Source: Catenulispora sp. MAP5-51 (GTDB lineage Bacteria > Actinomycetota > Actinomycetes > Streptomycetales > Catenulisporaceae). From it: 64,000 nucleotides of DNA. The notes below the pieces were generated by a model. The model was not told the DNA's origin, made no database searches, and worked only from the letters and a program-made list of their open reading frames with translations. Location: NCBI RefSeq assembly GCF_041261205.1, contig NZ_JBGCCH010000002.1, positions 186,001 through 250,000 on the forward strand, written 5' to 3'. Shown here piece after piece: positions 1-64,000 of the stretch. The position numbers were made by a program, and so were the translations under genes. How positions within the stretch are numbered: position 1 is the first letter of the stretch; each line of letters begins with the position of its first letter.

Positions 1-372
1 GCTGACGAAGAGCGCGGTGGTCTCCACCACCGGGGCCGACGCCTCCGGCGACGCCGACCGGCCCAGCGGGGCGGCGATGGATCCGGGCGGGACGACATCG
101 CAGGACCGGCCCAGCGGCGGGTCTATCAACGACTCGCAGGCCTCCGCGTCCGCCACCTCGGCGACCTCGTCCCGGTCGAGGAACCCGGCGCCGACCCACC
201 CGCAGCCCACGTCCGCGCCGAAGCCGACCACCTCCGCGCCGCCCCCGCCGCACAGCAGCACGCCCAGCGGCCCGGTGATGGGGTCGCGGTCGAACACCAC
301 GCCGCCGCCCCCGCCGTCGATGTCGACGCGCTGAGCGCGGCGACGCGCACCGGCACAGGCACACGCGCACAC
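1..372 (-). CDS. Partial unassigned ORF, strand uncertain
   Basis: An open frame runs leftward off the window edge. Third codon positions are almost all G or C, first positions are GC-richer than second positions, and this pattern favours the minus strand. The possible GTG start at 370-372 opens into about twelve codons with poor GC3, so the true start may be further in. The peptide is Gly-rich with several Cys and matches no family I recognise. The competing reading is a plus-strand Ser/Pro/Thr-rich C-terminal tail ending with TGA at 332-334, just before the hairpin at 394-418. I cannot decide from this fragment. Confidence 0.25.
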   Translation of the reverse strand, partial: MCACACAGARRRAQRVDIDGGGGGVVFDRDPITGPLGVLLCGGGGAEVVGFGADVGCGWVGAGFLDRDEVAEVADAEACESLIDPPLGRSCDVVPPGSIAAPLGRSASPEASAPVVETTALFVS

Positions 373-393
373 CCGCGCACCCCAACGCCGAAA

Positions 394-418
394 GGGCCCC
401 GGTCACCGACCGGGGCCC
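394..418. terminator. GC-rich hairpin terminator downstream of regX3
   Basis: GGGCCCCGGTC (394-404) pairs perfectly with GACCGGGGCCC (408-418) around a 3-nt loop. It lies past the regX3 stop codon and could also end a plus-strand gene from the left. There is no clear T-tract, which is common in actinobacteria. Confidence 0.7.
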
Positions 419-529
419 CTCGTGACGCACGTCGACCCCCGAGGCCGGCGTCCGCGGCGTGCCGGGAGGATCCGCTCCCGACCGCGCTCAGCCCTGGAAA
501 CTCAGCCCTTGAAGCTCAGCTCCGGAAGC

Positions 530-1210
<681 letters not shown>

Positions 1211-1254
1211 TTCGGGGTCCTCCCACTTGGTATGGCTGGGTTGTGCACGGTCGC

Positions 1255-2406
1255 TCAGACGGCGCGTGCCAGATCGCGTTCCTCGACACAGACGGGGAGC
1301 TTCAGGGTGAAGGTGGAGCCGTTCCCCTCGGAGGACCACACCGTCACCTCCCCGCCGTGCGTGGCCGCGATGTGCTTGACGATCGACAGGCCCAGACCCG
1401 TGCCGCCGGTGGCGCGCGAGCGCGCCGGGTCGACACGGTAGAACCGCTCGAAGATCCGCTCCAGGTCCCGTTCGGGTATCCCGATCCCCTGGTCGGTGAC
1501 GGAGATCTCGACCAGATCGCCGACGTGCTTGACGGTCACCGCCACCCGGGTGTCGTCCGGGGAGTAGTTCACCGCGTTCTCCACCAGGTTGCCCAGGGCC
1601 GCGGACAGCTGGGTCCGGTCCCCGCGCACCGCGACGTCGTCCTCGGCGTCGGCGACCAGTTCGATCCGGCGCACCGCGGCGGTCTCGTAGCTGCGGTCCA
1701 GCGCGTCGGCCACCACCTCGGCGATGTGCACCTTCTCCGCCGAGGCGGCCAGCGGGGCGTCGATCTGCACCCGCGACAGGTCGATCAGGTCCTGGATCAG
1801 CGAGGTCAGCCGGTGCGACTCCTGCTGCATCCGGGCCGCGAACCGGCGGACCGCCTCGGGGTCGTCGGAGGCCGACTGCACGGCCTCGGCCAGCAGCGAC
1901 AGCGCCCCGACCGGGGTCTTGAGCTCGTGCGAGACGTTGGCCACGAAGTCCCGGCGCACCTCGTCCACCCGCCGGGCCTCGGTGCGGTCCTCGACCAGCA
2001 CCAGCACCAGGGTGGCGCCCAGCGGGGCGATGCGGACGGTGGAGTGCAGCACCGCGGTGGCGCCGTGCGGCAGGTCCATCTCGACCTGGCGTATCTCACC
2101 GTCCCGGCGCACGTGCCGGGCCAGCTCGAGCAGCTCCGGCGAGGTCAGGCTGCGGGACTTGACCAGTCCCATGGCGTAGGCGGCCGGGGAGGCCTTCACG
2201 ACGGCGTCGCTGGCATCCAGCACCACGGCTGAGCTGCGCAGGACCTGCAGGACGCCGGCCACGCCCGGGGGCACCGGGTCGTCGCTGGGCGGTTCGGGTG
2301 GACCCACTCGTTCCCTCTCACTGAACCGGAAGGCCAAAGCTCCGCTGACCCCGGTACCCAGGCCGATCAGCGCGGCCAGCCCGGCGGTCGCAGCATTGAC
2401 GTTCAC
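1255..2406 (-). CDS. senX3: Phosphate sensor histidine kinase SenX3
   Basis: Membrane sensor kinase that phosphorylates RegX3 when phosphate is scarce and is restrained by PhoU. The 383-residue protein has one N-terminal membrane segment (about residues 5-27), a PAS-like region, then HisKA with His160 in the H-box NVSHELKTPVGALS. The HATPase_c domain shows an N-box (NLVENAVNYS), a G1 box (VTDQGIGIP) and G2 (TGGTGLGLSIVKH). The GTG start at 2404-2406 gives VNVNAA, like the MDVNAA start of Streptomyces homologues; a longer ATG start at 2448 is possible but would precede the membrane helix. It is divergent from phoU with a shared regulatory region. Confidence 0.95.
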   Translation of the reverse strand: MNVNAATAGLAALIGLGTGVSGALAFRFSERERVGPPEPPSDDPVPPGVAGVLQVLRSSAVVLDASDAVVKASPAAYAMGLVKSRSLTSPELLELARHVRRDGEIRQVEMDLPHGATAVLHSTVRIAPLGATLVLVLVEDRTEARRVDEVRRDFVANVSHELKTPVGALSLLAEAVQSASDDPEAVRRFAARMQQESHRLTSLIQDLIDLSRVQIDAPLAASAEKVHIAEVVADALDRSYETAAVRRIELVADAEDDVAVRGDRTQLSAALGNLVENAVNYSPDDTRVAVTVKHVGDLVEISVTDQGIGIPERDLERIFERFYRVDPARSRATGGTGLGLSIVKHIAATHGGEVTVWSSEGNGSTFTLKLPVCVEERDLARAV

Positions 2407-2479
2407 ACAGCCAACAGTAAGGGCGCTTCGCACCGCGAACACTCCCACGGATCATTCCGCCGTACCGACGTGGCCAAGA

Positions 2480-2512
2480 GTTCACTTTCGCGTCCCTGTC
2501 GATTCACCTGCG
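2480..2512. promoter_or_regulatory. PHO-box-like site between senX3 and phoU
   Basis: Three contiguous 11-bp units: GTTCACTTTCG (2480-2490), CGTCCCTGTCG (2491-2501) and ATTCACCTGCG (2502-2512). Streptomyces PhoP boxes are direct repeats of 11 bp beginning GTTCACC. The same unit order recurs before pstS at 44742-44774. It probably binds RegX3 and serves both divergent genes. Confidence 0.7.
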
Positions 2513-2608
2513 GCATTGTCCGACGACGCCTGAAAAGGGGAGAGTGGACGGCGTCCGCACAGCAGACGAGAGCACACGCGATCACGCGACGACAGGAGCG
2601 GTAACCCC

Positions 2609-3265
2609 ATGCGCGACGCCTTCCACGAGGAGCTCGACTCGATCAGCGACACCCTGGTCGAGATGACGCGGCTGGTCGGCTCGGCCATGACCCGCGCCAC
2701 CACCGCGCTCCTGGACGCCGACCTGACCCTGGCCGAGTCGGTCATCGACGCCGACGACAAGGTCGACGAGCTCCAGCACTCCCTGGACGACAGCAGCTTC
2801 GACCTGCTGGCCCGCCAGCAGCCGGTGGCCGGCGACCTGCGCACCATCATCACCAGCCTGCGCATGAGCGCCGACCTGGAGCGCATGGGCGACCTGGCCC
2901 GGCACGTGGCCAAGGTGGCCCGCCGCCGCTACCCGCAGTCGGCCATCCCGCCGGAGATCCGCGGCACCATCGTGGAGATGGGCGACATCGCCGCCGAGCT
3001 GGTCGCCAAGGTCGGCTCGATCATCGCCGCCCGGGACGTCGAGGCCGCCCTGGCCCTGGAGTCCGAGGACGACGAGATGGACCGCCTGCACCGCGGCCTG
3101 TTCAAGGCGCTGATGGACGACAAGTGGAAGCACGGCATCGAGACCGCGGTCGACGTCACCCTGTGCGGCCGCTACTACGAGCGGTACGCCGACCACGCGG
3201 TGTCGGTGGCCAAGCGCCTGGTGTTCCTGGTGACCGGCGAGCACCCGACGACGCCGGCGAGCTGA
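2609..3265 (+). CDS. phoU: Phosphate signalling protein PhoU
   Basis: Cytoplasmic helical regulator linking the Pst transporter to SenX3 and repressing the phosphate regulon when phosphate is ample. The 218-residue protein has the two-repeat three-helix PhoU fold. It begins MRDAFHEELDSI, with metal-binding-type acidic motifs in each half (for example ESVIDADDKVDEL and ESEDDEMDRL) and the conserved GRYYERYADHAV near the C-terminus. ACAGGAG upstream supports the ATG at 2609. It stands alone, divergent from senX3-regX3, and ends at a very strong hairpin. In streptomycetes and mycobacteria phoU also lies next to this two-component system. Confidence 0.95.
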   Translation: MRDAFHEELDSISDTLVEMTRLVGSAMTRATTALLDADLTLAESVIDADDKVDELQHSLDDSSFDLLARQQPVAGDLRTIITSLRMSADLERMGDLARHVAKVARRRYPQSAIPPEIRGTIVEMGDIAAELVAKVGSIIAARDVEAALALESEDDEMDRLHRGLFKALMDDKWKHGIETAVDVTLCGRYYERYADHAVSVAKRLVFLVTGEHPTTPAS

Positions 3266-3285
3266 GCGCTCCGGCACACGCGTTC

Positions 3286-3331
3286 AACGGCTCCGGCCGG
3301 CTGCCCTTCTCGGCAGCCGGCCGGAGCCGTT
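3286..3331. terminator. Perfect 20-bp-stem bidirectional terminator
   Basis: Arms 3286-3305 and 3312-3331 are perfectly complementary over 20 bp with a CTTCTC loop. It sits between convergent phoU and the membrane-protein gene ending at 3356, so it can serve both strands. Confidence 0.85.
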
Positions 3332-3355
3332 CAGCGTTCTGGCGACAGCCGACCG

Positions 3356-4711
3356 CTAATAGGGCATGGCCGCCAGCTTCTGGACGTCCGCGATCACCTT
3401 CGCCACCCCCGGCGCCTTGACGATCGCCATGGCCTGCTGCGGCGTCAGACCGGGGCCCTGCGGCGCCGTCTCCACGGGCTTGCCCAGCTGCAACGGATCG
3501 GCCCCCATGCCCGTGCTCCATGTCATCGGCTTGCCGAGAACCGTGAGCCCGACCATCGATCCCTCGGACTTGCCCGTCCATCCCTCGTAGTAGCCGAGCC
3601 GCGGTTTCCCATCCGGGCCCACCTCCCGGGACGAGTGGTCGGCAACGGCAAAACACAGCGAGCCCACCGCACAGGAGTCCTTCACCTGCGACGCGGGGGT
3701 GGCACCCCAGCTGAAGGTGTCTACCCCCTCAGGACCCACGAGTTCGAGCCGGCCGGGCGCCCCGGGATTGAGCTTGAGCCGGAACCCCGGCGGCAGGACC
3801 TTCTCGGCCTCCGCATTGATCTTCGCCTCGATGCTGTACCGCTCCCGGACCGCCGCGGCCGAGGCCTGGACCGACGGGTCGAAGAGCTGCTGGAGCCCGG
3901 CGAATCCCGGCGACTCCACCATCTTCTTGAAGGCCGCCGCGTCGATCGGTGTGGTTCCGGTATCGCCGGCCTGGCCGCTGTAGAGCATGAAGCGGAACGC
4001 CGGCTTGGCCGCGTCAGCGGGCTTGAACTCGTACCAGGCGGTGAAGAACCCGGACTTCCCCGGCCCGGTCCCGTCCGGGACCACCGCCATCCGGATCGAC
4101 CCGCCGGCCACAGCGATCGGAGCCGCCTTCTCCTTGGCGAAGGCGTCCGAATAACCGCTGAGGTCGTCGGCCGTGGTGGGGCCGGCGAACTCAACCGGGT
4201 AGTAGCGGCCGCCTGACCGCAGCATGGTCTCCGGCTCGTAGTCACCGGTCGCCATATAGGTTCCGCCGCCGGAGCCGGCCCTTTTCGGATCCGGGGTCAC
4301 CGTCACCCCGGCCGGAAGCAGCGCGCCGAACACCTTCGGCAGCTGCTCGGTGATCTCCCGCTGCCGGTCCGCGTACGTGGGAGCGGCGTCCTCGTAGGCC
4401 TGAGGCGAGATCCTCGCGGGGCCCAGCGACCAGTCGCCGGAGCCGCCCGACCCTCCCCCGGCCACCACCGCCGCCCCGGCGACCACCGCCAGCACGCTCA
4501 GCGTCGCCCCGGCCACGGCGAAGCCGCGGCGCCGGGTCACGGCCATCCCGTGCGCGATCGCGCCTTCGGCCAGATCCGCGCGGTGGGTCGGCTCCGGCCC
4601 CTCGAAGAGCCGGCCGATCACGTCATGGACCATCAGGTCCGAATTCTGTGCGTCTCCGAAGTTCTGTGCATCTTCGAAGTTCTGTGCATCTTCCAAGTTC
4701 TGTGTGCCCAT
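3356..4711 (-). CDS. Single-pass membrane protein, putative regulator of the adjacent ECF sigma factor
   Basis: A 451-residue protein. About 58 cytoplasmic residues lead to RRRGFAVAG and one transmembrane helix (about residues 63-87), then a large extracytoplasmic domain with no family I can name. Its start lies 7 nt after the stop of the SigE-family sigma gene, with GGTGAGG inside that gene as ribosome-binding site, so the two are almost certainly one transcript. That layout is typical of a sigma factor with a membrane anti-sigma or sensor partner. No zinc-finger HxxxCxxC motif is present, so any anti-sigma role is inference. The N-terminus carries a 6-residue repeat (DAQNFE-like) encoded by 18-bp tandem repeats. 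Confidence 0.75.
   Translation of the reverse strand: MGTQNLEDAQNFEDAQNFGDAQNSDLMVHDVIGRLFEGPEPTHRADLAEGAIAHGMAVTRRRGFAVAGATLSVLAVVAGAAVVAGGGSGGSGDWSLGPARISPQAYEDAAPTYADRQREITEQLPKVFGALLPAGVTVTPDPKRAGSGGGTYMATGDYEPETMLRSGGRYYPVEFAGPTTADDLSGYSDAFAKEKAAPIAVAGGSIRMAVVPDGTGPGKSGFFTAWYEFKPADAAKPAFRFMLYSGQAGDTGTTPIDAAAFKKMVESPGFAGLQQLFDPSVQASAAAVRERYSIEAKINAEAEKVLPPGFRLKLNPGAPGRLELVGPEGVDTFSWGATPASQVKDSCAVGSLCFAVADHSSREVGPDGKPRLGYYEGWTGKSEGSMVGLTVLGKPMTWSTGMGADPLQLGKPVETAPQGPGLTPQQAMAIVKAPGVAKVIADVQKLAAMPY
4639..4706 (-). repeat. In-frame 18-bp tandem repeat
   Basis: Four imperfect 18-bp copies (4639-4656, 4657-4674, 4675-4692, then partial) encode repeats of DAQNF(E/G) at the very N-terminus of the membrane protein. 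The codons are AT-richer than their surroundings. Confidence 0.8.
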
Positions 4712-4718
4712 TGCTGCC

Positions 4719-5252
4719 TCACCTGGTTTCTACGGAGTCGGGAAGCAAGGTCGCGAAGTCGCCGAGCCGCTCCCGCAGCTGCGCCAGCCCGCGCGCGGAC
4801 ATGCTCTTGACCGTGCCGGTGCTGATCCCGAGCGCGGCCGCCGTCTGCTCGACGCTCTGGTCTTCCCAGTAGCGCAGGGCCACGACGGCACGCGTGCGCG
4901 GGGCGAGCTCGGCCAGCGCGGCCAGGATCGTCAGCCGCACCGCGGCGTCGTCCTGCCGGGCGGGCCGGTCGAGCAGCGCCTCCAGCGACGCCGCCTCCCG
5001 CTGCCACTTGCGGCTGTCGAGAAAGCAGCGGTAGACGACGCGCCGCGCGTAGGCGTCCGGCAGGTCCATCACCCGCACGCGGTGCCACGCCCGGAAGATC
5101 CGCTGGTAAGCGGTCTGGACGAGGTCCTCGGCGAGGTGCCAGTCACCGCACAGCACGTAGGCCGAGCGCCTCAGGTGGCCCTGGCTTCCCGTGACGAAGG
5201 CCCGGAACTCCTCGTGGTGCTCCGGGCCGGTGCCTTTCCTGAGAGATCTCAC
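4719..5252 (-). CDS. SigE-family ECF RNA polymerase sigma factor
   Basis: A 177-residue actinobacterial SigE-family ECF sigma factor that would direct RNA polymerase to stress promoters. Region 2 contains AEDLVQTAYQRIFRAWHRV. Region 4 contains LRYWEDQSVEQTAAALGISTGTVKSMSARGLAQL, a clear helix-turn-helix. There is no C-terminal extension. The GTG start at 5250-5252 gives MRSLRKGTGPEHHEEF; its ribosome-binding site is weak. The upstream tet-like gene ends only 33 nt away, so read-through is possible. The membrane protein directly downstream is the likely partner. Target promoters cannot be read from the sequence. Confidence 0.9.
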   Translation of the reverse strand: MRSLRKGTGPEHHEEFRAFVTGSQGHLRRSAYVLCGDWHLAEDLVQTAYQRIFRAWHRVRVMDLPDAYARRVVYRCFLDSRKWQREAASLEALLDRPARQDDAAVRLTILAALAELAPRTRAVVALRYWEDQSVEQTAAALGISTGTVKSMSARGLAQLRERLGDFATLLPDSVETR

Positions 5253-5285
5253 GCAGATACAACCGGGGTAGGCAGGCTCAGGGTT

Positions 5286-7238
5286 CTAGCCCTTCTCCAA
5301 TGAAAGATGGCGCAAGTACTGGTCGAGCTCGGCTGGGTTCCCGTCGGTCCGCTCCCGGGCCGCCGGCCGGCTACGCACCAGCCGGTCCCCCGCAGCCTGC
5401 GACAGCCACACGGCCTCGCCACGTGTGAGCCCCGGCAGCGTCTTCTCAACGTCCTGCACGGTCCGGGCCGGCAGGTTCCCGCGCAGGGACCACGACGCCG
5501 TCCCGCCTTCCGACACCTCGATCTCGGCCTCCGCCGCGATCAGCGCCGACAGTACCGCCGACACGGTGTCGGCCGGCACGTCCAGCTCGAAGGCGTGGCA
5601 GGGCTCGTAGACCTCGGTCCCGGCAGCGGTCAGGGCACGCATCAGCACGAACGGCGCGAGCTTGCGGAAGTCGCCCGCGACGCTGGTCACCGAACAGAAG
5701 CCGCTGTGCACCATCGTCACCACCACGTCGGTCACCTCCCAGCCGTCGAGCCCCTGCTCCAGCGACCGCAGCACGGTCTCCTCGGTCGCACGGTGGTACA
5801 CCGGCGGCAGCGCACCGAGCTCGGTCTCGTACCGGAACACCCGGCCGCTGCCCGACGCGCCCGGCGAGACGCGGAATCCGAGGGTGGCGCGCAGGCGGGT
5901 GCTCGGATCGTGGTTCATGTCCTCGCGGTGCTCGCCGACGCCGCTGGGCCGTTCGGTGTAGACGGTCCGGCTCGGCTCGAAGAGCGCCTCGACGCCATAC
6001 TCCTCAGCCAGGGTCGCGGCGACGACCTCCTTCTGGACCTCGCCGTACAGCAGGACCGAACTCTCGCCGCCGGGGAGCGCGCGAGTGCGGATCAGCGGGT
6101 CCTGATCGGCCATCTCGACGAGGGCGGCGTGCAGCCGGGTGCGGTCGCCGTTCGCCGCGCGCACCACGGTTTCCAGGCTCGGCGTGGCGAAGTCGGCGGC
6201 GGCGTTTGTGTCGCCGTCTGCTGTGTCGGCGTCATCTGTTTTGTCTGCGTTCCCACCGGATCCGAAGCGGTCGCCGACCCGGATCCCCGGCAGTCCCCTG
6301 ACCTTCGCGATGTCGCCGGGCCGCGCCTCCCCCGCGCCCCCGCCCGGCAGGCCGACGACCTCCAGACCGGTGATCGTCCCGAACTCGGTCCGGTCCCGGG
6401 TGCGCAGCATGCCGTTGCGGATACGGACGTAGGCGGTCTTCTCGCCGGCGCGTCCGCGCTCGATGGCGAACACGGTCCCCCGGGTCTCGCCGTCCGGATC
6501 GCCCCCGGCGCGCGGCAGCAGCTCGCGCACGCCGCCGACCAGGTCCGCGACACCGACACCGGTGATGGCCGAACCGAAGTAGACCGGGTAGATCTTCGCC
6601 AGTGCCGTCTGCCGCGCCAAGGCCGCTCGCAGCTCCACCGGCTCCGACATCCGGTCCTCGACCAACGCGGCCAGCACGGCATCGTCGTATTCGGCCAGCC
6701 GCTCGGCATCGGACGCGCTCAGCGCCACGGGCGAAACCCGCGCCGCCTTCGTCCCGATCCCCTCGACCCCGGTCACCGCGACCGCGCCGGGCGTCAGCAG
6801 CCGCCGCACATCGGCGAGCAGCTCCTCATCCCGCGCCCCGACCCGGTCGATCTTGTTCACGAACAACAGCGTCGGCACCCGAAGCCGGCGCAGCGTCTTC
6901 ATCAACCGCCGAGTATGCGCTTGCACTCCCTCGACAGCCGACAGCACCAGCACGGCACCGTCCAGCACCCCCAACGCCCGCTCCACCTCGGCGACGAAGT
7001 CGGAATGCCCAGGAGTGTCGATGAGATCGACCCGCAGATCGCCAACCTCGAAGGCTGCGACGGCGGACTTGATGGTGATCCCGCGCCGGCGCTCGATCTC
7101 ACCCCGGTCGGTCTGCGTGGTCCCGGCATCCACACTCCCGAGCCGGCCAATGGTCCCGGTCTCGAAGAGCAGACGCTCGGTCAGGCTGGTCTTACCCGCG
7201 TCGACATGCGCGAGAATCCCGATGTTCACAGTGGGCAC
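5286..7238 (-). CDS. EF-G-like GTPase of the tetracycline ribosomal protection (Tet/OtrA) family
   Basis: Translational GTPase that, in characterised relatives, binds the ribosome and dislodges tetracycline. The 650-residue protein has G1 HVDAGKTS, G2 around RGITIKSA, G3 DTPGHSDF, G4 NKID, then EF-G-like domains. GTG at 7236-7238 is chosen because GAGGAC precedes it and the family start VNIGILAHVDAGKT follows at once. Residues around 345-375 form a low-complexity Asp/Ala/Thr linker encoded by unusually AT-rich codons, an insertion within the otherwise ordinary domain II. Overall codon use matches the host, so this looks like an intrinsic actinobacterial member; whether it confers resistance is unknown. 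Confidence 0.9.
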   Translation of the reverse strand: MPTVNIGILAHVDAGKTSLTERLLFETGTIGRLGSVDAGTTQTDRGEIERRRGITIKSAVAAFEVGDLRVDLIDTPGHSDFVAEVERALGVLDGAVLVLSAVEGVQAHTRRLMKTLRRLRVPTLLFVNKIDRVGARDEELLADVRRLLTPGAVAVTGVEGIGTKAARVSPVALSASDAERLAEYDDAVLAALVEDRMSEPVELRAALARQTALAKIYPVYFGSAITGVGVADLVGGVRELLPRAGGDPDGETRGTVFAIERGRAGEKTAYVRIRNGMLRTRDRTEFGTITGLEVVGLPGGGAGEARPGDIAKVRGLPGIRVGDRFGSGGNADKTDDADTADGDTNAAADFATPSLETVVRAANGDRTRLHAALVEMADQDPLIRTRALPGGESSVLLYGEVQKEVVAATLAEEYGVEALFEPSRTVYTERPSGVGEHREDMNHDPSTRLRATLGFRVSPGASGSGRVFRYETELGALPPVYHRATEETVLRSLEQGLDGWEVTDVVVTMVHSGFCSVTSVAGDFRKLAPFVLMRALTAAGTEVYEPCHAFELDVPADTVSAVLSALIAAEAEIEVSEGGTASWSLRGNLPARTVQDVEKTLPGLTRGEAVWLSQAAGDRLVRSRPAARERTDGNPAELDQYLRHLSLEKG

Positions 7239-7328
7239 GGTTGGTTGCGTCCTCGAAAGCTCGATCCAAAAGGGAAACGGAGATTTCGAAGCGACGGCGC
7301 ATGCCCGTGCCCTTTCCGTAGAACGACA

Positions 7329-7358
7329 GTGCCGCCGTGCAGATTCGCACGGCGGCAC
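7329..7358 (-). terminator. Hairpin terminator after gpmA
   Basis: GTGCCGCCGTGC (7329-7340) and GCACGGCGGCAC (7347-7358) form a perfect 12-bp stem with a 6-nt loop just downstream of the gpmA stop and before the tet-like gene. Confidence 0.75.
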
Positions 7359-7400
7359 CGGTGGGGCAAACGATTTTCGGGCTACTGCTGGCTTCCCGGG

Positions 7401-8156
7401 CTACTTCTTCCCCTGGTTCTTGACCGCCTCGATCGAAGCCGCGGCGGCCTCCGGGTCCAGGTACTGCCCGCCGGTCTTCGTCGGGCGCAGGTCGCCGTCC
7501 AGCGTGTAGAGCAGCGGGATGCCGGTGGGGATGTTCAGGCCGGCGATGTCCGCGTCGGAGATGCCGTCCAGGTGCTTCACCAGGGCGCGCAGGGAGTTGC
7601 CGTGGGCGGCGACCAGGACCGTGTTGCCGGAGCGCAGGTCCGGGACGATCGCGTCGTACCAGTACGGCAGCATGCGGTCGACGACGTCCTTCAGGCACTC
7701 GGTCTGCGGGCGGAGCTCCGTGGGCAGGCCGGCGTAGCGGGGGTCGTCGAACTGCGAGTACTGGTCGTCCACGGCCAGCGGGGGCGGCGGGACGTCGTAG
7801 GAGCGCCGCCACAGCATGAACTGGTCCTCGCCGAACTCCGCCAGGGTCGCGGCCTTGTCCTTGCCCTGCAGGGCGCCGTAGTGGCGCTCGTTCAGGCGCC
7901 AGCTGCGGCGGACCGGGATCCAGTGGCGGTCGGCGGCCTCCAGGGACAGGTTCGCGGTGCGGATCGCGCGCCGGAGCACCGAGGTGTGGACCACGTCCGG
8001 CAGCAGGTCGTGCTCGCGCAGCAGTTCGCCGCCGCGCACGGCCTCGGCCTCGCCCTTGGCGTTGAGGTTGACGTCCACCCAGCCGGTGAACAGGTTCTTG
8101 GCGTTCCACTCGCTCTCGCCGTGGCGGAGCAGGATGAGGCGGTATTCGGCGGTCAT
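7401..8156 (-). CDS. gpmA: 2,3-bisphosphoglycerate-dependent phosphoglycerate mutase
   Basis: Cytosolic glycolytic enzyme interconverting 3- and 2-phosphoglycerate. The 251-residue protein carries the phosphohistidine motif [10 protein letters not shown] near the N-terminus, with the catalytic His in RHGE. It also has the family signatures [23 protein letters not shown] and [17 protein letters not shown] with the second catalytic His. Length is typical. It is followed by the 12-bp hairpin. The neighbourhood mshA, YbjN protein, gpm, senX3, regX3 is shared with Mycobacterium, supporting orthology. Confidence 0.97.
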
Positions 8157-8216
8157 GCCGCCAGCCTACTAATCGGCTCAGCGGCTGTTCGGTCCCGTCC
8201 ACGTCGTGGTCTGGAC

Positions 8217-8765
8217 CTACTTCGGCTGTTCGGTCCCGCTCTCGTCCCGGGTGTCCGTTGTCCGCTCGACGAGGTGGCGGAAGGCGGCGAGGTTCGCCAG
8301 CGACTCCCCGCGCGAGGTGCGCCACTCCCACTCCCGGCGGATCGCCGAGGCGAAGCCCAGCTCCAGGAGCTGGTCGAAGGAGGAGTCGGAGGCCGCGACC
8401 GCCTCGCCGAGGAGCTGGTCCACGGTCGCGGCGGTGATCAGGCCCAGCGGCAGCCGGCCCACCAGGTAGACGTCGCCGAGCCGGTCCAGCGCGAAGGCCA
8501 GCGAGCCGAGCCGGGTGTTGCGCTCCAGCAGCCAGCGGTAGACGCCCTCGTGGTTCTCGTCCGGCCGGCGCGCCACGAAGGCGTTGAGCGACAGCGTGTG
8601 GTCGCCGACCACCAGCGAGCACGTGGTCCACAGCTTGTGCTCGCCCGGGAGTTTCACCACGAACGTGCCCTCCGCGGGCTGCTCGTACTCCACACCCGCT
8701 TCGGCCACGGCCTCCAGCACCGCCGCGCGCGCGGCGGCCTTCAAGCTCTCTCGATCACCAGCCAT
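8217..8765 (-). CDS. YbjN domain-containing protein
   Basis: A 182-residue soluble protein with a YbjN-type fold, distantly resembling type III secretion chaperones. Recognisable features are the VVKLPGEHKLWTTCSLVVGDHTLSLNAFVARRPDENHEGVYRWLLERN core and the ALDRLGDVYLVGRLPL strand. The biochemical function of the actinobacterial family is not established. In mycobacteria a homologue sits in the same position between mshA and gpm1, so it is conserved core. It lies 34 nt after mshA, probably in one operon. No motif suggests catalysis. Confidence 0.85.
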   Translation of the reverse strand: MAGDRESLKAAARAAVLEAVAEAGVEYEQPAEGTFVVKLPGEHKLWTTCSLVVGDHTLSLNAFVARRPDENHEGVYRWLLERNTRLGSLAFALDRLGDVYLVGRLPLGLITAATVDQLLGEAVAASDSSFDQLLELGFASAIRREWEWRTSRGESLANLAAFRHLVERTTDTRDESGTEQPK

Positions 8766-8799
8766 GGACCGACCCTATTGCCGTCCCGCCGCCGCCGTC

Positions 8800-10083
8800 C
8801 TACTGGCCGGCGCACAACTCCCGGTACCGGAGCGCCCGCAGATCCTCGATCGAACGGCTGTAGACGTCCGCCGTCGCGGCGGCGGTGGCGGACCAGCCGA
8901 AGCGGGCCGCGTGGCCGACGGCGTTCTCGCCGTAGTCGGCCAGCAGGTGCGGAGCGTCGAGCAGCCGCGCGGCCGCCGTCGCGTAGTCCCCGGGGTCGTG
9001 CCCGGCGACCAGGACGCCGGAGCGGCCGTCGGCCACGGCCGTGGCCAGGCCGCCGACCCGCGCGGCCACCACCGGCGTACCGCAGGCCTGCGCCTCGATG
9101 GCGACCAGCCCGAAGGACTCGCTGTAGGAGGGCACGACCGCGACGTCGGCCGCCCGGTACCAGTCCGCCAGCCGGGTCTGGTCCACCGGCTTCACGAACC
9201 GCACCACGTCGGCGATCCCCAGCCGCCGCGCCAGCCGGTGCAGGTGCGTGGGCTCGGCCAGCCCGGACCCGCTGGGCCCGCCGACCACGGCGACGACCAG
9301 CTTGTCGCGCCGCTCCGGTGCCCGGGCGATCAGCTCGGCGGCGGCCCTCAGGAGCACGTCCGGCGCCTTCAGCGGCTGGATCCGGCCGACGAACAGCAGG
9401 ACCTCGGCATCGGCCGGCAGCCCCACCGACTCCCGCGCCGCCAGCTTGTCCCCCGGACGGAAGCGGTCCAGGTCCACGCCGGGGTTCACGGTCGACACCC
9501 GGCCCGGGTCGGCACCGTAGAGCCGCACCAGCTCCGCGGCCTCCTGGTCGGTGTTCGCGATCAGCCGGTCGGCGGCGTCCACCACCTGGTCCTCGCCGAC
9601 CAGCCGGGCCGTCGGCTCGGGGTCGTCGCCGAGGGCCAGCGCGGCGTTCTTCACCTTGCCCAGCGTGTGCATGGAGTGGATGAGCGGCACTCCCCACCGC
9701 TCCTTGGCCAGCCATCCCACCTGGCCGGAGAGCCAGTAGTGGGAGTGGATCAAGTCGTAGTAGCCGGGCTCGTGCATGGCCTCGGTGCGCAGCACGCCGG
9801 AGGTGAAGGCGCACAGCTGCCCCGGCAGGTCCTCTTTGGAAAGTCCCTCGTAGGGGCCGGCCGTGACGTGCCGCACCAGCACACCGGGCGCGAGGTCGAC
9901 GGCCGGCGGCAGCGCCCCGGTGGTGGCCCGGGTGAAGATCTCCACCTCGATGCCCAGGTCGGCCAGGCGCCGCGACAGCTCGACGATGTAGACGTTCATC
10001 CCCCCGGCGTCGCCGGTCCCCGGTTGGTGCAGCGGAGAAGTATGGACGGAAAGGAGCGCCACACGCCTGGGCAGCGAATCCAC
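8800..10083 (-). CDS. mshA: D-inositol-3-phosphate glycosyltransferase MshA
   Basis: GT-B glycosyltransferase catalysing the first step of mycothiol synthesis, UDP-GlcNAc plus 1D-myo-inositol 3-phosphate. The 427-residue protein starts with [38 protein letters not shown], the diagnostic MshA N-terminus. It continues with [42 protein letters not shown] and the nucleotide-sugar site [23 protein letters not shown]. The GTG start at 10081-10083 follows a perfect AGGAGG. The mycothiol pathway's last enzyme, MshD, is also in this window at 37402. Confidence 0.97.
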
Positions 10084-10783
10084 GGCGCTCTACCTCCTAC
10101 ATCGGAAAATCCGGGGGTGTCGTCGCAGGCCGCCCAACCGGCTCCGCGCGGGCGCGGGCGGCTGTCGTGGCCGACAACGATGCAACGGCAGGACCTCGGC
10201 AGCGCATTCCCCGCCCGGGCCGGCGCCACGCATCAGGGGCGGTCGTCGGATGACTCTACGGGGCATCGCGGACCTCGCCTCACCGCCGACTGACCAGTGA
10301 GACGGACGCCATGACCTTGCGCAACGCGCGGAAACCCGTACGGGGAAGTCCTCAGCGGGCCACCGGATGTGAGGAGGAACACGGCGCGAAAAAGGACCCG
10401 GCCCCGTATGACCGGTCACGCGGGGACGCGAACGGAACGGGGCCGGGCAGGCGCGCGGGTCTGCACTCGCACACCGCCGAGGGTCGGGCTCCCTCGGAGG
10501 GCTCTCAGAGTGGCATGTCCGATGTCAAAACCACATAAGAAAAACCTCTATGCCGCGTAGTAGATGGCCGGCGCGAAGCATGACACCGCAGCTCAGCGAC
10601 TTTTTCTCCGACGTATGGCGAACCGGTGGCGCAGGTCAGGATCTTTATGTGCGGGCGGTGCGGGGCCCATAGAAAGGCCATCGAGACGGCGGTGTCGAGG
10701 CGTGGCCACCGGAAAAATGCCGCCAGAACCTGGGAGATTTTGCCGTCGCGGACGGCCTGCCCCCTCGGACGGTCGCCGCCCGG
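10084..10783. other. Roughly 700-base region without a convincing gene
   Basis: Short open frames exist on both strands but none shows the strong GC3 bias of neighbouring genes. The right half is AT-richer (for example 10530-10560) and would suit promoters, yet mshA and the TetR gene both read leftward, so only the mshA promoter is required. One clear structure, the hairpin at 10397-10447, is listed separately. It may hold an untranslated RNA or remnants of a decayed gene. Confidence 0.6.
10397..10447. other. Perfect 11-bp inverted repeat with long loop
   Basis: CCCGGCCCCGT (10397-10407) is complementary to ACGGGGCCGGG (10437-10447) across a 29-nt loop. It stands alone in a non-coding region, so it may be a terminator or part of a small RNA rather than the end of an obvious gene. 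Confidence 0.5.
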
Positions 10784-11482
10784 CTACAGCGCGAAGGCGG
10801 CCGCCACGAGATCCTTCACGCTCCGTCGGCACTCGGTGTCGCTGAGCATCGCCGAGTCCGGATCCCCGTGCCGGTGCATCGCGAACCAGGCGATCGTCTC
10901 GACGATGAAACGCGCCGCGACCGGCACGTCCGGCACCGGCCGCAGCAGCCCGGCCCCGATCCGGGCCCTGAGATACCCGCCGAGCGCTTCCAGCAGGCCC
11001 CGGCGAGTCTCGACGTAGTACCACTGCGTCATCTCGGGGAGGTCCTCGGAGCAGCGCGCGAACAGTTTCAGGGCGGTGCTGTTGTCCTCGATGAAGCCGT
11101 AGAGTCCGTCGACGACCCGGGCCAGCTCCTCGCGCGCCTCCTCGGCCGACTCCGCGGGCGTCTCGGCAAGCCGCTCACTGAAACCCGCGAGACCACCGCG
11201 CGCGGCCGTCCACACCTTCACCGCCTCGACGATGCGCTCGGTCGGCGGCGCCACCACCGGCGTCGCCAACCCCGCGGCCGCCTCGGGATCGAGCACCCGG
11301 AGCAGCGCCAGGTAGAGCAGCGCCTGCTTGCTGCCGGCGTAGGTGTAGACGGCCCCGTGGCTCAGGCCGAGTTCGCGGGCGACATCGGAGATGCCGGCCG
11401 GGCGGTATCCCTTGTCGGTGAAGACCCGCACGGCCGCGTCGGCCACTTCGGCCAGCGGCCGTGCCGGAAGCCTTCCTCGCAT
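10784..11482 (-). CDS. TetR-family transcriptional regulator
   Basis: A 232-residue repressor-type protein. The N-terminal helix-turn-helix spans about residues 10-56 (DAAVRVFTDKGYRPAGISDVARELGLSHGAVYTYAGSKQALLYLAL), followed by a ligand-binding helical domain. The target is unknown. The ATG at 11480-11482 lies 20 nt from a TGAC-N7-GTCA inverted repeat that may be its operator. The sedolisin gene upstream is on the same strand and ends 48 nt away, so regulation of that neighbour is not implied. No obvious efflux or enzyme partner is adjacent. Confidence 0.9.
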   Translation of the reverse strand: MRGRLPARPLAEVADAAVRVFTDKGYRPAGISDVARELGLSHGAVYTYAGSKQALLYLALLRVLDPEAAAGLATPVVAPPTERIVEAVKVWTAARGGLAGFSERLAETPAESAEEAREELARVVDGLYGFIEDNSTALKLFARCSEDLPEMTQWYYVETRRGLLEALGGYLRARIGAGLLRPVPDVPVAARFIVETIAWFAMHRHGDPDSAMLSDTECRRSVKDLVAAAFAL

Positions 11483-11501
11483 GGCTCGAACCTATGGTGA
11501 C

Positions 11502-11516
11502 TGACTTGATCGGTCA
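11502..11516. promoter_or_regulatory. Candidate TetR operator
   Basis: TGACTTGATCGGTCA is an interrupted inverted repeat with arms TGAC and GTCA, placed just upstream of the TetR start codon, where autoregulators usually bind. Confidence 0.4.
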
Positions 11517-11530
11517 ACGAAGCGCCGCCG

Positions 11531-13480
11531 TCACGGATGCCCCTTGCGCAGTCCGGCGATGAAAGCGGCACCGTTGGGTGTACCCACACCGGTGACCGTG
11601 TCGTACCCCTTGGCGATGACCTGCTGGCCGGGGCCAGGTACCTGGGCACCGAAGACGTCCAGGCTGGGGCTCATACCGTCGGCGGCCGGGGTGTAGGCGG
11701 CGCTGTCCTGCTGCGGCGTGGAGGCGCCGACCGGCAGCACGTCGCGCAGCGCCGAAGTGCCGGCCAGCCGGTACAGCAGGGGATTGATGAAGCCGAAGGG
11801 CGCGGCCTGGCCCTGCTGCGCGTCGGCGACCAGGGCCGCGACCAGCGGGGTCGCCAGGCTGGTGCCGGCGTTCGGCAGGGTCTGGTACGGGCCGGGCTTG
11901 GCGTCGGTGCCGGTCTGGATGAAGCCGACCATCATGCCGGTGTCCGGGTCGCCGTCGGCCGCGAGGTCGGGCACCGCGCGGCCGGCCACGGTCTTCTTGT
12001 CGGCCTTCTCGTCGGCCTTCTTGTCGACCTTCTTGTTGACCTTCTTGTCGGCCTTCTTGTTGACCGGGTCCTGCGCCATCGACGGCGGGACGACGCCCTT
12101 CTGGTAGAAGAGCTGGCCGTAGACAAGGCTGGTGCCGCCGCCACCCCCGCCGATGCCTTCGTCGTTCCAGGCGCCGCCGTCCAGCGACGCGCTGTCGGTG
12201 GACCAGCCGGTCTCGACGAGCCGCTCATTGTGCGCGCCGATGCCGATGGTGGTGCCGCCCACGACGGTCACGTATGGGTCGGAGCCGGTCATGGTGAGGC
12301 CTGGGGTGTCGCCGGAGGCGAAGTACATGCCGACGCCCTCGGCCGCGGCGCGCAGGTCGATCGCGTGCGCGACCTGCTCGGGTTCGATGCCAAGGGGGAT
12401 CTGCCAGGAGTTGGAGACGATCGTCGCGCTGGGGTGCGCGCCGTCGCCGATCAGGACGGACAGTGTGGCGTCGAACAGGGACTGGTCCTGGTCCCCGCAG
12501 CCGCCGGCAACGACCATGAGCTGGTTCGCGTCGGGGGCGAGGGCGTAGAGGGCCTCGGAGTCCATCTGGGCCTCGTCGTCGACGGCGGGGCCGGGCGCTG
12601 CGTCGGCAGCGGCGGAATGGCGGGAGGCGGTGTGGTGCGCCGGAGTGTGGCGGTCCGGGGCGCCCTTCGCGGAAGCCGTGCAGCCGATCCCGCCCTCGAT
12701 CTGCCGGAACTGAGAGCTGCGCGGCGCGGGCAGGTGGTTGGTCTTCGCGTACTCGGTCAGCGTCGCGAACATCGCGGTCGGCGACGCGTCCTCGGTCAGC
12801 GCGACGGTCACGCCCTTGCCGGTGTTCGCGGAGGTGGCGCCGTAGACAGCGCGCATCTGGGCGGCGGAGTAGCCGCAGATCGGGAGCGAGGCCTTGGTCA
12901 GGCCTTTGTAGGACGGTTGGAGGTTCTGGGTGTGCTGGCCCCAGTACTGCGAGCAGGTCGGAGCGGCCTTTGACGTCGCCACAGGTGCCGACCTCGCCAT
13001 CGCCGAAGTCGCCGCACCCCCGGCGCCCAGCCCCGTCACGCCGAGCACGTCGGCCGCGAGCGAGGCCGGCACGTCCAGCTTCGTCACCGCACCGGTCGCC
13101 GAGACGAAGTCGTGGCCGCTGCTGACGTGGACCTGCTTCAGGCCCGCGTGCGTCAGCCAGTCCGTGACGGCCTTGATGTGCGCGGCCGACGGACCGAAGC
13201 GCGCCGTATAAGCGCTCGGACTCAGATAGCGGTGATACCCGGCCCCACCCGGCGTGGACGCCGCGTCGGCGAACCCTGCGGCACCGGCCAGATCAGGGGT
13301 CAGCCACACCTGCACGGTGACAGTGTCCGCCGGTGTGCCGGCCGCTTGGGCGCTCCCGGACGTCTCCAGCACGCCGCCACCAATCACCAACGCCGTACAG
13401 CCGACCAGAACCTTGACTACGTTTTGTGCTCTCACAGTTCGTACGACGCGGTACACACCGCGCAGGTTGAGAACAATCAC
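11531..13480 (-). CDS. Secreted S53-family (sedolisin/kumamolisin) serine-carboxyl protease
   Basis: Acid-active extracellular endopeptidase, 649 residues. A Sec-type signal region ends near SAQAAG (about residue 47), followed by a pro-kumamolisin propeptide and the catalytic domain. Catalytic residues are readable: Glu303 and Asp307 in EAQMD, Asp391 in FASGD and Ser541 in the nucleophile motif GTSLATP. The C-terminal YDTVTGVGTPNG is the calcium-binding signature. A striking Lys-rich insertion (residues about 474-496) precedes the conserved GRAVPDLAAD strand. Thr replaces the usual SGTS first Ser context (here AGTS), within normal variation. It probably serves nutrient scavenging at low pH. 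Confidence 0.92.
   Translation of the reverse strand: MIVLNLRGVYRVVRTVRAQNVVKVLVGCTALVIGGGVLETSGSAQAAGTPADTVTVQVWLTPDLAGAAGFADAASTPGGAGYHRYLSPSAYTARFGPSAAHIKAVTDWLTHAGLKQVHVSSGHDFVSATGAVTKLDVPASLAADVLGVTGLGAGGAATSAMARSAPVATSKAAPTCSQYWGQHTQNLQPSYKGLTKASLPICGYSAAQMRAVYGATSANTGKGVTVALTEDASPTAMFATLTEYAKTNHLPAPRSSQFRQIEGGIGCTASAKGAPDRHTPAHHTASRHSAAADAAPGPAVDDEAQMDSEALYALAPDANQLMVVAGGCGDQDQSLFDATLSVLIGDGAHPSATIVSNSWQIPLGIEPEQVAHAIDLRAAAEGVGMYFASGDTPGLTMTGSDPYVTVVGGTTIGIGAHNERLVETGWSTDSASLDGGAWNDEGIGGGGGGTSLVYGQLFYQKGVVPPSMAQDPVNKKADKKVNKKVDKKADEKADKKTVAGRAVPDLAADGDPDTGMMVGFIQTGTDAKPGPYQTLPNAGTSLATPLVAALVADAQQGQAAPFGFINPLLYRLAGTSALRDVLPVGASTPQQDSAAYTPAADGMSPSLDVFGAQVPGPGQQVIAKGYDTVTGVGTPNGAAFIAGLRKGHP
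11993..12061 (-). repeat. In-frame 12-bp Lys-rich tandem repeat in the sedolisin gene
   Basis: Tandem 12-bp units encode repeats of the form (V/A)(N/D)KK inside the catalytic domain of the S53 protease. It is an insertion relative to family members and may vary in copy number. Confidence 0.8.
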
Positions 13481-13516
13481 CCATACAGCTCAACGCGGGT
13501 TGAGGTCAGGCCGTCG

Positions 13517-13858
13517 TCACGTCGCCGAGCCTCCCATGAGCGCGTAAACCGCCCAAGCGAAAGCCGGCGTCGCGGCCAGCAGCGCACCGAATGCCCAGTA
13601 GCGGTTCCCGCGCCTCCGCAGAGCCTGGACGACCGCCGCGACCGAGGTGGCCATCGCGATCGGCCCCAGCACGACATCCGCGATCCATCCGAAGTAGGCG
13701 ATGAACAAGACGCCGAAACTGACCGCGCTGAGCCGCATCGCGGCCCTGTCGAGCCGACTCCGCTCGACCCGGCCCGCCGGCCGCGGCGGCTGCTGCCACG
13801 CGGCGGACTCATCGACCTCGTGAATGACCCGCCCCGTGCCATCACCCCAGGTACGCAC
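13517..13858 (-). CDS. Small membrane protein of unknown function
   Basis: A 113-residue protein with a charged N-terminal third and two to three predicted membrane helices: AVSFGVLFIAYFGWIADVVL, then PIAMATSVAAVVQAL, then WAFGALLAATPAFAWAVYALMG. The GTG start at 13856-13858 is the first in frame; alternatives within 20 residues exist. No enzymatic motif is seen. It sits between the sedolisin gene and a SCO6745-family gene on the same strand, but gaps of about 35 nt on both sides do not prove an operon. Confidence 0.7.
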   Translation of the reverse strand: MRTWGDGTGRVIHEVDESAAWQQPPRPAGRVERSRLDRAAMRLSAVSFGVLFIAYFGWIADVVLGPIAMATSVAAVVQALRRRGNRYWAFGALLAATPAFAWAVYALMGGSAT

Positions 13859-13890
13859 GCCGCAAGCTTACTGATCCGATATCGCGGCTC

Positions 13891-14718
13891 TCACTCAGCG
13901 TCGCCGGCGTCCACCGCGGCGGCGATCGGCTCGAACCCCGCGATCAGTTCGTCGAGCTCGTCCGCGCTGAGCACGTCGTACGCGGGCGCCGCCAGTTCGT
14001 CGGTGAGCGCCTCGATCCGCTCCCTGGTCGCCCGGCCCGCGTCGGTGAACCCGCCGGCGGCGTCCACCAGGCCGCGTGCGCGCAAGCCCTCGACGACCGC
14101 GGCCACCCGCTGCTTGGGCAGGTGGTGCAGCCGGCCGAACTCCTCGGCCCGCATCCCGAGGGAAAGCGCCATCAGGACATGGGCCTCGCTGCCGCCGATG
14201 CCGTGGGCGAGCAGGGCTGCGTTATGGCCGTCTCCGCGGTGCTCGCGCAGCAGCGTCGCGGCGTGCCAGAGCCTGGCCACCGGCTCCTCGGGCACCGCGA
14301 GCGCGCGGAGCCCGGCGTACAGCGCCCGGCCCTCGGTCGGCGCGCTGACGGCCGCCCGGGTGGCGAGGTCGGCGAGCGGCGACAGGCCCGGGGAGTCGGC
14401 GAGCTGTCCGATCCGCTGCCGCAGCGCGGCGGTGCTGCCCCGCTCGCGCACGGCGATCGCCTCCTGCGGAGTGGTCTTCCCCCAGACCCAGGGGATGTGG
14501 CGCGCCACCTCGCCCTCGGCGAAGTTGTAGAACACCGCGTGCACCACCTCGGCCGGCGCCAGTCCCAGCGGCCCGGCCCGGCCCGCGAAGTATCCGTCCC
14601 AGTAGGTGCGCATGCCCAGGGCCAGGAAACCCTCGTTCGGCACCTCGGAGAAGGTGATGGCGCCGATCGGCTCGACGAGCTGGGACATGCGGTGGATCTT
14701 GGTCTGCGGGTGCGGCAT
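13891..14718 (-). CDS. SCO6745-family protein (winged-helix-like)
   Basis: A 275-residue soluble protein of the family usually called SCO6745, with a helical N-terminal domain and a MarR-like winged-helix C-terminal half (LHHLPKQRVAAVVEGLRARGLVDAAGGFTDAGRATRERIEAL). The conserved opening is EPIGAITFSEVPNEGFLALGMRTYWDGYFAGRAGPLG. The function of the family is unknown. The first ATG (14716-14718) has CAGGAGATG at good spacing; an internal Met 10 residues in would lack one. It is divergent from an XRE regulator across a region with a perfect 16-bp palindrome, which may control both. Confidence 0.8.
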   Translation of the reverse strand: MPHPQTKIHRMSQLVEPIGAITFSEVPNEGFLALGMRTYWDGYFAGRAGPLGLAPAEVVHAVFYNFAEGEVARHIPWVWGKTTPQEAIAVRERGSTAALRQRIGQLADSPGLSPLADLATRAAVSAPTEGRALYAGLRALAVPEEPVARLWHAATLLREHRGDGHNAALLAHGIGGSEAHVLMALSLGMRAEEFGRLHHLPKQRVAAVVEGLRARGLVDAAGGFTDAGRATRERIEALTDELAAPAYDVLSADELDELIAGFEPIAAAVDAGDAE

Positions 14719-14877
14719 CTGTGGTCATCTCCTGGAGTCGCGGCGGCGCCCTCGCGGACGGCCTGTCACCAAAGCCACGAACGGCACAGCCAGGATCCGA
14801 CACATGCCGGGTGTCATGACCGAGCCGGCTGCCGAAGCCAACCGCCACAGTGCCCCGCATCACATCAGCTAGCACCC

Positions 14878-14893
14878 GCTTGCAATTGCAAGC
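14878..14893. promoter_or_regulatory. Perfect 16-bp palindrome GCTTGCAATTGCAAGC
   Basis: A fully self-complementary 16-mer lies 22 nt before the XRE regulator start, flanked by direct repeats GCACCCGCTTGC and GCACCCGCGTGC. It is a strong candidate operator for autoregulation by the downstream HTH protein or for a MarR-like factor. Confidence 0.6.
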
Positions 14894-14915
14894 ACCCGCG
14901 TGCCACGCTGAACAC

Positions 14916-15386
14916 ATGCCCCACAATCCCCTGGGAGCCCTCCCGATCGGACCGCTCGGCGAGTACATCCGCGAGCAGCGCCGCAACGCGCAGTACTCCG
15001 TGCGGCAGTTGGCGCAGGCGGCCGGGGTGTCGAATCCCTACCTCAGTCAGATCGAGCGAGGGTTGCGCAAGCCCAGCGCGGAGATCCTTCAGCAGCTCGC
15101 CAAGGCGCTGCGGATCTCGGCCGAGACGCTGTACGTGCGGGCCGGGTTGCTGGACGGCGGCGCCGACGTCGATGAGGACGCGGCGACTGACGGGTCCGGT
15201 GTGCGGACCGCGATAACGGACGATCCCTGGCTCAGCGCGCGGCAGAAGCGGGCGCTGCTGGACATCTATGAGGCGTTCCGGATCGAGAGCGCGCGGGATG
15301 CGGCGCAGGCCGTGCCTGATTCCCAGGACGACGACAACGACGAGACCATCCACGGCCCGGCGAACTCCGGGCCCACCGAGCAGTGA
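14916..15386 (+). CDS. XRE-family helix-turn-helix regulator (Rv0474-like)
   Basis: A 156-residue DNA-binding protein. The Cro/C1-type HTH spans about residues 14-68, including SVRQLAQAAGVSNPYLSQIERGLRKPSAEILQQLAKAL. A Ser/Asp-rich tail follows with DDPWLSARQKRALLDIYEAFR. The start is MPHNPLGALPIGPLGEYIREQR; a longer frame upstream has poor codon bias. Together with the HbhA-like and DUF2516 genes downstream it reproduces the mycobacterial Rv0474-Rv0475-Rv0476 order, so it is likely an ortholog. Only 17 nt separate it from the next gene, suggesting one operon. Confidence 0.92.
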   Translation: MPHNPLGALPIGPLGEYIREQRRNAQYSVRQLAQAAGVSNPYLSQIERGLRKPSAEILQQLAKALRISAETLYVRAGLLDGGADVDEDAATDGSGVRTAITDDPWLSARQKRALLDIYEAFRIESARDAAQAVPDSQDDDNDETIHGPANSGPTEQ

Positions 15387-15403
15387 ATCGGAGAACTCCC
15401 CTC

Positions 15404-16087
15404 ATGAACCCCGTGGACAGTGCCCGCAAGGCCGTGACGACCACCGTCACCAACCCCAAGCCCCTGTACTTCGCCGCCGGTGTCGGCGACGCCGCCGTGG
15501 CCGCGCTCAAGGACGCCCCGGCGCGGCTGACCGACGCCGGGTCCAAGGCCGGCGAGGTCGCGACCTCGGTGGCCGGCCGGGTGGCCGGGGTGGCCGAGAC
15601 CGTGCAGTCGAAGATCGCGCTGGGCCAGCTCCAGGGCGACGCCAAGGCGCTGCGCGAGCGCATCTCCGAGCCGGACCTGCGGGCCGCCCGGGAGAAGGCC
15701 CAGACCCTGCTGCTGATGCAGGTCGGCCGGGCCCTGGAGGTCGCGGGCAAGGCCGTGGAGACCTACGACGGCTACTCCGAGCGCGGCAAGGCCGTCGTGG
15801 AGCGGGTGCTGGCCGGCCGGGTCACCGAGGTCGAGGTGGTCGCGGTGCAGGAGACCCGGAGCGACGACGGGACGGTGCGGGTCGAGTCGGTCGTCGTGAT
15901 CGAGGAGGACGAGCCGAAGCCGGCAGCGGCCCAGCCGGAGACGGCCCAGGCCGACGCGCCGAAGACGGAGGCCCCGAAGGCCGACGCCGAGCAGCCCAAG
16001 GCCAAGGGCACCGCCCCCGCCGCCAAGAAGGCCGCGCCGCGCCGGGCCGCCAACGGCACCGCCGCGAAGAAGAACACCGAGAGCTGA
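15404..16087 (+). CDS. Heparin-binding haemagglutinin (HbhA)-like protein
   Basis: A 227-residue alpha-helical protein. An N-terminal segment (NPKPLYFAAGVGDAAVAALKDAPARL) is followed by a long coiled-coil-like region to about residue 160. The Lys/Ala/Pro-rich C-terminal tail (residues about 170-227: repeated PKADA, AKK) resembles the heparin-binding tail of mycobacterial HbhA, although that adhesin's role is only proven in mycobacteria. Here it may act in cell-envelope or cytoskeletal organisation. GGAGA precedes ATG 15404. Gene order matches Rv0474-Rv0475. Confidence 0.8.
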   Translation: MNPVDSARKAVTTTVTNPKPLYFAAGVGDAAVAALKDAPARLTDAGSKAGEVATSVAGRVAGVAETVQSKIALGQLQGDAKALRERISEPDLRAAREKAQTLLLMQVGRALEVAGKAVETYDGYSERGKAVVERVLAGRVTEVEVVAVQETRSDDGTVRVESVVVIEEDEPKPAAAQPETAQADAPKTEAPKADAEQPKAKGTAPAAKKAAPRRAANGTAAKKNTES

Positions 16088-16184
16088 GCAGAGCCGAGCA
16101 GAGCCGAGTAGAAGCATCGGGGGCAAGCAGCCACGCGAAAGCCAGATGTTGGTAGATCGCGAGGAGACTGGGAACGAGTCTGTC

Positions 16185-16210
16185 GGTCGCGTACGTTGAA
16201 CGTAACGACC
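16185..16210. promoter_or_regulatory. Extended inverted repeat upstream of the DUF2516 gene
   Basis: A core TACGTT-G-AACGTA is flanked by GGTCG and CGACC, giving an almost perfect two-tier dyad about 45 nt before the ATG at 16253. It is either an operator or a short mRNA structure. Confidence 0.45.
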
Positions 16211-16252
16211 GGCAGGCACTTCCCGCCCCAACCGTAGAAGGAGGACGGCGAC

Positions 16253-16579
16253 ATGATCGGCTCCGCGCTGCGCGACGGCCTTTCCAGCTTCCTCGCCATC
16301 ATCTCCCTGGCCGTGCTGGTCGGCCAGATCGTCGTCCTGGTCGACGCCGCCCTGAAGCGCGAGGACGCCTACCGGGCCGCCGGCAAGCTCACCAAGCCGG
16401 GATGGCTGATCATCCTCACCGTGGCGATCGCCGCGAACCTCATCCTGGGCCTGCTGTTCACCATCGTCGGCGTGGTCGTCGCGATGGTCTACTGGGTGGA
16501 CGTCCGCCCGGCCCTGAAGGCGGTCTCCGGCCCCAAGCGCAAGAGCGGGAGCAACCAGGGTCCCTCCGGCCGCTGGTGA
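16253..16579 (+). CDS. DUF2516 family small membrane protein
   Basis: A 108-residue protein with two hydrophobic segments (LAIISLAVLVGQIVVLVDAAL and LIILTVAIAANLILGLLFTIVGVVVAMVYWVDVRPAL) separated by a charged loop containing RAAGKLTKPGW. This is typical of DUF2516, the family of Rv0476. A strong AGAAGGAGG lies 8 nt before the ATG. Its stop overlaps the start of the hydrolase gene by GTGA, so the two are translationally coupled. The function is unknown. Confidence 0.9.
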   Translation: MIGSALRDGLSSFLAIISLAVLVGQIVVLVDAALKREDAYRAAGKLTKPGWLIILTVAIAANLILGLLFTIVGVVVAMVYWVDVRPALKAVSGPKRKSGSNQGPSGRW

Positions 16580-17400
16580 GGACCCTGACGCTGCCCTACG
16601 CCGGCCCGGCCGGCGGCGGGGCCGTCGAATACGCGCTCGCCGGAAGCCCCGCGCCGCCCACGACCCTGTTCCTGCACGGCCTGGCCGGCTCCATCGAGGA
16701 CACCCGGCCGCTGGCCTCCGGCGTGCCCGGGCGCAAGGTCTTCGCGCACCTGCCCGGCCACGGCGGCTCCACCGGCCCGGCCCCGCTCGGCTACGACACC
16801 CTCGCCGCGGCCGCGCTGGCCGTCGCCGACCACGAGCACGCCACCGCCGCGCTCGGCGTCTCGCTCGGCGCGGCGACGCTGCTGCGGATCCTGAGCCGGA
16901 CGCCCGACCGCTTCGAGCGGGTGGTGCTCTACCTGCCGGCGGTCGCGGACGTCCCGCGCAAGCCCGAAGCCGTGGCCCCGCATCGCGACCTCGCCGACCG
17001 GCTGGCCGTCGCGGACGTCCCCGGCGTCGCCGACGCTCTGCTCCGCACCCAGCCGCTCGCGGTCCGCGACGTGGCGATCGCCCGCGACTGGGCCGAGCGC
17101 CGCGCCAAGGAACTCGTCGCCGAGGACGGGGACGCCCGACGCTGGCTGCCGCTCGCCGAGGCCGTGCCGCTGGATCCGCGGGGTCTGGAACGGCTGCGCG
17201 CGGTGCGGGTCCCGGTCCTCGTGGTCGCGCAGGAGGGCGATCCGGCGCATCCGGTCGCGGCGGCGCGCAGAGTGGCCGAGGCGCTCCCGACGGCCCGGCT
17301 GACGGTCTTCGACCAGGCGGGTGCGCTCTGGGGTCACCGGGCCGGACTGAGGGCGCTCGTCACCGAATTCCTGACCCCGATCGGGAACCATTCGCGCTGA
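16576..17400 (+). CDS. Alpha/beta-hydrolase fold protein
   Basis: A 274-residue hydrolase. The GTG start (16576-16578) overlaps the DUF2516 stop and yields VRTLTLPYAGPAGGGAVEYALAG. The oxyanion-strand motif LFLHGLAGS, the nucleophile elbow GVSLGA (catalytic Ser), a later acidic strand VLVVAQEGDPAHP and the C-terminal His in GALWGHRAGL fit a catalytic triad. The substrate is unknown. Translational coupling to the small membrane protein suggests a functional link conserved in actinobacteria. Confidence 0.85.
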   Translation: MRTLTLPYAGPAGGGAVEYALAGSPAPPTTLFLHGLAGSIEDTRPLASGVPGRKVFAHLPGHGGSTGPAPLGYDTLAAAALAVADHEHATAALGVSLGAATLLRILSRTPDRFERVVLYLPAVADVPRKPEAVAPHRDLADRLAVADVPGVADALLRTQPLAVRDVAIARDWAERRAKELVAEDGDARRWLPLAEAVPLDPRGLERLRAVRVPVLVVAQEGDPAHPVAAARRVAEALPTARLTVFDQAGALWGHRAGLRALVTEFLTPIGNHSR

Positions 17401-17511
17401 TATACGTTCGGTAACGCACCGGCCTCGACCTGCGATTTCTTTTCTCAGGGTTTTCTCACAGCGGTCTCAGCGAATCCACGAACCACGCGGGCCATGATGG
17501 TCTCACCCCCG

Positions 17512-17538
17512 AAAAACCCGGGAGAGCCCGACTCCCGG
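17512..17538 (-). terminator. Minus-strand intrinsic terminator
   Basis: On the minus strand CCGGGAG (17532-17538) and CTCCCGG (17518-17524) pair around a 7-nt loop and are followed directly by GTTTTTC. The U-tract makes this a classical intrinsic terminator, implying transcription entering from the right, where the KKPS-repeat ORF lies. Confidence 0.6.
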
Positions 17539-17571
17539 ACGGTGTGGCTGCTGACGAGACGGCCATGCTGG

Positions 17572-17595
17572 GCCCCGGTCCTTTGGGACCGGGGC
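17572..17595. terminator. GC-rich hairpin
   Basis: GCCCCGGTCC (17572-17581) pairs perfectly with GGACCGGGGC (17586-17595) around a TTTG tetraloop. It could end the plus-strand hydrolase operon, although it lies about 170 nt past its stop. Confidence 0.55.
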
Positions 17596-17709
17596 GTCGG
17601 GTCAACTCGCAGGACCCTGAGCTGTGTTCCACGGGCTGTGTTCGATGCAGCCCGCTGGGGCCGGTGGGGGCGCCGCCAGCGCGGCGTCTGGACTGTGCTT
17701 GATTGACAG

Positions 17710-17931
17710 TCAGTGTGTGTGGGATGCAAGACCCGGACCGCCCGTCCGGTGAGGCCGTTCAGCCCTCCTCCCTGAGCAGCGGCCACACCGGGCGGGCAGT
17801 TTGGCTTTCCCGGGCCTCTTGCTGGGCTTCTTGCTGGGCTTCTTGCTGGGCTTCTTGCTGGGCTTCTTGCTGGGCTTCTTGCTGGGCTTCTTTAAATTGC
17901 GCTTAACGAGCACCTGCTCTGATGTCACCAC
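17710..17931 (-). CDS. Possible small Lys/Pro/Ser-repeat protein
   Basis: A 73-codon frame opens with two GTG codons (17926-17931), then VTSEQVLVKRNL, then six tandem KKPS units, then a basic tail with Cys and His. The repeat codons (AAG AAG CCC AGC) have high GC3 but the tail does not. No clear ribosome-binding site precedes it. An intrinsic terminator downstream on the same strand (17512-17538) supports a transcription unit. If translated it is a highly basic, probably nucleic-acid-binding peptide reminiscent of Lys/Pro-rich histone-like tails. It could equally be a non-coding repeat. Confidence 0.3.
   Translation of the reverse strand: MVTSEQVLVKRNLKKPSKKPSKKPSKKPSKKPSKKPSKRPGKAKLPARCGRCSGRRAERPHRTGGPGLASHTH
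17821..17892. repeat. Six exact tandem copies of a 12-bp unit
   Basis: GCTGGGCTTCTT is repeated at 17821, 17833, 17845, 17857, 17869 and 17881 without a mismatch. On the minus strand it encodes KKPS repeats; on the plus strand, a hydrophobic LLGF repeat. Confidence 0.95.
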
Positions 17932-18016
17932 GCGTCGCGGCGCGGGCGGGCCTGGGACGGCCCCCGCCGCGGCGCGCCGGTCTGTGAGCGCAGGTCAGCG
18001 CCATCAGCGACCCCGC

Positions 18017-18517
18017 TCAGACCTGCCGGGCCCGCCGCGCCCCGGCCGGACTCTCCTCCGGCGTCGCCAGATGCCCCTGGGTCAGCAGCTTCAGCGCCTC
18101 CAGCAGCACCGGACGCATCTCCTCCGGCAGCGCCCCGATCGCCTCGGCGTGCACCCGGTCCACGATCTCCTGGGTCCGCTTCGCCATCGCGGCGCCGGCG
18201 TCGGTGACCGCGATGACGCGGGCCCGGCGGTCGGTGGCCGAGGGGCGGCGTTCGGCCAGGCCGGCCTTCTCCAGGGCGTCGACCGTGACCACCATCGTGG
18301 TCTTGTCCATGTCGCCGAGCTCGGCGATCTGGATCTGGGTCCGCTCCTCCTCCAGCGCCTTGACCAGCACGCAGTGCATGCGGGCGGTCATGCCGGCCTC
18401 GGCCAGGGCCGCCGCCATCTTGGTGCGCAGGACGTGCGAGGTGTGGTCCAGCAGGAAGGACAGGTCGGGGGACGTGCACGCGATGGCTTCGGTGCGCACG
18501 GGGGCCAGGGAGGTCAT
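18017..18517 (-). CDS. MarR-family transcriptional regulator
   Basis: A 166-residue regulator with a winged helix (QIQIAELGDMDKTTMVVTVDALEKAGLAERRPSATDRRARVIAVTDAG), the canonical MarR recognition helix and wing. ATG 18515-18517 is chosen because the divergent promoter region begins just upstream; a longer open frame upstream overlaps the MFS start and has poor codon bias. TAGACT lies 7 nt before the ATG, so the transcript may be leaderless. It is divergent from an MFS drug transporter and probably represses it. Confidence 0.9.
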   Translation of the reverse strand: MTSLAPVRTEAIACTSPDLSFLLDHTSHVLRTKMAAALAEAGMTARMHCVLVKALEEERTQIQIAELGDMDKTTMVVTVDALEKAGLAERRPSATDRRARVIAVTDAGAAMAKRTQEIVDRVHAEAIGALPEEMRPVLLEALKLLTQGHLATPEESPAGARRARQV

Positions 18518-18569
18518 GAGGGGCAGTCTACTCCCGGACAACTCCGCGAGCAGATCTTCCTGAAAAAGA

Positions 18570-18598
18570 TTGTCCGCTTCAGAACTATCCGCTACGGT
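18570..18598 (+). promoter_or_regulatory. Predicted promoter of the MFS gene, leaderless
   Basis: TTGTCC (18570-18575), a 17-nt spacer and TACGGT (18593-18598) fit a sigma-70-type promoter. The ATG lies 7 nt after the -10, so transcription would start at or next to the start codon. Direct repeats (TGTCCGCT and TATCCGCT) overlap it and may bind the MarR protein. Confidence 0.5.
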
Positions 18599-18605
18599 CA
18601 TTCGT

Positions 18606-20171
18606 ATGTCCTCAGCATCCTCGGCGCCCTCAGCACCCTCCGCCGGCCGCGCGGCCGACAACGCCCGCCAGGCCGACAACGCCCGCCAAGCCGCCATCGC
18701 AAGCCAGTCCGGCATCGCCCGCCCGGCCGGCTCCCCGCGCCTGGCCCTCCTCGTCATCGCCGCCAGCGCCCTGATGACCGTCCTGGACGGCAGCATCGTC
18801 ACCGTCGCGATGCCCTCCATCCAGTCCCGCCTCGGCTTCTCCCCCGCCGGCCTGAGCTGGGTGGTCAACGGCTACCAGCTCGCCTTCGGCGGCCTGCTCC
18901 TGCTCGCCGGCCGGCTCGGCGACCTGCTGGGCCGGAAGCGCGTGTTCCTGGCCGGCATCGCGCTCTTCCTCGCGGCCTCGGCCGCGGCCGGCGCCGCGAC
19001 CTCGCCGGCGATGCTGGTCGCCGCGCGGTTCGCGCAGGGAGTCGGGGGTGCGGCGTCCTCGGCGGTGAGCCTGGGGATCCTGGTGACGCTGTTCACCGAG
19101 CCGCGCGAGCGGGCCAAGGCGCTCGGCGTGTTCGCCTTCACCGGGGCCGCCGGGGCCTCGATCGGCCAGGTGCTCGGCGGGGTCCTGACCGACACGCTGA
19201 GCTGGCACTGGATCTTCCTGATCAACATCCCGATCGGCCTGCTGACGCTGGCCGCCGCGGTCAAGGCGGTCCCGGCCGACCGGGGCCTGGGGCTGCGGGC
19301 CGGCGTCGACCTGATCGGCGCCCTGCTCGTCACCGGCGGCCTGATGCTCGCCATCTACACCGTGATCGGCACCGCCGGCCACGGCTGGGGCTCGGCCCGC
19401 ACACTGGGCCTGGGCGCGCTGTCAGCGCTGCTGCTCGCAGGGTTCTTCGTCCGTCAGGCCACCGCCGCCGACCCCCTGATGCCGCTGCGGATCCTGCGCT
19501 CCCGGGGCGTCGCCGGGGCGAACGTGGTGCAGATGCTGATGATCGCGGCGATGTTCGCCTTCCAGATCATCGTGGCCCTGGACATGCAGAAGGTCCTGGG
19601 CTACGACGCCACCAAGACCGGCCTGGCCATGCTCCCGGCGGCCGTGGCGATCGGCGCCGTGGCGCTGGGGGTCTCGGCCCGCCTGATCGCGAAGTTCGGG
19701 GCCCGCAGCGTCCTGATCACCGGCCTGCTGATGCTCACCGGCGCGCTGGTCCTGTTGCTCCGCATGCCGATACACGCGAACTACGTCCGCGACCTGCTCC
19801 CCACGATGCTGCTGATCGCCGGCGGCGGCCTGGCCATGCCCGCGACCGCCGGGCTGGGCATGTCCGGCGCCCGCGAGCAGGACGCCGGCCTGGTCTCCGG
19901 GCTCTACAACACCACGGCGCAGGTCGGGGCGGCCATCGGCGCGGCGGTGCTCTCCACGCTGGCCGCCGGCCGCACCGCCGGACTGCTGCGCACCGGCCAC
20001 AACCCGGCGGCGGCGCTGAGCGGCGGCTATCACGTGGCCTTCGCGATCGGCGTCGGGCTGCTGGTGACGGCGCTGGTGGTCGCGGTGGTCGTCCTGCGCG
20101 GCGTCGGTCCTGACGGGAAGGACGATTCAGCCCTCGAGCCCGACTTGGAGCGCCTCGTACCGAGCCTCTAG
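18606..20171 (+). CDS. DHA2-type MFS drug efflux transporter (EmrB/QacA family)
   Basis: A 521-residue inner-membrane proton-coupled exporter with 14 predicted helices. About 45 cytoplasmic residues (repeated ADNARQ) precede the first helix. Motif D1 (LDGSIVTVAMPSIQSRLGFS), motif A (GRLGDLLGRKRVF) and motif C-like residues (GAAGASIGQVLGGVLTD) are visible. It is divergent from the MarR regulator. The substrate is unknown, likely amphipathic drugs or a natural product. The 3' end overlaps the convergent membrane-protein gene by about 45 bp. Confidence 0.92.
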   Translation: MSSASSAPSAPSAGRAADNARQADNARQAAIASQSGIARPAGSPRLALLVIAASALMTVLDGSIVTVAMPSIQSRLGFSPAGLSWVVNGYQLAFGGLLLLAGRLGDLLGRKRVFLAGIALFLAASAAAGAATSPAMLVAARFAQGVGGAASSAVSLGILVTLFTEPRERAKALGVFAFTGAAGASIGQVLGGVLTDTLSWHWIFLINIPIGLLTLAAAVKAVPADRGLGLRAGVDLIGALLVTGGLMLAIYTVIGTAGHGWGSARTLGLGALSALLLAGFFVRQATAADPLMPLRILRSRGVAGANVVQMLMIAAMFAFQIIVALDMQKVLGYDATKTGLAMLPAAVAIGAVALGVSARLIAKFGARSVLITGLLMLTGALVLLLRMPIHANYVRDLLPTMLLIAGGGLAMPATAGLGMSGAREQDAGLVSGLYNTTAQVGAAIGAAVLSTLAAGRTAGLLRTGHNPAAALSGGYHVAFAIGVGLLVTALVVAVVVLRGVGPDGKDDSALEPDLERLVPSL

Positions 20172-21146
20172 GCCTCGCAGACCTCGCAGACCTCGCAAGC
20201 CCAGCAAAGTGCTGAACAGGCAGTACCCGGCGAACGCCGCGACCGCCTCGATCACCGCGGCCGGCACGTCGACGTCCCCCTTCAGCAGATCCGGCGCCTT
20301 CAGCGCGACTCCCGCCGCCACCGAGATCGTGACCGCCGACCGCCACGGATGCCGCCGCATCTCCAGCCAGCTCATCAAGCGCGGCATCCGTGCGGCGGCC
20401 GCCGTCCACACCCGGGTCACCAGCTCAAGGATCCGGGCGCTCCACCTCCACCGCGAAGCCAGCGCCACGCAGCAGTCGGCGATCACATCGAGCGTCGGAT
20501 CTCCCCCCGCGACCGTGTCGACACGCAGCAGGGCCCGGACACTGAAGATCAGCGCGACCGGTACCGCCAGCGCCACCAGCGCCGAGGCCGCCCCCACGGT
20601 CCACGCGGAATGCGCGACGTTCCCGGCCGCGACCACGGCGATCGGTGCCAACGCCAGGACGGCGGCAGCCTGCGCCCGGACCGCCGTCCCCAGCGTCCGC
20701 GGGCCCCGACCGAGCAGCCAGGGCGCGATCACCGTGAGCAGGAACGCCGTCCCCGCGCACATCGCCGCCACCTGGCCGAGCAGCACCGGGACCCCGTAGT
20801 AGACACCCTGATTCGGCCACGGCAGCGCCGGCGCCCCGCTCCGATTCGCCAGCCCGGCGGCGCCGACCGCCGCGGCCACACATGCCACGAGCGCCCACGC
20901 CGCGACCCGCGCACTGTGCAGCGCGCTGTCCCGGTTGAACTCCGCAGCCAGTTCCTCCGGCGCGCCGAAGCGCGCGGCCGCCCGGCGCGCCGCTGCCTGC
21001 GGCGTGTACCCGGCCGCCTCCTCCTCGGCGACCAGGTCGGCCAGATGGGCCGCGACCTCGCTGGCGATCCGCCGCCGACCCCGCTTCCCGACCCGCAGCC
21101 GCCACGCGAGATCGTCGACGTAGCCCTCGATCGACCGGTAGGTCAT
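20127..21146 (-). CDS. HAAS/permease-prefix-domain membrane protein, PadR partner
   Basis: A 339-residue protein. The N-terminal about 70 residues (RSIEGYVDDLAWRLRVGKRGRRRIASEVAAHLADLVAEEE, then RFGAPEELAAEFN) form the HAAS/permease-prefix-type helical domain. Roughly six membrane helices follow. Its start overlaps the PadR stop by ATGA, the usual coupling for PadR with such membrane proteins. The tail holds three GLR repeats encoded by a 9-bp repeat. It is not an obvious transporter; related PadR partners are thought to modulate sigma factors or envelope stress, which is inference here. Confidence 0.8.
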   Translation of the reverse strand: MTYRSIEGYVDDLAWRLRVGKRGRRRIASEVAAHLADLVAEEEAAGYTPQAAARRAAARFGAPEELAAEFNRDSALHSARVAAWALVACVAAAVGAAGLANRSGAPALPWPNQGVYYGVPVLLGQVAAMCAGTAFLLTVIAPWLLGRGPRTLGTAVRAQAAAVLALAPIAVVAAGNVAHSAWTVGAASALVALAVPVALIFSVRALLRVDTVAGGDPTLDVIADCCVALASRWRWSARILELVTRVWTAAAARMPRLMSWLEMRRHPWRSAVTISVAAGVALKAPDLLKGDVDVPAAVIEAVAAFAGYCLFSTLLGLRGLRGLRGLEARYEALQVGLEG

Positions 21147-21499
21147 GACGCCACCGCCGGACCGGCCTCGGAACGGCCGCCTGCTTCGCCGAACACCCGC
21201 TCCACGGCCGTCGAGAACGACCGCCACTCGCTGCGCCGCTCCTCGGCGGCGCGCCGTCCCGAGGCGGTCAGGCTGTAGACCCGCCGCCGGCGGCCGCCGA
21301 CCTCGGACCAGCCGCTGGCCACCAGCCCGGCCCGCTCAAGCCGGTGCAGCGCCGGGTAGACCGAGCCCTCCGGCAGGTCGAAGACCCCGCCGCTGCGGTC
21401 GCGCAGCGCCTCGATGAGTCCGTAGCCGTGCGACGGCCCGGTGGCGAGCACCGCCAGCACCAGGCCGTCGAGGTGTCCGCGCATCATGTCCTGGCTCAT
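21143..21499 (-). CDS. PadR-family transcriptional regulator
   Basis: A 118-residue PadR winged-helix protein: MRGHLDGLVLAVLATGPSHGYGLIEALRDRSGGVFDLPEGSVYPALHRLERAGLV, then the wing GGRRRRVYSLTASGR. It lacks the C-terminal helical extension of large PadR proteins (subfamily 2). There is no ribosome-binding site before the ATG, and a 12-bp palindrome sits 7 nt upstream, consistent with a leaderless, autoregulated gene. It is translationally coupled to the HAAS-domain membrane protein. Confidence 0.9.
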   Translation of the reverse strand: MSQDMMRGHLDGLVLAVLATGPSHGYGLIEALRDRSGGVFDLPEGSVYPALHRLERAGLVASGWSEVGGRRRRVYSLTASGRRAAEERRSEWRSFSTAVERVFGEAGGRSEAGPAVAS

Positions 21500-21506
21500 A
21501 CCTAGA

Positions 21507-21518
21507 AAGCCTAGGCTT
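21507..21518. promoter_or_regulatory. Perfect palindrome AAGCCTAGGCTT, candidate PadR operator
   Basis: This 12-bp perfect dyad (extended by flanking A/T pairs) is immediately upstream of the PadR start. It is in the position expected for an autoregulatory operator overlapping the promoter. Confidence 0.55.
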
Positions 21519-21578
21519 AGATCGCCTCGGTATCAAGCGGTATCAAGCTGGGTTCCGTGAAGATCTCCGGCGCCCGAT

Positions 21579-21605
21579 TGTCGATCCCGCCGCGCGCCGT
21601 CCGAC
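21579..21605 (+). promoter_or_regulatory. Predicted ECF42 target promoter of the DGPF gene
   Basis: TGTCGA (21579-21584), a 17-nt spacer and CGAC (21602-21605) match the recalled ECF42 consensus (TGTCGA at -35, CGA/TC at -10). The site is about 50 nt before the DGPF/YCII gene that precedes the ECF42 sigma gene, so the sigma factor would activate its own locus. Confidence 0.6.
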
Positions 21606-21654
21606 GCTCTCGGAGAGGCTGGACCGACCAGCCCCGAAGCGAGGAGCGATCACC

Positions 21655-22074
21655 ATGACGAAGTTCCTGGTCCTGATCCCGGGCAACGCCGACTCCGAGG
21701 CCGGTGTCATGCCCTCGACCGAGTTGTTCGCGGATATGGCCGCCTACAACGAGCAGCTCGCCAAGGCCGGCGTGCTGCTGGCCGCCGAGGGTCTGAAGCC
21801 GACGTCCGCCGCCGCGCAGGTGCGGTTCGACGACACCGAGCGGCGCACCGTCATCGACGGGCCGTTCACCGAGGCGAAGGAGATCATCGCCGGCTACTGG
21901 CTGTTGGAGGCCTCCTCGCTGCCGGAGGCGCTGGAGTGGGTGAAGCGCGCGCCGTTCGGCGGCGGTGTGACGCTGGAGGTGCGGCCCGTAGGCACGATGG
22001 ACGACCTCGGCCCGGAGTTCACGGCGCAGCTGCGCGAGGCCGAACAGGAGCTGCGCGGCAAGCTCGACCAGTAG
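21655..22074 (+). CDS. YCII-related DGPF-domain protein
   Basis: A 139-residue small soluble protein. The signature DGPFTEAKEIIAGYWLLEASSLPEALEWVKRAPF carries the DGPF motif that names the family. Such proteins are the conserved genomic partners and main targets of ECF42 sigma factors; their biochemistry is not known, although the ferredoxin-like YCII fold suggests a dehydrogenase-like or ligand-binding role. GAGGAG lies upstream of the ATG. The ECF42 sigma gene follows 58 nt later. Confidence 0.92.
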   Translation: MTKFLVLIPGNADSEAGVMPSTELFADMAAYNEQLAKAGVLLAAEGLKPTSAAAQVRFDDTERRTVIDGPFTEAKEIIAGYWLLEASSLPEALEWVKRAPFGGGVTLEVRPVGTMDDLGPEFTAQLREAEQELRGKLDQ

Positions 22075-22132
22075 CGCGTCGGCCGCGGGCCGGCTCGACC
22101 AGCACGTCCCCGGGAGCTGCCACACTGGCGCC

Positions 22133-23494
22133 ATGCCCGAGCCCGAGCCCAAGCCGGAGCCGGAGCCCAAGCCCAAGCCCGAGTCGCCTCAGACCGCCGC
22201 GACCGTGGAAGCGGTCTGGCGGCTGGAGGCGGCCCGGGTGGTGGCCGCCCTGGCCCGCTACACCGGCGATCTCGGCCTGGCCGAGGAGCTGGCGCAGGAC
22301 GCGCTGGTCGCGGCCCTGGAGCAATGGCCCGCCGAGGGGGTGCCGGCCAAGCCCGGGGCCTGGCTGACGGCGGTCGGCAAGCGGCGCGCCGTGGACCACT
22401 TCCGGCGCGCCGAGACGCTGCGCCGCAAGGTCGGCGAGCTCGGCCGCGAGCTGGAGATCGACGGTGTCGGCGGCCAGACCGCCGGCACCGACGCGGCCCT
22501 GGAGGCCGTGGACGCGGCGGCGTCCGACGCCGCCATCGACGACGACCTGCTGCGCCTGGTCTTCACCGCCTGCCATCCGGTGCTGTCCGACCAGGCCCGG
22601 GTCGCGCTGACGCTCCGCGTCCTGGGCGGCCTGAGCACCGCCGAGATCGCCCGCGCGTTCCTGGTACCGGAAGCCACGGCGGCCCAGCGGATCGTGCGGG
22701 CCAAGCGCGCGCTGGCCGACGCCGGCGTGCCGTTCGAAGTCCCCGACGGCCCCGAGCGGCGGCGGCGCCTGGCCTCGGTGCTGGAAGTCGTCTACCTGAT
22801 CTTCAACGAGGGCTACTCGGCCACCGCCGGCGACGACTGGCTGCGCGCCGACCTCTGCCAGGAAGCACTCCGCCTGGGACGCCTGCTGGCCGGGCTGATG
22901 CCGGCCGAGCCGGAGGTGCACGCGCTGGTGGCGCTGATGGAGATCCAGGACTCGCGGCGGCGCGCCCGGACCGGGCCGGACGGGGAGCCGGTGCTGCTGC
23001 TGGACCAGGACCGCGCGAAATGGGACCGGCAGCAGATCGAGCGGGGATTGGCGGCGTTGGTCCGCGCAGATCAAGCGTTCGCGGCGGACCTCTCCGGGAA
23101 CCCCGCCGCCGAACCGGGCACCTACCACCTCCAGGCCGCGCTCGCCGCCTGCCATGCCAGGGCCCGCTCCGCCGAGGACACCGACTGGCAGCTGATCGCC
23201 GACCTCTACGACCGCCTGGTCCGGCAGACCCGCTCCCCGGTCGTGGAGCTCAACCGCGCCGTCGCGGTCGGCATGGCCCAGGGCCCGGCCGCCGGCCTGG
23301 CGATCACGGACACGCTCACGGGTCTGCGCGCCATGCGGGGCTACCACCTGCTGCCGAGCGTGCGCGGCGACCTGCTGCTCCGCCTCGGCCGCCGCGCCGA
23401 GGCCCGGGCGGAGTTCAAGCGCGCGGCCGATCTGACCGCCAACACGCGGGAGCGTGCGCTGTTGCTGGCGCGCGCCGCCGCGTGTGCGGACTGA
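22133..23494 (+). CDS. ECF42-group RNA polymerase sigma factor
   Basis: A 453-residue sigma factor much longer than ordinary ECFs. Sigma2 (about residues 30-95: GDLGLAEELAQDALVAALEQWP, then AWLTAVGKRRAVDHFRR) and sigma4 (ARVALTLRVLGGLSTAEIARAFLVPEATAAQRIVRAKRAL) are followed by a roughly 240-residue TPR-like C-terminal extension (VYLIFNEGYSAT, then a helical repeat region to LARAAACAD). This extension replaces an anti-sigma factor in the ECF42 group. The N-terminus is a Pro/Glu/Lys repeat of about 17 residues. The DGPF partner gene and a matching promoter lie just upstream. Confidence 0.93.
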   Translation: MPEPEPKPEPEPKPKPESPQTAATVEAVWRLEAARVVAALARYTGDLGLAEELAQDALVAALEQWPAEGVPAKPGAWLTAVGKRRAVDHFRRAETLRRKVGELGRELEIDGVGGQTAGTDAALEAVDAAASDAAIDDDLLRLVFTACHPVLSDQARVALTLRVLGGLSTAEIARAFLVPEATAAQRIVRAKRALADAGVPFEVPDGPERRRRLASVLEVVYLIFNEGYSATAGDDWLRADLCQEALRLGRLLAGLMPAEPEVHALVALMEIQDSRRRARTGPDGEPVLLLDQDRAKWDRQQIERGLAALVRADQAFAADLSGNPAAEPGTYHLQAALAACHARARSAEDTDWQLIADLYDRLVRQTRSPVVELNRAVAVGMAQGPAAGLAITDTLTGLRAMRGYHLLPSVRGDLLLRLGRRAEARAEFKRAADLTANTRERALLLARAAACAD

Positions 23495-23543
23495 CTCAGC
23501 TCACTTGCTCCGGTCCACGACGTCCGACAAGCAGTCCGAACTC

Positions 23544-24524
23544 TTAGAGCTGCTCCGGCCAATGCCGCCCGAGCGGCTCTTCGCTGCGCAGCAACGGATC
23601 GGTGATGCCGTCCCAGCACGCCAGGGCCGCGTGATCCCAGTGGGCCAGTTCCGCGCCGGCTTCGTAGGCGGACTCGTAGAAGGCCAGCGCGCAGCCCACA
23701 GGATCGTCCGACCTGCGTGCCTCGTCATAGGAGTAGTACGCGGTATGGCTTCCCCGCGCCACGACCCAGCGGGCCGGGCCGGGGCGCAGCGGCTTCCCCT
23801 CGATGCCCTTGGGCTCGGGGTACGTGTAGGAGTAGAACGTCGGCTCGGGAGTGTCGGGGTCGCCGAACCAGAACCCGGAGCTGATCTGCTCCCGGGAGTA
23901 GGACTCGCGCGTCGCGTCGTCCATGCCGTCCGCGGTCGGGATCTGGCGCGGCGAATAGCGCTGGGTCGCGATGTCGAAGGTGTGCCAGAAGACCTGGACC
24001 GGGCTGACCTTGCCGGAGAAGGTCGCGCTGAACTCCTCCAGGATGCGTCCGACCTGGCTGTAGACCTTGAAGGCGCGGTGCGCGTGTTCGGGCACGTAGG
24101 TCTTGTGCTCCGTGTCCTCCGCGAACGGACGCTCTTTGTCGGGCAGGTCGTAGGGATACGGATGCTCGATGTGCGGATCGACGTCCAGCGCGCGCAGCGC
24201 CTCCTGGGTCTGGGCGTAGAACGACGCCACGGTCTGGTCGGCCAGCGGGACCAGCGCCTGGCCGCCGTGGTCGGTGTCGATGCGCAGGACGTGGTCGAAG
24301 AAGTCGAATTCGCACGTGAACAACGGTCCCGACCGCGCCGAGCCGAGTTCGACGGTGGACCAGCCGCGCGGCTGGTCGCGCAGCGTGATGTGCCACCAGT
24401 GGTTGCGCCGGATGCCCCGCGCGAGAGCGAGCTTGCCGACGATCTGCAGGTAGCGGTGCAGTGTTTCCCGAGTAGGACGCCACTCCTCATACGGGATGGC
24501 GGGGAGGACTTCGGAGTCGCTCAT
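23544..24524 (-). CDS. DUF5996 family protein
   Basis: A 326-residue protein of the DUF5996 family, recognised by EEWRPTRETLHRYLQIVGKLALARGIRRNHWWHITLRDQPRGWST near the start and the central FKVYSQVGRILEEFSATFSGKVSPVQVFWHTFDIA. A C-terminal WPEQL tail and conserved His/Trp residues are present. The function is unknown. It is convergent with the ECF42 sigma gene and separated from the asparaginase gene by 64 nt on the same strand. The family is widespread but uncharacterised; I see no metal-binding HExxH or similar motif. Confidence 0.85.
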   Translation of the reverse strand: MSDSEVLPAIPYEEWRPTRETLHRYLQIVGKLALARGIRRNHWWHITLRDQPRGWSTVELGSARSGPLFTCEFDFFDHVLRIDTDHGGQALVPLADQTVASFYAQTQEALRALDVDPHIEHPYPYDLPDKERPFAEDTEHKTYVPEHAHRAFKVYSQVGRILEEFSATFSGKVSPVQVFWHTFDIATQRYSPRQIPTADGMDDATRESYSREQISSGFWFGDPDTPEPTFYSYTYPEPKGIEGKPLRPGPARWVVARGSHTAYYSYDEARRSDDPVGCALAFYESAYEAGAELAHWDHAALACWDGITDPLLRSEEPLGRHWPEQL

Positions 24525-24588
24525 GACCGCGAGCCTAAGCGCGAAACCGGCCGAGCGCCCCTCAGCCCTCCCCCACCCGGGACGGGCC

Positions 24589-25545
24589 TCAGATCAGCGA
24601 GCGCACCGCGCCGACCGGGTGCCCGCCGCCCAGCAGCGGGGACTCCGCGTAGCGACTGAGCACCGCGGCCTCGACGCCGAGCCGGCGCAGCGCCGCGACC
24701 AGCACCGGGCCCACCGCGCGGCGCTCGTGGTCGCCGTCGCCGACCTTGAGGGCGATCGCGCGGCCGTCGGGCAGCGCCACCGCCTGGACGCCCTCCGCGC
24801 CGCCCTTGGCCAGCAGGCCGGGGATGCCGGCCATCAAGTCGGTGTCGATGCGGTCGGTGCCGGAGACGTACTCGGGGTGGGCGCGCATGGCGTCGGCGAC
24901 CCGGCGCTCGGGGGTGGCCGGCGCGGCCAGGACGGCCGCGCGGAATGCGCGGGCCAGGCCGACCAGCGAGATGCCGTACAGCGGGGCGCCGCAGCCGTCG
25001 ATGGCGTCGTGGCGGACCGGCTCGCCGGACAGCCGCTCGACCGCCGCGCGGGACGCGCGCTGCATCGGGTGGTCCGGGGCCAGGTAGTCCTTGGTCGGCC
25101 AGCGGTTGGCGACGCAGGTGGCGAGCATCGCGGCGTGCTTGCCGGAGCAGTTCATCGTGATGCGCTGCTTCGCGCCGCCGGCCCGGACCAGGGCCAGCTT
25201 CGCCTGCTCGGCCAGCGGCCAGTCCGGCGGGCAGGCCAGGGCCTGCTCGTCCAGCCCCGCGCCGGCCAGGATCTTGCGCACGCCCTCCAGGTGGAAGGGC
25301 TCGCCGGCGTGCGAGGCCGCGGCCAGCGCCAGGAGTTCGCCGGTCAGGTCCAGACCGTTCTCCAGCATCGCCACGGCCTGCATCGGTTTGTTGCTGGAGC
25401 GCGGCATCATCACCGCGTCCACGTCGCCGTAGGCGAACTCGACACTGCCGTCGGCAGCCAGGGCCACCAGGCGGCCGTCGTGCCACCCCTCGGTGAACCC
25501 GGAACGGACTATCTCGGCGAGGGGGACGACTCCCTGAGCGGTCAT
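24589..25545 (-). CDS. Asparaginase (Rhizobium-type II family)
   Basis: Enzyme hydrolysing L-asparagine to aspartate and ammonia. The 318-residue protein has the family motifs RSGFTEGWHDGRLV, MMPRSSNKPMQAVAML (catalytic Ser in SSNK), LALAAASHAGEPFH, ITMNCSGKHAAMLATC, HDAIDGCGAPLYGI and AHPEYVSGTDRIDT. No signal peptide, so it is cytosolic. It starts 8 nt after the RsiG stop, on one transcript with rsiG and probably ygfZ. Confidence 0.93.
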   Translation of the reverse strand: MTAQGVVPLAEIVRSGFTEGWHDGRLVALAADGSVEFAYGDVDAVMMPRSSNKPMQAVAMLENGLDLTGELLALAAASHAGEPFHLEGVRKILAGAGLDEQALACPPDWPLAEQAKLALVRAGGAKQRITMNCSGKHAAMLATCVANRWPTKDYLAPDHPMQRASRAAVERLSGEPVRHDAIDGCGAPLYGISLVGLARAFRAAVLAAPATPERRVADAMRAHPEYVSGTDRIDTDLMAGIPGLLAKGGAEGVQAVALPDGRAIALKVGDGDHERRAVGPVLVAALRRLGVEAAVLSRYAESPLLGGGHPVGAVRSLI

Positions 25546-25553
25546 GTGCGGTG

Positions 25554-26114
25554 TTACTCCATCTTCTGCTCCTCATTGAGCAGATCGTCGACGGTTGCCT
25601 GCCCCTCACGGTAGCGGCGGGCCAGCTCGGCCGCGAACCGGTCGATCACCGCCTGCGCGATCCGCCGGTACTCGGAGACCTCCCGCTCGTAGGCCTTGAG
25701 CGTCAGCCGCGCCTCGGCCAGCTGCGCGTCGGACAGGTCCAGCACGATCGCCGGCCCCGCCGCGTCGATCCGCTCCTCCATCTGCGAGCGGTACTCGCCG
25801 GGATCGGGGTCCGGGACGATGACGATGTCCATATGGCGCGGAGAGCGCGCGTTGGCCGGCGGGTCGTCGGCCAGGATCGCCGCCAGCGACTGCACCAGCG
25901 GCTCGGCCGACCCCGCGGCGCGCCGCCGTAACTCGGCATCGATTATGTCGATCCGGCCGTGCAGAACCCGGCGGAGATAGGAGAGTTCGGTCTCCTCGCG
26001 GAGCGCGTCCCCGCGCTCACGCCGGATGGCGGCGACTTCGAGGGCCTCGACATCCGCGTCCGGCCGCCGAGCGGCGATCAGGACGCGGTCGAGTCTGGTG
26101 GCGTGGGTGCCCAT
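25554..26114 (-). CDS. rsiG: RsiG-type c-di-GMP-dependent anti-sigma factor
   Basis: A 186-residue protein built of two long helices. In Streptomyces, RsiG binds c-di-GMP with E(X)3S(X)2R(X)3Q(X)3D motifs, one per helix, and then sequesters the sporulation sigma factor WhiG. Here helix 2 has the full motif: Glu143, Ser147, Arg150, Gln154, Asp158. Helix 1 has Glu41, Ser45, Arg48, His52, Asp56, with His replacing Gln. WhiG is not in this window. It shares an operon with the asparaginase gene (8-nt gap). Presence of RsiG argues for a differentiating actinomycete. Confidence 0.85.
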   Translation of the reverse strand: MGTHATRLDRVLIAARRPDADVEALEVAAIRRERGDALREETELSYLRRVLHGRIDIIDAELRRRAAGSAEPLVQSLAAILADDPPANARSPRHMDIVIVPDPDPGEYRSQMEERIDAAGPAIVLDLSDAQLAEARLTLKAYEREVSEYRRIAQAVIDRFAAELARRYREGQATVDDLLNEEQKME

Positions 26115-26269
26115 AACAGCATCGTTCCATGCAGGGGAATAGTGCGGATCGAGGTTGGGCGTATCGCCACCCGATCGCGACGGCGCGTCGCGGGTCGGGG
26201 TGAGGATCGGGTGCCGGATCGGGTGCGATCGCGGTGCGGTCTTCGGACTTGTCAGACGGCCTGGAGGCC

Positions 26270-27277
26270 CTACCGCGCGGCGCGGAACTCCGGCCGCCGG
26301 TTCGCGCCGGCATCCGGCGCGACCACGACCTCCTGCGCCGCCGGGATCCCGTCCGCCAGCAGCTGGTCCTCGACTGGCGTGGTCCGCTTCACCACCGCCA
26401 GCGCCACCGGCCCGAGCTCGTAGTGCCGCGCCGCGGACGTCACGCGCCCCACCACGCGGCCGTCGGCGGTGGTGACGTCGGTCCCGTGCCCGGGCAGGCG
26501 CTCGGGCGTCCCGTCCAGGTGCAGGAACACCAGGCGGCGCGGCGGGTGGCCGAGGTTGTCCACGCGCGCGACGGTCTCCTGGCCCCGGTAGCAGCCCTTG
26601 TTCAGGTGCACCGCGCCCGGGTGGCCCTCGGAGGCGATCCAGTTGATCTCGTGCGGGATGGTGCGGTCGTCGGTCTCCCGGCCCACACGCGGGCGGTGCG
26701 CGGCGATCCGGAGCGCCTCGTGGGCCCACATGCCGGCGGGCTCGCCCGCGCCGCCGTCCCGGGCGAAGCCGGCGAGGCGCTCGCGCGGCAGGAAGAGCTC
26801 GTGGCCCAGCTCCACCTCGCGGGCCAGGACGCCCTCGGGCACGGGGCCGGTCGTGAGGACCACCGCGTAGGCGTCCGTCACGTCCTCCGGCTCGACCCGC
26901 ATCATGAAGCGCATCTTCTGCAGGAACGCGAGCACCTCCGGCGCGGTGCCCGGTTCCACGTGGAACCACGTCGCCTCGCCGTCGTCGACCAGGTACAGCG
27001 CGTGCTCGACGCGCCCCTGCGGCGACAGGATCAGCGCCTCGACCGCGGTCCCCGGCTTCAGCGCCTCCAGGTGCTGGCTGGTGAACGAGTGCAGCCACGT
27101 CAGCCGGTCCGGGCCGGACACCCGCAGCACACCGCGGTGCGACAGGTCCACGAAGCCGCGGTGCTCCTCGGCCAGCCTGCGCTGCTCGCCGTGCGGATCG
27201 CCGTAGTGCGCGGCGACGCCCGCGTCCGGCGGGTCGGCCGGGACGGCGGTGGGGGGGGTCAGCAGAGGGCTCGTCAT
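26270..27277 (-). CDS. ygfZ: YgfZ/GcvT-like folate-binding protein
   Basis: A 335-residue tetrahydrofolate-binding protein of the YgfZ/GcvT family that assists Fe-S cluster enzymes. The diagnostic motif HLNKGCYRGQETVAR with the invariant Cys is present, as is LSPQGRVEHALYLVDD and the N-terminal FVDLSHRGVLRVSGPDRLTWLHSFTSQHL typical of the GcvT-like fold. ATG at 27275-27277 is preferred over a longer frame because AGGAGAG lies 9 nt upstream. It is divergent from the secreted metallopeptidase gene and probably first in the ygfZ-rsiG-asparaginase transcript. Confidence 0.93.
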   Translation of the reverse strand: MTSPLLTPPTAVPADPPDAGVAAHYGDPHGEQRRLAEEHRGFVDLSHRGVLRVSGPDRLTWLHSFTSQHLEALKPGTAVEALILSPQGRVEHALYLVDDGEATWFHVEPGTAPEVLAFLQKMRFMMRVEPEDVTDAYAVVLTTGPVPEGVLAREVELGHELFLPRERLAGFARDGGAGEPAGMWAHEALRIAAHRPRVGRETDDRTIPHEINWIASEGHPGAVHLNKGCYRGQETVARVDNLGHPPRRLVFLHLDGTPERLPGHGTDVTTADGRVVGRVTSAARHYELGPVALAVVKRTTPVEDQLLADGIPAAQEVVVAPDAGANRRPEFRAAR

Positions 27278-27357
27278 GGTTTCAGTCTCTCCTATCGCAA
27301 AGCGCCTGTTACGCTGCCGGGGCTCATTTCGGTGCAACACGCAGGGCGGGGAAATCC

Positions 27358-28740
27358 ATGGCACGGCGGACTCGAACCGTCTGGGCGGCGAGTGTCGCGC
27401 TGGCGGTGGTCGGCTCGTTGTCGGTCAGCGGGCTCGCCTCGGCCAAGGACCACCCGAGCCATGCCGCTTCGGCGGCGAAGACCCTGGTCAAGGCGTACGG
27501 CTCGAGCACGGCGAGCCATCCCGCCACCACACCGCCCACCACCGCCACCAGCACGCCGGACAGCTCCATCAGCTACGACGACCTCGACGCGTTCGTGGCC
27601 GGGCATTCCGCGGCGCTGAAGAGCAGGAGCCGCGCGGGCTTCGTCTCGATCGTCGACCCGAAGAACCCGGACCTGGTGAAGAGCCAGGGCCAGCTGTTCG
27701 ACAACCTCCAGAAGATCCCTTTCACCACCGCCAAGTACGCGGTGAACATGGTCGACGAGAGCACCGCCGCCCAGGGCACGACCTCGACCGCGACGGTCAC
27801 CGTAGCGTTCGACCACCAGATCGCCGGCGTGGACAGCGTCCCGGTCGAGGAGCGCTACAAGTGGACCGTGCAGCGCACCGGCGTGAACGGGCCCCTGGAG
27901 GTCACCGCTATAGCGGGCGCCACCTCCGAGCACAACTACCCGGCCCCGTGGGACGCGGTGGCCGGCCTCACGGTGCTCACCCGCCCGAAAGTCGTGATCA
28001 TGGCGGACGGCACCTCGGTGTCCTTCGCCAAGACCCACGCCGATGCCATGGAGCGGGACGCGGAGTACGACTTCGCCCACTGGTCCGGTGGCTCCGGCAC
28101 AGCGCCCGGCTTCACGGTCTTCCTCACCGCGGACCGTTCCCGGTACGAGGGCATCTACAACCAGGACCGTGTGGAGTCCGTCGGCGTCACGGTGCCGATA
28201 CCCGCAGCGGGGAAGGACGACGGGTTCTACCCGAGCTCCCGCATAGCGGTCGACACCTCGCAGTACAAGAACGTCGACCCCGCTGACGCCGACATAGTGT
28301 TCAAGCACGAGATGGCCCACGCGATGATCGGTCCCTTCGACGACCAGAGCGCGAGCTCCGGACAGGATCACCTGTGGGTCATAGAGGGGTTCGCGGAGTG
28401 GGAATCGCAAAGGATGTACTCCACAGGGGAACTCCTCTATGACGGCGACACCCTGCACGCCTATCTAGGCAAGCACGGAGTTCCCCATGCGCTGCCCACG
28501 GACAGCGACGTCTACAGTTCCAACTCTGATACGTCCGCACTGGGCTACTTCTACGCGCACATGGCGATCCGCTACATGGCCGACGAGTACGGAGCGGACA
28601 AGGTCGACCGGTTCGTTCTGGCCGTCTACCAGCACGCGACGGGATCGACGTGCGTCGACGACGCGATGAAGAGCGTGCTGGGCACCACCACGGATCAGTT
28701 CACGCAGAGCTTCGCCAAGTGGCTGCACAACTCCGTGTGA
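27358..28740 (+). CDS. Secreted zinc metallopeptidase-like protein
   Basis: A 460-residue exported protein with a signal peptide ending near SGLASA (residue 29) and a Thr/Ser/Pro-rich linker (about residues 50-70). A helical region precedes the HEMAH motif at residues 317-321 (HExxH zinc site), and EGFAEW around residues 343-348 is a likely third Glu ligand, so a gluzincin-type active site. The C-terminus repeats helical TTTDQFTQSFAKWL. The function is inferred as an extracellular protease; substrate and maturation are unknown. The 3' half has less GC-biased codons than its neighbours. Confidence 0.8.
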   Translation: MARRTRTVWAASVALAVVGSLSVSGLASAKDHPSHAASAAKTLVKAYGSSTASHPATTPPTTATSTPDSSISYDDLDAFVAGHSAALKSRSRAGFVSIVDPKNPDLVKSQGQLFDNLQKIPFTTAKYAVNMVDESTAAQGTTSTATVTVAFDHQIAGVDSVPVEERYKWTVQRTGVNGPLEVTAIAGATSEHNYPAPWDAVAGLTVLTRPKVVIMADGTSVSFAKTHADAMERDAEYDFAHWSGGSGTAPGFTVFLTADRSRYEGIYNQDRVESVGVTVPIPAAGKDDGFYPSSRIAVDTSQYKNVDPADADIVFKHEMAHAMIGPFDDQSASSGQDHLWVIEGFAEWESQRMYSTGELLYDGDTLHAYLGKHGVPHALPTDSDVYSSNSDTSALGYFYAHMAIRYMADEYGADKVDRFVLAVYQHATGSTCVDDAMKSVLGTTTDQFTQSFAKWLHNSV

Positions 28741-28765
28741 AGGAACAGGCTTAGGGGCAGCGGGC

Positions 28766-29209
28766 TCAGGAAGCCTCGCCCTGCTCCCGATCGCGGCACT
28801 CGGCGCACGTCCCGAACACCGCCAGGTGCCGCACGTCCGTCTGGAACCCGTAGTCCTCCATCAGCCGCTGCACGAGCGGCTCGGCCGCGGAGTCGGCGGC
28901 CTCCAGGATCCGCCCGCAGCCTCGGCACACCAGGTGCACATGCGCCGGCTGGTCGGCGGTGTGGTAGATCTGCGCCCCGTGTCCGAGGTGCGTGTGCGTG
29001 ACCAGCCCGAGCTCCTCCAGGAGCTCCAGGGTGCGGTACACGGTCGACAGGTTCACGCCGCGGGCGGTGCGGCGGACCTCCTCGCAGATGGCGTCCGGAG
29101 TGGCATGGTCCAGGGAGGCCACGGCCTGCAGGACGAACTGGCGCTGCGGCGTGAGGCGGTAGCCCTTCGCGCGCAGCTCCTTCGTCAGGTCCGTGGGCGC
29201 GGTTTCCAT
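28766..29209 (-). CDS. nur: Fur-family metalloregulator, Nur-like
   Basis: A 147-residue Fur-family repressor. The winged helix LRAKGYRLTPQRQFVLQAVASLDHATPDAICEEVRRTARGVNLSTVYRTLELLEELGLVTHTHLGHG closely resembles the nickel regulator Nur of Streptomyces, which controls nickel uptake and the choice between Fe and Ni superoxide dismutase. His-rich metal sites HVHLVCRGC and the C-terminal FGTCAEC are visible. Met at 29207-29209 is preferred (GGTGG upstream); a longer frame has poor support. Zur or Fur identity cannot be excluded without metal data. Confidence 0.8.
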   Translation of the reverse strand: METAPTDLTKELRAKGYRLTPQRQFVLQAVASLDHATPDAICEEVRRTARGVNLSTVYRTLELLEELGLVTHTHLGHGAQIYHTADQPAHVHLVCRGCGRILEAADSAAEPLVQRLMEDYGFQTDVRHLAVFGTCAECRDREQGEAS

Positions 29210-29277
29210 ACCACCACTATCCCACCGGCCGGGTACAGCGGTCGCCATCGTTCATATACCGAGGGTCTTCCCGGATC

Positions 29278-29811
29278 TCACTTGACCGGCTTGAGCTGCG
29301 CCGAGAGGTGCGACTGCATGGGCTGGCCCATGGCCGCCATGTCGAACGCCCAGAGCAGATCGCCCTTCACCAGGCCGTAAAGGCGGTGTCCGGCGGTGTA
29401 CTCCTTGGCGGTCTCGGTGCGCGCGACCAGGTCGGTGCGCAGTTCGACCTTCGCGCCGTCGGCCTCGCCGACCCAGATCTCGGCGATGCCGGTCGGGTGC
29501 GACAGGACCACTTCGAGCAGGGTGCGGGTGGTGCCCGCGGTCCCGTTCTCCTCGGTGCGCGCCTGCGGACGCCAGAACCCGGTCTCGGTGGCCAGCGGCC
29601 GGACCTGGTTGCCGTCGTCGTCGAGCAGCCAGGACCGCGACTCGTACTTCAGGAAAGGCTTGTCCGGCGTGTAGGAGAACACGGCCTCCTGCCCGAAGTT
29701 GAACGACTCGATGGTCGGGTATCCCCCGACCCCCGCACCGGCCCAGGTACCCAGCAGGAACGCCAGCGGCACGCAGTCCGGGTGCAGGTCGGAGGGGATC
29801 TCCAGCGGCAT
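29278..29811 (-). CDS. Nitrobindin/FABP-like heme-binding protein
   Basis: A 177-residue beta-barrel protein: PLAFLLGTWAGAGVGGYPTIESFNFGQEAVFSY is the nitrobindin signature, and His in MQSHLSAQL near the C-terminus is the likely axial heme ligand. Homologues isomerise peroxynitrite or bind NO. ATG 29809-29811 overlaps the stop of a 34-residue upstream membrane peptide by one base (TGATG), so the two are coupled. The Nur gene follows 68 nt downstream on the same strand. Confidence 0.9.
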   Translation of the reverse strand: MPLEIPSDLHPDCVPLAFLLGTWAGAGVGGYPTIESFNFGQEAVFSYTPDKPFLKYESRSWLLDDDGNQVRPLATETGFWRPQARTEENGTAGTTRTLLEVVLSHPTGIAEIWVGEADGAKVELRTDLVARTETAKEYTAGHRLYGLVKGDLLWAFDMAAMGQPMQSHLSAQLKPVK

Positions 29812-29915
29812 CAGTTCTGGCCCTTGAACAGCCGCAGCACCGTGAAGGACGCGAACCACACGACGGCGAGGGCCACCAGGACCAGGAGGATGTCGAAAAG
29901 GGTCTGGACGCTCAT
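29811..29915 (-). CDS. 34-residue membrane peptide coupled to nitrobindin
   Basis: The product MSVQTLFDILLVLVALAVV (first 19 residues) continues as WFASFTVLRLFKGQN, giving one transmembrane helix and a short basic tail. High GC3, translational overlap with nitrobindin and a stop-start TGATG junction support a real gene below the usual size cut-off. GATAAA lies about 10 nt before the ATG and no ribosome-binding site is seen, so it may be leaderless. Confidence 0.6.
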   Translation of the reverse strand: MSVQTLFDILLVLVALAVVWFASFTVLRLFKGQN

Positions 29916-29989
29916 GGTGGGGAGTTTATCGGAGCCGGTGGGGAGCTGTTCGGTGAGCTGGGTCTCTTCGGGTCACGCGCCGCATGACG

Positions 29990-30028
29990 GCGCCCGCCCC
30001 CGGTTCCCGAAGGACCGGAAGCGGGCGC
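29990..30028 (-). terminator. Hairpin terminator of the cysA-sseC operon
   Basis: GCGCCCGC (29990-29997) pairs with GCGGGCGC (30021-30028), extended inward by CCGGTTCC with GGACCGG. It is downstream of the DUF1416 stop. Confidence 0.65.
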
Positions 30029-30046
30029 TCCCCTCATACGCTCGTC

Positions 30047-30097
30047 CGCTCAGCGGTTCGGCGGCTCAGCGGTTCGGCGGCTCAGCGGCTCAGCGGT
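30047..30097. repeat. Tandem GGCTCAGCGGTTC-type repeat
   Basis: About four copies of a 15-16-bp unit containing CTCAGCGGTTCGGCGG abut the 3' end of the DUF1416 gene, between its stop codon and the terminator hairpin. Confidence 0.7.
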
Positions 30098-30397
30098 TCA
30101 GACCGCGAGCGCGACCTCGGCGACCTCGCCCAGCGTCGCCTCGACCGAGGCGTCCACGGTGCCGCCGGGCACCAGCGCGCGCACCGTCCAGGTGCCCGGC
30201 GCCGCGAAGAACCGGAACCCGCCCTCGGGGCTGGTCGGCACCTCGGCGGTGAACTCGCCGGTGCTGTCCAGCAGCCGCACGTACCCGGTCACCGGCGCGC
30301 CGTCCTTGCTGACCGCGCCCTGGATGACAGTTTCCTTCGCCACGTCCACTCCTTCGATGCTGAATCCGCCGGCGGGGGCGCCGCACGAGGCCGTCAC
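30098..30397 (-). CDS. sseC: DUF1416 protein, SseC-like
   Basis: A 99-residue protein: SCGAPAGGFSIEGVDVAKETVIQGAVSKDGAPVTGYVRLLDSTGEFTAEVPTSPEGGFRFFAAPGTWTVRAL is a transthyretin-like beta-sandwich with an N-terminal Cys. In mycobacteria sseC follows cysA in the same manner, probably in sulfur metabolism. Its GTG start overlaps the cysA stop by GTGA, so the two are translationally coupled. The exact biochemistry is unknown. Confidence 0.9.
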   Translation of the reverse strand: MTASCGAPAGGFSIEGVDVAKETVIQGAVSKDGAPVTGYVRLLDSTGEFTAEVPTSPEGGFRFFAAPGTWTVRALVPGGTVDASVEATLGEVAEVALAV

Positions 30398-31257
30398 TGC
30401 TGGCCGCCCTCGGGCGAGCCGGGGTTGGAGCCGAGCGAGACCGGCACGCCGACCAGCGAGCCGTACTCGGTCCACGAGCCGTCGTAGTTCTTCACGTTGG
30501 CCTGGCCCAGCAGCTCGTGCAGCACGAACCAGGTGTGCGCCGAGCGCTCGCCGATGCGGCAGTAGGCGATGGTGTCCTTGGACAGGTCCACGCCCTCGGC
30601 CTCGTACAGCGCGGTCAGGTCGTCGTCGGGCTTGAACGTGCCGTCGTCGTTGGCCGCCTTGGACCACGGGATGTTGCGCGCGGTCGGCACGTGGCCGGGG
30701 CGCTGCGACTGCTCCTGCGGCAGGTGGGCCGGGGCCAGCAGCTTGCCGGAGTACTCGTCGGGGCTGCGTACGTCGACCAGGTTGTCGGTGCCGATCGCGG
30801 CCACGACGTCGTCGCGGTAGGCGCGGATCGCCTGGTCCTGCGGCTGCGCGGTGTAGCTGGTGGCCTCGCGGGTCGGCTGCTCGACGACCAGCTCGCGGGA
30901 GTCCAGCTCCCACTTCTTGCGGCCGCCGTCCAGGAGCTTCACGTCGCCGTGGCCGTAGAGCTTGAAGTACCAGTAGGCGTAGGAGGCGAACCAGTTGTTG
31001 TTGCCGCCGTAGAGCACCACGGTGTCGTCGTTGGCGATACCGCGCTCGGACAGCAGCGCCTCGAACTGCTCCTGGTTCACGAAGTCGCGACGGACCGGAT
31101 CCTGCAGGTCGCGCTTCCAGTCGATCCGGATGGCGTTGCGGATGTGGTTCTTGTCGTAGGCGGCCGTGTCCTCGTCGACCTCGACGAGGACGACCTTCGG
31201 GTCGTCCAGGTGCGCCTGGACCCAGTCGGCGTCGACCAGGACGTCGTTGCGACTCAT
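30394..31257 (-). CDS. cysA: Thiosulfate sulfurtransferase (rhodanese) CysA
   Basis: A 287-residue two-domain rhodanese transferring sulfane sulfur from thiosulfate. The active Cys233 lies in YCRIGERSAHTWF (CRIGER, the thiosulfate-type loop), in the second domain. The N-terminal domain is inactive: VLYGGNNNWFASYAYWYFKLYGHGDVKLLDGG. The name follows mycobacterial CysA2/CysA3; it is not the sulfate ABC ATPase. TCCGGAGGACTCCC upstream gives a strong ribosome-binding site for the ATG at 31255-31257. A 26-residue Cys-rich leader peptide lies about 200 nt upstream, and sseC is coupled downstream. Confidence 0.93.
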   Translation of the reverse strand: MSRNDVLVDADWVQAHLDDPKVVLVEVDEDTAAYDKNHIRNAIRIDWKRDLQDPVRRDFVNQEQFEALLSERGIANDDTVVLYGGNNNWFASYAYWYFKLYGHGDVKLLDGGRKKWELDSRELVVEQPTREATSYTAQPQDQAIRAYRDDVVAAIGTDNLVDVRSPDEYSGKLLAPAHLPQEQSQRPGHVPTARNIPWSKAANDDGTFKPDDDLTALYEAEGVDLSKDTIAYCRIGERSAHTWFVLHELLGQANVKNYDGSWTEYGSLVGVPVSLGSNPGSPEGGQQ

Positions 31258-31458
31258 GGGAGTCCTCCGGATGGTTCGGGTTTCGGATCGGAGTGGGGGT
31301 GCGGCCGCGGAAGTGGTTGTTCCGGTACCGCGGGCACGCGGAAGCACGTACGTGTCCAGCTTGGGTCCGCGCTGAGGCAGAGGGTGGCCCGTCTTACATC
31401 GATCGGGCGTCGCGTCCCCGGAAAACAGGGGTCACGGAAAGCAGCCGGCCCTCCGGGG

Positions 31459-31539
31459 TCAGCGCATTCGACACAGGCAGGCGGCGACGCGGCACAGATC
31501 GACTGCGCGTCGCTTGGTGAAGTCCGCCTGCTGCTTCAT
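31459..31539 (-). CDS. Cysteine-rich leader peptide upstream of cysA
   Basis: The 26-residue peptide MKQQADFTKRRAVD is followed by LCRVAACLCRMR. This DLxRVxxCLCR pattern is the recognised actinobacterial leader-peptide class preceding sulfur genes; the Cys codons suggest translation-coupled attenuation responding to cysteine. A promoter (GTGACA, 17 nt, TAGAGT) ends 7 nt before the ATG, so the leader is probably leaderless. It is 200 nt upstream of cysA and in the same orientation. Confidence 0.75.
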   Translation of the reverse strand: MKQQADFTKRRAVDLCRVAACLCRMR

Positions 31540-31546
31540 GTCACCG

Positions 31547-31575
31547 ACTCTAGAGACGCCTCGGGGCGGTGTCAC
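31547..31575 (-). promoter_or_regulatory. Promoter of the cysA leader peptide
   Basis: On the minus strand GTGACA (31570-31575), a 17-nt spacer and TAGAGT (31547-31552) precede the leader ATG at 31537-31539 by 7 nt. Confidence 0.5.
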
Positions 31576-31638
31576 GCACGTACCGCACTGTGAGACGACG
31601 GTCTTACGTTTTGTACGCCTCGCAGGTCATGCCCGCGC

Positions 31639-32352
31639 TCACGAGCTCATCGGCACGGTGATGTCATACGCACCGTAGCCGACGACCCGCACCTCGAAGT
31701 GGTCGATCTGCTCGGCCGGCAGCGCCGTCGCGGCGGGGATGTCGATCGCCTTGCCGGCGACCGACTTCCAGTTCGACAGCTGGATCACGTCGTGGTTCTT
31801 GTCGTAGACGTACAGCGTGCAGGTCAGTCCGTCCGGCGTCCCGCTCATCTTCGCGGTGACCGAGGTGCCCCAGCTGTGGTCCTGGTAGGAGATCTGCGCT
31901 GTCACGCCGCTCTGCGTCACCGCGGGCAGCATCTCGGCGTTCGTGGAGCCGCTGGAAGTCCCGCCGTGCCCGGCCCAGAAGCCGCCGACGACCAGCACCA
32001 GGGCGGCGGCGCTGCCGCCCGCGGCGACCATGATGCGCTGACGGCGCGGCGCCCGGAACGGAGCCGGGGTGCGGGTGCCGAACAGCCGCCGCCGTCGCGA
32101 GTGCCCCGGCTGCCCGGCCGCCTCCGGCGGCACGGTCTCCGGCATCGGCGCCCCGACCAGGCCGATGTCCATGACCCGCTTCACCCCGACGAACGAGGCG
32201 TACTCCTGCTGGCACTCGGGGCAGTCGGCCAGGTGCCGCCGCACCTCGCGCGCCTCGTCCGCGTCCAGCGCGCCGAGCGCGAGGGCACCGACGGCCATCC
32301 GCAGGTCCTCGTCGTCGCAGGCGCCCGGCCTGGTCTCCGGCTCCCGGTTCAC
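31639..32352 (-). CDS. Zinc-finger anti-sigma factor (RslA-like)
   Basis: A 237-residue single-pass membrane anti-sigma factor. The zinc-binding domain shows HLADCPECQQEY (HxxxCxxC), with GALDADEAREVRR before it. A transmembrane helix (RIMVAAGGSAAALVLVVGGFWAG, about residues 105-127) and an extracytoplasmic beta-rich domain (the anti-sigma-K type) follow. Its GTG start overlaps the sigma gene stop by GTGA. It probably binds the SigL-like sigma factor and releases it on a redox or envelope signal. Confidence 0.9.
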   Translation of the reverse strand: MNREPETRPGACDDEDLRMAVGALALGALDADEAREVRRHLADCPECQQEYASFVGVKRVMDIGLVGAPMPETVPPEAAGQPGHSRRRRLFGTRTPAPFRAPRRQRIMVAAGGSAAALVLVVGGFWAGHGGTSSGSTNAEMLPAVTQSGVTAQISYQDHSWGTSVTAKMSGTPDGLTCTLYVYDKNHDVIQLSNWKSVAGKAIDIPAATALPAEQIDHFEVRVVGYGAYDITVPMSS

Positions 32353-32933
32353 GGCTTGATCCCCCGTTCCTCGAAAGCGGTCCGCAGCGCGCGCAGCGCA
32401 TAGTAGGTGCGCGACTTGACGGTACCCGGGGGGATGCCCAGGGCTTTGGCGGCCTCGGCCACCGACAAGCCCTTGAAGTACGTCTCCCGAAGCACCGCCC
32501 GGTGGTCGGGGCTCAGTGTCGCCATCGCCTCGGCCACCTCCCATCCGAGCAGTATCCGGTCATGATCATCCTCGACGACCGCCTCGCGGGCGATCCCCAG
32601 CGCGAGCCCCTCGTCGCCGACCTCCTTCGGCCGCGACCGGCGGGCCCGCGCCTGGTCCACCACGATGTTCCGGGCGACCGTGCACAGCCAGGCGCGCGGC
32701 GAGCCGCGCTCCGGGGCGAACGCCTCGGAGTGCTGCCAGGCCCTCAGGAACGTCTCCTGCACCACGTCCTCGGCCCGTCCGCGGTCGCCGTCCGTCAGTT
32801 TGAGGACGTAACCCAGCAACGGACCTGCGTGGTCCGCGTAGAGGGATCTGAGACGCTCCGCGTCCGCGCTCGCGACGTCCACATCGGGGACACGCAAAGG
32901 AGGCGGTTCCGGTTCAACCCGCCGCCACCACAT
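32349..32933 (-). CDS. SigL-like ECF sigma factor
   Basis: A 194-residue ECF sigma factor with region 2 (GYVLKLTDGDRGRAEDVVQETFLRAWQHSEAF, then AWLCTVARNIVVDQARARRSRPKE) and region 4 (YFKGLSVAEAAKALGIPPGTVKSRTYYALRALR). Together with the coupled zinc anti-sigma gene it matches the SigL/RslA pair of mycobacteria. ATG 32931-32933 is the best start; an in-frame GTG precedes it by one codon and the ribosome-binding site is weak. About 230 nt with tandem repeats separate it from the LmeA gene upstream. Confidence 0.9.
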   Translation of the reverse strand: MWWRRVEPEPPPLRVPDVDVASADAERLRSLYADHAGPLLGYVLKLTDGDRGRAEDVVQETFLRAWQHSEAFAPERGSPRAWLCTVARNIVVDQARARRSRPKEVGDEGLALGIAREAVVEDDHDRILLGWEVAEAMATLSPDHRAVLRETYFKGLSVAEAAKALGIPPGTVKSRTYYALRALRTAFEERGIKP

Positions 32934-33080
32934 CACACGCCGATGATGGCACCGCCGGTGGTCCTCCGACAGCCGATCGCGCCGGACGGTCCGGGACGAG
33001 GGTTGTGACCTGCGTCGGAGGAAGTAAAAGAGGCGGCGGCCCGCGAAAGGGGACCACCGCCGGGCCGGAGCCCTGCCCGG

Positions 33081-33155
33081 CCGGGATCGTGCAGGGTCGG
33101 GATGGTGCATGGCCGGAATCGTGCAGGGCCGGGATCGTGCAGGGCCGGCAGGCCG
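33081..33155. repeat. Tandem repeat with GCCGGGATCGTGCAGG-like units
   Basis: About four imperfect 16-17-bp copies lie in the spacer between the LmeA gene and the SigL-like sigma gene, where the sigma-gene promoter should be. No coding potential. Confidence 0.75.
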
Positions 33156-33164
33156 CGCGGAGCC

Positions 33165-33923
33165 TCAGTCGGAGGACACCCCCGAGCCGGTGACCCGCAC
33201 GTGGTCCGCCTCGGCGTACACGCGCAGCCCGTCGGCCGAGGTCTGCATGTTGGCCATCTGCAGGGTGAGCTGCATCGGCAGCGTGCCGACGTTGATCGGG
33301 AAGTCCAGCTCGCGCGGCACCCGGCCGGCCAGGCCGCCCGAGGAGGACTCGATCTTGTTGGCGGTCAGCTGCAGCCGGTTGCCGGAGCTCAGCGACAGCT
33401 TGCTCTGCAGCGTGACCTTGCCCAGGCCCGGGACGTTGCCGGTGACCCGGACCGTGTTGTCCGGCCCCTCGGCCAGCGTCACGTCCAGGCCCTGTGAGGC
33501 GGCCGCCGACTCCATGTCCGTCCAGCTGAACAGCGCGGTGCCGGACAGGTGGTCGACGTCGGCCTCCTTGAAACCGTCGGAGGGCGCAACGCCGTTGAGG
33601 TCCACGTGCAGATCGGTGACCCGCACGTTGTTGTGGACGACGCCGCGCGCGTCCACCGAGACCTTGTCCAGCTTCATGCCGATGAGCTGGGTCAGGAACG
33701 GGAAGTTGGCGATGTTCACCGAAGGTTTGCTCTGGAGGTTCTGGGACTGTTGGATCCGCTTGGCGATCTGGCTCTCCGCGATACCCACCGTGATCCGGTC
33801 GGCGGCCACGAACAGACCCGCGAGCACGAGCAGCGTGATCGCCAGCCTGGTCGGCCACCTGCGGCGTCGGACCGGCTGACGCGCCTCCCACTGCAGCTGA
33901 TCGAGCCCCTCCTCGGAAGTCAT
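33165..33923 (-). CDS. LmeA-family (DUF2993) phospholipid-binding protein
   Basis: A 252-residue protein anchored by one N-terminal helix (LAITLLVLAGLFVAADRI) with a periplasm-like domain of the DUF2993/LmeA family: IAESQIAKRIQQSQNL, then VNIANFPFLTQLIGMKLDKVSVDARGV, then PRELDFPINVGTLPMQLTLQMANMQ. Mycobacterial LmeA binds phosphatidylinositol and supports lipomannan elongation. ATG at 33921-33923 overlaps the stop of the Tyr-rich membrane protein by ATGA, so they are coupled. The role here may be envelope lipid handling. Confidence 0.9.
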   Translation of the reverse strand: MTSEEGLDQLQWEARQPVRRRRWPTRLAITLLVLAGLFVAADRITVGIAESQIAKRIQQSQNLQSKPSVNIANFPFLTQLIGMKLDKVSVDARGVVHNNVRVTDLHVDLNGVAPSDGFKEADVDHLSGTALFSWTDMESAAASQGLDVTLAEGPDNTVRVTGNVPGLGKVTLQSKLSLSSGNRLQLTANKIESSSGGLAGRVPRELDFPINVGTLPMQLTLQMANMQTSADGLRVYAEADHVRVTGSGVSSD

Positions 33924-35200
33924 GGGACGAGGATAGCCGCGGCGTACGAAGCGAGGGCGGCGATCGTGACCGGTATCGCGACCACCGCGGCCCGGCTCAC
34001 CCCCAGATCCGGATTGCGCGCGGCCACCAGCGAGACCAGCCCGCAGACCACCGCCCCGGCCGCCACCGACGGACCGTGCAGCACCGCGGCCGGCACGAAC
34101 AGCCCGGTCAGCCCGGCGAACAGCAGAGCCGAGGCGGCCGCGGCCAAGGCCCGCACCGAACCGGGCTCGACACCCCGCCGCCGCGCCCGGAACACGGCGT
34201 CCGCCGCGACGAGCACGAAACCCACCCCGAGGCCCGCCGCGAGCGGCAGCACCGCGTCGTCGGGCTGGAACTTGAAGACGGCGGCGGTCCCGACCAGCGT
34301 CGGCAGCGCGGCCACCACGGCGGTCCGGCGGGAGGCATGGCCGGCCAGGCCCAGAACCGCCCAGGCGACGACGAGCTGGAGCGGCAGCGCGACGGCGGCC
34401 ACCGCCTTGGCGGAGACGAAGGACGCGATCGCCAGGGCCACGGTCGAGGCCGCGATGAAGGGGAGGTGCGACAGCAGGGGGAGCGGCTGACGGCGGGGCT
34501 CCGGGGAGTCGTAGCCGTAGACGTCGGTGTATTGGTCGGCGTATTGGTCGACGTGGCTGTCGGCGTAGGGCTCGGTGTACGGCTCGGCGTACTGATCGGT
34601 GTACTGGTCTGAGTACTGATCGGTGTACTGATCGGTGTACTGATCGGGGTAGCCGTCTGCGTAGGGCTGGGCATACGGCTCGGCATAGGGCTCCGCGTAA
34701 GGCTCGGCATAGGAATCGGAGTACGACTCCTCGGCGGCCGGTGCGGAACGACGGCGGCCGGGCTGCGGCGGCGCTTCCTCATAGGGTTGTTCGTAGTAGG
34801 GCTGCTCGTAAAAGGCCTCTTGTTGGTAGACCTCTTGTTGTTGGTGCGGCTCCTGGTAATAAGGCTCTTGGTAGCCGTAGCCCTCTTCATACTCGGGCTG
34901 GTGCTCCTGCGCGTAGTACCCCGGCTGCTCATAGCCCGGCTGCTGCTCGTAGCTCGGGTACTGCTCGTATCCCTGCTGTTCCTCATAGCCCGGCTGCTGC
35001 TCGTACCCCGGGGCCTCCTGGTAGCCGTACGCCGGGTCCTGCGCGTACTCGTGCCCCTGGTACTCCTCAGCCGGCTGCTCATAGCCGTACTGCGCATACG
35101 GATCCTGATGGTCCGGCTGCCCGCCGTGGGGATACCCGGGCTGCTGCGCCGACGGCTCGGACGCCGCCCGCCCGCGCCGTCGGCCCGTGTACTCGCCCAC
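33920..35200 (-). CDS. Membrane protein with a giant Tyr/Gln/Glu-rich disordered domain
   Basis: A 426-residue protein. The N-terminal about 245 residues are almost entirely Tyr, Glu, Gln, Pro and Gly in repeats such as YEQQPGYE, EPYAEPYA and DQYT, resembling prion-like low-complexity domains. From about residue 255 there are around six transmembrane helices with a GLAGHASRRT loop. GTG at 35198-35200 is chosen because AGGAGG precedes it by 8 nt. It is coupled to the LmeA gene by ATGA. The topology puts the aromatic domain in the cytoplasm if the N-terminus stays inside. The function is unknown. Confidence 0.8.
   Translation of the reverse strand: MGEYTGRRRGRAASEPSAQQPGYPHGGQPDHQDPYAQYGYEQPAEEYQGHEYAQDPAYGYQEAPGYEQQPGYEEQQGYEQYPSYEQQPGYEQPGYYAQEHQPEYEEGYGYQEPYYQEPHQQQEVYQQEAFYEQPYYEQPYEEAPPQPGRRRSAPAAEESYSDSYAEPYAEPYAEPYAQPYADGYPDQYTDQYTDQYSDQYTDQYAEPYTEPYADSHVDQYADQYTDVYGYDSPEPRRQPLPLLSHLPFIAASTVALAIASFVSAKAVAAVALPLQLVVAWAVLGLAGHASRRTAVVAALPTLVGTAAVFKFQPDDAVLPLAAGLGVGFVLVAADAVFRARRRGVEPGSVRALAAAASALLFAGLTGLFVPAAVLHGPSVAAGAVVCGLVSLVAARNPDLGVSRAAVVAIPVTIAALASYAAAILVP
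34500..35145 (-). repeat. Tyr/Gln/Glu-rich repetitive coding region
   Basis: Short in-frame repeats of EPYA, DQYT and YEQQPGYE types encode the disordered domain. The DQYT array (about 34590-34650) has near-identical 12-bp units. Confidence 0.8.
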
Positions 35201-35255
35201 CCTGCGTTCCTCCTGCCGACGGTCTACCCGCTGCACGCTATACCAGCCGGGTCGC

Positions 35256-35507
35256 TCAGCCCCCGGCGAACGGCGGAAGCACCTCGACCACGGCCCCGGG
35301 TGCCAGGCGCACGTCGGCCGGGTCGCGGCGGCCCACCGGGGTGCCGTCCACGAGGAACGACGCCCGCCGCACCACCTCGCCGAGTCCGGCGCCGTGCCGC
35401 GCGACCGCCGCGGCCAGCACGTCGGCCAGGACCTCGCCCTCGAACGGCTCCTCGGCGATCCCGGCCGCCGCCTTCGCCGCCGCCCAATAACGGATCAGCC
35501 CGCTCAT
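35256..35507 (-). CDS. MoaD/ThiS-family sulfur carrier protein
   Basis: An 83-residue ubiquitin-like protein: SGLIRYWAAAKAAAGIAEEPFEG at the start and VVEVLPPFAGG at the end, with the C-terminal Gly-Gly that is thiocarboxylated. This is the small subunit of molybdopterin synthase or a related sulfur carrier. Its ATG overlaps the hydrolase stop by ATGA. No MoaE is visible in the window, so the partner lies elsewhere. Confidence 0.9.
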   Translation of the reverse strand: MSGLIRYWAAAKAAAGIAEEPFEGEVLADVLAAAVARHGAGLGEVVRRASFLVDGTPVGRRDPADVRLAPGAVVEVLPPFAGG

Positions 35508-36496
35508 CCCGCCTCGCCCTCCATGACCTCTCCCGCTTCGCCGAACTCCCCGTTCTGTCTTCTATATTCGCCCTCCCCCGCGCCATAGGAAGATCCAGAT
35601 CCAGATCCAGATCCGGATGCCCTGGCGGATCCGGCGGGCGTGCCGGCCGCTGGCAGCGCCCGCACCCAGCGGCCGATCCGGCCGACCAGCTCCCGGCCGG
35701 ACGCCTCCCGGGCCGCCGCGGCCTCCGCGTGCCCGAAGCCGGGCTCGATCCACAGCTCACGCGGCTCTCCCGCCGCGGCGTACAGCGCTTCGGCGTGGCC
35801 CAGCGGGAAGTACTTGTCGGCGTCGCCGTGCACCACCAGCAGCGGCACCGGCGCGATCCGGCCCGCCAACTCCACCGGGGACTCCGGGACCGGGTTCCAG
35901 CCGTCGGGCAGGATGCGCGTCTTCAGATGCCACGCCGAAACAGCGCGGCCCACCGGGTGCTGCACCAGGAAGTGCACCAGCTTCATGGCGCGGGTGGAGC
36001 GCTCGAACCACCACGCGGGGCCGCTCACGGACACCACCGCGTCGGTCACCGAGCCCGGGCCGACGCCCGAGCCGCACAGCCCGGCGTGCCGCACGACCAC
36101 GGAGGCGCCCATCGAGAATCCGACCGTCGCCACATTCTCGTAACCCAGGACGCGTGCCCACTCGACCGCGGCGTGCAGGTCGAGCACCTCGAGATCACCG
36201 AGCGTCGATCGGCCGTGTGACTGTCCGTGACCGCGGAAGTCGAACGCGATGATTCCGCCATATGGACGCAACACGGCCGCGATGTGGGCCATGTCGCCGG
36301 TGCGCCAGGAGCCGCCGAATCCGTGGCACAGGACGAACACCCATCGTCGATCGACACCCGCTCTGTGCACGGCGTTAAGGCGAACGCCATCGGCCGTCAA
36401 AAGCGTCTGGCCGGGGTCCGGGTGCCCCGAGCTGCGCCTTTGTCCAGGTAAAATACGTGTGAACTCCGGCACGGAAACCTCGGGGAAACGCTTCAT
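35504..36496 (-). CDS. Alpha/beta-hydrolase
   Basis: A 330-residue hydrolase: FVLCHGFGGSWRTGDMAHIA (oxyanion strand), FDFRGHGQSHG, the nucleophile elbow VGFSMGASVVV (catalytic Ser), VVHGDADKYFP (acid) and FGHAEAAA (His). ATG 36494-36496 follows AGGAAGG. The C-terminal 45 residues are a low-complexity tail with Ser-Gly repeats from tandem 6-bp units. It is coupled to MoaD by ATGA. It is divergent from glnR. Substrate unknown. Confidence 0.88.
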   Translation of the reverse strand: MKRFPEVSVPEFTRILPGQRRSSGHPDPGQTLLTADGVRLNAVHRAGVDRRWVFVLCHGFGGSWRTGDMAHIAAVLRPYGGIIAFDFRGHGQSHGRSTLGDLEVLDLHAAVEWARVLGYENVATVGFSMGASVVVRHAGLCGSGVGPGSVTDAVVSVSGPAWWFERSTRAMKLVHFLVQHPVGRAVSAWHLKTRILPDGWNPVPESPVELAGRIAPVPLLVVHGDADKYFPLGHAEALYAAAGEPRELWIEPGFGHAEAAAAREASGRELVGRIGRWVRALPAAGTPAGSARASGSGSGSGSSYGAGEGEYRRQNGEFGEAGEVMEGEAG

Positions 36497-36610
36497 GACG
36501 GCTATCCTTCCTGACAGAGGATCCGGGCGACGAAGCCCCACGGGTCCTCTATGTGTTTTCTGGCGGGTGCGACAAGAGGTGCCCCCGGACAAAAGAGGAG
36601 CGATCCGCGG

Positions 36611-37405
36611 ATGTCCAGCTTGCTGTTGTTGACCAACTCCCTGACCCCCTCCTCCGAGGTCCTGCCGGCTCTCGGTCTGCTGTTGCACAACGTTCGCGTG
36701 GCTCCAGCAGAGGCCTCGGCGCTTCTGGACACCCCACCGGCCGACGCGATCATGGTGGACGCGCGCCGCGACCTGCCGCAGATGCGTTCCCTGTGCCGCC
36801 TGCTGCGCACCACAGGGGTTGACTGCCCGCTTCTGCTGATCACCACCGAGGGCGCGCTGGCCGCCGTGACCGCCGACTGGGGCATCGACGACGTCCTGCT
36901 GGACTCGGCGGGTCCGGCCGAGGTCGAGGCCCGGCTGCGGCTGGCGATCGGCAAGCTGGCGGCCGGCGCCGTGGCCGAGGACGTCCCGCTGGAGATCAAG
37001 AGCGGCGACCTGTCCATCGACGAGGGCACGTACACCGCCCGCGTCCGGAACCGGGTGCTCGACCTGACCTTCAAGGAATTCGAGCTCATCAAGTACCTCG
37101 CGCAGCACCCGGGCCGGGTGTTCACGCGGGCGCAGCTGCTCCAGGAAGTGTGGGGCTACGACTACTTCGGCGGCACCCGCACCGTGGACGTCCACGTCCG
37201 GCGGCTGCGGGCCAAGCTCGGGGTCGAGCACGAGGCGCTCATCGGGACGGTCCGCAACGTCGGCTACCGCTTCGTCATGCCGGACAAGCGCAACGGCTCC
37301 AGCACGCCCACCGGCTCCAGCGCCGGCACCGAGCCGGAAGAGGAGAGCGCCGACGAGGTTCGAGCCTCCGACGCGATGACCGCACCCCGTACCGTGGTGG
37401 GGTGA
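36611..37405 (+). CDS. glnR: Nitrogen regulator GlnR
   Basis: A 264-residue OmpR-family regulator without a paired kinase. The N-terminal domain keeps only part of the acidic pocket ([10 protein letters not shown], Asp present; the typical DD cluster is absent), as in GlnR of Streptomyces, where it acts as a homodimer without phosphorylation. The N-terminus [33 protein letters not shown] and the C-terminal [54 protein letters not shown] are near identical to GlnR. It controls glutamine synthetase and ammonium transport. A GAGGAG ribosome-binding site precedes ATG 36611. Confidence 0.95.
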
Positions 37406-38340
37406 CAGGTTTCTCCATCGGCGTCGTCCGCCGACCGAACGAGGCGGACGTCGCCACCATCCGGTCCCTCGCCGAGGCCGCCGAGGCGGCCGACGGCGTG
37501 GCACCGCTCCCGGAGCAGGTGCTGCTCCACCTCAAGCACTCCGGCGAGGCCGCTACCGCCGCCGATGCCTGGCACTTCGTGGCCCGGCGCCTGTCGGGTG
37601 CCCAGGGTTCGGAGCTGGTCGGCTACGCCTTCCTGGACAAGTCGAACCCTGACGAGGGCCCCACGGCGGAGGTCGTGGTCGCGCCGGACGCCCGCCGGCA
37701 GGGCGTCGGCGGTGCCCTGCTGGACGCGCTGCGCATGAAGGTGCGCCGGGACGGCAAGCCGGTGCGCGTCTGGGCGCACGGCGGCCTGCCCGCGGCGGCG
37801 GCCCTCGCCGAGAAGCGCGGTCTGAAGAAGGTCCGCGAGCTGTGGGTGATGGCCCGGCCGCTGGCCGAGGTGCCGCAGCCGGAGCCGGCCGAGGGCATCC
37901 GCATCGCGGCCTTCCGCCCCGGTGTCGACGACGAGGCCTGGGTCGCGGTCAACGCCCGCGCCTTCGCGCACCACCCGGAACAGGGCTCGATGACGGTCCA
38001 GGACCTGCGCGAGCGCATGGCCGAGCCCTGGTTCGACCCGGAGGGCTTCTTCCTGGCCTGGCGCGGACCGGAGCTGGCCGGCTACCACTGGACCAAGGTC
38101 CACGACCACAGCGCCTACGGCGACGGCCCGGTCGGCGAGGTCTACGTCCTGGGTCTGGACCCGGCCGAACAGGGCCGCGGCCTGGGCCGGACCCTGACCG
38201 AGGTCGGGCTGCGCCACCTGCGCGACCGCGGGCTGAGCGACGTCATCCTGTATGTGGAGGCTGACAACGCGGCCGCGGTCGCCGTCTACACCAAGCTCGG
38301 CTTCACCCGCCGCAGCGCCGACGTCATGTACCAGGCCTGA
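37402..38340 (+). CDS. mshD: Mycothiol synthase MshD
   Basis: A 312-residue acetyltransferase with two GNAT domains that acetylates Cys-GlcN-Ins to mycothiol. N-terminal domain: [21 protein letters not shown]-terminal active domain: [33 protein letters not shown] and [28 protein letters not shown]. Its GTG start overlaps the glnR stop by GTGA. The first pathway enzyme, MshA, is at 8800. Coupling to GlnR may tie thiol supply to nitrogen status, which is inference. Confidence 0.95.
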
Positions 38341-38348
38341 GACAGACG

Positions 38349-38741
38349 GTGGACTCAACGACGGCCGCCTCCCCGCGGACGCCCCGGGTCCTCGTGATCG
38401 GCTTCGATCCCTACCGGGTTCCCGGGCCTTGGGACCCCAAGCCGGCAGCCGACGGCATCGAGGCGGGCATCGCCAAGTTCGCCGAGCACGGCGTCGGCGT
38501 GGAGTCGTGCCTGTTCGGGATGGACGGCAGCGACGACATCCCGGCGGTGGTCGCCGCCGCGCTGGCCGCGCGGACGTGGGAGTGCGTGGTCGTCGGAGGC
38601 GGGGTGCGCCGGGCCGAGGGGGACCTGTTCGAGCAGGTCGTCAACCTGGTGCGGCGGCACGCGCCGGAGGCGGCGATCGCGTTCAACTCCCGGCCGGACA
38701 CCACCTTCGAGGCCGCGGCCCGCTGGATCGACGTGTCCTGA
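38349..38741 (+). CDS. Conserved hypothetical, Rossmann-like
   Basis: A 130-residue protein: PRVLVIGFDPYRVPGPWDPKPAADGIEAGIAKFAEHGVGVESCLFGMDGSDDIPAVVAAAL, then CVVVGGGVRR and NLVRRHAPEAAIAFNSRPDTTFEAAARW. Alternating strands and helices suggest a Rossmann-like fold. GTG 38349 is 8 nt after the MshD stop, so co-transcription is likely. I do not recognise a named family. Confidence 0.75.
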   Translation: MDSTTAASPRTPRVLVIGFDPYRVPGPWDPKPAADGIEAGIAKFAEHGVGVESCLFGMDGSDDIPAVVAAALAARTWECVVVGGGVRRAEGDLFEQVVNLVRRHAPEAAIAFNSRPDTTFEAAARWIDVS

Positions 38742-38774
38742 GCCCGGGTACAGCCGGTCCCAGTCACCCCGCGC

Positions 38775-39491
38775 TCAGCCGGTCACCCCGACCAGCTGCG
38801 TGTACACCACCAGGTTGTCCGCATAGTGCTGGCCGTCGAAGGCCCCGCCGCACGTGATGATCCGCAGCTGCGGCGTCCCGCTGTCGTCGCTGCCGTACAC
38901 CCGCCCCGCCGGGAAGCGGTTCTTGTCGACCACCTCGACCGACGTCACCCGGAACTCCGCGTGCTTCTTGTCCGCGCGGTCCACGATCACCGTCGCGCCG
39001 GGCTGCACGTTCCCCAGCGGGTAGAACACCGCGCGGCCGTAGTCGGTGTCGACGTGCCCGACGATCACCGCCGCGCCGCGCTCCCCCGGCGTCGGGTCGC
39101 CGGTGAACCAGCCCGCCTCGGTCGGGACCGACATCGGCGGCACCGCGACGGCGCCGTCCCGGTCCAGGCCCAGCCGGATCAGCGGCGCGTCGATGCCCAC
39201 CGAGGGGACCCGGACCCGCAGCGGCACCGAGCGCGGCAGCGGCGCGGCAGCCGGACCCGACCAGCTGCCGAACAGCGCGCCCCGGGTCGGCGACGGCGGC
39301 CCGGACAGCGCGGTGATGCCGCTGCCCAGCAGCTTCACGCCGACCAGCGCGACGGCCGCCGCGACGACGATCTTCAGTCCCTTGCGCCGGACGCGGGGCC
39401 GGCCGCCGTCCGGCACCGCCGCCGCAGTGTGCGGGCCCGGAGCGGCGCCTGCGCCGCCCGGGCCCGTCGCCCGCGAGGGGTCAGCCGGCAT
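38775..39491 (-). CDS. Class E/F-like sortase
   Basis: A 238-residue membrane-anchored transpeptidase. An N-terminal disordered stretch precedes one helix ([19 protein letters not shown]). The sortase barrel has [19 protein letters not shown] with catalytic His146 and [11 protein letters not shown] with catalytic Cys214. The C-terminal Arg usually found near YRDN is not at the expected place (YADNLVV), so its catalytic Arg needs confirming. It is coupled to the surface-protein gene by an 11-bp overlap and may anchor that or other substrates to peptidoglycan or pili. Confidence 0.85.
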
Positions 39492-40215
39492 GCGTGCCGT
39501 CGGCCCCGCGGCGGCGCATGCTCCACAGGCCGTAGCCGATGCCGCCGGCCACCAGCGCGATGCCGCCGGCGGTCATGCCCAGGTCGCCCTTCATCACCGA
39601 ACCGCCGCCGCCGGCCTTGGGCGGGTTGGTCGGGGTGGGGTTCACGCCGCCGAAGATCGTGATGCTGGTGACGCCGTTCAGGCTGTTGGAGCCGGTGCCG
39701 CAGGTGACGTTCACCGACCACTGGCCGTTCTGCGCGTCGGAGACGATGGTCGCGGTGCCGGCCAGGCCCGCGCCCTTGGGATTGCGGGTCAGCGAGACCG
39801 AGCCGTTGTTGGTGAACACCGAGGAGGTCGCGGTCCCGGAGTCCGGCTGGATGCAGGTCGGGACGGTGATCAGGACCTGCTGGCCGGGCTTGGCCGCGCT
39901 GGGGTTCAGCTCCACCGCCGGGCCGCTGAGGCCGCTGCCGCTGGTGGCGCTGGTGGTGCTGGTCGCGGTGCTCCCGGCCACGCTGGTGCCGGTGCCGCCG
40001 GCCACGCTGGCGACGTTGTTCAGCGCGCTCTGCACGCCCGAGATGCCGCTGGAAACACTCTGATAGCCGTTCTGCAGGCTCTGGACGCCGTTGGACACCG
40101 TCGACACGCCGTTCGTGGCGCTGTTCACGAGGTCTCCGGCGCTGGCGTGCGAGTTCATCATCCACAACAGCGCGACCGCGCCACCGCCCACCACCAGGGT
40201 CTTCATCCCGAACAT
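39481..40215 (-). CDS. Surface protein with C-terminal anchor, sortase partner
   Basis: A 244-residue exported protein. A signal-like helix ([21 protein letters not shown]) is followed by a Ser/Thr/Gly/Asn-rich region, a beta-sandwich with two Cys ([10 protein letters not shown] and SVNVTCGTG), a Gly/Pro-rich hinge ([10 protein letters not shown]), a C-terminal helix ([20 protein letters not shown]) and an RRRG tail. No LPXTG-like motif is evident, but the sortase immediately follows. The first ATG with AGGAGG upstream is used. The likely role is surface display. Confidence 0.75.
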
Positions 40216-40392
40216 CGCGGGGGCCTCCTGTCGTCCACGGATCCGTCAGGGTTCGAAGCGGCAAAAGCTGGGAACGTTGGACCCCGGCGGGGTACACCTT
40301 CCAGATCCATCGATACCGTCGCGGAAGGGGTTTCACGTGTTGAGCAGCGCATTTTCGCCCGGATGGCGCAGGAGGTCACCCGGACGCCGAGA

Positions 40393-40425
40393 TTCCACCC
40401 TCTGGATACCTCTCGTTCACGCCCC
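40393..40425 (+). promoter_or_regulatory. Candidate PHO box upstream of ppk
   Basis: Three contiguous 11-bp units: TTCCACCCTCT (40393-40403), GGATACCTCTC (40404-40414) and GTTCACGCCCC (40415-40425). The first and third match the GTTCACC unit well, the middle one poorly. The site ends 18 nt before the ppk ATG. Confidence 0.4.
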
Positions 40426-40443
40426 CGTGTCAGGCTGAGAATC

Positions 40444-42537
40444 ATGACCGGTCCGGCTCCCGAAACGCGCTTCCTGGACCGGGAGATCTCCTGGCTTCGG
40501 TTCAACGAACGTGTCCTGGAACTCGCCCAGGACTCCGCCCAAGTCCCGCTGCTGGAGCGCGCCCGGTTCCTGGCGATCTTCGCCTCCAACCTGGACGAGT
40601 TCTACATGGTCCGGGTCGCGGGCCTGCGCCGGCGGCTGGCCACCGGCGTGGCCACCACCTCGGCCTCCGGCCTGCCGCCGGTCGAGGTGCTGCGCCGCAT
40701 CCTGGCCGAGACCCGGGAGCTGATGGACCGGCACGCCGCGGTCTTCCAGCAGGAACTGCGCCCCGAGCTCTCCGCGGTCGGGATCGACATCATCCGCTGG
40801 GGCGACCTCGGCCCCGAGGAGCGGGAGAAGCTCTTCCAGCTGTTCCGCTACCAGCTGTTCCCGGTGCTGACGCCGCTGGCCGTGGACCCGGCGCACCCGT
40901 TCCCGTACATCTCCGGCCTGTCGCTGAACCTGGCCGTCTCGCTGCGCGACCCGGACACCGGGCAGGAGCACTTCGCCCGGGTGAAGGTGCCGCCGCTGCT
41001 GCCGCGGTTCATCGAGGCCGACTCCGGCCGCTACGTCCCCGTCGAGGACGTCATCGCCGCGCACCTGGAGCTGCTGTTCCCGGGCATGGAGATCCTGGAC
41101 CACCACGCCTTCCGGGTCACCCGCAACGAGGACCTGGAAGTCGAGGCCGACACCGACGAGAACCTGCTGCAGGCCCTGGAGCGCGAGCTCATGCGCCGCC
41201 GCTTCGGGCCGCCGGTGCGCCTGGAGGTCGACGAGAACATCCGGCCGCAGGTGCTGGACCTGCTGATCCGCGAGCTGGACATCAACGAGAACGAGGTCTT
41301 CAAGCTCTCCGCGCCGCTGGACCTGACCGGCCTGAACCAGATCGCCGACATCGGCAGGTCCGGGGAGTACAGCGAGCTGCGCTTCAAGTCCTTCGTCACC
41401 AAGACCCACCCGGACCTGGCCGACGAGGGGCCCGGCAAACCCGCCGACGTCTTCGCCGCGATCCGGCGCCGCGACATCCTGCTGCACCACCCCTACGACT
41501 CCTTCGCCACCAGCGTGCAGGCGTTCCTGGAGCAGGCGGCCGAGGACCCGCACGTCCTGGCGATCAAGCAGACCCTGTACCGCACCAGCGGCGACTCGCC
41601 GATCATCGACGCGCTCATCGACGCCGCCGAGGCCGGCAAGCAGGTGCTGGTCCTGGTGGAGATCAAGGCCCGGTTCGACGAGCACGCCAACATCTCCTGG
41701 GCCCGCAAGCTGGAGCAGGCCGGCTGCCACGTGGTCTACGGCCTGATCGGCCTGAAGACGCACTGCAAGCTGTCCCTGGTGGTGCGCCGCGAGGGCGGCT
41801 TCCTGCGGCGCTACTCGCACGTGGGCACCGGCAACTACAACCCCAAGACCGCCCGGCTGTACGAGGACTTGGGCCTGCTGACCTGCGACAACGAGATAGG
41901 CGCGGACCTGTCGGACTTGTTCAACCGGCTGTCGGGGTACGCCCACCCCACCAAGTTCGGCCGGCTGCTCACCGCGCCCAACGCGCTGCGGCCGGGGCTG
42001 CTGGAGCTGATCCACGCCCAGCGCGAGAAGGCCGAGGCCGGCCAGAGCTCGCGGATCCGGATCAAGGTGAACTCGATCGTCGACGAGATCCTGATCGACG
42101 CGCTCTACGAGGCCTCGCAGGCCGGCGTCCCGGTCGAGGTCTGGGTCCGCGGCATCTGCGCCCTGCGGCCGGGGGTCGAGGGGATGAGCGAGAACATCAG
42201 GGTGCGCAGCATCCTGGGCCGGTTCCTGGAGCACTCCCGGGCCTTCGTGTTCGGCACGGACGAGGAGGCGCAGGTCTGGATCGGCAGCTCGGACCTGATG
42301 CACCGGAACCTGGACCGCCGGGTGGAGGCCCTGGTCCGGCTGGTCGAGCCGGTGCAGCGCCGGGCCATCTCGGCGCTGTTCGACCTGGCCATGGACCCCA
42401 AGACCGCGGCCTGGGACCTGGGCGGCGACGGCACCTGGACCCGGAGCGAGTACGCCGAGGACGGCTCCCCCCTGGCCGATCTGCAGAACACGCTCATCGC
42501 CGAGCGCGCCGACTGGTGGAGCCGGCGGACCGGATGA
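40444..42537 (+). CDS. ppk: Polyphosphate kinase PPK1
   Basis: Cytosolic/membrane-associated enzyme making polyphosphate from ATP and the reverse. The 697-residue protein shows the family motifs [31 protein letters not shown] and HPYDSF. Autophosphorylated His lies in [17 protein letters not shown], around residue 439, followed by [23 protein letters not shown] and the C-terminal [11 protein letters not shown]. Start ATG 40444 has only a weak ribosome-binding site. CHAD and MutT1 follow. Upstream is a candidate PHO box, so it may be RegX3-controlled. Confidence 0.96.
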
Positions 42538-42574
42538 GCGCTGTGGGGGCGGGAGCGGGGTCGTGGTGGGGACT

Positions 42575-42601
42575 GGACCGTCCGGCGACGCCGGGCGGTC
42601 C
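42575..42601 (+). terminator. Hairpin between ppk and the CHAD gene
   Basis: GGACCGTCCGG (42575-42585) pairs with CCGGGCGGTCC (42591-42601) with one G-U and a 5-nt loop. It may partly end ppk mRNA. Confidence 0.5.
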
Positions 42602-42712
42602 GTGCTGTGGGGTTGGACCGAAGAAGAGTGCACAGTGCCGCCAACCGGGCAACGGCGGAACCGAACCGTCAGGCTCCAGGCCTGACCACGTCGTGGGGGC
42701 AGTGGCGGACAC

Positions 42713-43654
42713 ATGGATGCAGCGACTCAGCGCGCGATGGCCGGATTCGGGGCGGCCAGTCCCGACGGACCGGCGGGGCTGGCGGTACGGGGGTACCTCG
42801 CCGAGCAGTCACGCGCCTTCCTGACGCACAGCGCGCTGCCGGTGCAGCAGCCGGCCGCGGTCCGGCTGCGCGCGGCCTGCCTGCGGGTGGGCACGGCGCT
42901 GGCGGCGTGCCGGGAGTTGGTGGACGCGGCCTGGGCCGACGAGCTCGGCCGGGAACTGCGCGGCACCGCGCAGATCCTGGGCGCCGAGCGGGACTCCGAC
43001 GCGGTGCGGCCCCGGCTGCTGACCCCGCTGGACCGGTGGATCGCCGAGGGCCGCTACCCCGACGGCGGCGCGGCCCGCACCCGCACCCTGCTGACCCGGA
43101 TGCTCGACCGGGAGCGCTCGGCGGCGCACGGCCAGGCCACCGCGGCGCTGGTCGGCCCGGCCTTCCACGCGCTGGCCGACCGGATGGCCACGCTGGCCCG
43201 GGACGTGCCGCTGACCCCGGCCGCCGACCGGCCGTGCCGGCAGGTGCTCCCGGAGATGGCCGAGGGCGCCTGCGAGGAGTTCGCGAGCCGGGCCCGGGAG
43301 CTGCCCGAGCCGCTGGCCGCCGAGGACGCCGCGGGCGACGCCGCCTGGCTGGCCGCCGAGGACGCCGTCCAGGCCGCCCTGCACACCGTCGAGCTGTGCC
43401 GCCCCGCCGGTACGCTGATCGCCGGCGAGGATCCCGCGGACCTGCTGGACCGGCTCGCGGCCACCGCCGAGTCGCTGGCCGAGCAGCGCGACGCGGTCCT
43501 GGCCGCGGCCTGCGTCCATCGGGCGGCCGACACACCGCGCATCGCGGCCACGACCGGATATGTACTGGGAAGACTGCACGAGGAACAACGCCTGGCGGTG
43601 ATCCGGGCCCGGAGCACCGCGCCGCTGGCGGTACCAGAGAGGTCCGCGCACTGA
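42713..43654 (+). CDS. CHAD-domain protein, degenerate
   Basis: A 313-residue all-helical protein of the CHAD family that binds polyphosphate, usually through conserved His in RHxxRR-type motifs. Here the first helix reads AVRLRAACLRVGTALAACREL with those His missing. It follows ppk and precedes MutT1, the standard actinobacterial arrangement, so the family call is mostly by position and helical pattern. GC3 is high throughout. It may have lost polyphosphate binding or may bind another polymer. Confidence 0.75.
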   Translation: MDAATQRAMAGFGAASPDGPAGLAVRGYLAEQSRAFLTHSALPVQQPAAVRLRAACLRVGTALAACRELVDAAWADELGRELRGTAQILGAERDSDAVRPRLLTPLDRWIAEGRYPDGGAARTRTLLTRMLDRERSAAHGQATAALVGPAFHALADRMATLARDVPLTPAADRPCRQVLPEMAEGACEEFASRARELPEPLAAEDAAGDAAWLAAEDAVQAALHTVELCRPAGTLIAGEDPADLLDRLAATAESLAEQRDAVLAAACVHRAADTPRIAATTGYVLGRLHEEQRLAVIRARSTAPLAVPERSAH

Positions 43655-44565
43655 TGAACGCCGCCGACGAAGCCGCCGGCCAGACCGCGCCGATCCAGGT
43701 CCGGGCGGCCGGCTGTGTCGTGTGGCGCCCCGGTCCCGCCGGGCCCGAGGTGGCGCTGATCCACCGCCCCCGCTACGACGACTGGTCCTTCCCGAAGGGC
43801 AAGCTCGATCCCGGCGAGGGCTACGTGCAGGCGGCGGTCCGCGAGGTGCGCGAGGAGACCGGCTATCCGGTGGTCCTGGGCCGGCGGCTGCCGACCCAGG
43901 TCTACGACGTCTCCTTCGGCGGCGCGGCGCGGATGAAACGGGTCAAGTACTGGGCCGCGCAGGCCGCGGTGGACTCCGACTTCCAGCCGAACTCCGAGGT
44001 GGACCGGCTGGAGTGGCTCCCGCTGGCCGCCGCGCGCGACCGGCTGACCCGCCAGACCGACCGCGACCTGCTGCTGGCGTTCAGGGCGGCGCCGGTCGAC
44101 ACCGTTCCGGTCCTGCTGCTGCGGCACGCCGAGGCGGTGCCGCGCAAGCGTTGGGACGGCGAGGAGCTGGAGCGGCCGCTGACCGGACGGGGCCGCGACG
44201 ACGCCGAGGCGCTGGTCCCGATGCTGGCGGCGTACGGCCAGGCGGCGCTGACGGCCTCGCCGTTCGCCCGGTGCGTGGCCACGCTGAAGCCGTCCGCGCG
44301 GTCCGCCGGCGCCGCCATGGCCCTGGAGCCCGCGCTCGCCGAGGGCGCCGACCCGGACGCCGGGCGCGCCTGGCTGCGCGAGGCACTCAAGTCCGGACAC
44401 ACGACCATCGCCTGCACCCACCGGCCGGTCCTGCCCGAACTGCTCGCCGAGAGCCCACTCGGCCAGGCCGTGCACTCCGGCCGCCGGGCCCTGGCGCCGG
44501 CCGAGGCCTGGGTGCTGCACGCCCGCGACGGCCACGTCGTGGCGATCGATCGGCTGAAGCTGTGA
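43654..44565 (+). CDS. MutT1-like Nudix hydrolase fused to histidine phosphatase
   Basis: A 303-residue two-domain protein. The N-terminal Nudix box GKLDPGEGYVQAAVREVREETGYP (about residues 49-72, metal-binding Glu in REVREE) is preceded by WSFPKGK. The C-terminal SixA-like domain has PVLLLRHAEAVPRKRW and CTHRPVLPEL. Mycobacterial MutT1 with this architecture converts 8-oxo-GTP and diadenosine polyphosphates. The start overlaps the CHAD stop by TGATG. Confidence 0.93.
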   Translation: MNAADEAAGQTAPIQVRAAGCVVWRPGPAGPEVALIHRPRYDDWSFPKGKLDPGEGYVQAAVREVREETGYPVVLGRRLPTQVYDVSFGGAARMKRVKYWAAQAAVDSDFQPNSEVDRLEWLPLAAARDRLTRQTDRDLLLAFRAAPVDTVPVLLLRHAEAVPRKRWDGEELERPLTGRGRDDAEALVPMLAAYGQAALTASPFARCVATLKPSARSAGAAMALEPALAEGADPDAGRAWLREALKSGHTTIACTHRPVLPELLAESPLGQAVHSGRRALAPAEAWVLHARDGHVVAIDRLKL

Positions 44566-44730
44566 GCGCGGCGGTTGCTCCTTGTCAAGGTCCGGCAACC
44601 CTCTGCTCCGGATCGACACCCCCGCGACACCCGCGGGTAAACCGCCGTTCGGGGGATGGCCGCCAGAACCTTGTGCGACGGCCTGTTTACGGCTCTGATC
44701 AGGGGCTCCGGCGCTCGGCCGCCCGGGACC

Positions 44731-44774
44731 GTTCACCCTCCGTTCACCTTCACCCGTCCATCGATTCACCTGGC
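44731..44774 (+). promoter_or_regulatory. Four-unit PHO box upstream of pstS
   Basis: Four contiguous 11-bp units: GTTCACCCTCC (44731), GTTCACCTTCA (44742), CCCGTCCATCG (44753) and ATTCACCTGGC (44764). The last three align with the phoU/senX3 site unit by unit. It ends about 62 nt before the pstS start. Confidence 0.8.
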
Positions 44775-44836
44775 CTCCCTAGCTTCGACGAAGACAACGC
44801 ATGCAATGACTTCCGATGATTCGAAGGGACTTCCCG

Positions 44837-46027
44837 GTGAAGATCCACGCTGGTTTCAATGGGCGCAGTGCCGCGGTCGGCGCCGGAGTTCTGGCTCTGG
44901 CCATGGCCGGCCTGACGGCCTGTGGTTCTGACAACAACTCGTCGAGCTCGGGCGGTTCCTCGTCCACCACCTCGGCGGCCGGGGGCGGCGCCACCTCGGC
45001 GTCCGGTTCGTCGTCCTCGACGGCCTCCGGTGCCGCCGGCGGCATCACCTGCGCCAACGGCACGCTCTCCGGCCAGGGCTCCACCGCTCAGAACACCGCG
45101 ATCGTGAAGTTCATCAAGGACTTCCAGACGCAGTGCGGCAGCGGCACCAACATCAACTACAACGGCACCGGCTCCGGCCCGGGCGTCACCGCGTTCATCC
45201 AGAAGCAGGCCGACTGGGCCGGCTCGGACTACGCGCTGAACTCCACCCAGCAGCCGCAGGCCGACGCCCGCTGCAGCGGCGGCAAGGCGCTGTCCGTGGG
45301 CACCGTCCCCGGCGCCATCGCCGTCATGTACAACGTGCCGGGCGTGACCAAGCTCAACCTGTCGGCCTCGAACCTGGGCAAGATCTACAACGGCAAGATC
45401 ACCAAGTGGAACGACCCGGCGATCGCCGCCGACAACGCCGGCGTGACCCTGCCGGACCTGGCGATCCAGACCTTCCACCGGTCGGACGCCTCGGGCACCT
45501 CGTACAACTTCTCGAACTACCTGAACAAGACCGCCCCGAGCGACTTCCCGACCGCGGCCAACAAGCAGTGGCCGGGCACCGGCGGCCAGTCCGCGCAGGG
45601 TTCGAAGGGCGTCGCCCAGGCCGTGAAGACCACCTCCGGCGCGATCGGCTACGCCGAGGTCTCCTACGCGACCTCGAACAGCCTGAGCACCGCCTCGATC
45701 GGCAACGCCGCCGGCAAGTTCGTGCCGCTGACCATCCCGAACGCCGCGAACTTCATCGACAAGGCGAAGATCGACACCACCGGCGGGAACTACCTGTTCA
45801 ACTTCGACTACACCTACTCGGCCGACGACGCCTACCCGGCCGTGCTGGTGACCTACGAGATCGTCTGCTCCTCGGGCAACGACTCGGCGAAGCTGCCGCT
45901 GCTGAAGAACTTCCTGTCCTACACCGCCAGCAGCGGCGCCCAGTCGCAGCTGGAGGGCCTCGGCTACGTGGCGCTGTCCTCGGACCAGCAGTCCAAGGTC
46001 CAGGCGATCTACGCTGGTCTGAGCTAA
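44837..46027 (+). CDS. pstS: Phosphate-binding lipoprotein PstS
   Basis: A 396-residue periplasmic-side phosphate receptor anchored by a lipid. Signal peptide and lipobox LTACG (Cys29), then a Ser/Gly/Thr linker. Phosphate-binding loops GSTAQN, GTGSGPGV, DWAGSDYAL and HRSDASGTSYNF are visible. GTG at 44837-44839 is chosen because AAGGGA lies at good distance; a frame from 44816 would add seven residues. Upstream is the best PHO box in the window. A strong hairpin follows before pstCA. Confidence 0.95.
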   Translation: MKIHAGFNGRSAAVGAGVLALAMAGLTACGSDNNSSSSGGSSSTTSAAGGGATSASGSSSSTASGAAGGITCANGTLSGQGSTAQNTAIVKFIKDFQTQCGSGTNINYNGTGSGPGVTAFIQKQADWAGSDYALNSTQQPQADARCSGGKALSVGTVPGAIAVMYNVPGVTKLNLSASNLGKIYNGKITKWNDPAIAADNAGVTLPDLAIQTFHRSDASGTSYNFSNYLNKTAPSDFPTAANKQWPGTGGQSAQGSKGVAQAVKTTSGAIGYAEVSYATSNSLSTASIGNAAGKFVPLTIPNAANFIDKAKIDTTGGNYLFNFDYTYSADDAYPAVLVTYEIVCSSGNDSAKLPLLKNFLSYTASSGAQSQLEGLGYVALSSDQQSKVQAIYAGLS

Positions 46028-46060
46028 GCAGCCCAGCAGAACAGAGCTGAACGATGCGAT

Positions 46061-46099
46061 ACGTCGGAGCCGTCGGTCACCACCGATCGGCTCCGACGT
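46061..46099 (+). terminator. Attenuating hairpin between pstS and pstCA
   Basis: ACGTCGGAGCCG (46061-46072) pairs with CGGCTCCGACGT (46088-46099), extended by TCGGT with ACCGA, giving 17 bp with one bulge and a 4-nt loop. It would let pstS exceed transporter mRNA. Confidence 0.75.
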
Positions 46100-46229
46100 G
46101 TCGGTGCCGGAACCGGCCTCCCGAGCCGTCCCGGCTTGTCCGTTTTGGTCTAACGGAATCGAAACCCGCAGTGAACGCATCCCCAACGGGCCCAGCGACT
46201 GGGCGCCCGAGCCACGAGGCAGGACCCGA

Positions 46230-48287
46230 ATGAGCGGCATAACGCCGACCGCCACCCGGCCCACCCCGCGCCCCGGCGACTCCGGCACCGGAGTCCTCGA
46301 CTCCGGCACCCGCCGGGGCGACGCGGTCTTCTCCGGCGCGGTCCGCGGCGCCGCCTTCTTCCTGCTGATCCTGATGGCGGCGATCGCCACCTTCCTGGTC
46401 TACCGCGCGGTCGGCGCGCTGCGCGCGAACACGGCCAACGTGCTGACCTACACCGGTCAGTGGGCGCCGGACGACAGCCCGCCGAAGTTCGGCATCGGCG
46501 CCGCGGCCTGGGGCACCCTGGTCACCTCCACGCTCGCGATCATCATGGCCGCCCCGGTGGCCATCGGCGTGGCGCTGTTCATCACCCAGTACGCCCCGCG
46601 CAAGCTGGCCCAGGTGCTCGGCTACATCGTCGACCTGCTCGCCGCGGTCCCCTCGATCGTCTACGGCCTGTGGGGCATCCTGTTCCTGGTTCCGCACATG
46701 CAGGGTCCCTCCCAGTTCATCTCGAACATCCTGGGCTGGATCCCGATGTTCTCCTCCGGCGTCTTCGGCCGCTCGGTGTTCACCGCGGCCGTGATCCTGG
46801 CCATCATGGTCCTGCCGATCATCGCCGCCATCTCCCGCGAGATCTTCCTGCAGACCCCGCGCGAGCAGGTCGAGGCCTCCTACGCGCTGGGCTCCACCAA
46901 GTGGGAGATGATCAAGCTGGCGGTGCTGCCCTACGGCCGCAGCGGCGTGGGCTCGGCGATCGTCCTGGGCTTCGGCCGCGCGCTCGGCGAGACCATCGCG
47001 GTCGCGATGGTGCTGTCCATCAGCTACAACTTCGTCACCAAGTGGCTGCAGCCCGGCGGCAACACCATCGCCGCCAACATCGCCCTGCAGTTCGGCAACG
47101 CGCTGCAGACCGGCCAGGGCGCCCTGATCGCCTCCGGTCTGGTGCTGTTCGTGGTGACCTTCCTGGTGAACCTGCTGGCCAGGCGGATCACGGCGCGCGC
47201 GGGCGTGCCCAGGGACGAGCGCTGGAGTGTGTTCTCGGCATTCCAGGGTCGTCGCCCCAAGGTCGTCGACGACGCCGCCTACGACGTCACCGCCGCGGAC
47301 GTGCCGGACCGGCGGGGAGCCTTCGAGGCGAAGGACGTGCCCGGCGACGTCGCCGCGGACGACAGAGCGGGCAGGGCCCGCCCGCGCGGCGGGGCGCACG
47401 GGACCGTCGGCGGCGGCGTCCTGGTCTCCCCCTCGCTGTCGCGCCGGATCCGCAGCGGCGGCGCCGGCGTGGTCACGACCCTGGCGTTCGTGCTCGCGGT
47501 GCTGCCGCTGATGTCGATCATGTGGCTGGTGGTCTCGCGCGGCGTCCACGCGCTGAACGTCGAGTTCCTGACCCACTCGCTGCGCAACATCTCCGAGGAC
47601 CAGGTCGGCGGCGGCGTGTACCACGCGATCCTGGGCACCCTGGAGATGGCGGGCCTGGCCGCGCTGATGGCCGTCCCGATCGGCATCCTGGTCGCGGTGT
47701 ACCTGGTGGAGTACGGCAAGGGCATGCTGGCCAAGGCGGTGACGTTCTTCGTCGACGTGATGATGGGCCTGCCCTCGATCGTGGCCGGCCTGTTCATCCT
47801 GTCGCTGTGGATCATCACACTGGGCCAGTACCAGAACGGCTTCGCCGGAGCGCTGGCACTGATGATCCTGATGCTGCCGATCGTGATCCGCTCCACCGAG
47901 GAGATGCTCAAGCTGGTGCCGGACTCGCTGCGCGAGGCGTCCTACGCCCTGGGCGTGCCCAAGTGGCGCACCATCACCAAGATCGTGATCCCGACCGCGC
48001 TGCCGGGCATCATCACCGGGGTGATGCTGGGCGTGGCCCGCGTGATGGGCGAGACGGCGCCGATCCTGCTGGTGGTCAGCTACATCCAGAGCATCAATCC
48101 GAACCCGTTCAGCGGCACCCTGGGGCAGGCGACCCTGCCGACGGTCATCTTCAACACCTACACCTCGTCGGAGCACGCCTCCAACGACCGCACGTGGTCC
48201 GCCGCGCTACTGCTGATCATCATCATCATGCTGCTGAACATCATCGCCAGGCTCATCGCCTGGTGGAAGACGCCCGGTCGGGCCTAG
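46230..48287 (+). CDS. pstCA: PstC-PstA fused phosphate ABC permease
   Basis: One 685-residue polypeptide carries both permease subunits. Residues about 35-320 form PstC with six helices and its EAA loop REQVEASYALGSTKWEM. A charged linker runs over about residues 325-405. Residues about 410-685 form PstA with its own six helices and the loop LREASYALGVPKWRTI. There is no stop codon or frameshift between them; because PstC has an even number of helices, the second half would keep its native topology. Internal GTG codons at 47301 and 47337 might allow separate PstA starts. ATG 46230 has AGGA upstream. It is normally two genes in Streptomyces. Confidence 0.9.
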   Translation: MSGITPTATRPTPRPGDSGTGVLDSGTRRGDAVFSGAVRGAAFFLLILMAAIATFLVYRAVGALRANTANVLTYTGQWAPDDSPPKFGIGAAAWGTLVTSTLAIIMAAPVAIGVALFITQYAPRKLAQVLGYIVDLLAAVPSIVYGLWGILFLVPHMQGPSQFISNILGWIPMFSSGVFGRSVFTAAVILAIMVLPIIAAISREIFLQTPREQVEASYALGSTKWEMIKLAVLPYGRSGVGSAIVLGFGRALGETIAVAMVLSISYNFVTKWLQPGGNTIAANIALQFGNALQTGQGALIASGLVLFVVTFLVNLLARRITARAGVPRDERWSVFSAFQGRRPKVVDDAAYDVTAADVPDRRGAFEAKDVPGDVAADDRAGRARPRGGAHGTVGGGVLVSPSLSRRIRSGGAGVVTTLAFVLAVLPLMSIMWLVVSRGVHALNVEFLTHSLRNISEDQVGGGVYHAILGTLEMAGLAALMAVPIGILVAVYLVEYGKGMLAKAVTFFVDVMMGLPSIVAGLFILSLWIITLGQYQNGFAGALALMILMLPIVIRSTEEMLKLVPDSLREASYALGVPKWRTITKIVIPTALPGIITGVMLGVARVMGETAPILLVVSYIQSINPNPFSGTLGQATLPTVIFNTYTSSEHASNDRTWSAALLLIIIIMLLNIIARLIAWWKTPGRA

Positions 48288-48299
48288 GAGATATCGAAA

Positions 48300-49076
48300 A
48301 TGGCGAAGCGCATTGACGTCGCGGGCCTGTCGGCCTACTACGGCCCGACCCGCGCCATCGAGGACATCTCGATGACCGTCGAGCCGCGCACCGTGACGGC
48401 CTTCATCGGGCCCTCCGGCTGCGGCAAGTCCACCTTCCTGCGCACCCTGAACCGCATGCACGAGGTCATCCCCGGCGCGCGGGTCGAGGGCAAGGTCACC
48501 CTGGACGACGTGGACCTGTACGGGGCCCAGGTCGACCCGGTGGCCGTGCGCCGGCACGTCGGCATGGTGTTCCAGCGCCCGAACCCGTTCCCGACGATGA
48601 GCATCTACGAGAACGTCGCCGCGGGCCTGCGCCTGGCGGGCGTGAAGAAGAGCGGCGAACTGGACGACATCGTCGAGAAGTCGCTGAAGGGCGCGAACCT
48701 CTGGAAGGAGGTCGAGAACCGGCTGAAGAAGCCGGGCGCCGGCCTGTCCGGCGGCCAGCAGCAGCGCCTGTGCATCGCCCGCGCCATCGCGGTCAGCCCC
48801 GACGTGCTCCTGATGGACGAGCCCTGCTCGGCCCTGGACCCGATCTCCACCACGGCGATCGAGGACCTGATCTCGCAGCTGAAGTCGGAGTACACGATCG
48901 TGATCGTGACCCACAACATGCAGCAGGCGGCCCGTGTCTCGGACCGCACCGCGTTCTTCAACATCAGCGGCACCGGCACCCCCGGCCGCCTGATCGAGAT
49001 CGACGAGACCTCCCGCATCTTCGCCAACCCGACGGAGAAGGCGACGGAGGACTACATCACCGGCCGGTTCGGCTGA
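48300..49076 (+). CDS. pstB: Phosphate ABC transporter ATPase PstB
   Basis: A 258-residue cytosolic ATPase energising phosphate import. Walker [11 protein letters not shown]-loop FQRPNPFP, signature LSGGQQQRL, Walker [12 protein letters not shown] and H-loop THNMQ are all intact. The PstB-specific [16 protein letters not shown] segment is present. TAGGAGA precedes ATG 48300, 12 nt after the pstCA stop, so the genes are one operon. A strong hairpin terminator follows. Confidence 0.97.
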
Positions 49077-49123
49077 CGGTCGGCCAGGACCGGCGGCCGC
49101 GGACAGCTCGCGGCCGCCGCAGC

Positions 49124-49162
49124 GAAGGCTCCCAGCACTCGAGGGATGTGCTGGGGGCCTTC
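49124..49162 (+). terminator. Strong terminator of the pst operon
   Basis: GAAGGCTCCCAGCAC (49124-49138) pairs with GTGCTGGGGGCCTTC (49148-49162) with one G-U and a 9-nt loop, followed by GGGTTTTC. Confidence 0.85.
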
Positions 49163-49164
49163 GG

Positions 49165-49212
49165 GTTTTCCGGACGGCGATTTTCTGGACGGCAGATTTT
49201 CTGGACGACAGA
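49165..49212. repeat. Tandem TTTTC(T/C)GGACG repeats in a 387-base gap
   Basis: Three 16-bp copies (49165, 49181, 49197) follow the pst terminator. The rest of 49077-49463 holds GC-rich GCTGTGGCAGG-type repeats (49240-49300) and no gene I can support. Confidence 0.65.
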
Positions 49213-49463
49213 GCCGGGGGCCGGAGCGGGCCTGTGAGGGCTGTGGCAGGGGCTGTGGCACCCGGCGCAGCAGGCGGTGCGGCGGGCGCTGTGGCAGGCG
49301 CTGAAGGGCTCCAGAAGGCTTGCTCCAGCCGGGGCCGATCGCCGCTGATGCCGCCGCCCTGAACCGAATCAGCGCCCTTTCCCGCCTTGCGAACACCACC
49401 GCGCCCCCGCCCCGGGCATCAGCCCAGGGCAAGGGCGCCTCCTGCACGGCCTGTCAGCCGCGC

Positions 49464-50285
49464 CTATCCCTGGTCTCCCGGCGAGTGCAGCGGCGATCTG
49501 GCGCCCCGCCGCGTGGGCCCGCGGCCCGGGGCGTGCGGCGGCGAGTGCGTCGCGTTGTGCGGGTGGCCGGTCGGACCGGACGCGGGTCCGGAGGCCGAGC
49601 CGGGGCCGGTCGAGCCGCCGATGCCGCCGATGCCGCCGATCCCGCCCATGCCGCCCATGCCGCCGGTCACGCTCTTCTTCTTGTGCCCCTCCTCCGCCGC
49701 GCGGGCGGCGGCCAGATCGCGGTTCGCGGCGGCGAAGATGTCCTTGGTCACCGCGAAGGAGGCCGGCGTCTCCGAGGCCTCGTCGGGGTACCAGATGGAC
49801 CGCGAGGAGTGCAGGTAGTCGCCCATGTAGATGTGGAACGCGCCGGTGAAGGTGCGTCTGTTGGGGTTGGCTATCCGGTGGATGGCATCGTGCGCCATCA
49901 GCACCGCCTCCCCCTCGTTGATGTCGACGGTCGCGGTCCGTTGTAAACGTCCGCCCGTACGGGGACCGGCCGAGTGGTAGAAGTCGTTGACCTCCAACCC
50001 CGCGTAGACGCCCGTCATGACCGGCGTGTTGTGGTTGTGCGCCGGGTAGGACATCCCCGGCGCCCACACCATGTTCTCGATGACCAACTCAGGGCCCGGG
50101 TACAGGACCTGCAGGTGGGCCTCGCGCGGGTCCCCGAAGCACTCGCGCACCGGCGCGCATCCGCGCCCGAGTGTCCGGTCCAGCACGTCCTTCACCGCGT
50201 CGGCCCCGTCGGCCTCCCAGGCCTGCAGGCACTCGCGGACGAACTCGTCGATGTCGAACTTTCGGCGTGATCGCGGCATCGCCAT
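49464..50285 (-). CDS. Cupin-fold thiol-dioxygenase-like protein
   Basis: A 273-residue double-stranded beta-helix protein. The metal site is suggested by YPAHNHNTPVMTGVYAGLEVNDFY (two His and a later Glu) and HDAIHRIANP, a pattern seen in cysteine/3-mercaptopropionate dioxygenases. The Tyr-Cys partner is unclear. The last about 60 residues are a Gly-Met/Gly-Ile repeat (GGMGGMGGIGG-like) plus a Pro/Gly/Arg tail absent from the family. Possible job: oxidising cysteine or a related thiol. It ends after the pst terminator, convergent with pstB. Confidence 0.75.
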   Translation of the reverse strand: MAMPRSRRKFDIDEFVRECLQAWEADGADAVKDVLDRTLGRGCAPVRECFGDPREAHLQVLYPGPELVIENMVWAPGMSYPAHNHNTPVMTGVYAGLEVNDFYHSAGPRTGGRLQRTATVDINEGEAVLMAHDAIHRIANPNRRTFTGAFHIYMGDYLHSSRSIWYPDEASETPASFAVTKDIFAAANRDLAAARAAEEGHKKKSVTGGMGGMGGIGGIGGIGGSTGPGSASGPASGPTGHPHNATHSPPHAPGRGPTRRGARSPLHSPGDQG

Positions 50286-50425
50286 GACTCCGTTCAGCTA
50301 TAGGCTGACAGCGCTCCGTTCTCTCCCCGCCAAATACTGAAGCACCTGACGCCACCGGCGCGCCAGGGGCGCGTCAAACCTTTCTGCGAATTACCCCGAT
50401 CTCGGACGCTTTGCACGACAGACTG

Positions 50426-51418
50426 TCAAGCCGCTGCGGCCAATAGCGAGTCGGCCACAGAGGTACGCGCGTAAAGAACCGAACGCCCCGCGCGATGCGC
50501 CGAAACCATGCCCGCGCCGCGCAACGCGGTCAGGTGCTCGGAGACCCCGCCGGCCGACATCCCGGTGCGCGAGGCGAGTTCGGTGGTGGACGCCGGGGCT
50601 TCCAACTCGGCCAGCAGCAGGGCCCGCGAGCGGCCGATCACCGCGGCCACGGCGTCCGACGGGTCGGCCGCGCGCCGCGCGAACAGGGTGCCGACCCCGC
50701 GCGCCCCGAAGCACAGTTGCGGCACGTCACCGGTGGCGGCCCTGGTGAGAATCTTGTTCCAGGAGAAGGCCGAGGGAACCAGGATCAGACCCGGGGCGTT
50801 GTCGTCGCGGCACAGCACCCGCTGCCGGTGCAGCATCCGCAGCGTCCCGCTGTTCCAGCTGACGTCCGGGTGCAGGTCGTTGAACAACCGGGCCGAACCG
50901 TACTCGGCGACCTGCCGCGCCCGGTGGTAGATGTCCGCTTCCAGCAGGGTCTTGATACGCGACCAGTACGGAGCGAGCGCGATCTGGAAATAGTGCTCGA
51001 TGTCCTTGGACAGTTCGCAGAGCGCTTGCTCGCGATTGCTTCGCAAACGCGCGGCGAACGGCGGTATCGCCCCGTTCGGCACCTTCTGGTCGTACAGATC
51101 GAGATCCGCCGAAAGGTGGTCGTCGGGCGTCGCCTGAATGGCTGCGAGCTCTTCTTCCAGAGTCGGCGCGGACTTCGCCGGAGCCGGCGTGAGGAAGTCA
51201 GGAACGTAGGATTGTGCATGGAATAGCGCGGAAAGACTTCCGGTCAACAGCCCCGCGGCCGCCAGCCGCGGACGGACCTGGTCGAACCAGGGGCCGTGGA
51301 CCGGGTACAGTCCGGGCCTGGTCAGAACTCGGAAACTGGTCAGGACCTCCCACATCGGGGAGACCGAGAAGCGGACCTGCGCCAACTCCTCCGCGGTGAA
51401 CGACAGCGTCGCCGACAC
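50426..51418 (-). CDS. ArsR-family regulator with DUF5937-type N-terminal domain
   Basis: A 330-residue repressor. The N-terminal domain (TLSFTAEELAQVRFSVSPMWEVLTSFRVL) matches DUF5937. The C-terminal winged helix reads IGRSRALLLAELEAPASTTELASRTGMSAGGVSEHLTALRGAGMVSAHRAGRSVLYART. No metal-binding Cys motif is seen, so it is not a classical metalloregulator. GTG 51416-51418 follows GGGGAGGGG. It is divergent from an MFS exporter across a perfect inverted repeat. Confidence 0.88.
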   Translation of the reverse strand: MSATLSFTAEELAQVRFSVSPMWEVLTSFRVLTRPGLYPVHGPWFDQVRPRLAAAGLLTGSLSALFHAQSYVPDFLTPAPAKSAPTLEEELAAIQATPDDHLSADLDLYDQKVPNGAIPPFAARLRSNREQALCELSKDIEHYFQIALAPYWSRIKTLLEADIYHRARQVAEYGSARLFNDLHPDVSWNSGTLRMLHRQRVLCRDDNAPGLILVPSAFSWNKILTRAATGDVPQLCFGARGVGTLFARRAADPSDAVAAVIGRSRALLLAELEAPASTTELASRTGMSAGGVSEHLTALRGAGMVSAHRAGRSVLYARTSVADSLLAAAA

Positions 51419-51456
51419 AGTGTTTCCCCTCCCCGTCCCACCACCCCCCGCCCTTC

Positions 51457-51476
51457 GATTCGGGCGGGCCCGAATC
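51457..51476. promoter_or_regulatory. Perfect 9-2-9 inverted repeat, candidate ArsR operator
   Basis: GATTCGGGC (51457-51465) and GCCCGAATC (51468-51476) are perfectly complementary with a GG spacer. The site lies between the ArsR and MFS starts. Confidence 0.55.
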
Positions 51477-51515
51477 ATTGTCGCATGATCGCCGTCCGGC
51501 GCCACTCTGAGCGCC

Positions 51516-52871
51516 ATGACCACCACGAGCATCCGCCCCGAGGCCGGCGCACCGGCCATGCCTCAGGCTGCGTCTCAGGCCCCGTCTCAGGCTCAGGCTC
51601 CATCTCAGGCCTCGCAGCAAGCCCCGCTGCGGGCTCTCGACGCCCGGCCCCGCCGGCGCCCCGCCCTGCGCCCGCCGGCGGCCTTCGCCGGATTCCCCCA
51701 GGCCATCTGGGTCATCTTCGCCGGCACCGTCGTCAACCGGGTCGGCTTCCTGGTCGGGCCGTTCCTCGTCTTCTTCCTCGGCTCGCGCGGGATCGCCGCG
51801 TCACAGACCCCTTACGTTCTCGGCGCCCTGGGGGCCGGCAACCTGGTCGGCCCGGCGGTCGGCGGCTGGCTGGCCGACCGGAGCAGCCGGAAGCTGACCA
51901 TGCTGGCCGGCCTGCTCGGGACGGCGGCCGCGCAGGGCGCGCTGTTCGCCTCGCCGAACGCGGCGACCATGGCGGTGGCCGCGATCGCCCTGAGCGCCAC
52001 CGCGACCATGGTGCCGCCGGCCGCCTCGGCCACGCTGGCCGACAACGTCGGACCGGCCCGCCGGCGCGAGGCCTTCGCCCTGATCGGCTGGGCCGTGAAC
52101 ATCGGCACCGCGGTCGCCGGGGTGCTCGGCGGATACCTCGCCGCGCACGGCTACTGGATGCTGTTCGCGATCGACGCCGGGACGTCGGTGGGATACGCGG
52201 TGATCGTGGCGATGCTGCTGCCGGCGGACCGTACGGAGCAGCCCGCGCCGCAGAACCCTGAAGCGCCGACCACGACCGACTCCGGCTACGGCGTCGTCTT
52301 CCGCGACCGCCTGACCCGCAGGCTCCTCCTGCTGTTCGCCGTCCAGCTGTTCATCTACTCCCTCACCGAGAGCGCCCTGCCGCTGGCCATCCGCACCGAC
52401 GGCCTGTCCCCCGCGGTCATGGGCCTGGCCGCCGCGGTGAACGCCGGCCTGGTCGTCCTGTTGCAGCCGCTGGCCACCACCGTCCTGGCCCGCTACGCCC
52501 GCACCCCGGTCTACGTCGCCGGCAGCATCCTGGTGGTGGTGGGCGTCGCGCTCACCGGCATCGCCCACAGCCCCGCGGCCTACGCGGCGACGGTCGCCGT
52601 CTGGTCGGTCGGCGAGGTCGTGGTCGGCGGCGCCCCCGCGGGTCTGATCGCCAACCTCGCCCCGGCCCACGCGCGCGGCCGCTACCAGGGCGCCTTCAGC
52701 TGGACCTGGGGCGCGGCCCGTTTCCTGGCCCTGGCCGCCGGCACCACCGCCTACACCCTCGTCGGCCCGGCGTTCCTGTGGTGGGGCACGCTCGCCGCCG
52801 GCGCCGCGGCCACGGTCGGATTCGTGGTCCTGGGTCCGGCGATCGACCGGCGCGCCGCCGAAGAGGCCTGA
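51516..52871 (+). CDS. MFS exporter (DHA1-like)
   Basis: A 451-residue transporter with about 12 helices. The N-terminus is a Ser/Gln/Ala/Pro repeat (SQAPSQAQAPSQ) of about 30 residues. Motif A: GGWLADRSSRKLTM; motif B-like: GPARRREAFALIG. It faces the ArsR gene and is likely its target. Drug or metabolite efflux is inferred; substrate unknown. Confidence 0.88.
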   Translation: MTTTSIRPEAGAPAMPQAASQAPSQAQAPSQASQQAPLRALDARPRRRPALRPPAAFAGFPQAIWVIFAGTVVNRVGFLVGPFLVFFLGSRGIAASQTPYVLGALGAGNLVGPAVGGWLADRSSRKLTMLAGLLGTAAAQGALFASPNAATMAVAAIALSATATMVPPAASATLADNVGPARRREAFALIGWAVNIGTAVAGVLGGYLAAHGYWMLFAIDAGTSVGYAVIVAMLLPADRTEQPAPQNPEAPTTTDSGYGVVFRDRLTRRLLLLFAVQLFIYSLTESALPLAIRTDGLSPAVMGLAAAVNAGLVVLLQPLATTVLARYARTPVYVAGSILVVVGVALTGIAHSPAAYAATVAVWSVGEVVVGGAPAGLIANLAPAHARGRYQGAFSWTWGAARFLALAAGTTAYTLVGPAFLWWGTLAAGAAATVGFVVLGPAIDRRAAEEA

Positions 52872-52980
52872 GAAGCCTGAGAAGACTCTTCCTCGACGAG
52901 GGCAACCTTTCCCGGATCTCGTTGGTCCCACGATTTGAGTCACGATATCCGTGACTATTCATGACTCTTGGGGAGAGTTC

Positions 52981-54966
52981 ATGCCAAAGTCCTCCGGTCG
53001 GCGGTCTCTCGCACTGTCCGCGATCCTCTCGACCTCGCTCATTCCGGCCCTGGGGTTCGTCGCGCCCGCCGCCCACGCCGTCAACTCCGGCCCCGCCGAC
53101 AGCGCCCTGACGATCAGCGACGGGACCCAGCGGATGCTGGTCGACGGCCAGCCGCTGACCTTCCCGACCACGGTCACCGACGCCACGTGGTCCCCCAACG
53201 GCAGCCGGGTCGCCTTCGTGGACGGAAACGGGGACCTGGTATCCGCGCTCCCGGACGGCAGCCAGATGCGGGTCCTGGCGCACGGCGGGCCGGGGATCGC
53301 CATCTCCAGCCCGACCTGGAGCGGCGACGGCACCGGCGTCGCGTTCGCCGAGACGGTCCGGGGCGTCACCGGCCCCATCAAGGTCGCCAAGGCCGACGGC
53401 TACGGCACCAACGCCTCCGGCGGTGGCGACGGCTCGGTAATCGCCGACGTCCCGAACATGAACGACGGCGCGGCCTACGCCTCGCCCGACGCGGTCTACA
53501 CGCCGGACGGGACCAGCCCGTCGATGAACATCGTCCCGGACTACGTCTTCCAGAAGACGCCCGCCGGCAGCTCCGCGCCGCAGATCTGGTCGGTCCGGAA
53601 CTACGCGCGCCAGGCGCAGCCCTACAAGATCGCCGACGGGACGCAGCCCACGGTCAGCCCGGACGGCAAGACCGTCGCCTTCATCACCGGTTCCTGGCAG
53701 CTCGCGGTCGTCGACATCAGCGACCCGTTCCAGCCGTCGCCGCCGAAGGTGCTCACCCACCTGGACGGCCTCGCGCTGTCCCACCCGACGTTCTCCCCGG
53801 ACGGAAGCAAGATCGCCTTCGAGACGTCGATCGTCAAGAACGGGGGCACCCCGGTACCGAACGACGTCGAGGCGATCCCGGCGACCGGCGGCACCCCCGC
53901 CGTGGCCTCGCAGCACCCTGGCGTCCCGGCCTACCGCCCGACGGCCGTCACGCACGTGACCCGCCTGGCCGGCGCCGACCGCATCGGCACCGCGATCGCG
54001 GTCTCGAAGGCCGCCTACCCCGACGCCACCCTGAGCACCGCCAGGCCGACCAGCCTGGTCCTGGCCCGCTCCGACCAGTACGCCGACGCCCTGGCCGGCA
54101 GCGTGCTCGCCAAGAACGGGCCGCTCCTGCTCACTCCCTCGAACGCCCTCGACCCGGCGGTCCGGGACGAGATCGTGCGGGTCCTGGGACCGGCCCACGG
54201 CGGAGCGCCGGTCGTCACCCTGCTCGGCGGCGCCCAGGCCCTCTCGCCAGCCGTCCAGAAGGCGATCACCGACCTCGGCTACGGCGTACGGCGCCTCGGC
54301 GGCGCGGACCGCTTCGCGACAGCCGTCGACATCGCCCGGACCGCCGTCACGAACAACCCGGGCACCCGCACCTTCGTGGTGGCCACCGGCGAGAACTTCG
54401 CCGACGCCCTGTCAGCCAGCGCGACCGGCGACCCCATCGTGCTGACCGACGGCAAGGCGATGCCCCCCGCCACCGCCGCCTTCCTGAAGTCGGTGGCCGC
54501 CCCCACCAGCGCGGGCCCGGCGACCTTCTACGCAGTGGGCGGCCAGGCCAAGACCGCGACCGAGACCTCCGGAGCCACCGGCACAGCCAGAACCGTCGCC
54601 CTGGCCGGCACCGACCGCTTCGAGACCTCCTTCATGGTCGCCCGCGAATTCTTCGGCGCCGCCCCCAACGCCCTCCCCGGCCGCCTCTACCTCGGCGTGG
54701 CCACCGCCTACAACTGGCCCGACTCCCTCGCCGGCGGCGCGGCCATGTCGAACCTCTCCGGCCCCCTCCTCCTGGTGGACCCCCACAAGGGCCTCACCCC
54801 CGAGGAACAACAGTGGGTCTCCGCCAACTCCGGCAGCATCGACAGCGCCCTGATCTTCGGCGGCCCAGCCGCCCTCCCGGACAGCATCGGAACCGAGCTC
54901 GGCGCGACCCTGTCCGGCCCGGCCGGCTACGTCGCCGCGACGGATCCGGGGAGCATTCCGGAGTAG
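52981..54966 (+). CDS. Surface protein with beta-propeller and three cell-wall-binding repeats
   Basis: A 661-residue exported protein. Signal peptide ends near AHA|V. Residues about 40-320 contain PD40/WD-like blades (TWSPNGSRVAFVDGNGDLVS, VSPDGKTVAFITG, FSPDGSKIAFETS). The C-terminal half has three CWB2 (PF04122) modules: RLAGADRIGTAIAVSKAAYP, RRLGGADRFATAVDIART and ALAGTDRFETSFMVAREFF. CWB2 domains bind cell-wall anionic polymers. Function of the propeller is unknown. ATG 52981 follows GGGGAGAG. Confidence 0.9.
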   Translation: MPKSSGRRSLALSAILSTSLIPALGFVAPAAHAVNSGPADSALTISDGTQRMLVDGQPLTFPTTVTDATWSPNGSRVAFVDGNGDLVSALPDGSQMRVLAHGGPGIAISSPTWSGDGTGVAFAETVRGVTGPIKVAKADGYGTNASGGGDGSVIADVPNMNDGAAYASPDAVYTPDGTSPSMNIVPDYVFQKTPAGSSAPQIWSVRNYARQAQPYKIADGTQPTVSPDGKTVAFITGSWQLAVVDISDPFQPSPPKVLTHLDGLALSHPTFSPDGSKIAFETSIVKNGGTPVPNDVEAIPATGGTPAVASQHPGVPAYRPTAVTHVTRLAGADRIGTAIAVSKAAYPDATLSTARPTSLVLARSDQYADALAGSVLAKNGPLLLTPSNALDPAVRDEIVRVLGPAHGGAPVVTLLGGAQALSPAVQKAITDLGYGVRRLGGADRFATAVDIARTAVTNNPGTRTFVVATGENFADALSASATGDPIVLTDGKAMPPATAAFLKSVAAPTSAGPATFYAVGGQAKTATETSGATGTARTVALAGTDRFETSFMVAREFFGAAPNALPGRLYLGVATAYNWPDSLAGGAAMSNLSGPLLLVDPHKGLTPEEQQWVSANSGSIDSALIFGGPAALPDSIGTELGATLSGPAGYVAATDPGSIPE

Positions 54967-54997
54967 GGGTCGGCGCCTGATCAGCGCCGGAAAGGCC

Positions 54998-55028
54998 GGG
55001 TGGCCGCCGCGAACCGCGGCGGCCACCC
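54998..55028 (+). terminator. Hairpin terminator after the CWB2 gene
   Basis: GGTGGCCGCCGCG (54999-55011) pairs with CGCGGCGGCCACC (55015-55027) plus a flanking G-C, loop AAC. Confidence 0.8.
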
Positions 55029-55040
55029 TGTCGAGTGCCG

Positions 55041-55069
55041 TTGTGTACACCTGCGACACTTGGTACTCT
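55041..55069 (+). promoter_or_regulatory. Leaderless promoter with TGTACA dyad of the toxin-antitoxin operon
   Basis: TTGTGT (55041-55046), a 17-nt spacer and TACTCT (55064-55069) are followed by ATG 7 nt later. GTGTACAC (55043-55050) overlaps the -35; Phd/YefM antitoxins bind TGTACA cores, so this is the likely autorepression site, with a weaker GGTACT at 55062. Confidence 0.6.
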
Positions 55070-55076
55070 TGGGCAC

Positions 55077-55346
55077 ATGACGCAGCGCCTCCCCACCGAG
55101 TCGATCCGCGATGTGCGCGCCCACCTGGCGGAAGTAGTGGAGCGCGCCGATCGGGATGACATACCCACCGTCATCACCCGGCGAGGCAACGAGGTCGCCG
55201 CCGTTGTCTCGATCGACATGCTGCGCAAGTACCTGGCGTTGGAAGAGCGCGAGATCAACCAGATCATCGAAAAGCGCATGGCCAGTTCCGCGCCCGGCAT
55301 TCCGATCGAGGACGTCATGAGGGAGACCCTGGCGCGCAGTGAGTAA
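55077..55346 (+). CDS. Phd/YefM-family antitoxin
   Basis: An 89-residue antitoxin. The N-terminal DNA-binding fold QRLPTESIRDVRAHLAEVVERADRDDIPTVITRRGNEVAAVVSIDML is typical of Phd/YefM, followed by a C-terminal helix binding the toxin. ATG 55077 gives a leaderless start; a longer frame runs through the promoter and is rejected. It overlaps the toxin by 8 nt. It should repress its operon with the toxin as corepressor. Confidence 0.93.
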   Translation: MTQRLPTESIRDVRAHLAEVVERADRDDIPTVITRRGNEVAAVVSIDMLRKYLALEEREINQIIEKRMASSAPGIPIEDVMRETLARSE

Positions 55347-55602
55347 GTACCACACCGTTTTCCGGCCTGAAGCACAGGCCGAATTGCGTAAGGTTCCACG
55401 AGCTATCGCGCTCCGCATCCTGGCCAAACTCACCGAGTTGGAAACCGATCCCCTCGGCTTCGGCACCACCGCCCTGGTGTCTCAACCTGACCGGCGTCGA
55501 CTGCGGGTCGGCGACTACCGGATCATCTACACGATCGACAACGGAGCACTGGTCGTTTGGGTAGTGCATATCGCACATCGCTCAACCGTCTACGATGCCT
55601 GA
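55339..55602 (+). CDS. RelE/ParE-superfamily toxin
   Basis: An 87-residue toxin: YHTVFRPEAQAELRKVPRAIALRILAKLTELETDPLG, then QPDRRRLRVGDYRIIYTIDNGALVVWVVHIAHRSTVYDA. The RxGDYRIIY core and His near the C-terminus are RelE-like, implying ribosome-dependent mRNA cleavage. GTG 55339 overlaps the antitoxin end. ParE-like gyrase inhibition is less likely. A perfect 12-bp bidirectional terminator follows. Confidence 0.92.
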   Translation: MSKYHTVFRPEAQAELRKVPRAIALRILAKLTELETDPLGFGTTALVSQPDRRRLRVGDYRIIYTIDNGALVVWVVHIAHRSTVYDA

Positions 55603-55630
55603 TTCGGTCTGATCCTGCACCGAACGAAGG

Positions 55631-55660
55631 AAGAGCCGAGCCCTGACAGGCTCGGCTCTT
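55631..55660. terminator. Bidirectional terminator between relE and ychF
   Basis: AAGAGCCGAGCC (55631-55642) and GGCTCGGCTCTT (55649-55660) form a perfect 12-bp stem with a CTGACA loop, between convergent genes, and end in CTTCTC. Confidence 0.85.
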
Positions 55661-55707
55661 CTCAGCTGCGCGCTCGACAAAAGCCTTAGCGCGCACCGGC
55701 GAAGCGG

Positions 55708-56781
55708 CTACACGTTGAACCGGAAGTCCACCACGTCCCCGTCAGCCATGACGTAGTCCTTGCCCTCCATCCGGGCCTTGCCCTTGGCGCGGGCCTCCGC
55801 GACCGAGCCGAGTTCGACCAGGTCGGCGAAGGACACGATCTCCGCCTTGATGAAGCCGCGCTGGAAGTCGGTGTGGATCACGCCTGCGGCCTCGGGGGCG
55901 GTCGCGCCCTTGCGGATGGTCCATGCGCGGGACTCCTTCGGGCCGGCCGTCAGGTAGGTCTGCAGGCCCAGGGTCTCGAAGCCGACGCGCGCGAGCTGGT
56001 TCAGGCCGGATTCGTCCTGGCCCATGCCCTGCAGGAGTTCCAGGGCCTCGTCGTCGGGGAGTTCCATCAGTTCGTGCTCGATCTTCGCGTCCAGGAAGAT
56101 CGCCTCGGCCGGGGCGACCAGGGCGCGCATCTCGTCCTTCAGCGCTTCGTTGGTGAGTTCGTCCTCGTCGACGTTGAAGACGTACAGGAACGGCTTGGCG
56201 GTCAGCAGGTGGAGTTCGCGGAGCGGTTCGCGGTCCAGGCGGGCGGCGAAGACGGTCTTGCCGGAGTCCAGGATCTTCTTGGCCTCCTCCACCGCGGCGA
56301 CCGTGGCCTGGACTTCCTTCTTCATCCGCGCTTCCTTCTGCAGGCGCGGGAGGGCCTTCTCGATGGTCTGCAGGTCGGCCAGGATCAGCTCGGTGTTGAT
56401 GGTCTCGATGTCGTCGGCCGGGGAGACCTTGCCGTCGACGTGGATCACGTTGGGGTCGGTGAAGACCCGGATCACCTGGCAGATCGCGTCGGCCTCGCGG
56501 ATGTTGGCCAGGAACTTGTTGCCCAGGCCCTGGCCCTCGCTGGCGCCGCGGACGATGCCGGCGATGTCGACGAAGGTGACGGTGGCCGGGACCACCTTCT
56601 GCGAGGTGTAGAGCTCGGCGAGCTTGGCCAGCCGCGGGTCCGGGACGCCGACCACGCCCTCGTTGGGGTCGATGGTCGCGAAGGGGTAGTTCGCGGCGAG
56701 CACGTCGTTCTTGGTGAGCGCGTTGAACAAGGTCGACTTGCCCACGTTCGGGAGTCCGACGATTCCGATGGTGAGCGCCAT
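55708..56781 (-). CDS. ychF: Redox-regulated ATPase/GTPase YchF
   Basis: A 357-residue Obg-family protein that prefers ATP and associates with ribosomes. G1 [10 protein letters not shown]3 [19 protein letters not shown] and the helical-hairpin insertion ([22 protein letters not shown]) are present. NVDEDE replaces canonical NKxD, as in YchF. The C-terminal TGS/ubiquitin-like domain ends [11 protein letters not shown]. Divergent from rmuC. Confidence 0.97.
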
Positions 56782-56934
56782 TGTCCAACAGTCCTATCGA
56801 CGTCGCGTACGGGATGCAGTGCGGAGCCGGAATCGGCCCGTCCTCCAGTATCGCAGCCCGCCGGGACCGCAGGACGCGCAAGGCATGACCGGGGAGCCGC
56901 CGCACAGGCGTGCCCCGAGGGACAATATGGACCC

Positions 56935-58029
56935 ATGATGCCTGTGCTGCTGCTGGTGATCGGGATCGCGTTCGGCGCGCTGCTCGGCGTGCTGTGGGAG
57001 CGGTCCCGCCGCCTGACGCTGAACTCGCAGGCCCTGGACCAGTCCGCGGACCGGCTGCTGGCGCTGGCCGGTTCGCAGTTCGACGCCGCGGGCCGGCCGA
57101 TCAACGAGTCGCTGTCGCGCCTGGACGACCGGCTCCGCGAGATCGAACGGGGCCGCGCCGCCTCCCAGGCCGCGATGGCCCAGCAGATCGACGACGTCCG
57201 CACCGCCGCCGGGGCGCTCGGGACGCAGACCGCGGCCCTGGTCACGGCGCTGCGCCGACCCGAGGTCCGCGGCCAGTGGGGCGAGATGCACCTGCGCCGC
57301 GCGGTGGAGCTGGCCGGCATGGTCGACCGCTGCGACTTCGAGACCCAGACCGTGCTCCCCGGCTCCTACGGCTCCACCGGCGCCGAGGGCATGCTGCGTC
57401 CGGACCTGGTGGTGCGCCTGGCCGGGGACAAGTACGTGGTCGTGGACGCCAAGACCCCGCTGGCCGCGTACCTGGACGCCGCGGAGACCACGGACGAGAC
57501 CGAGCGCATGCAGTACCTGGCCTCCCACGCCAAGCACCTGCGCGCGCACGTCGACCAGCTGGCCTCGAAGGCCTACTGGCGCGCGCTCGGCGCCAGCGGC
57601 CGGCCGACGCCGGAGTTCGTGGTCCTGTTCGTCCCCGGCGAAGCCTTCCTTTCCCAGGCCGTGGACATCGATCCGGAGCTGCTGGAGTACGCCGCCGCGC
57701 GCCGCGTGGTGATCGCCACCCCGACCACCCTGATCGCCCTGCTCCGCACGGTCGCCTACGCCTGGACCCAGGACTCGCTCGCGGCGAACGCCCGGCAGGT
57801 GTTCGAACTCGGCCGCGAGCTCTACGCGCGGCTGAACACGATGAGCGGGCACCTGGACCGCGTCGGCAAGGGGCTGAACTCGGCGGTCGCGGCCTACAAC
57901 CAGTCGGTGGGCTCGCTGGAGACCCGGGTGCTGGTCACGGCACGGCGGCTGAACGAGCTCGGGCTGGTCGACGAGGAGCTGGCGGCGCCGGGGCAGGTGG
58001 AGATCCAGACGCGGGCTCTGTCGGACTAG
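56935..58029 (+). CDS. rmuC: DNA recombination protein RmuC
   Basis: A 364-residue protein. An N-terminal membrane helix (MPVLLLVIGIAFGALLGVLW), coiled coil (about residues 25-95) and nuclease-like RmuC core GQWGEMHLRRAVELAGM, RPDLVVRLAGDKYVVVDAKTPLAAYL and FVPGEAFL. It limits rearrangements at inverted repeats in E. coli. Two ATGs (56935, 56938) are possible; the ribosome-binding site is weak. Upstream open frame lacks codon bias. Confidence 0.92.
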   Translation: MMPVLLLVIGIAFGALLGVLWERSRRLTLNSQALDQSADRLLALAGSQFDAAGRPINESLSRLDDRLREIERGRAASQAAMAQQIDDVRTAAGALGTQTAALVTALRRPEVRGQWGEMHLRRAVELAGMVDRCDFETQTVLPGSYGSTGAEGMLRPDLVVRLAGDKYVVVDAKTPLAAYLDAAETTDETERMQYLASHAKHLRAHVDQLASKAYWRALGASGRPTPEFVVLFVPGEAFLSQAVDIDPELLEYAAARRVVIATPTTLIALLRTVAYAWTQDSLAANARQVFELGRELYARLNTMSGHLDRVGKGLNSAVAAYNQSVGSLETRVLVTARRLNELGLVDEELAAPGQVEIQTRALSD

Positions 58030-58035
58030 GGACGG

Positions 58036-58091
58036 GGCGGACTGGAGACGAGGCGGGCTGGAGACGAGGCGGGCTGGAGACGAGGCGGACC
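58036..58091. repeat. 16-bp tandem repeat downstream of rmuC
   Basis: Three copies of GGCGG(A/G)CTGGAGACGA at 58036, 58052 and 58068 and a partial fourth. They lie between rmuC and the DUF6542 gene. Confidence 0.85.
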
Positions 58092-58146
58092 ACGCTCGGC
58101 GTTTCGCTACCCGAAATGTGCGCAATCGCGTCGTAGGTTCGGATCT

Positions 58147-58731
58147 GTGAACGAAGGAGCCAGCCGTCTCGCGCCCCGCCCCGCCGCCCGGGTCCCGCAG
58201 TCCCGCCGCGATCGCGACGCGCTGCGCCGGGAGCGCATGGCCGCGCCGCTGGACTTCCGCTCGGCCGGTCCCGCGCGGCCCCGACCCCGGCCCCGACCTC
58301 GTCCGGCGGGCACGGCGGGCCGGAGCGCCGTCCGCACCGCGAAGCCCCGCCAGGTGCTGACCGCCTGGGGCGTGCTGCTCATGGTCGCCGGTCCCACGAT
58401 GACCGCCGCCGCGCTCGAGGCGCTGGTGACCGGGGACGCGCACTGGTTCTTCGACCTGGTCTTCATCGCCGCGTCCTTCCACGCCGCGACGCTGGTGCGG
58501 CGCCGGGACCTGCTGGCCGGCGTCATCGTGCCGCCGCTGGCGTACTGCTGCGGGCTGCTCACCGCGGTCCAGTTCGGAGTCATGCGGGCCGGCGGCGGGC
58601 TGGTCGGCCAGGCGGCCTCGGTCGGCGCGCTGCTGGCCGTCAAGCCGCGGCCGCTGTTCGTAGGGACCGCCCTGGCCGCGGCGCTGATCGCGGCCCGGTG
58701 GGCCGGGATGCGGAGCGCCGCCAAACGGTAG
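58147..58731 (+). CDS. DUF6542 family membrane protein
   Basis: A 194-residue protein with a basic, Pro/Arg-rich N-terminus (residues about 40-55 with an RP repeat) and four helices: VLTAWGVLLMVAGPTMTAAALEAL, HWFFDLVFIAASFHAATLV, LLAGVIVPPLAYCCGLLTAVQF and VGTALAAALIAARW. It matches DUF6542, found in this conserved block next to ychF/ispH. GTG 58147 is the start. Function unknown. Confidence 0.85.
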   Translation: MNEGASRLAPRPAARVPQSRRDRDALRRERMAAPLDFRSAGPARPRPRPRPRPAGTAGRSAVRTAKPRQVLTAWGVLLMVAGPTMTAAALEALVTGDAHWFFDLVFIAASFHAATLVRRRDLLAGVIVPPLAYCCGLLTAVQFGVMRAGGGLVGQAASVGALLAVKPRPLFVGTALAAALIAARWAGMRSAAKR

Positions 58732-58780
58732 CCCGGCCCCCGGCCCACCCCGCACGGCGAGCAAGCAAGGACCGCGAGAG

Positions 58781-59350
58781 ATGAACGGCGAGATCTGGTT
58801 CGAGATCGACCCCGGCGGCCGTTTCCCCCTCGACGGCTACAGCCGCCGTTTCCTGGCCGAGCTCCGGCGCGCCGCGCTGGGCTGGGGTCCGCTCGGGGTG
58901 ATCGCCTTCGACTCCTGGGCCCTGGCCCTGGCCGGGCCGTCGGTGCTGGCGGTGCTCACCGTTCCGGAAGCGGATCCGTTCGGGCTCCAGCTGCGGATGG
59001 CGCACAGGGAGTTCGGCGGCTATTGGGGAGACGACTGCTCGATCTGGGAGAACTACGCTCCTGGTGCGCCGGGCTACATCAACGTGCAGGACCCGGAAGC
59101 GTCCCCCGAGGAAATGGCGGATCGCGCGGCGGACTGGATCACGACTCAGCTCTCCAGGCCACTCCTCTTAGAGGAACACCGCAGCTCCGCTTTAGGTCTG
59201 CGGCGCAGGACCTGGGTGTTCGCCGACACCGGAGAACGCCTGCCCTGCTGCCGCACCTGCCACAAGCCGCCGTTCCCGGGCGACGAACCGCGCCGGGGCC
59301 AGACCCTGGTCGCGCAGATGCGGGATGTGGCCCCCAGCTCCGCCTGGTGA
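58781..59350 (+). CDS. Conserved hypothetical with C-terminal Cys motif
   Basis: A 189-residue soluble protein: NGEIWFEIDPGGRFPLDGYSRRFLAELRRAALGWGPLG, then SIWENYAPGAPGYINVQDPEASPEEMADRAADWIT. The C-terminus carries LPCCRTCHKPPFPGDEP, a CCxxC-like group that might bind zinc. I do not recognise a named family. GAGAG lies before the ATG. The 3' part has less GC-biased codons. Confidence 0.7.
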   Translation: MNGEIWFEIDPGGRFPLDGYSRRFLAELRRAALGWGPLGVIAFDSWALALAGPSVLAVLTVPEADPFGLQLRMAHREFGGYWGDDCSIWENYAPGAPGYINVQDPEASPEEMADRAADWITTQLSRPLLLEEHRSSALGLRRRTWVFADTGERLPCCRTCHKPPFPGDEPRRGQTLVAQMRDVAPSSAW

Positions 59351-59359
59351 TCCCGGAGT

Positions 59360-59380
59360 GGGAAACGCTTAAGCGTTCCC
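59360..59380. terminator. Small hairpin between convergent genes
   Basis: GGGAA and CGC pair with GCG and TTCCC around a TTAA loop, with one bulged A, between the hypothetical gene and ispH. Confidence 0.55.
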
Positions 59381-59383
59381 GGA

Positions 59384-60358
59384 CTACGCCTCGCCGCCCT
59401 CTCGCATGTCCTTGCGCAGCTCCGGCGGGAGCGCGAACAGCAGCTTCTCCTCCGCCGAGCGGACGACCTCGACCGTCCCGTACCCGCGCTCGGCGAGCCA
59501 CGACAGCACTCCGTCGACCAGGTCCTCCGGGACCGAGGCGCCGGAGGTCAGGCCGACCGTGCGGACGCCCTCCAGCCACTCCTCGCTGATCTCGGAGGCG
59601 AAGTCGACCAGGTGCGCGGCACCCGCGCCGGCCTCCAGCGCGACCTCGACCAGGCGCACCGAGTTCGAGGAGTTCTTGGAGCCGACCACGATCACCAGGT
59701 CCGAGTCGGCCGCGATGCGCTTGACCGCGATCTGCCGGTTCTGGGTGGCGTAGCAGATGTCGTCGGACGGCGGGTCCAGGAGGAGCGGGAACTTCTTGCG
59801 CAGCCGGTCCACGGTCGCGGTGGTCTCGTCCACCGACAGCGTGGTCTGCGACAGCCAGGCCACCTTCGCCGGGTCGCGCACCTCCACGTCGGCCACCGAG
59901 TCCGGGCCGTCGACCAGGATGATGTGCTCCGGCGCCTCGCCGGTGGTGCCGACGACCTCCTCGTGGCCGTCGTGGCCGATGAGCAGGATGTCGAAGTCCT
60001 GCTCGGCGAAGCGCACGGCCTCCTTGTGCACCTTGGTGACCAGCGGGCAGGTGGCGTCGATGGTCTTCAGATTGCGCCGGGACGCCTCCTCGTGCACGAT
60101 CGGCGCCACGCCGTGCGCGGAGAACACGACGGTCGCGCCCTCGGGCACCTCGTCGGTCTCCTCCACGAAGATCGCGCCGCGGTCCTGGAGCGTCTGCACG
60201 ACGTGCTTGTTGTGCACGATCTCCTTGCGGACGTACACCGGCGCTCCATAGAGGTCCAGCGCCTTCTCCACGGTCACGACCGCGCGGTCCACGCCGGCGC
60301 AGTAGCCGCGGGGCGCGGCGAGGAGGACGCGGCGGTCTTCAGACGCAGAGACGTTCAT
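59384..60358 (-). CDS. ispH: 4-hydroxy-3-methylbut-2-enyl diphosphate reductase IspH
   Basis: Final enzyme of the MEP isoprenoid pathway, forming IPP and DMAPP with a 4Fe-4S cluster. The 324-residue protein has the three cluster Cys in [22 protein letters not shown] and [24 protein letters not shown] and [10 protein letters not shown] are also conserved. ATG 60356-60358 has GGAAG upstream; an alternative ATG is 9 nt earlier. Divergent from xseA. Confidence 0.96.
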
Positions 60359-60464
60359 GGCTTCCATGGTAGGCGGCGCTCCGGACTCCGCGTCCCATGA
60401 TCGGCTCTCTCCACAACTTCGCCACGTCCGCGCAGCGTCGCCCCCGATGACTACGCTCCTGTCT

Positions 60465-61727
60465 ATGGCGATGCAATCCTCGGCCGAACAGCCCATCCCC
60501 GTCCGCGCGGTCTCCGAAGCGGTGGCCGGGTGGATCTCCCGGCTGGGGGCGATCTGGGTCGAGGGACAGCTGGCGCAGATCAACAAGCGGCCCGGCTCGC
60601 AGATGGTGTACCTGGTGCTGCGGGACCCCTCCGCGGACGTTTCCGTGCAGATCACCACGTTCCGCCGGGTGTTCGAAGCGGTGGTGCCCCCGCTCACGGA
60701 GGGCGCACGGGTCATCGTCTACGGGAAGCCGGACTTCTACGTCCCCCGCTCCTCGTTCTCCATCCGCGGCGAAGAGATCCGGCAGGTCGGCCTCGGCGAA
60801 CTGCTCGCGCGCCTGGAGATGCTGAAGGCGAAGCTCAAGGCGGAGGGGCTGTTCGACCCGCGCCGGAAGAAGCCGCTCCCGTTCCTCCCCCACTGTGTCG
60901 GCCTTATCACTGGGCGCGCCTCAGCGGCGGAGCGGGACGTACTGGAGAACGCTAAGCGCCGCTGGCCCGGAGTCCAGTTCCGGGTGGTGAACACCGACGT
61001 ACAGGGGCCGAAGGCGGTCCCGCAGATCCTCCCGGCGCTGGCCCAGCTCGACGCCGACCCCGAGGTGGACGTCATCATCATCGCCCGCGGCGGAGGCTCC
61101 GTGGAGGACCTCCTCCCCTTCTCCGACGAAGCGCTCATCAGGGCCGTCGGCGAGTGCCAGACCCCGGTGGTCTCCGCGATCGGCCACGAGCCGGACTCCC
61201 CGATCCTGGACCTGGTCGCCGACTTCCGGGCCTCGACGCCCACCGACGCGGCCAAGCGGGTCGTCCCGGACGTCGCCGAGGAGATGGACCGGGTCGCGGA
61301 GTTGCGGCGCAATGCGTGGCGGTCCGTGGCGCGGATAATCGAACGCGAGGCCGTGGGACTGGCGTCGTTCCGGCAGCGCCCGGTGCTGGCCTCCCCGTAC
61401 TCGATGATCGACGGCCGCCGCAACGATCTCGACGAACTCACCCGGCGGGCCCGGTCCGGCATCGGACACCGCCTGGACCGCGCCTCCGACGACCTCGGGC
61501 ACACCCTGGCGCGGGTCCGCGCACTGTCCCCGATGGCGACACTGGAGCGCGGCTACTCGATCGTCCTGGCACCGTCCGGACACGCCGTGCGGTCCGCCGA
61601 GGAGGTCGGCGAGGGGGACGTGCTCGACGTCCGCCTCGCCTCCGGGCGCTTGAACGCGGCGGTCTCCGAGGTGTTCTCCGACGCGGCCGCCGCGGACAGT
61701 CCTACGGTTGCGGAGCCCAGCGAGTAA
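60465..61727 (+). CDS. xseA: Exodeoxyribonuclease VII large subunit
   Basis: A 420-residue subunit of the single-strand exonuclease that trims DNA ends. N-terminal OB-fold ([37 protein letters not shown]), then the catalytic core with [49 protein letters not shown] and [33 protein letters not shown]. Start 60465 is likely leaderless (TACGCT 12 nt upstream). Paired with xseB downstream, separated by a reverse GNAT gene. Confidence 0.95.
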
Positions 61728-62205
61728 GGGCGGAACCCTTGGGGTCGTCGAAGCCGAGCTCGCGGTAGAGCGCCTCGCCGAACTCGCTGGCGTGGAGCTC
61801 GATCCGCGGTATCCCTTGGTCGCCGTACCAGTCGAGGAGTGCCTGGAGGACCAGACGCGAGTATCCGCGCCGCCTAAAGCGTTCCTCGGTACAGACTCCA
61901 TATATATAGCCGGACCGCCCTGCCGCGTTCCGTGCGCTCGGCAAGCGGTCATCGATGGCACCTATGGCGCTGGCCGCGAGACCGTTCCCGTCGAGCGCGT
62001 CGATGACGAAGCACACGGTCCCCGCCTCGTCGCCGGCCTCCAGCCACGCGCGGAGCTTCTTCACAGCCGCCACATGATTCGGCTCGTCCAAAGGGGGCGG
62101 CTCGGCTCCGAACACATCGAAGGCCATCTTGTGCCGCAGCCGCTGGATCTCTTCCTCGTCGCCGGGCACGGCCCGCCGCACGCGTACTTCCTCGGTACCA
62201 GTCAC
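61702..62205 (-). CDS. GNAT-family acetyltransferase
   Basis: A 167-residue N-acetyltransferase with acetyl-CoA loop YGVCTEERFRRRGYSRLVLQALLDWYGDQG and C-terminal [28 protein letters not shown]. Substrate unknown. It lies on the opposite strand between xseA and xseB and overlaps the xseA end by 26 bp, so it splits an otherwise conserved pair. Codon use is slightly less GC-biased, consistent with an insertion. Confidence 0.88.
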   Translation of the reverse strand: MTGTEEVRVRRAVPGDEEEIQRLRHKMAFDVFGAEPPPLDEPNHVAAVKKLRAWLEAGDEAGTVCFVIDALDGNGLAASAIGAIDDRLPSARNAAGRSGYIYGVCTEERFRRRGYSRLVLQALLDWYGDQGIPRIELHASEFGEALYRELGFDDPKGSALTRWAPQP

Positions 62206-62227
62206 AGCCGGAAACTATCCTGAAGCC

Positions 62228-62479
62228 ATGGCGAACGAGACGACGATGACCGACGGTGAGACCCCGGACCTGTCCCACCTCGGCTACGAGCAGGCCCGCG
62301 ACGAGCTGATGGACGTCGTCCGGCGCCTGGAGACCGGCGGGCTGACGCTGGAGGAGTCGCTGGCCGCGTGGGAGCGCGGCGAGGCGCTGGCCAAGCACTG
62401 CCAGGCGAAGCTGGACGGCGCGCGGGCCCGGCTGGACGCCGCGATCAGTACTGGGAACGGGAACGGCGAAGAAGACTGA
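62228..62479 (+). CDS. xseB: Exodeoxyribonuclease VII small subunit
   Basis: An 83-residue subunit: GYEQARDELMDVVRRLETGGLTLEESLAAWERGEALAKHCQAKLDGARARLDAA is the diagnostic two-helix XseB core. ATG 62228 is the only start with family length. It must work with XseA, here 500 nt away beyond a reverse GNAT gene. Confidence 0.94.
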   Translation: MANETTMTDGETPDLSHLGYEQARDELMDVVRRLETGGLTLEESLAAWERGEALAKHCQAKLDGARARLDAAISTGNGNGEED

Positions 62480-62546
62480 GGCAGCGGCAAGAACTGAAGC
62501 CGCGGCAAGACTGGAGCACCAGCAAGTCAGAAGCCGCAGGAACACT

Positions 62547-62581
62547 GAAGCCGGCGAACGCTGCGCGCGGTCGCCGGCTTC
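62547..62581. terminator. Hairpin between xseB and glpX
   Basis: GAAGCCGGCGA (62547-62557) pairs perfectly with TCGCCGGCTTC (62571-62581) with a 13-nt loop, between convergent genes. Confidence 0.75.
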
Positions 62582-62624
62582 CGGCCCCGGGAGCCGATGA
62601 GAGCCCCCGGGGATCGATCAGGAC

Positions 62625-63656
62625 CTAGTGGAAAGCCACCGCGCTGTACTGCCGCAGCTTGTCCAGCCGGTGCTCGGAGTCGATGCGGCGCACCGTCCCC
62701 GACTTCGACCGCATCACCAGCGACTGCGTCGTCGCGCCGCCGCCGGTGTAGTGCACGCCGCGGACCAGTTCGCCGTCGGTGATGCCGGTGATCGCGACGA
62801 AGCAGTTCTCACCGGAGACCAAGTCGTCGGTGAGCAGGACGCGGTCCAGGTCGTGCCCGGCGTCCAGCGCGCGCTGCCGCTCGGCGTCGTCCTTGGGCCA
62901 CAGCCGGCCCTGGATCACGCCGCCCAGGCACTTGATCGCGCAGGCCGCGATGATGCCCTCGGGGGTGCCGCCGACCCCGAGCAGGAGGTCCACGCCGGTA
63001 CCGGGGCGGGTGGCCATGATGGCGCCGGCCACGTCGCCGTCGGAGATGAACTTGATGCGGGCGCCGGCCTCGCGGATCTCGGCGACCAGGCCCTCGTGGC
63101 GCGGGCGGTCCAGGACCACCACGGTGATGTCGCCGGGCTCGCGGCGCTTGGCGCGGGCCACGGCGCGGATGTTCTCGGCCACCGGCGCGGTGATGTCGAC
63201 CACGTCCGCGGCCTCGGGACCGGCCACCAGCTTGTCCATGTAGAACACGGCCGAGGGGTCGTACATGCTGTGCCGGTCGGCGACCGCGATCACGGCCAGC
63301 GCGTTGGGCATGCCCTTGCCGGCCAGGGTGGTGCCGTCGATCGGGTCCACGGCCACGTCGCACTCCGGCCCGGAGCCGTCGCCGACCTCCTCGCCGTTGA
63401 ACAGCATCGGCGCGTCGTCCTTCTCGCCCTCGCCGATGACGACCACGCCGCGCATCGAGACGGTGTTGATCAGTTTGCGCATCGCGTTCACGGCGGCGCC
63501 GTCGGCGGCGATCTTGTCGCCCTTGCCGACCCAGCGGCCGGCCGCCATCGCCGCCGCCTCGGTGACCCGGGCCAGCTCCAGCGCCAGGTTGCGGTCGGGG
63601 GCCTCGGAGCCGTCGGAGGTCTGGTTGTCGTTCGCCTGCGGGTCTGCGGCGTTCAT
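62625..63656 (-). CDS. glpX: Class II fructose-1,6-bisphosphatase GlpX
   Basis: Gluconeogenic enzyme, 343 residues. Li/metal-binding [26 protein letters not shown] and [28 protein letters not shown] are class II signatures. GAGGAG lies 11 nt before ATG 63654-63656. Divergent from the DUF4245 gene, as elsewhere in actinobacteria. Confidence 0.96.
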
Positions 63657-63828
63657 GTATTTAGAGCTCCTCGAGGAGGGGGATCCGCATCGTCGCGGTT
63701 CACGAGGGATGTCGAGGGAGATCGTATCGAGGCTCGCGCCACCCCGGAACCGCGAAGTGGCGGGTCTCATGCCGCCCGATGGCCGGACCCGGCGTAAAAC
63801 CCCAGGGGACGGATGGGACCATATCCCT

Positions 63829-64000
63829 ATGGCCCGCGTTTCCCCGCTCAAGAAGTCCCTGAGGGACATGCTGCTGTCGATGGCGGTGATCTCCCTGCCG
63901 CTCGTCGCGATCGTCGAGTGGTTCCCGCACGACTCCAAGAAGCCGGAGGACGCGGTCCAGACGGTCGACTACACGATCCCGCTGGCCCAGGCCCGCCGCG
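63829..64000 (+). CDS. DUF4245 family protein, truncated by the window
   Basis: Fifty-seven residues are visible: [33 protein letters not shown], with one N-terminal membrane helix, then [11 protein letters not shown]. This start and the position divergent from glpX fit DUF4245, a single-pass membrane family of unknown function. The C-terminal part lies outside. Confidence 0.85.

Follow-up and report, generated by a model that had tools for sequence, protein, structure and literature searches.

A single reading frame for PstC and PstA in a phosphate transport gene cluster of Catenulispora

Gene cluster and domain architecture

The window (the whole stretch of DNA analysed, 64,000 nucleotides of a soil bacterium) carries a gene cluster in the order polyphosphate kinase, CHAD protein, NUDIX and histidine-phosphatase protein, pstS, pstCA and pstB. 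pstCA (46230–48287, + strand) is a single reading frame whose translation runs for 685 residues to the stop codon. The NCBIfam model TIGR02138 places PstC at residues 32–323 (46323–47198, +; 423 bits against a cut-off of 196) and TIGR00974 places PstA at residues 414–677 (47469–48260, +; 392 bits against a cut-off of 193). The initial annotation had proposed an uninterrupted 685-codon frame encoding both subunits, with PstC in residues 1–325 and PstA in residues 410–685; the translation and the two models bear out both the frame and the division into halves. The Pfam domain BPD_transp_1 (PF00528) occurs twice in the one chain, as it does in the four fused relatives scanned. Both equivalog models also score above cut-off in two further genomes of the family (G001, a Catenulispora, and G010, a second genus) and in one member each of the more distant families f63 and f84.

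The fused gene is flanked by pstS, encoding the phosphate-binding protein (44816–46027, +; TIGR00975, 249.9 bits against a cut-off of 205), and by pstB, encoding the ATPase (48300–49076, +; TIGR00972, 373.6 bits against a cut-off of 343). The same neighbours, pstS upstream and pstB downstream, are found in several relatives, among them members of the f63 and f84 clades. The CHAD-domain protein (42713–43654, +) adjoins the polyphosphate kinase and fits a polyphosphate–phosphate cluster; the NUDIX and histidine-phosphatase domains share one frame (43657–44562, +) between the CHAD gene and pstS. Elsewhere in the window, 52951–54966 (+) encodes a large protein that looks secreted and contains three similar repeats; by eye, these resemble cell-wall-binding repeats. 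The genome holds two more pst loci with separate pstC and pstA, 41–43% identical to the halves of pstCA, and the fused system is thus one of three. At both of these loci (L112 on contig C4 and L113 on contig C3), a pstS-like match follows pstA; at L112, a pstB-like match lies further on.

The linker between the halves

The segment joining the two domains (residues 324–405; 47199–47444, +) is charged and mostly predicted to be disordered. From the last PstC helix to the first PstA helix, it measures about 76–100 residues depending on where the cut is made, and residues 320–405 contain 14 K/R and 12 D/E, in agreement with the earlier description of a charged, stop-free linker of about 80 residues. 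The AlphaFold pLDDT is below 50 at residues 324–373 and 375–399. The linker has no stop in any of the three forward frames. Taken alone, the open frame is weak evidence: when its 86 codons are shuffled, 34% of the resulting sequences are stop-free too, as are 46% of 86-codon stretches drawn at random from the GC-rich window.

The frame is stop-free in all 10 Catenulispora genomes, that of the window included (residues 1–685 in nine, 1–683 in one), with protein identities of 78–100%, and a linker that is open by chance was set aside as an explanation. In the DNA alignment of these genomes, every gap run in the linker is a multiple of three and the third codon positions are 93–100% G+C. Of seven pairs, which partly overlap, six give a linker dN/dS of 0.35–0.59 and the seventh gives 1.03; for the domains, the values are 0.12–0.57 over seven pairs. 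From the gaps, the third-position composition and the dN/dS values, the linker therefore behaves like coding sequence in the pstCA frame, under looser constraint than the domains. The fusion is real and well conserved, because the two domains share a frame that all 10 genomes keep, with linker gaps in whole codons and a high third-position G+C content.

Distribution of the fused gene

Within the family, 11 of 14 genomes carry the fused gene (the 10 Catenulispora and G010, the lone genome of a second genus) and three have it unfused. Among 147 genomes of the order, the same 11 are fused, with no other single match over both halves among the matches listed (to about 7e-96). All samples were judged only in genomes matching at strict E-value limits, so that weaker fusions may be missed. 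In the class sample, 38 of 394 genomes matched at 1e-100, and the genome of the window alone was fused without a stop; in four others, a stop separates pstC from pstA within a shared frame, and these were rejected. In the phylum sample (18 of 396 matched at 1e-95), the fused genes are that of the window and six from f63.

Family f63 was then covered with 42 genomes. In 21 of them, a single match without a stop extends over both halves, taking in only part of one half in three cases. Another seven carry the two halves in one frame, bringing the count to 28 fused genomes; two of the remainder are cut by a contig end (G885 and G887) and 12 gave no match at the limit. G862, which is among the 28, has a separate pair in addition to the fused gene. 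In a sample from the class of f63, 29 of 199 genomes matched at 1e-70 and 23 were fused, f63 contributing 21 and genus g388 (family f84) the other two, one of which is a single contig. Three other f84 genomes in that sample have separate halves. The fused proteins of f63 and f84 are stop-free PstC–linker–PstA frames from the same phylum; they differ from the window protein in being only 36–40% identical to it, with linkers that cannot be aligned, and do not form one clade with the Catenulispora fusion. In two f63 proteins (L105 and L106), the PstC half contains an additional insert that is hydrophobic and about 40 residues long. A 1038-residue open frame in G874 was considered as a larger fusion and rejected, as by eye it is PstCA plus an upstream stretch resembling the neighbouring gene read out of frame; G1252 spans both halves with four stops and was rejected as well.

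Beyond these clades, a sample around a Thermoanaerobaculum genome (18 of 199 matched at 1e-55) gave no match over both halves. Around a Clostridium genome (239 genomes), none of 11 long frames examined is fused. These 11 Bacillota frames around PstA (nine of 471–839 residues and two of 451) are among the matches listed, a few listed frames of 400–417 residues standing outside the count, and in each of them PstC lies in another frame. An earlier Bacillota sample (0 of 348 genomes matched at 1e-70) is uninformative for that reason. Among plasmids, 180 records match, and no single site in any of them covers more than 80% of the query. Searching genomes for the same fusion, as the initial annotation had suggested, thus located it in a second genus of the family, in f63 and in f84 (g388). 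As the accompanying statement had it, PstC and PstA are separate proteins in most bacteria, Escherichia coli and Actinospica included. The fusion is less singular than was implied, since other clades have it too. No report of a PstC–PstA fusion was found in the titles and abstract openings of the papers listed in literature searches, in which subscription journals are largely missing.

Origin of the fusion

A tree of 64 rows (29 of them fused) was built from the two domains with the linker left out. Three changes of fusion state are needed on it, and forcing all 29 fused rows into one clade is rejected (p = 2e-27). The Catenulispora group and Actinospica sit among unfused genes; grouping G010 with Actinospica (p = 0.33) or Catenulispora with Actinospica (p = 0.19) is not rejected, and Catenulispora and G010 may go back to one fusion event or to two. 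The tree program warns that long branches meet near the root, and the three changes could in principle be a mix of gains and losses there. Among distant relatives, PstC and PstA have apparently been joined more than once.

In the three genomes of the genus that includes Actinospica (g3, same family), pstC and pstA are separate, and stop and start overlap by 1 nt (TGATG). Over the 10 unfused junctions examined, the overlap is 1 nt in three and 4 nt in six, with a gap of 52 nt in one; an overlap of the two genes is thus already present in most unfused relatives examined (nine of 10 junctions). As pstA is offset from the pstC frame by the same shift in nine of the 10, joining the genes required a frame change and not the loss of a stop alone. 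The fusion added roughly 75 residues that are absent from Actinospica. In the Catenulispora family, a frame change at an overlap junction, together with new linker codons, would have joined pstC to pstA. Genes with short overlaps are reported to be translationally coupled and to encode subunits of complexes more often than expected (PMC10666635, PMC6728339). It is plausible that the fusion is a further step after a translationally coupled overlap. PstA at three Micromonosporaceae loci (L062, L063 and L065) carries a long hydrophobic N-terminal extension that by eye looks like extra helices and is absent from Catenulispora and Actinospica.

Predicted fold and topology

A hydropathy scan gives eight candidate segments in the PstC half (five strong) and seven in the PstA half (six strong), which does not fix the helix count. 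The loop joining the halves contains 18 K/R. By the positive-inside rule, loops rich in K/R are cytoplasmic, and the loop between the halves is therefore placed on the cytoplasmic side. The initial annotation had argued that an even number of helices in PstC keeps PstA in its usual topology; the count itself is left unsettled by hydropathy, but the usual topology is supported by the 18 K/R of the loop and by the structural matches to E. coli PstSCAB and to FbpBC.

The AlphaFold model, calculated from an alignment of 27 fused proteins, is only fair (mean pLDDT 68.9, pTM 0.69; 56–69 over the five models), with the linker mostly unstructured. In Foldseek, it matches two chains, labelled A and B, of E. 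coli PstSCAB (9k3s, 9k3x and 9k3y), the permease subunits PstC and PstA, with TM scores of 0.75–0.84 by target. The longest match is chain A of 9j4r, the FbpBC transporter of Thermus thermophilus, over 594 columns (TM 0.69 by target and 0.51 by query, rmsd 8.7, for a model that is only fair); by the title of the entry, this chain is FbpB. Each half of PstCA keeps a conserved cytoplasmic loop. In the PstC half, it spans residues 215–240 (46872–46949, +), with E215, A219, G221, P234, R237 and G239 invariant in the 27 fused proteins, and is presumably the EAA loop that meets the ATPase. In the PstA half, it spans residues 569–593 (47934–48008, +), with E569, A573, G575, P588, P592 and G593 invariant in the same set; we take this to be the second EAA loop. 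With both loops kept, each half could meet one PstB.

Translation start and alternative readings

The ATG at 46230 is preceded by the Shine–Dalgarno-like sequence GAGGCAGGA (46216–46224, +), with a duplex energy of −7.8 kcal/mol. This start and its Shine–Dalgarno sequence (−7.8 kcal/mol) are conserved in all 10 genus genomes, and the Shine–Dalgarno sequences of pstB lie at −7.3 to −7.9 kcal/mol for comparison. In G010, no start codon stands where the ATG lies in Catenulispora. Scoring of duplexes found no internal start that is common to all 10 genus genomes and pairs like 46230.

The frame might nevertheless also deliver PstA alone, from an internal start, so that fused and free PstA would coexist. 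The initial annotation had singled out GTG 47301 and GTG 47337 as internal candidates, and both exist. A GTG aligned to 47301 is found in eight of the 10 genus genomes, that of the window included (+0.7 to −5.9 kcal/mol), but its pairing in the window (+0.3 kcal/mol) amounts to no Shine–Dalgarno sequence. GTG 47337 pairs at −5.9 kcal/mol, which is within the background of the gene (5% quantile −6.3), and three of the 10 have a GTG there or at the next codon, each at −5.9 kcal/mol; both are poor as starts. The codon aligned by eye to the PstA start of Actinospica is GTC in the window (47418–47420, +) and not a start codon; of the 10 genomes, two have ATG at this position, five have GTG and three have GTC, the best pairing being −6.6 kcal/mol (in G006). 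Actinomycete starts can exist despite weak Shine–Dalgarno scores. Since ATG or GTG is kept at the ancestral position in seven of the 10, a second PstA product may be made in some Catenulispora species. As an account of the locus, free PstA beside the fused chain is quite unlikely, no site shared by all 10 pairing as 46230 or the pstB starts do. A related reading has the chain made whole and then cut in the linker after insertion, leaving an ordinary two-chain heterodimer as the working permease. The linker is long, charged, mostly predicted to be disordered and faster evolving than the domains, and proteases could cut such a segment; however, the alignment of fused proteins has, by eye only, no motif common to all linkers, and all 10 genus genomes preserve the frame of the linker. 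We regard cleavage as unlikely.

Two further readings concern the gene itself. The genome of the window is a draft of 87 contigs, in which an assembly or sequencing error might mask a frame change or the linker stop that the initial annotation had allowed for. The agreement of all 10 genus genomes refutes this; one of them, G001, is a single contig of 10,467,782 bases, the printed size of the finished, Sanger-only genome of Catenulispora acidiphila (PMC3035231), and an error has practically no chance of explaining the frame. The presence of two additional, separate pstC/pstA pairs would allow pstCA to be a redundant copy in decay, but those pairs are merely 41–43% identical to it, pstS and pstB are retained next to the fused gene in relatives, the domains evolve at a dN/dS of 0.12–0.57 (seven pairs) and the linker frame is maintained. 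Decay was set aside, and it is highly improbable.

Discussion

Very probably, the frame has taken the place of two overlapping genes and encodes a one-chain PstCA permease that works, together with PstS and two PstB, as the ordinary PstC–PstA heterodimer does. The earlier proposal of a one-chain heterodimer is thus the best reading of the sequence and the predicted model. The two halves would each fold as the separate subunits do and would pair inside one uncut chain, of about 70 kDa, across the flexible cytoplasmic linker, each offering its own conserved cytoplasmic loop to one PstB. PstS would bring phosphate from outside. The transporter would then consist of PstS, PstCA and two PstB, encoded by three genes and not four, with putative high-affinity phosphate transport as its function.

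PstCA shares with the PstSCAB of E. coli and of actinomycete pst clusters the PstC and PstA equivalogs and the pstS and pstB neighbours, and with the E. coli chains the predicted fold. It differs in that the permease there is two chains, whereas here one frame encodes both halves, joined through a linker of about 80 residues. One-chain permeases of this kind have precedent. FbpB, SfuB and ThiP are natural one-chain, two-domain permeases; FbpB of 9j4r differs from PstCA in its substrate, in sequence (18% identity) and in length (490 residues in the structure against 685). The PstA homologue MG411 of Mycoplasma genitalium, about 650 residues long and in a cluster not known to contain pstC, would presumably be a PstC–PstA fusion. 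It belongs to a distant phylum, and any fusion there would therefore be a separate one. A published account of phosphate import in M. genitalium gives the group as MG_410, MG_411 and MG_412, with no pstC named there (PMC7012841). We take two separate permease chains to be a habit of the Pst family and not a functional requirement. A more far-reaching view, which we consider doubtful, has two parts. The join between PstC and PstA would have been favoured on at least three independent occasions in Actinomycetota, each time going beyond genes that overlap and are coupled in translation; and the charged linker, retained and quickly evolving, would do more than tether the halves, serving for example as a cytoplasmic docking or regulatory segment that faces PstB or PhoU.

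Pst is the textbook four-part importer and phosphate sensor. If the reading is true, a natural one-chain permease would show that the Pst system can do without PstC and PstA as free subunits, with Actinospica providing matched unfused sisters for comparison. A change in PstC:PstA stoichiometry is a candidate effect that the fusion may have. Structural and single-molecule studies would also gain a ready single-chain construct, with the ratio of the halves fixed at 1:1 and each half open to mutation independently of the other. The locus would offer a testable case of a route that starts with two genes, passes through an overlap and ends in one gene, and that has apparently been followed several times.
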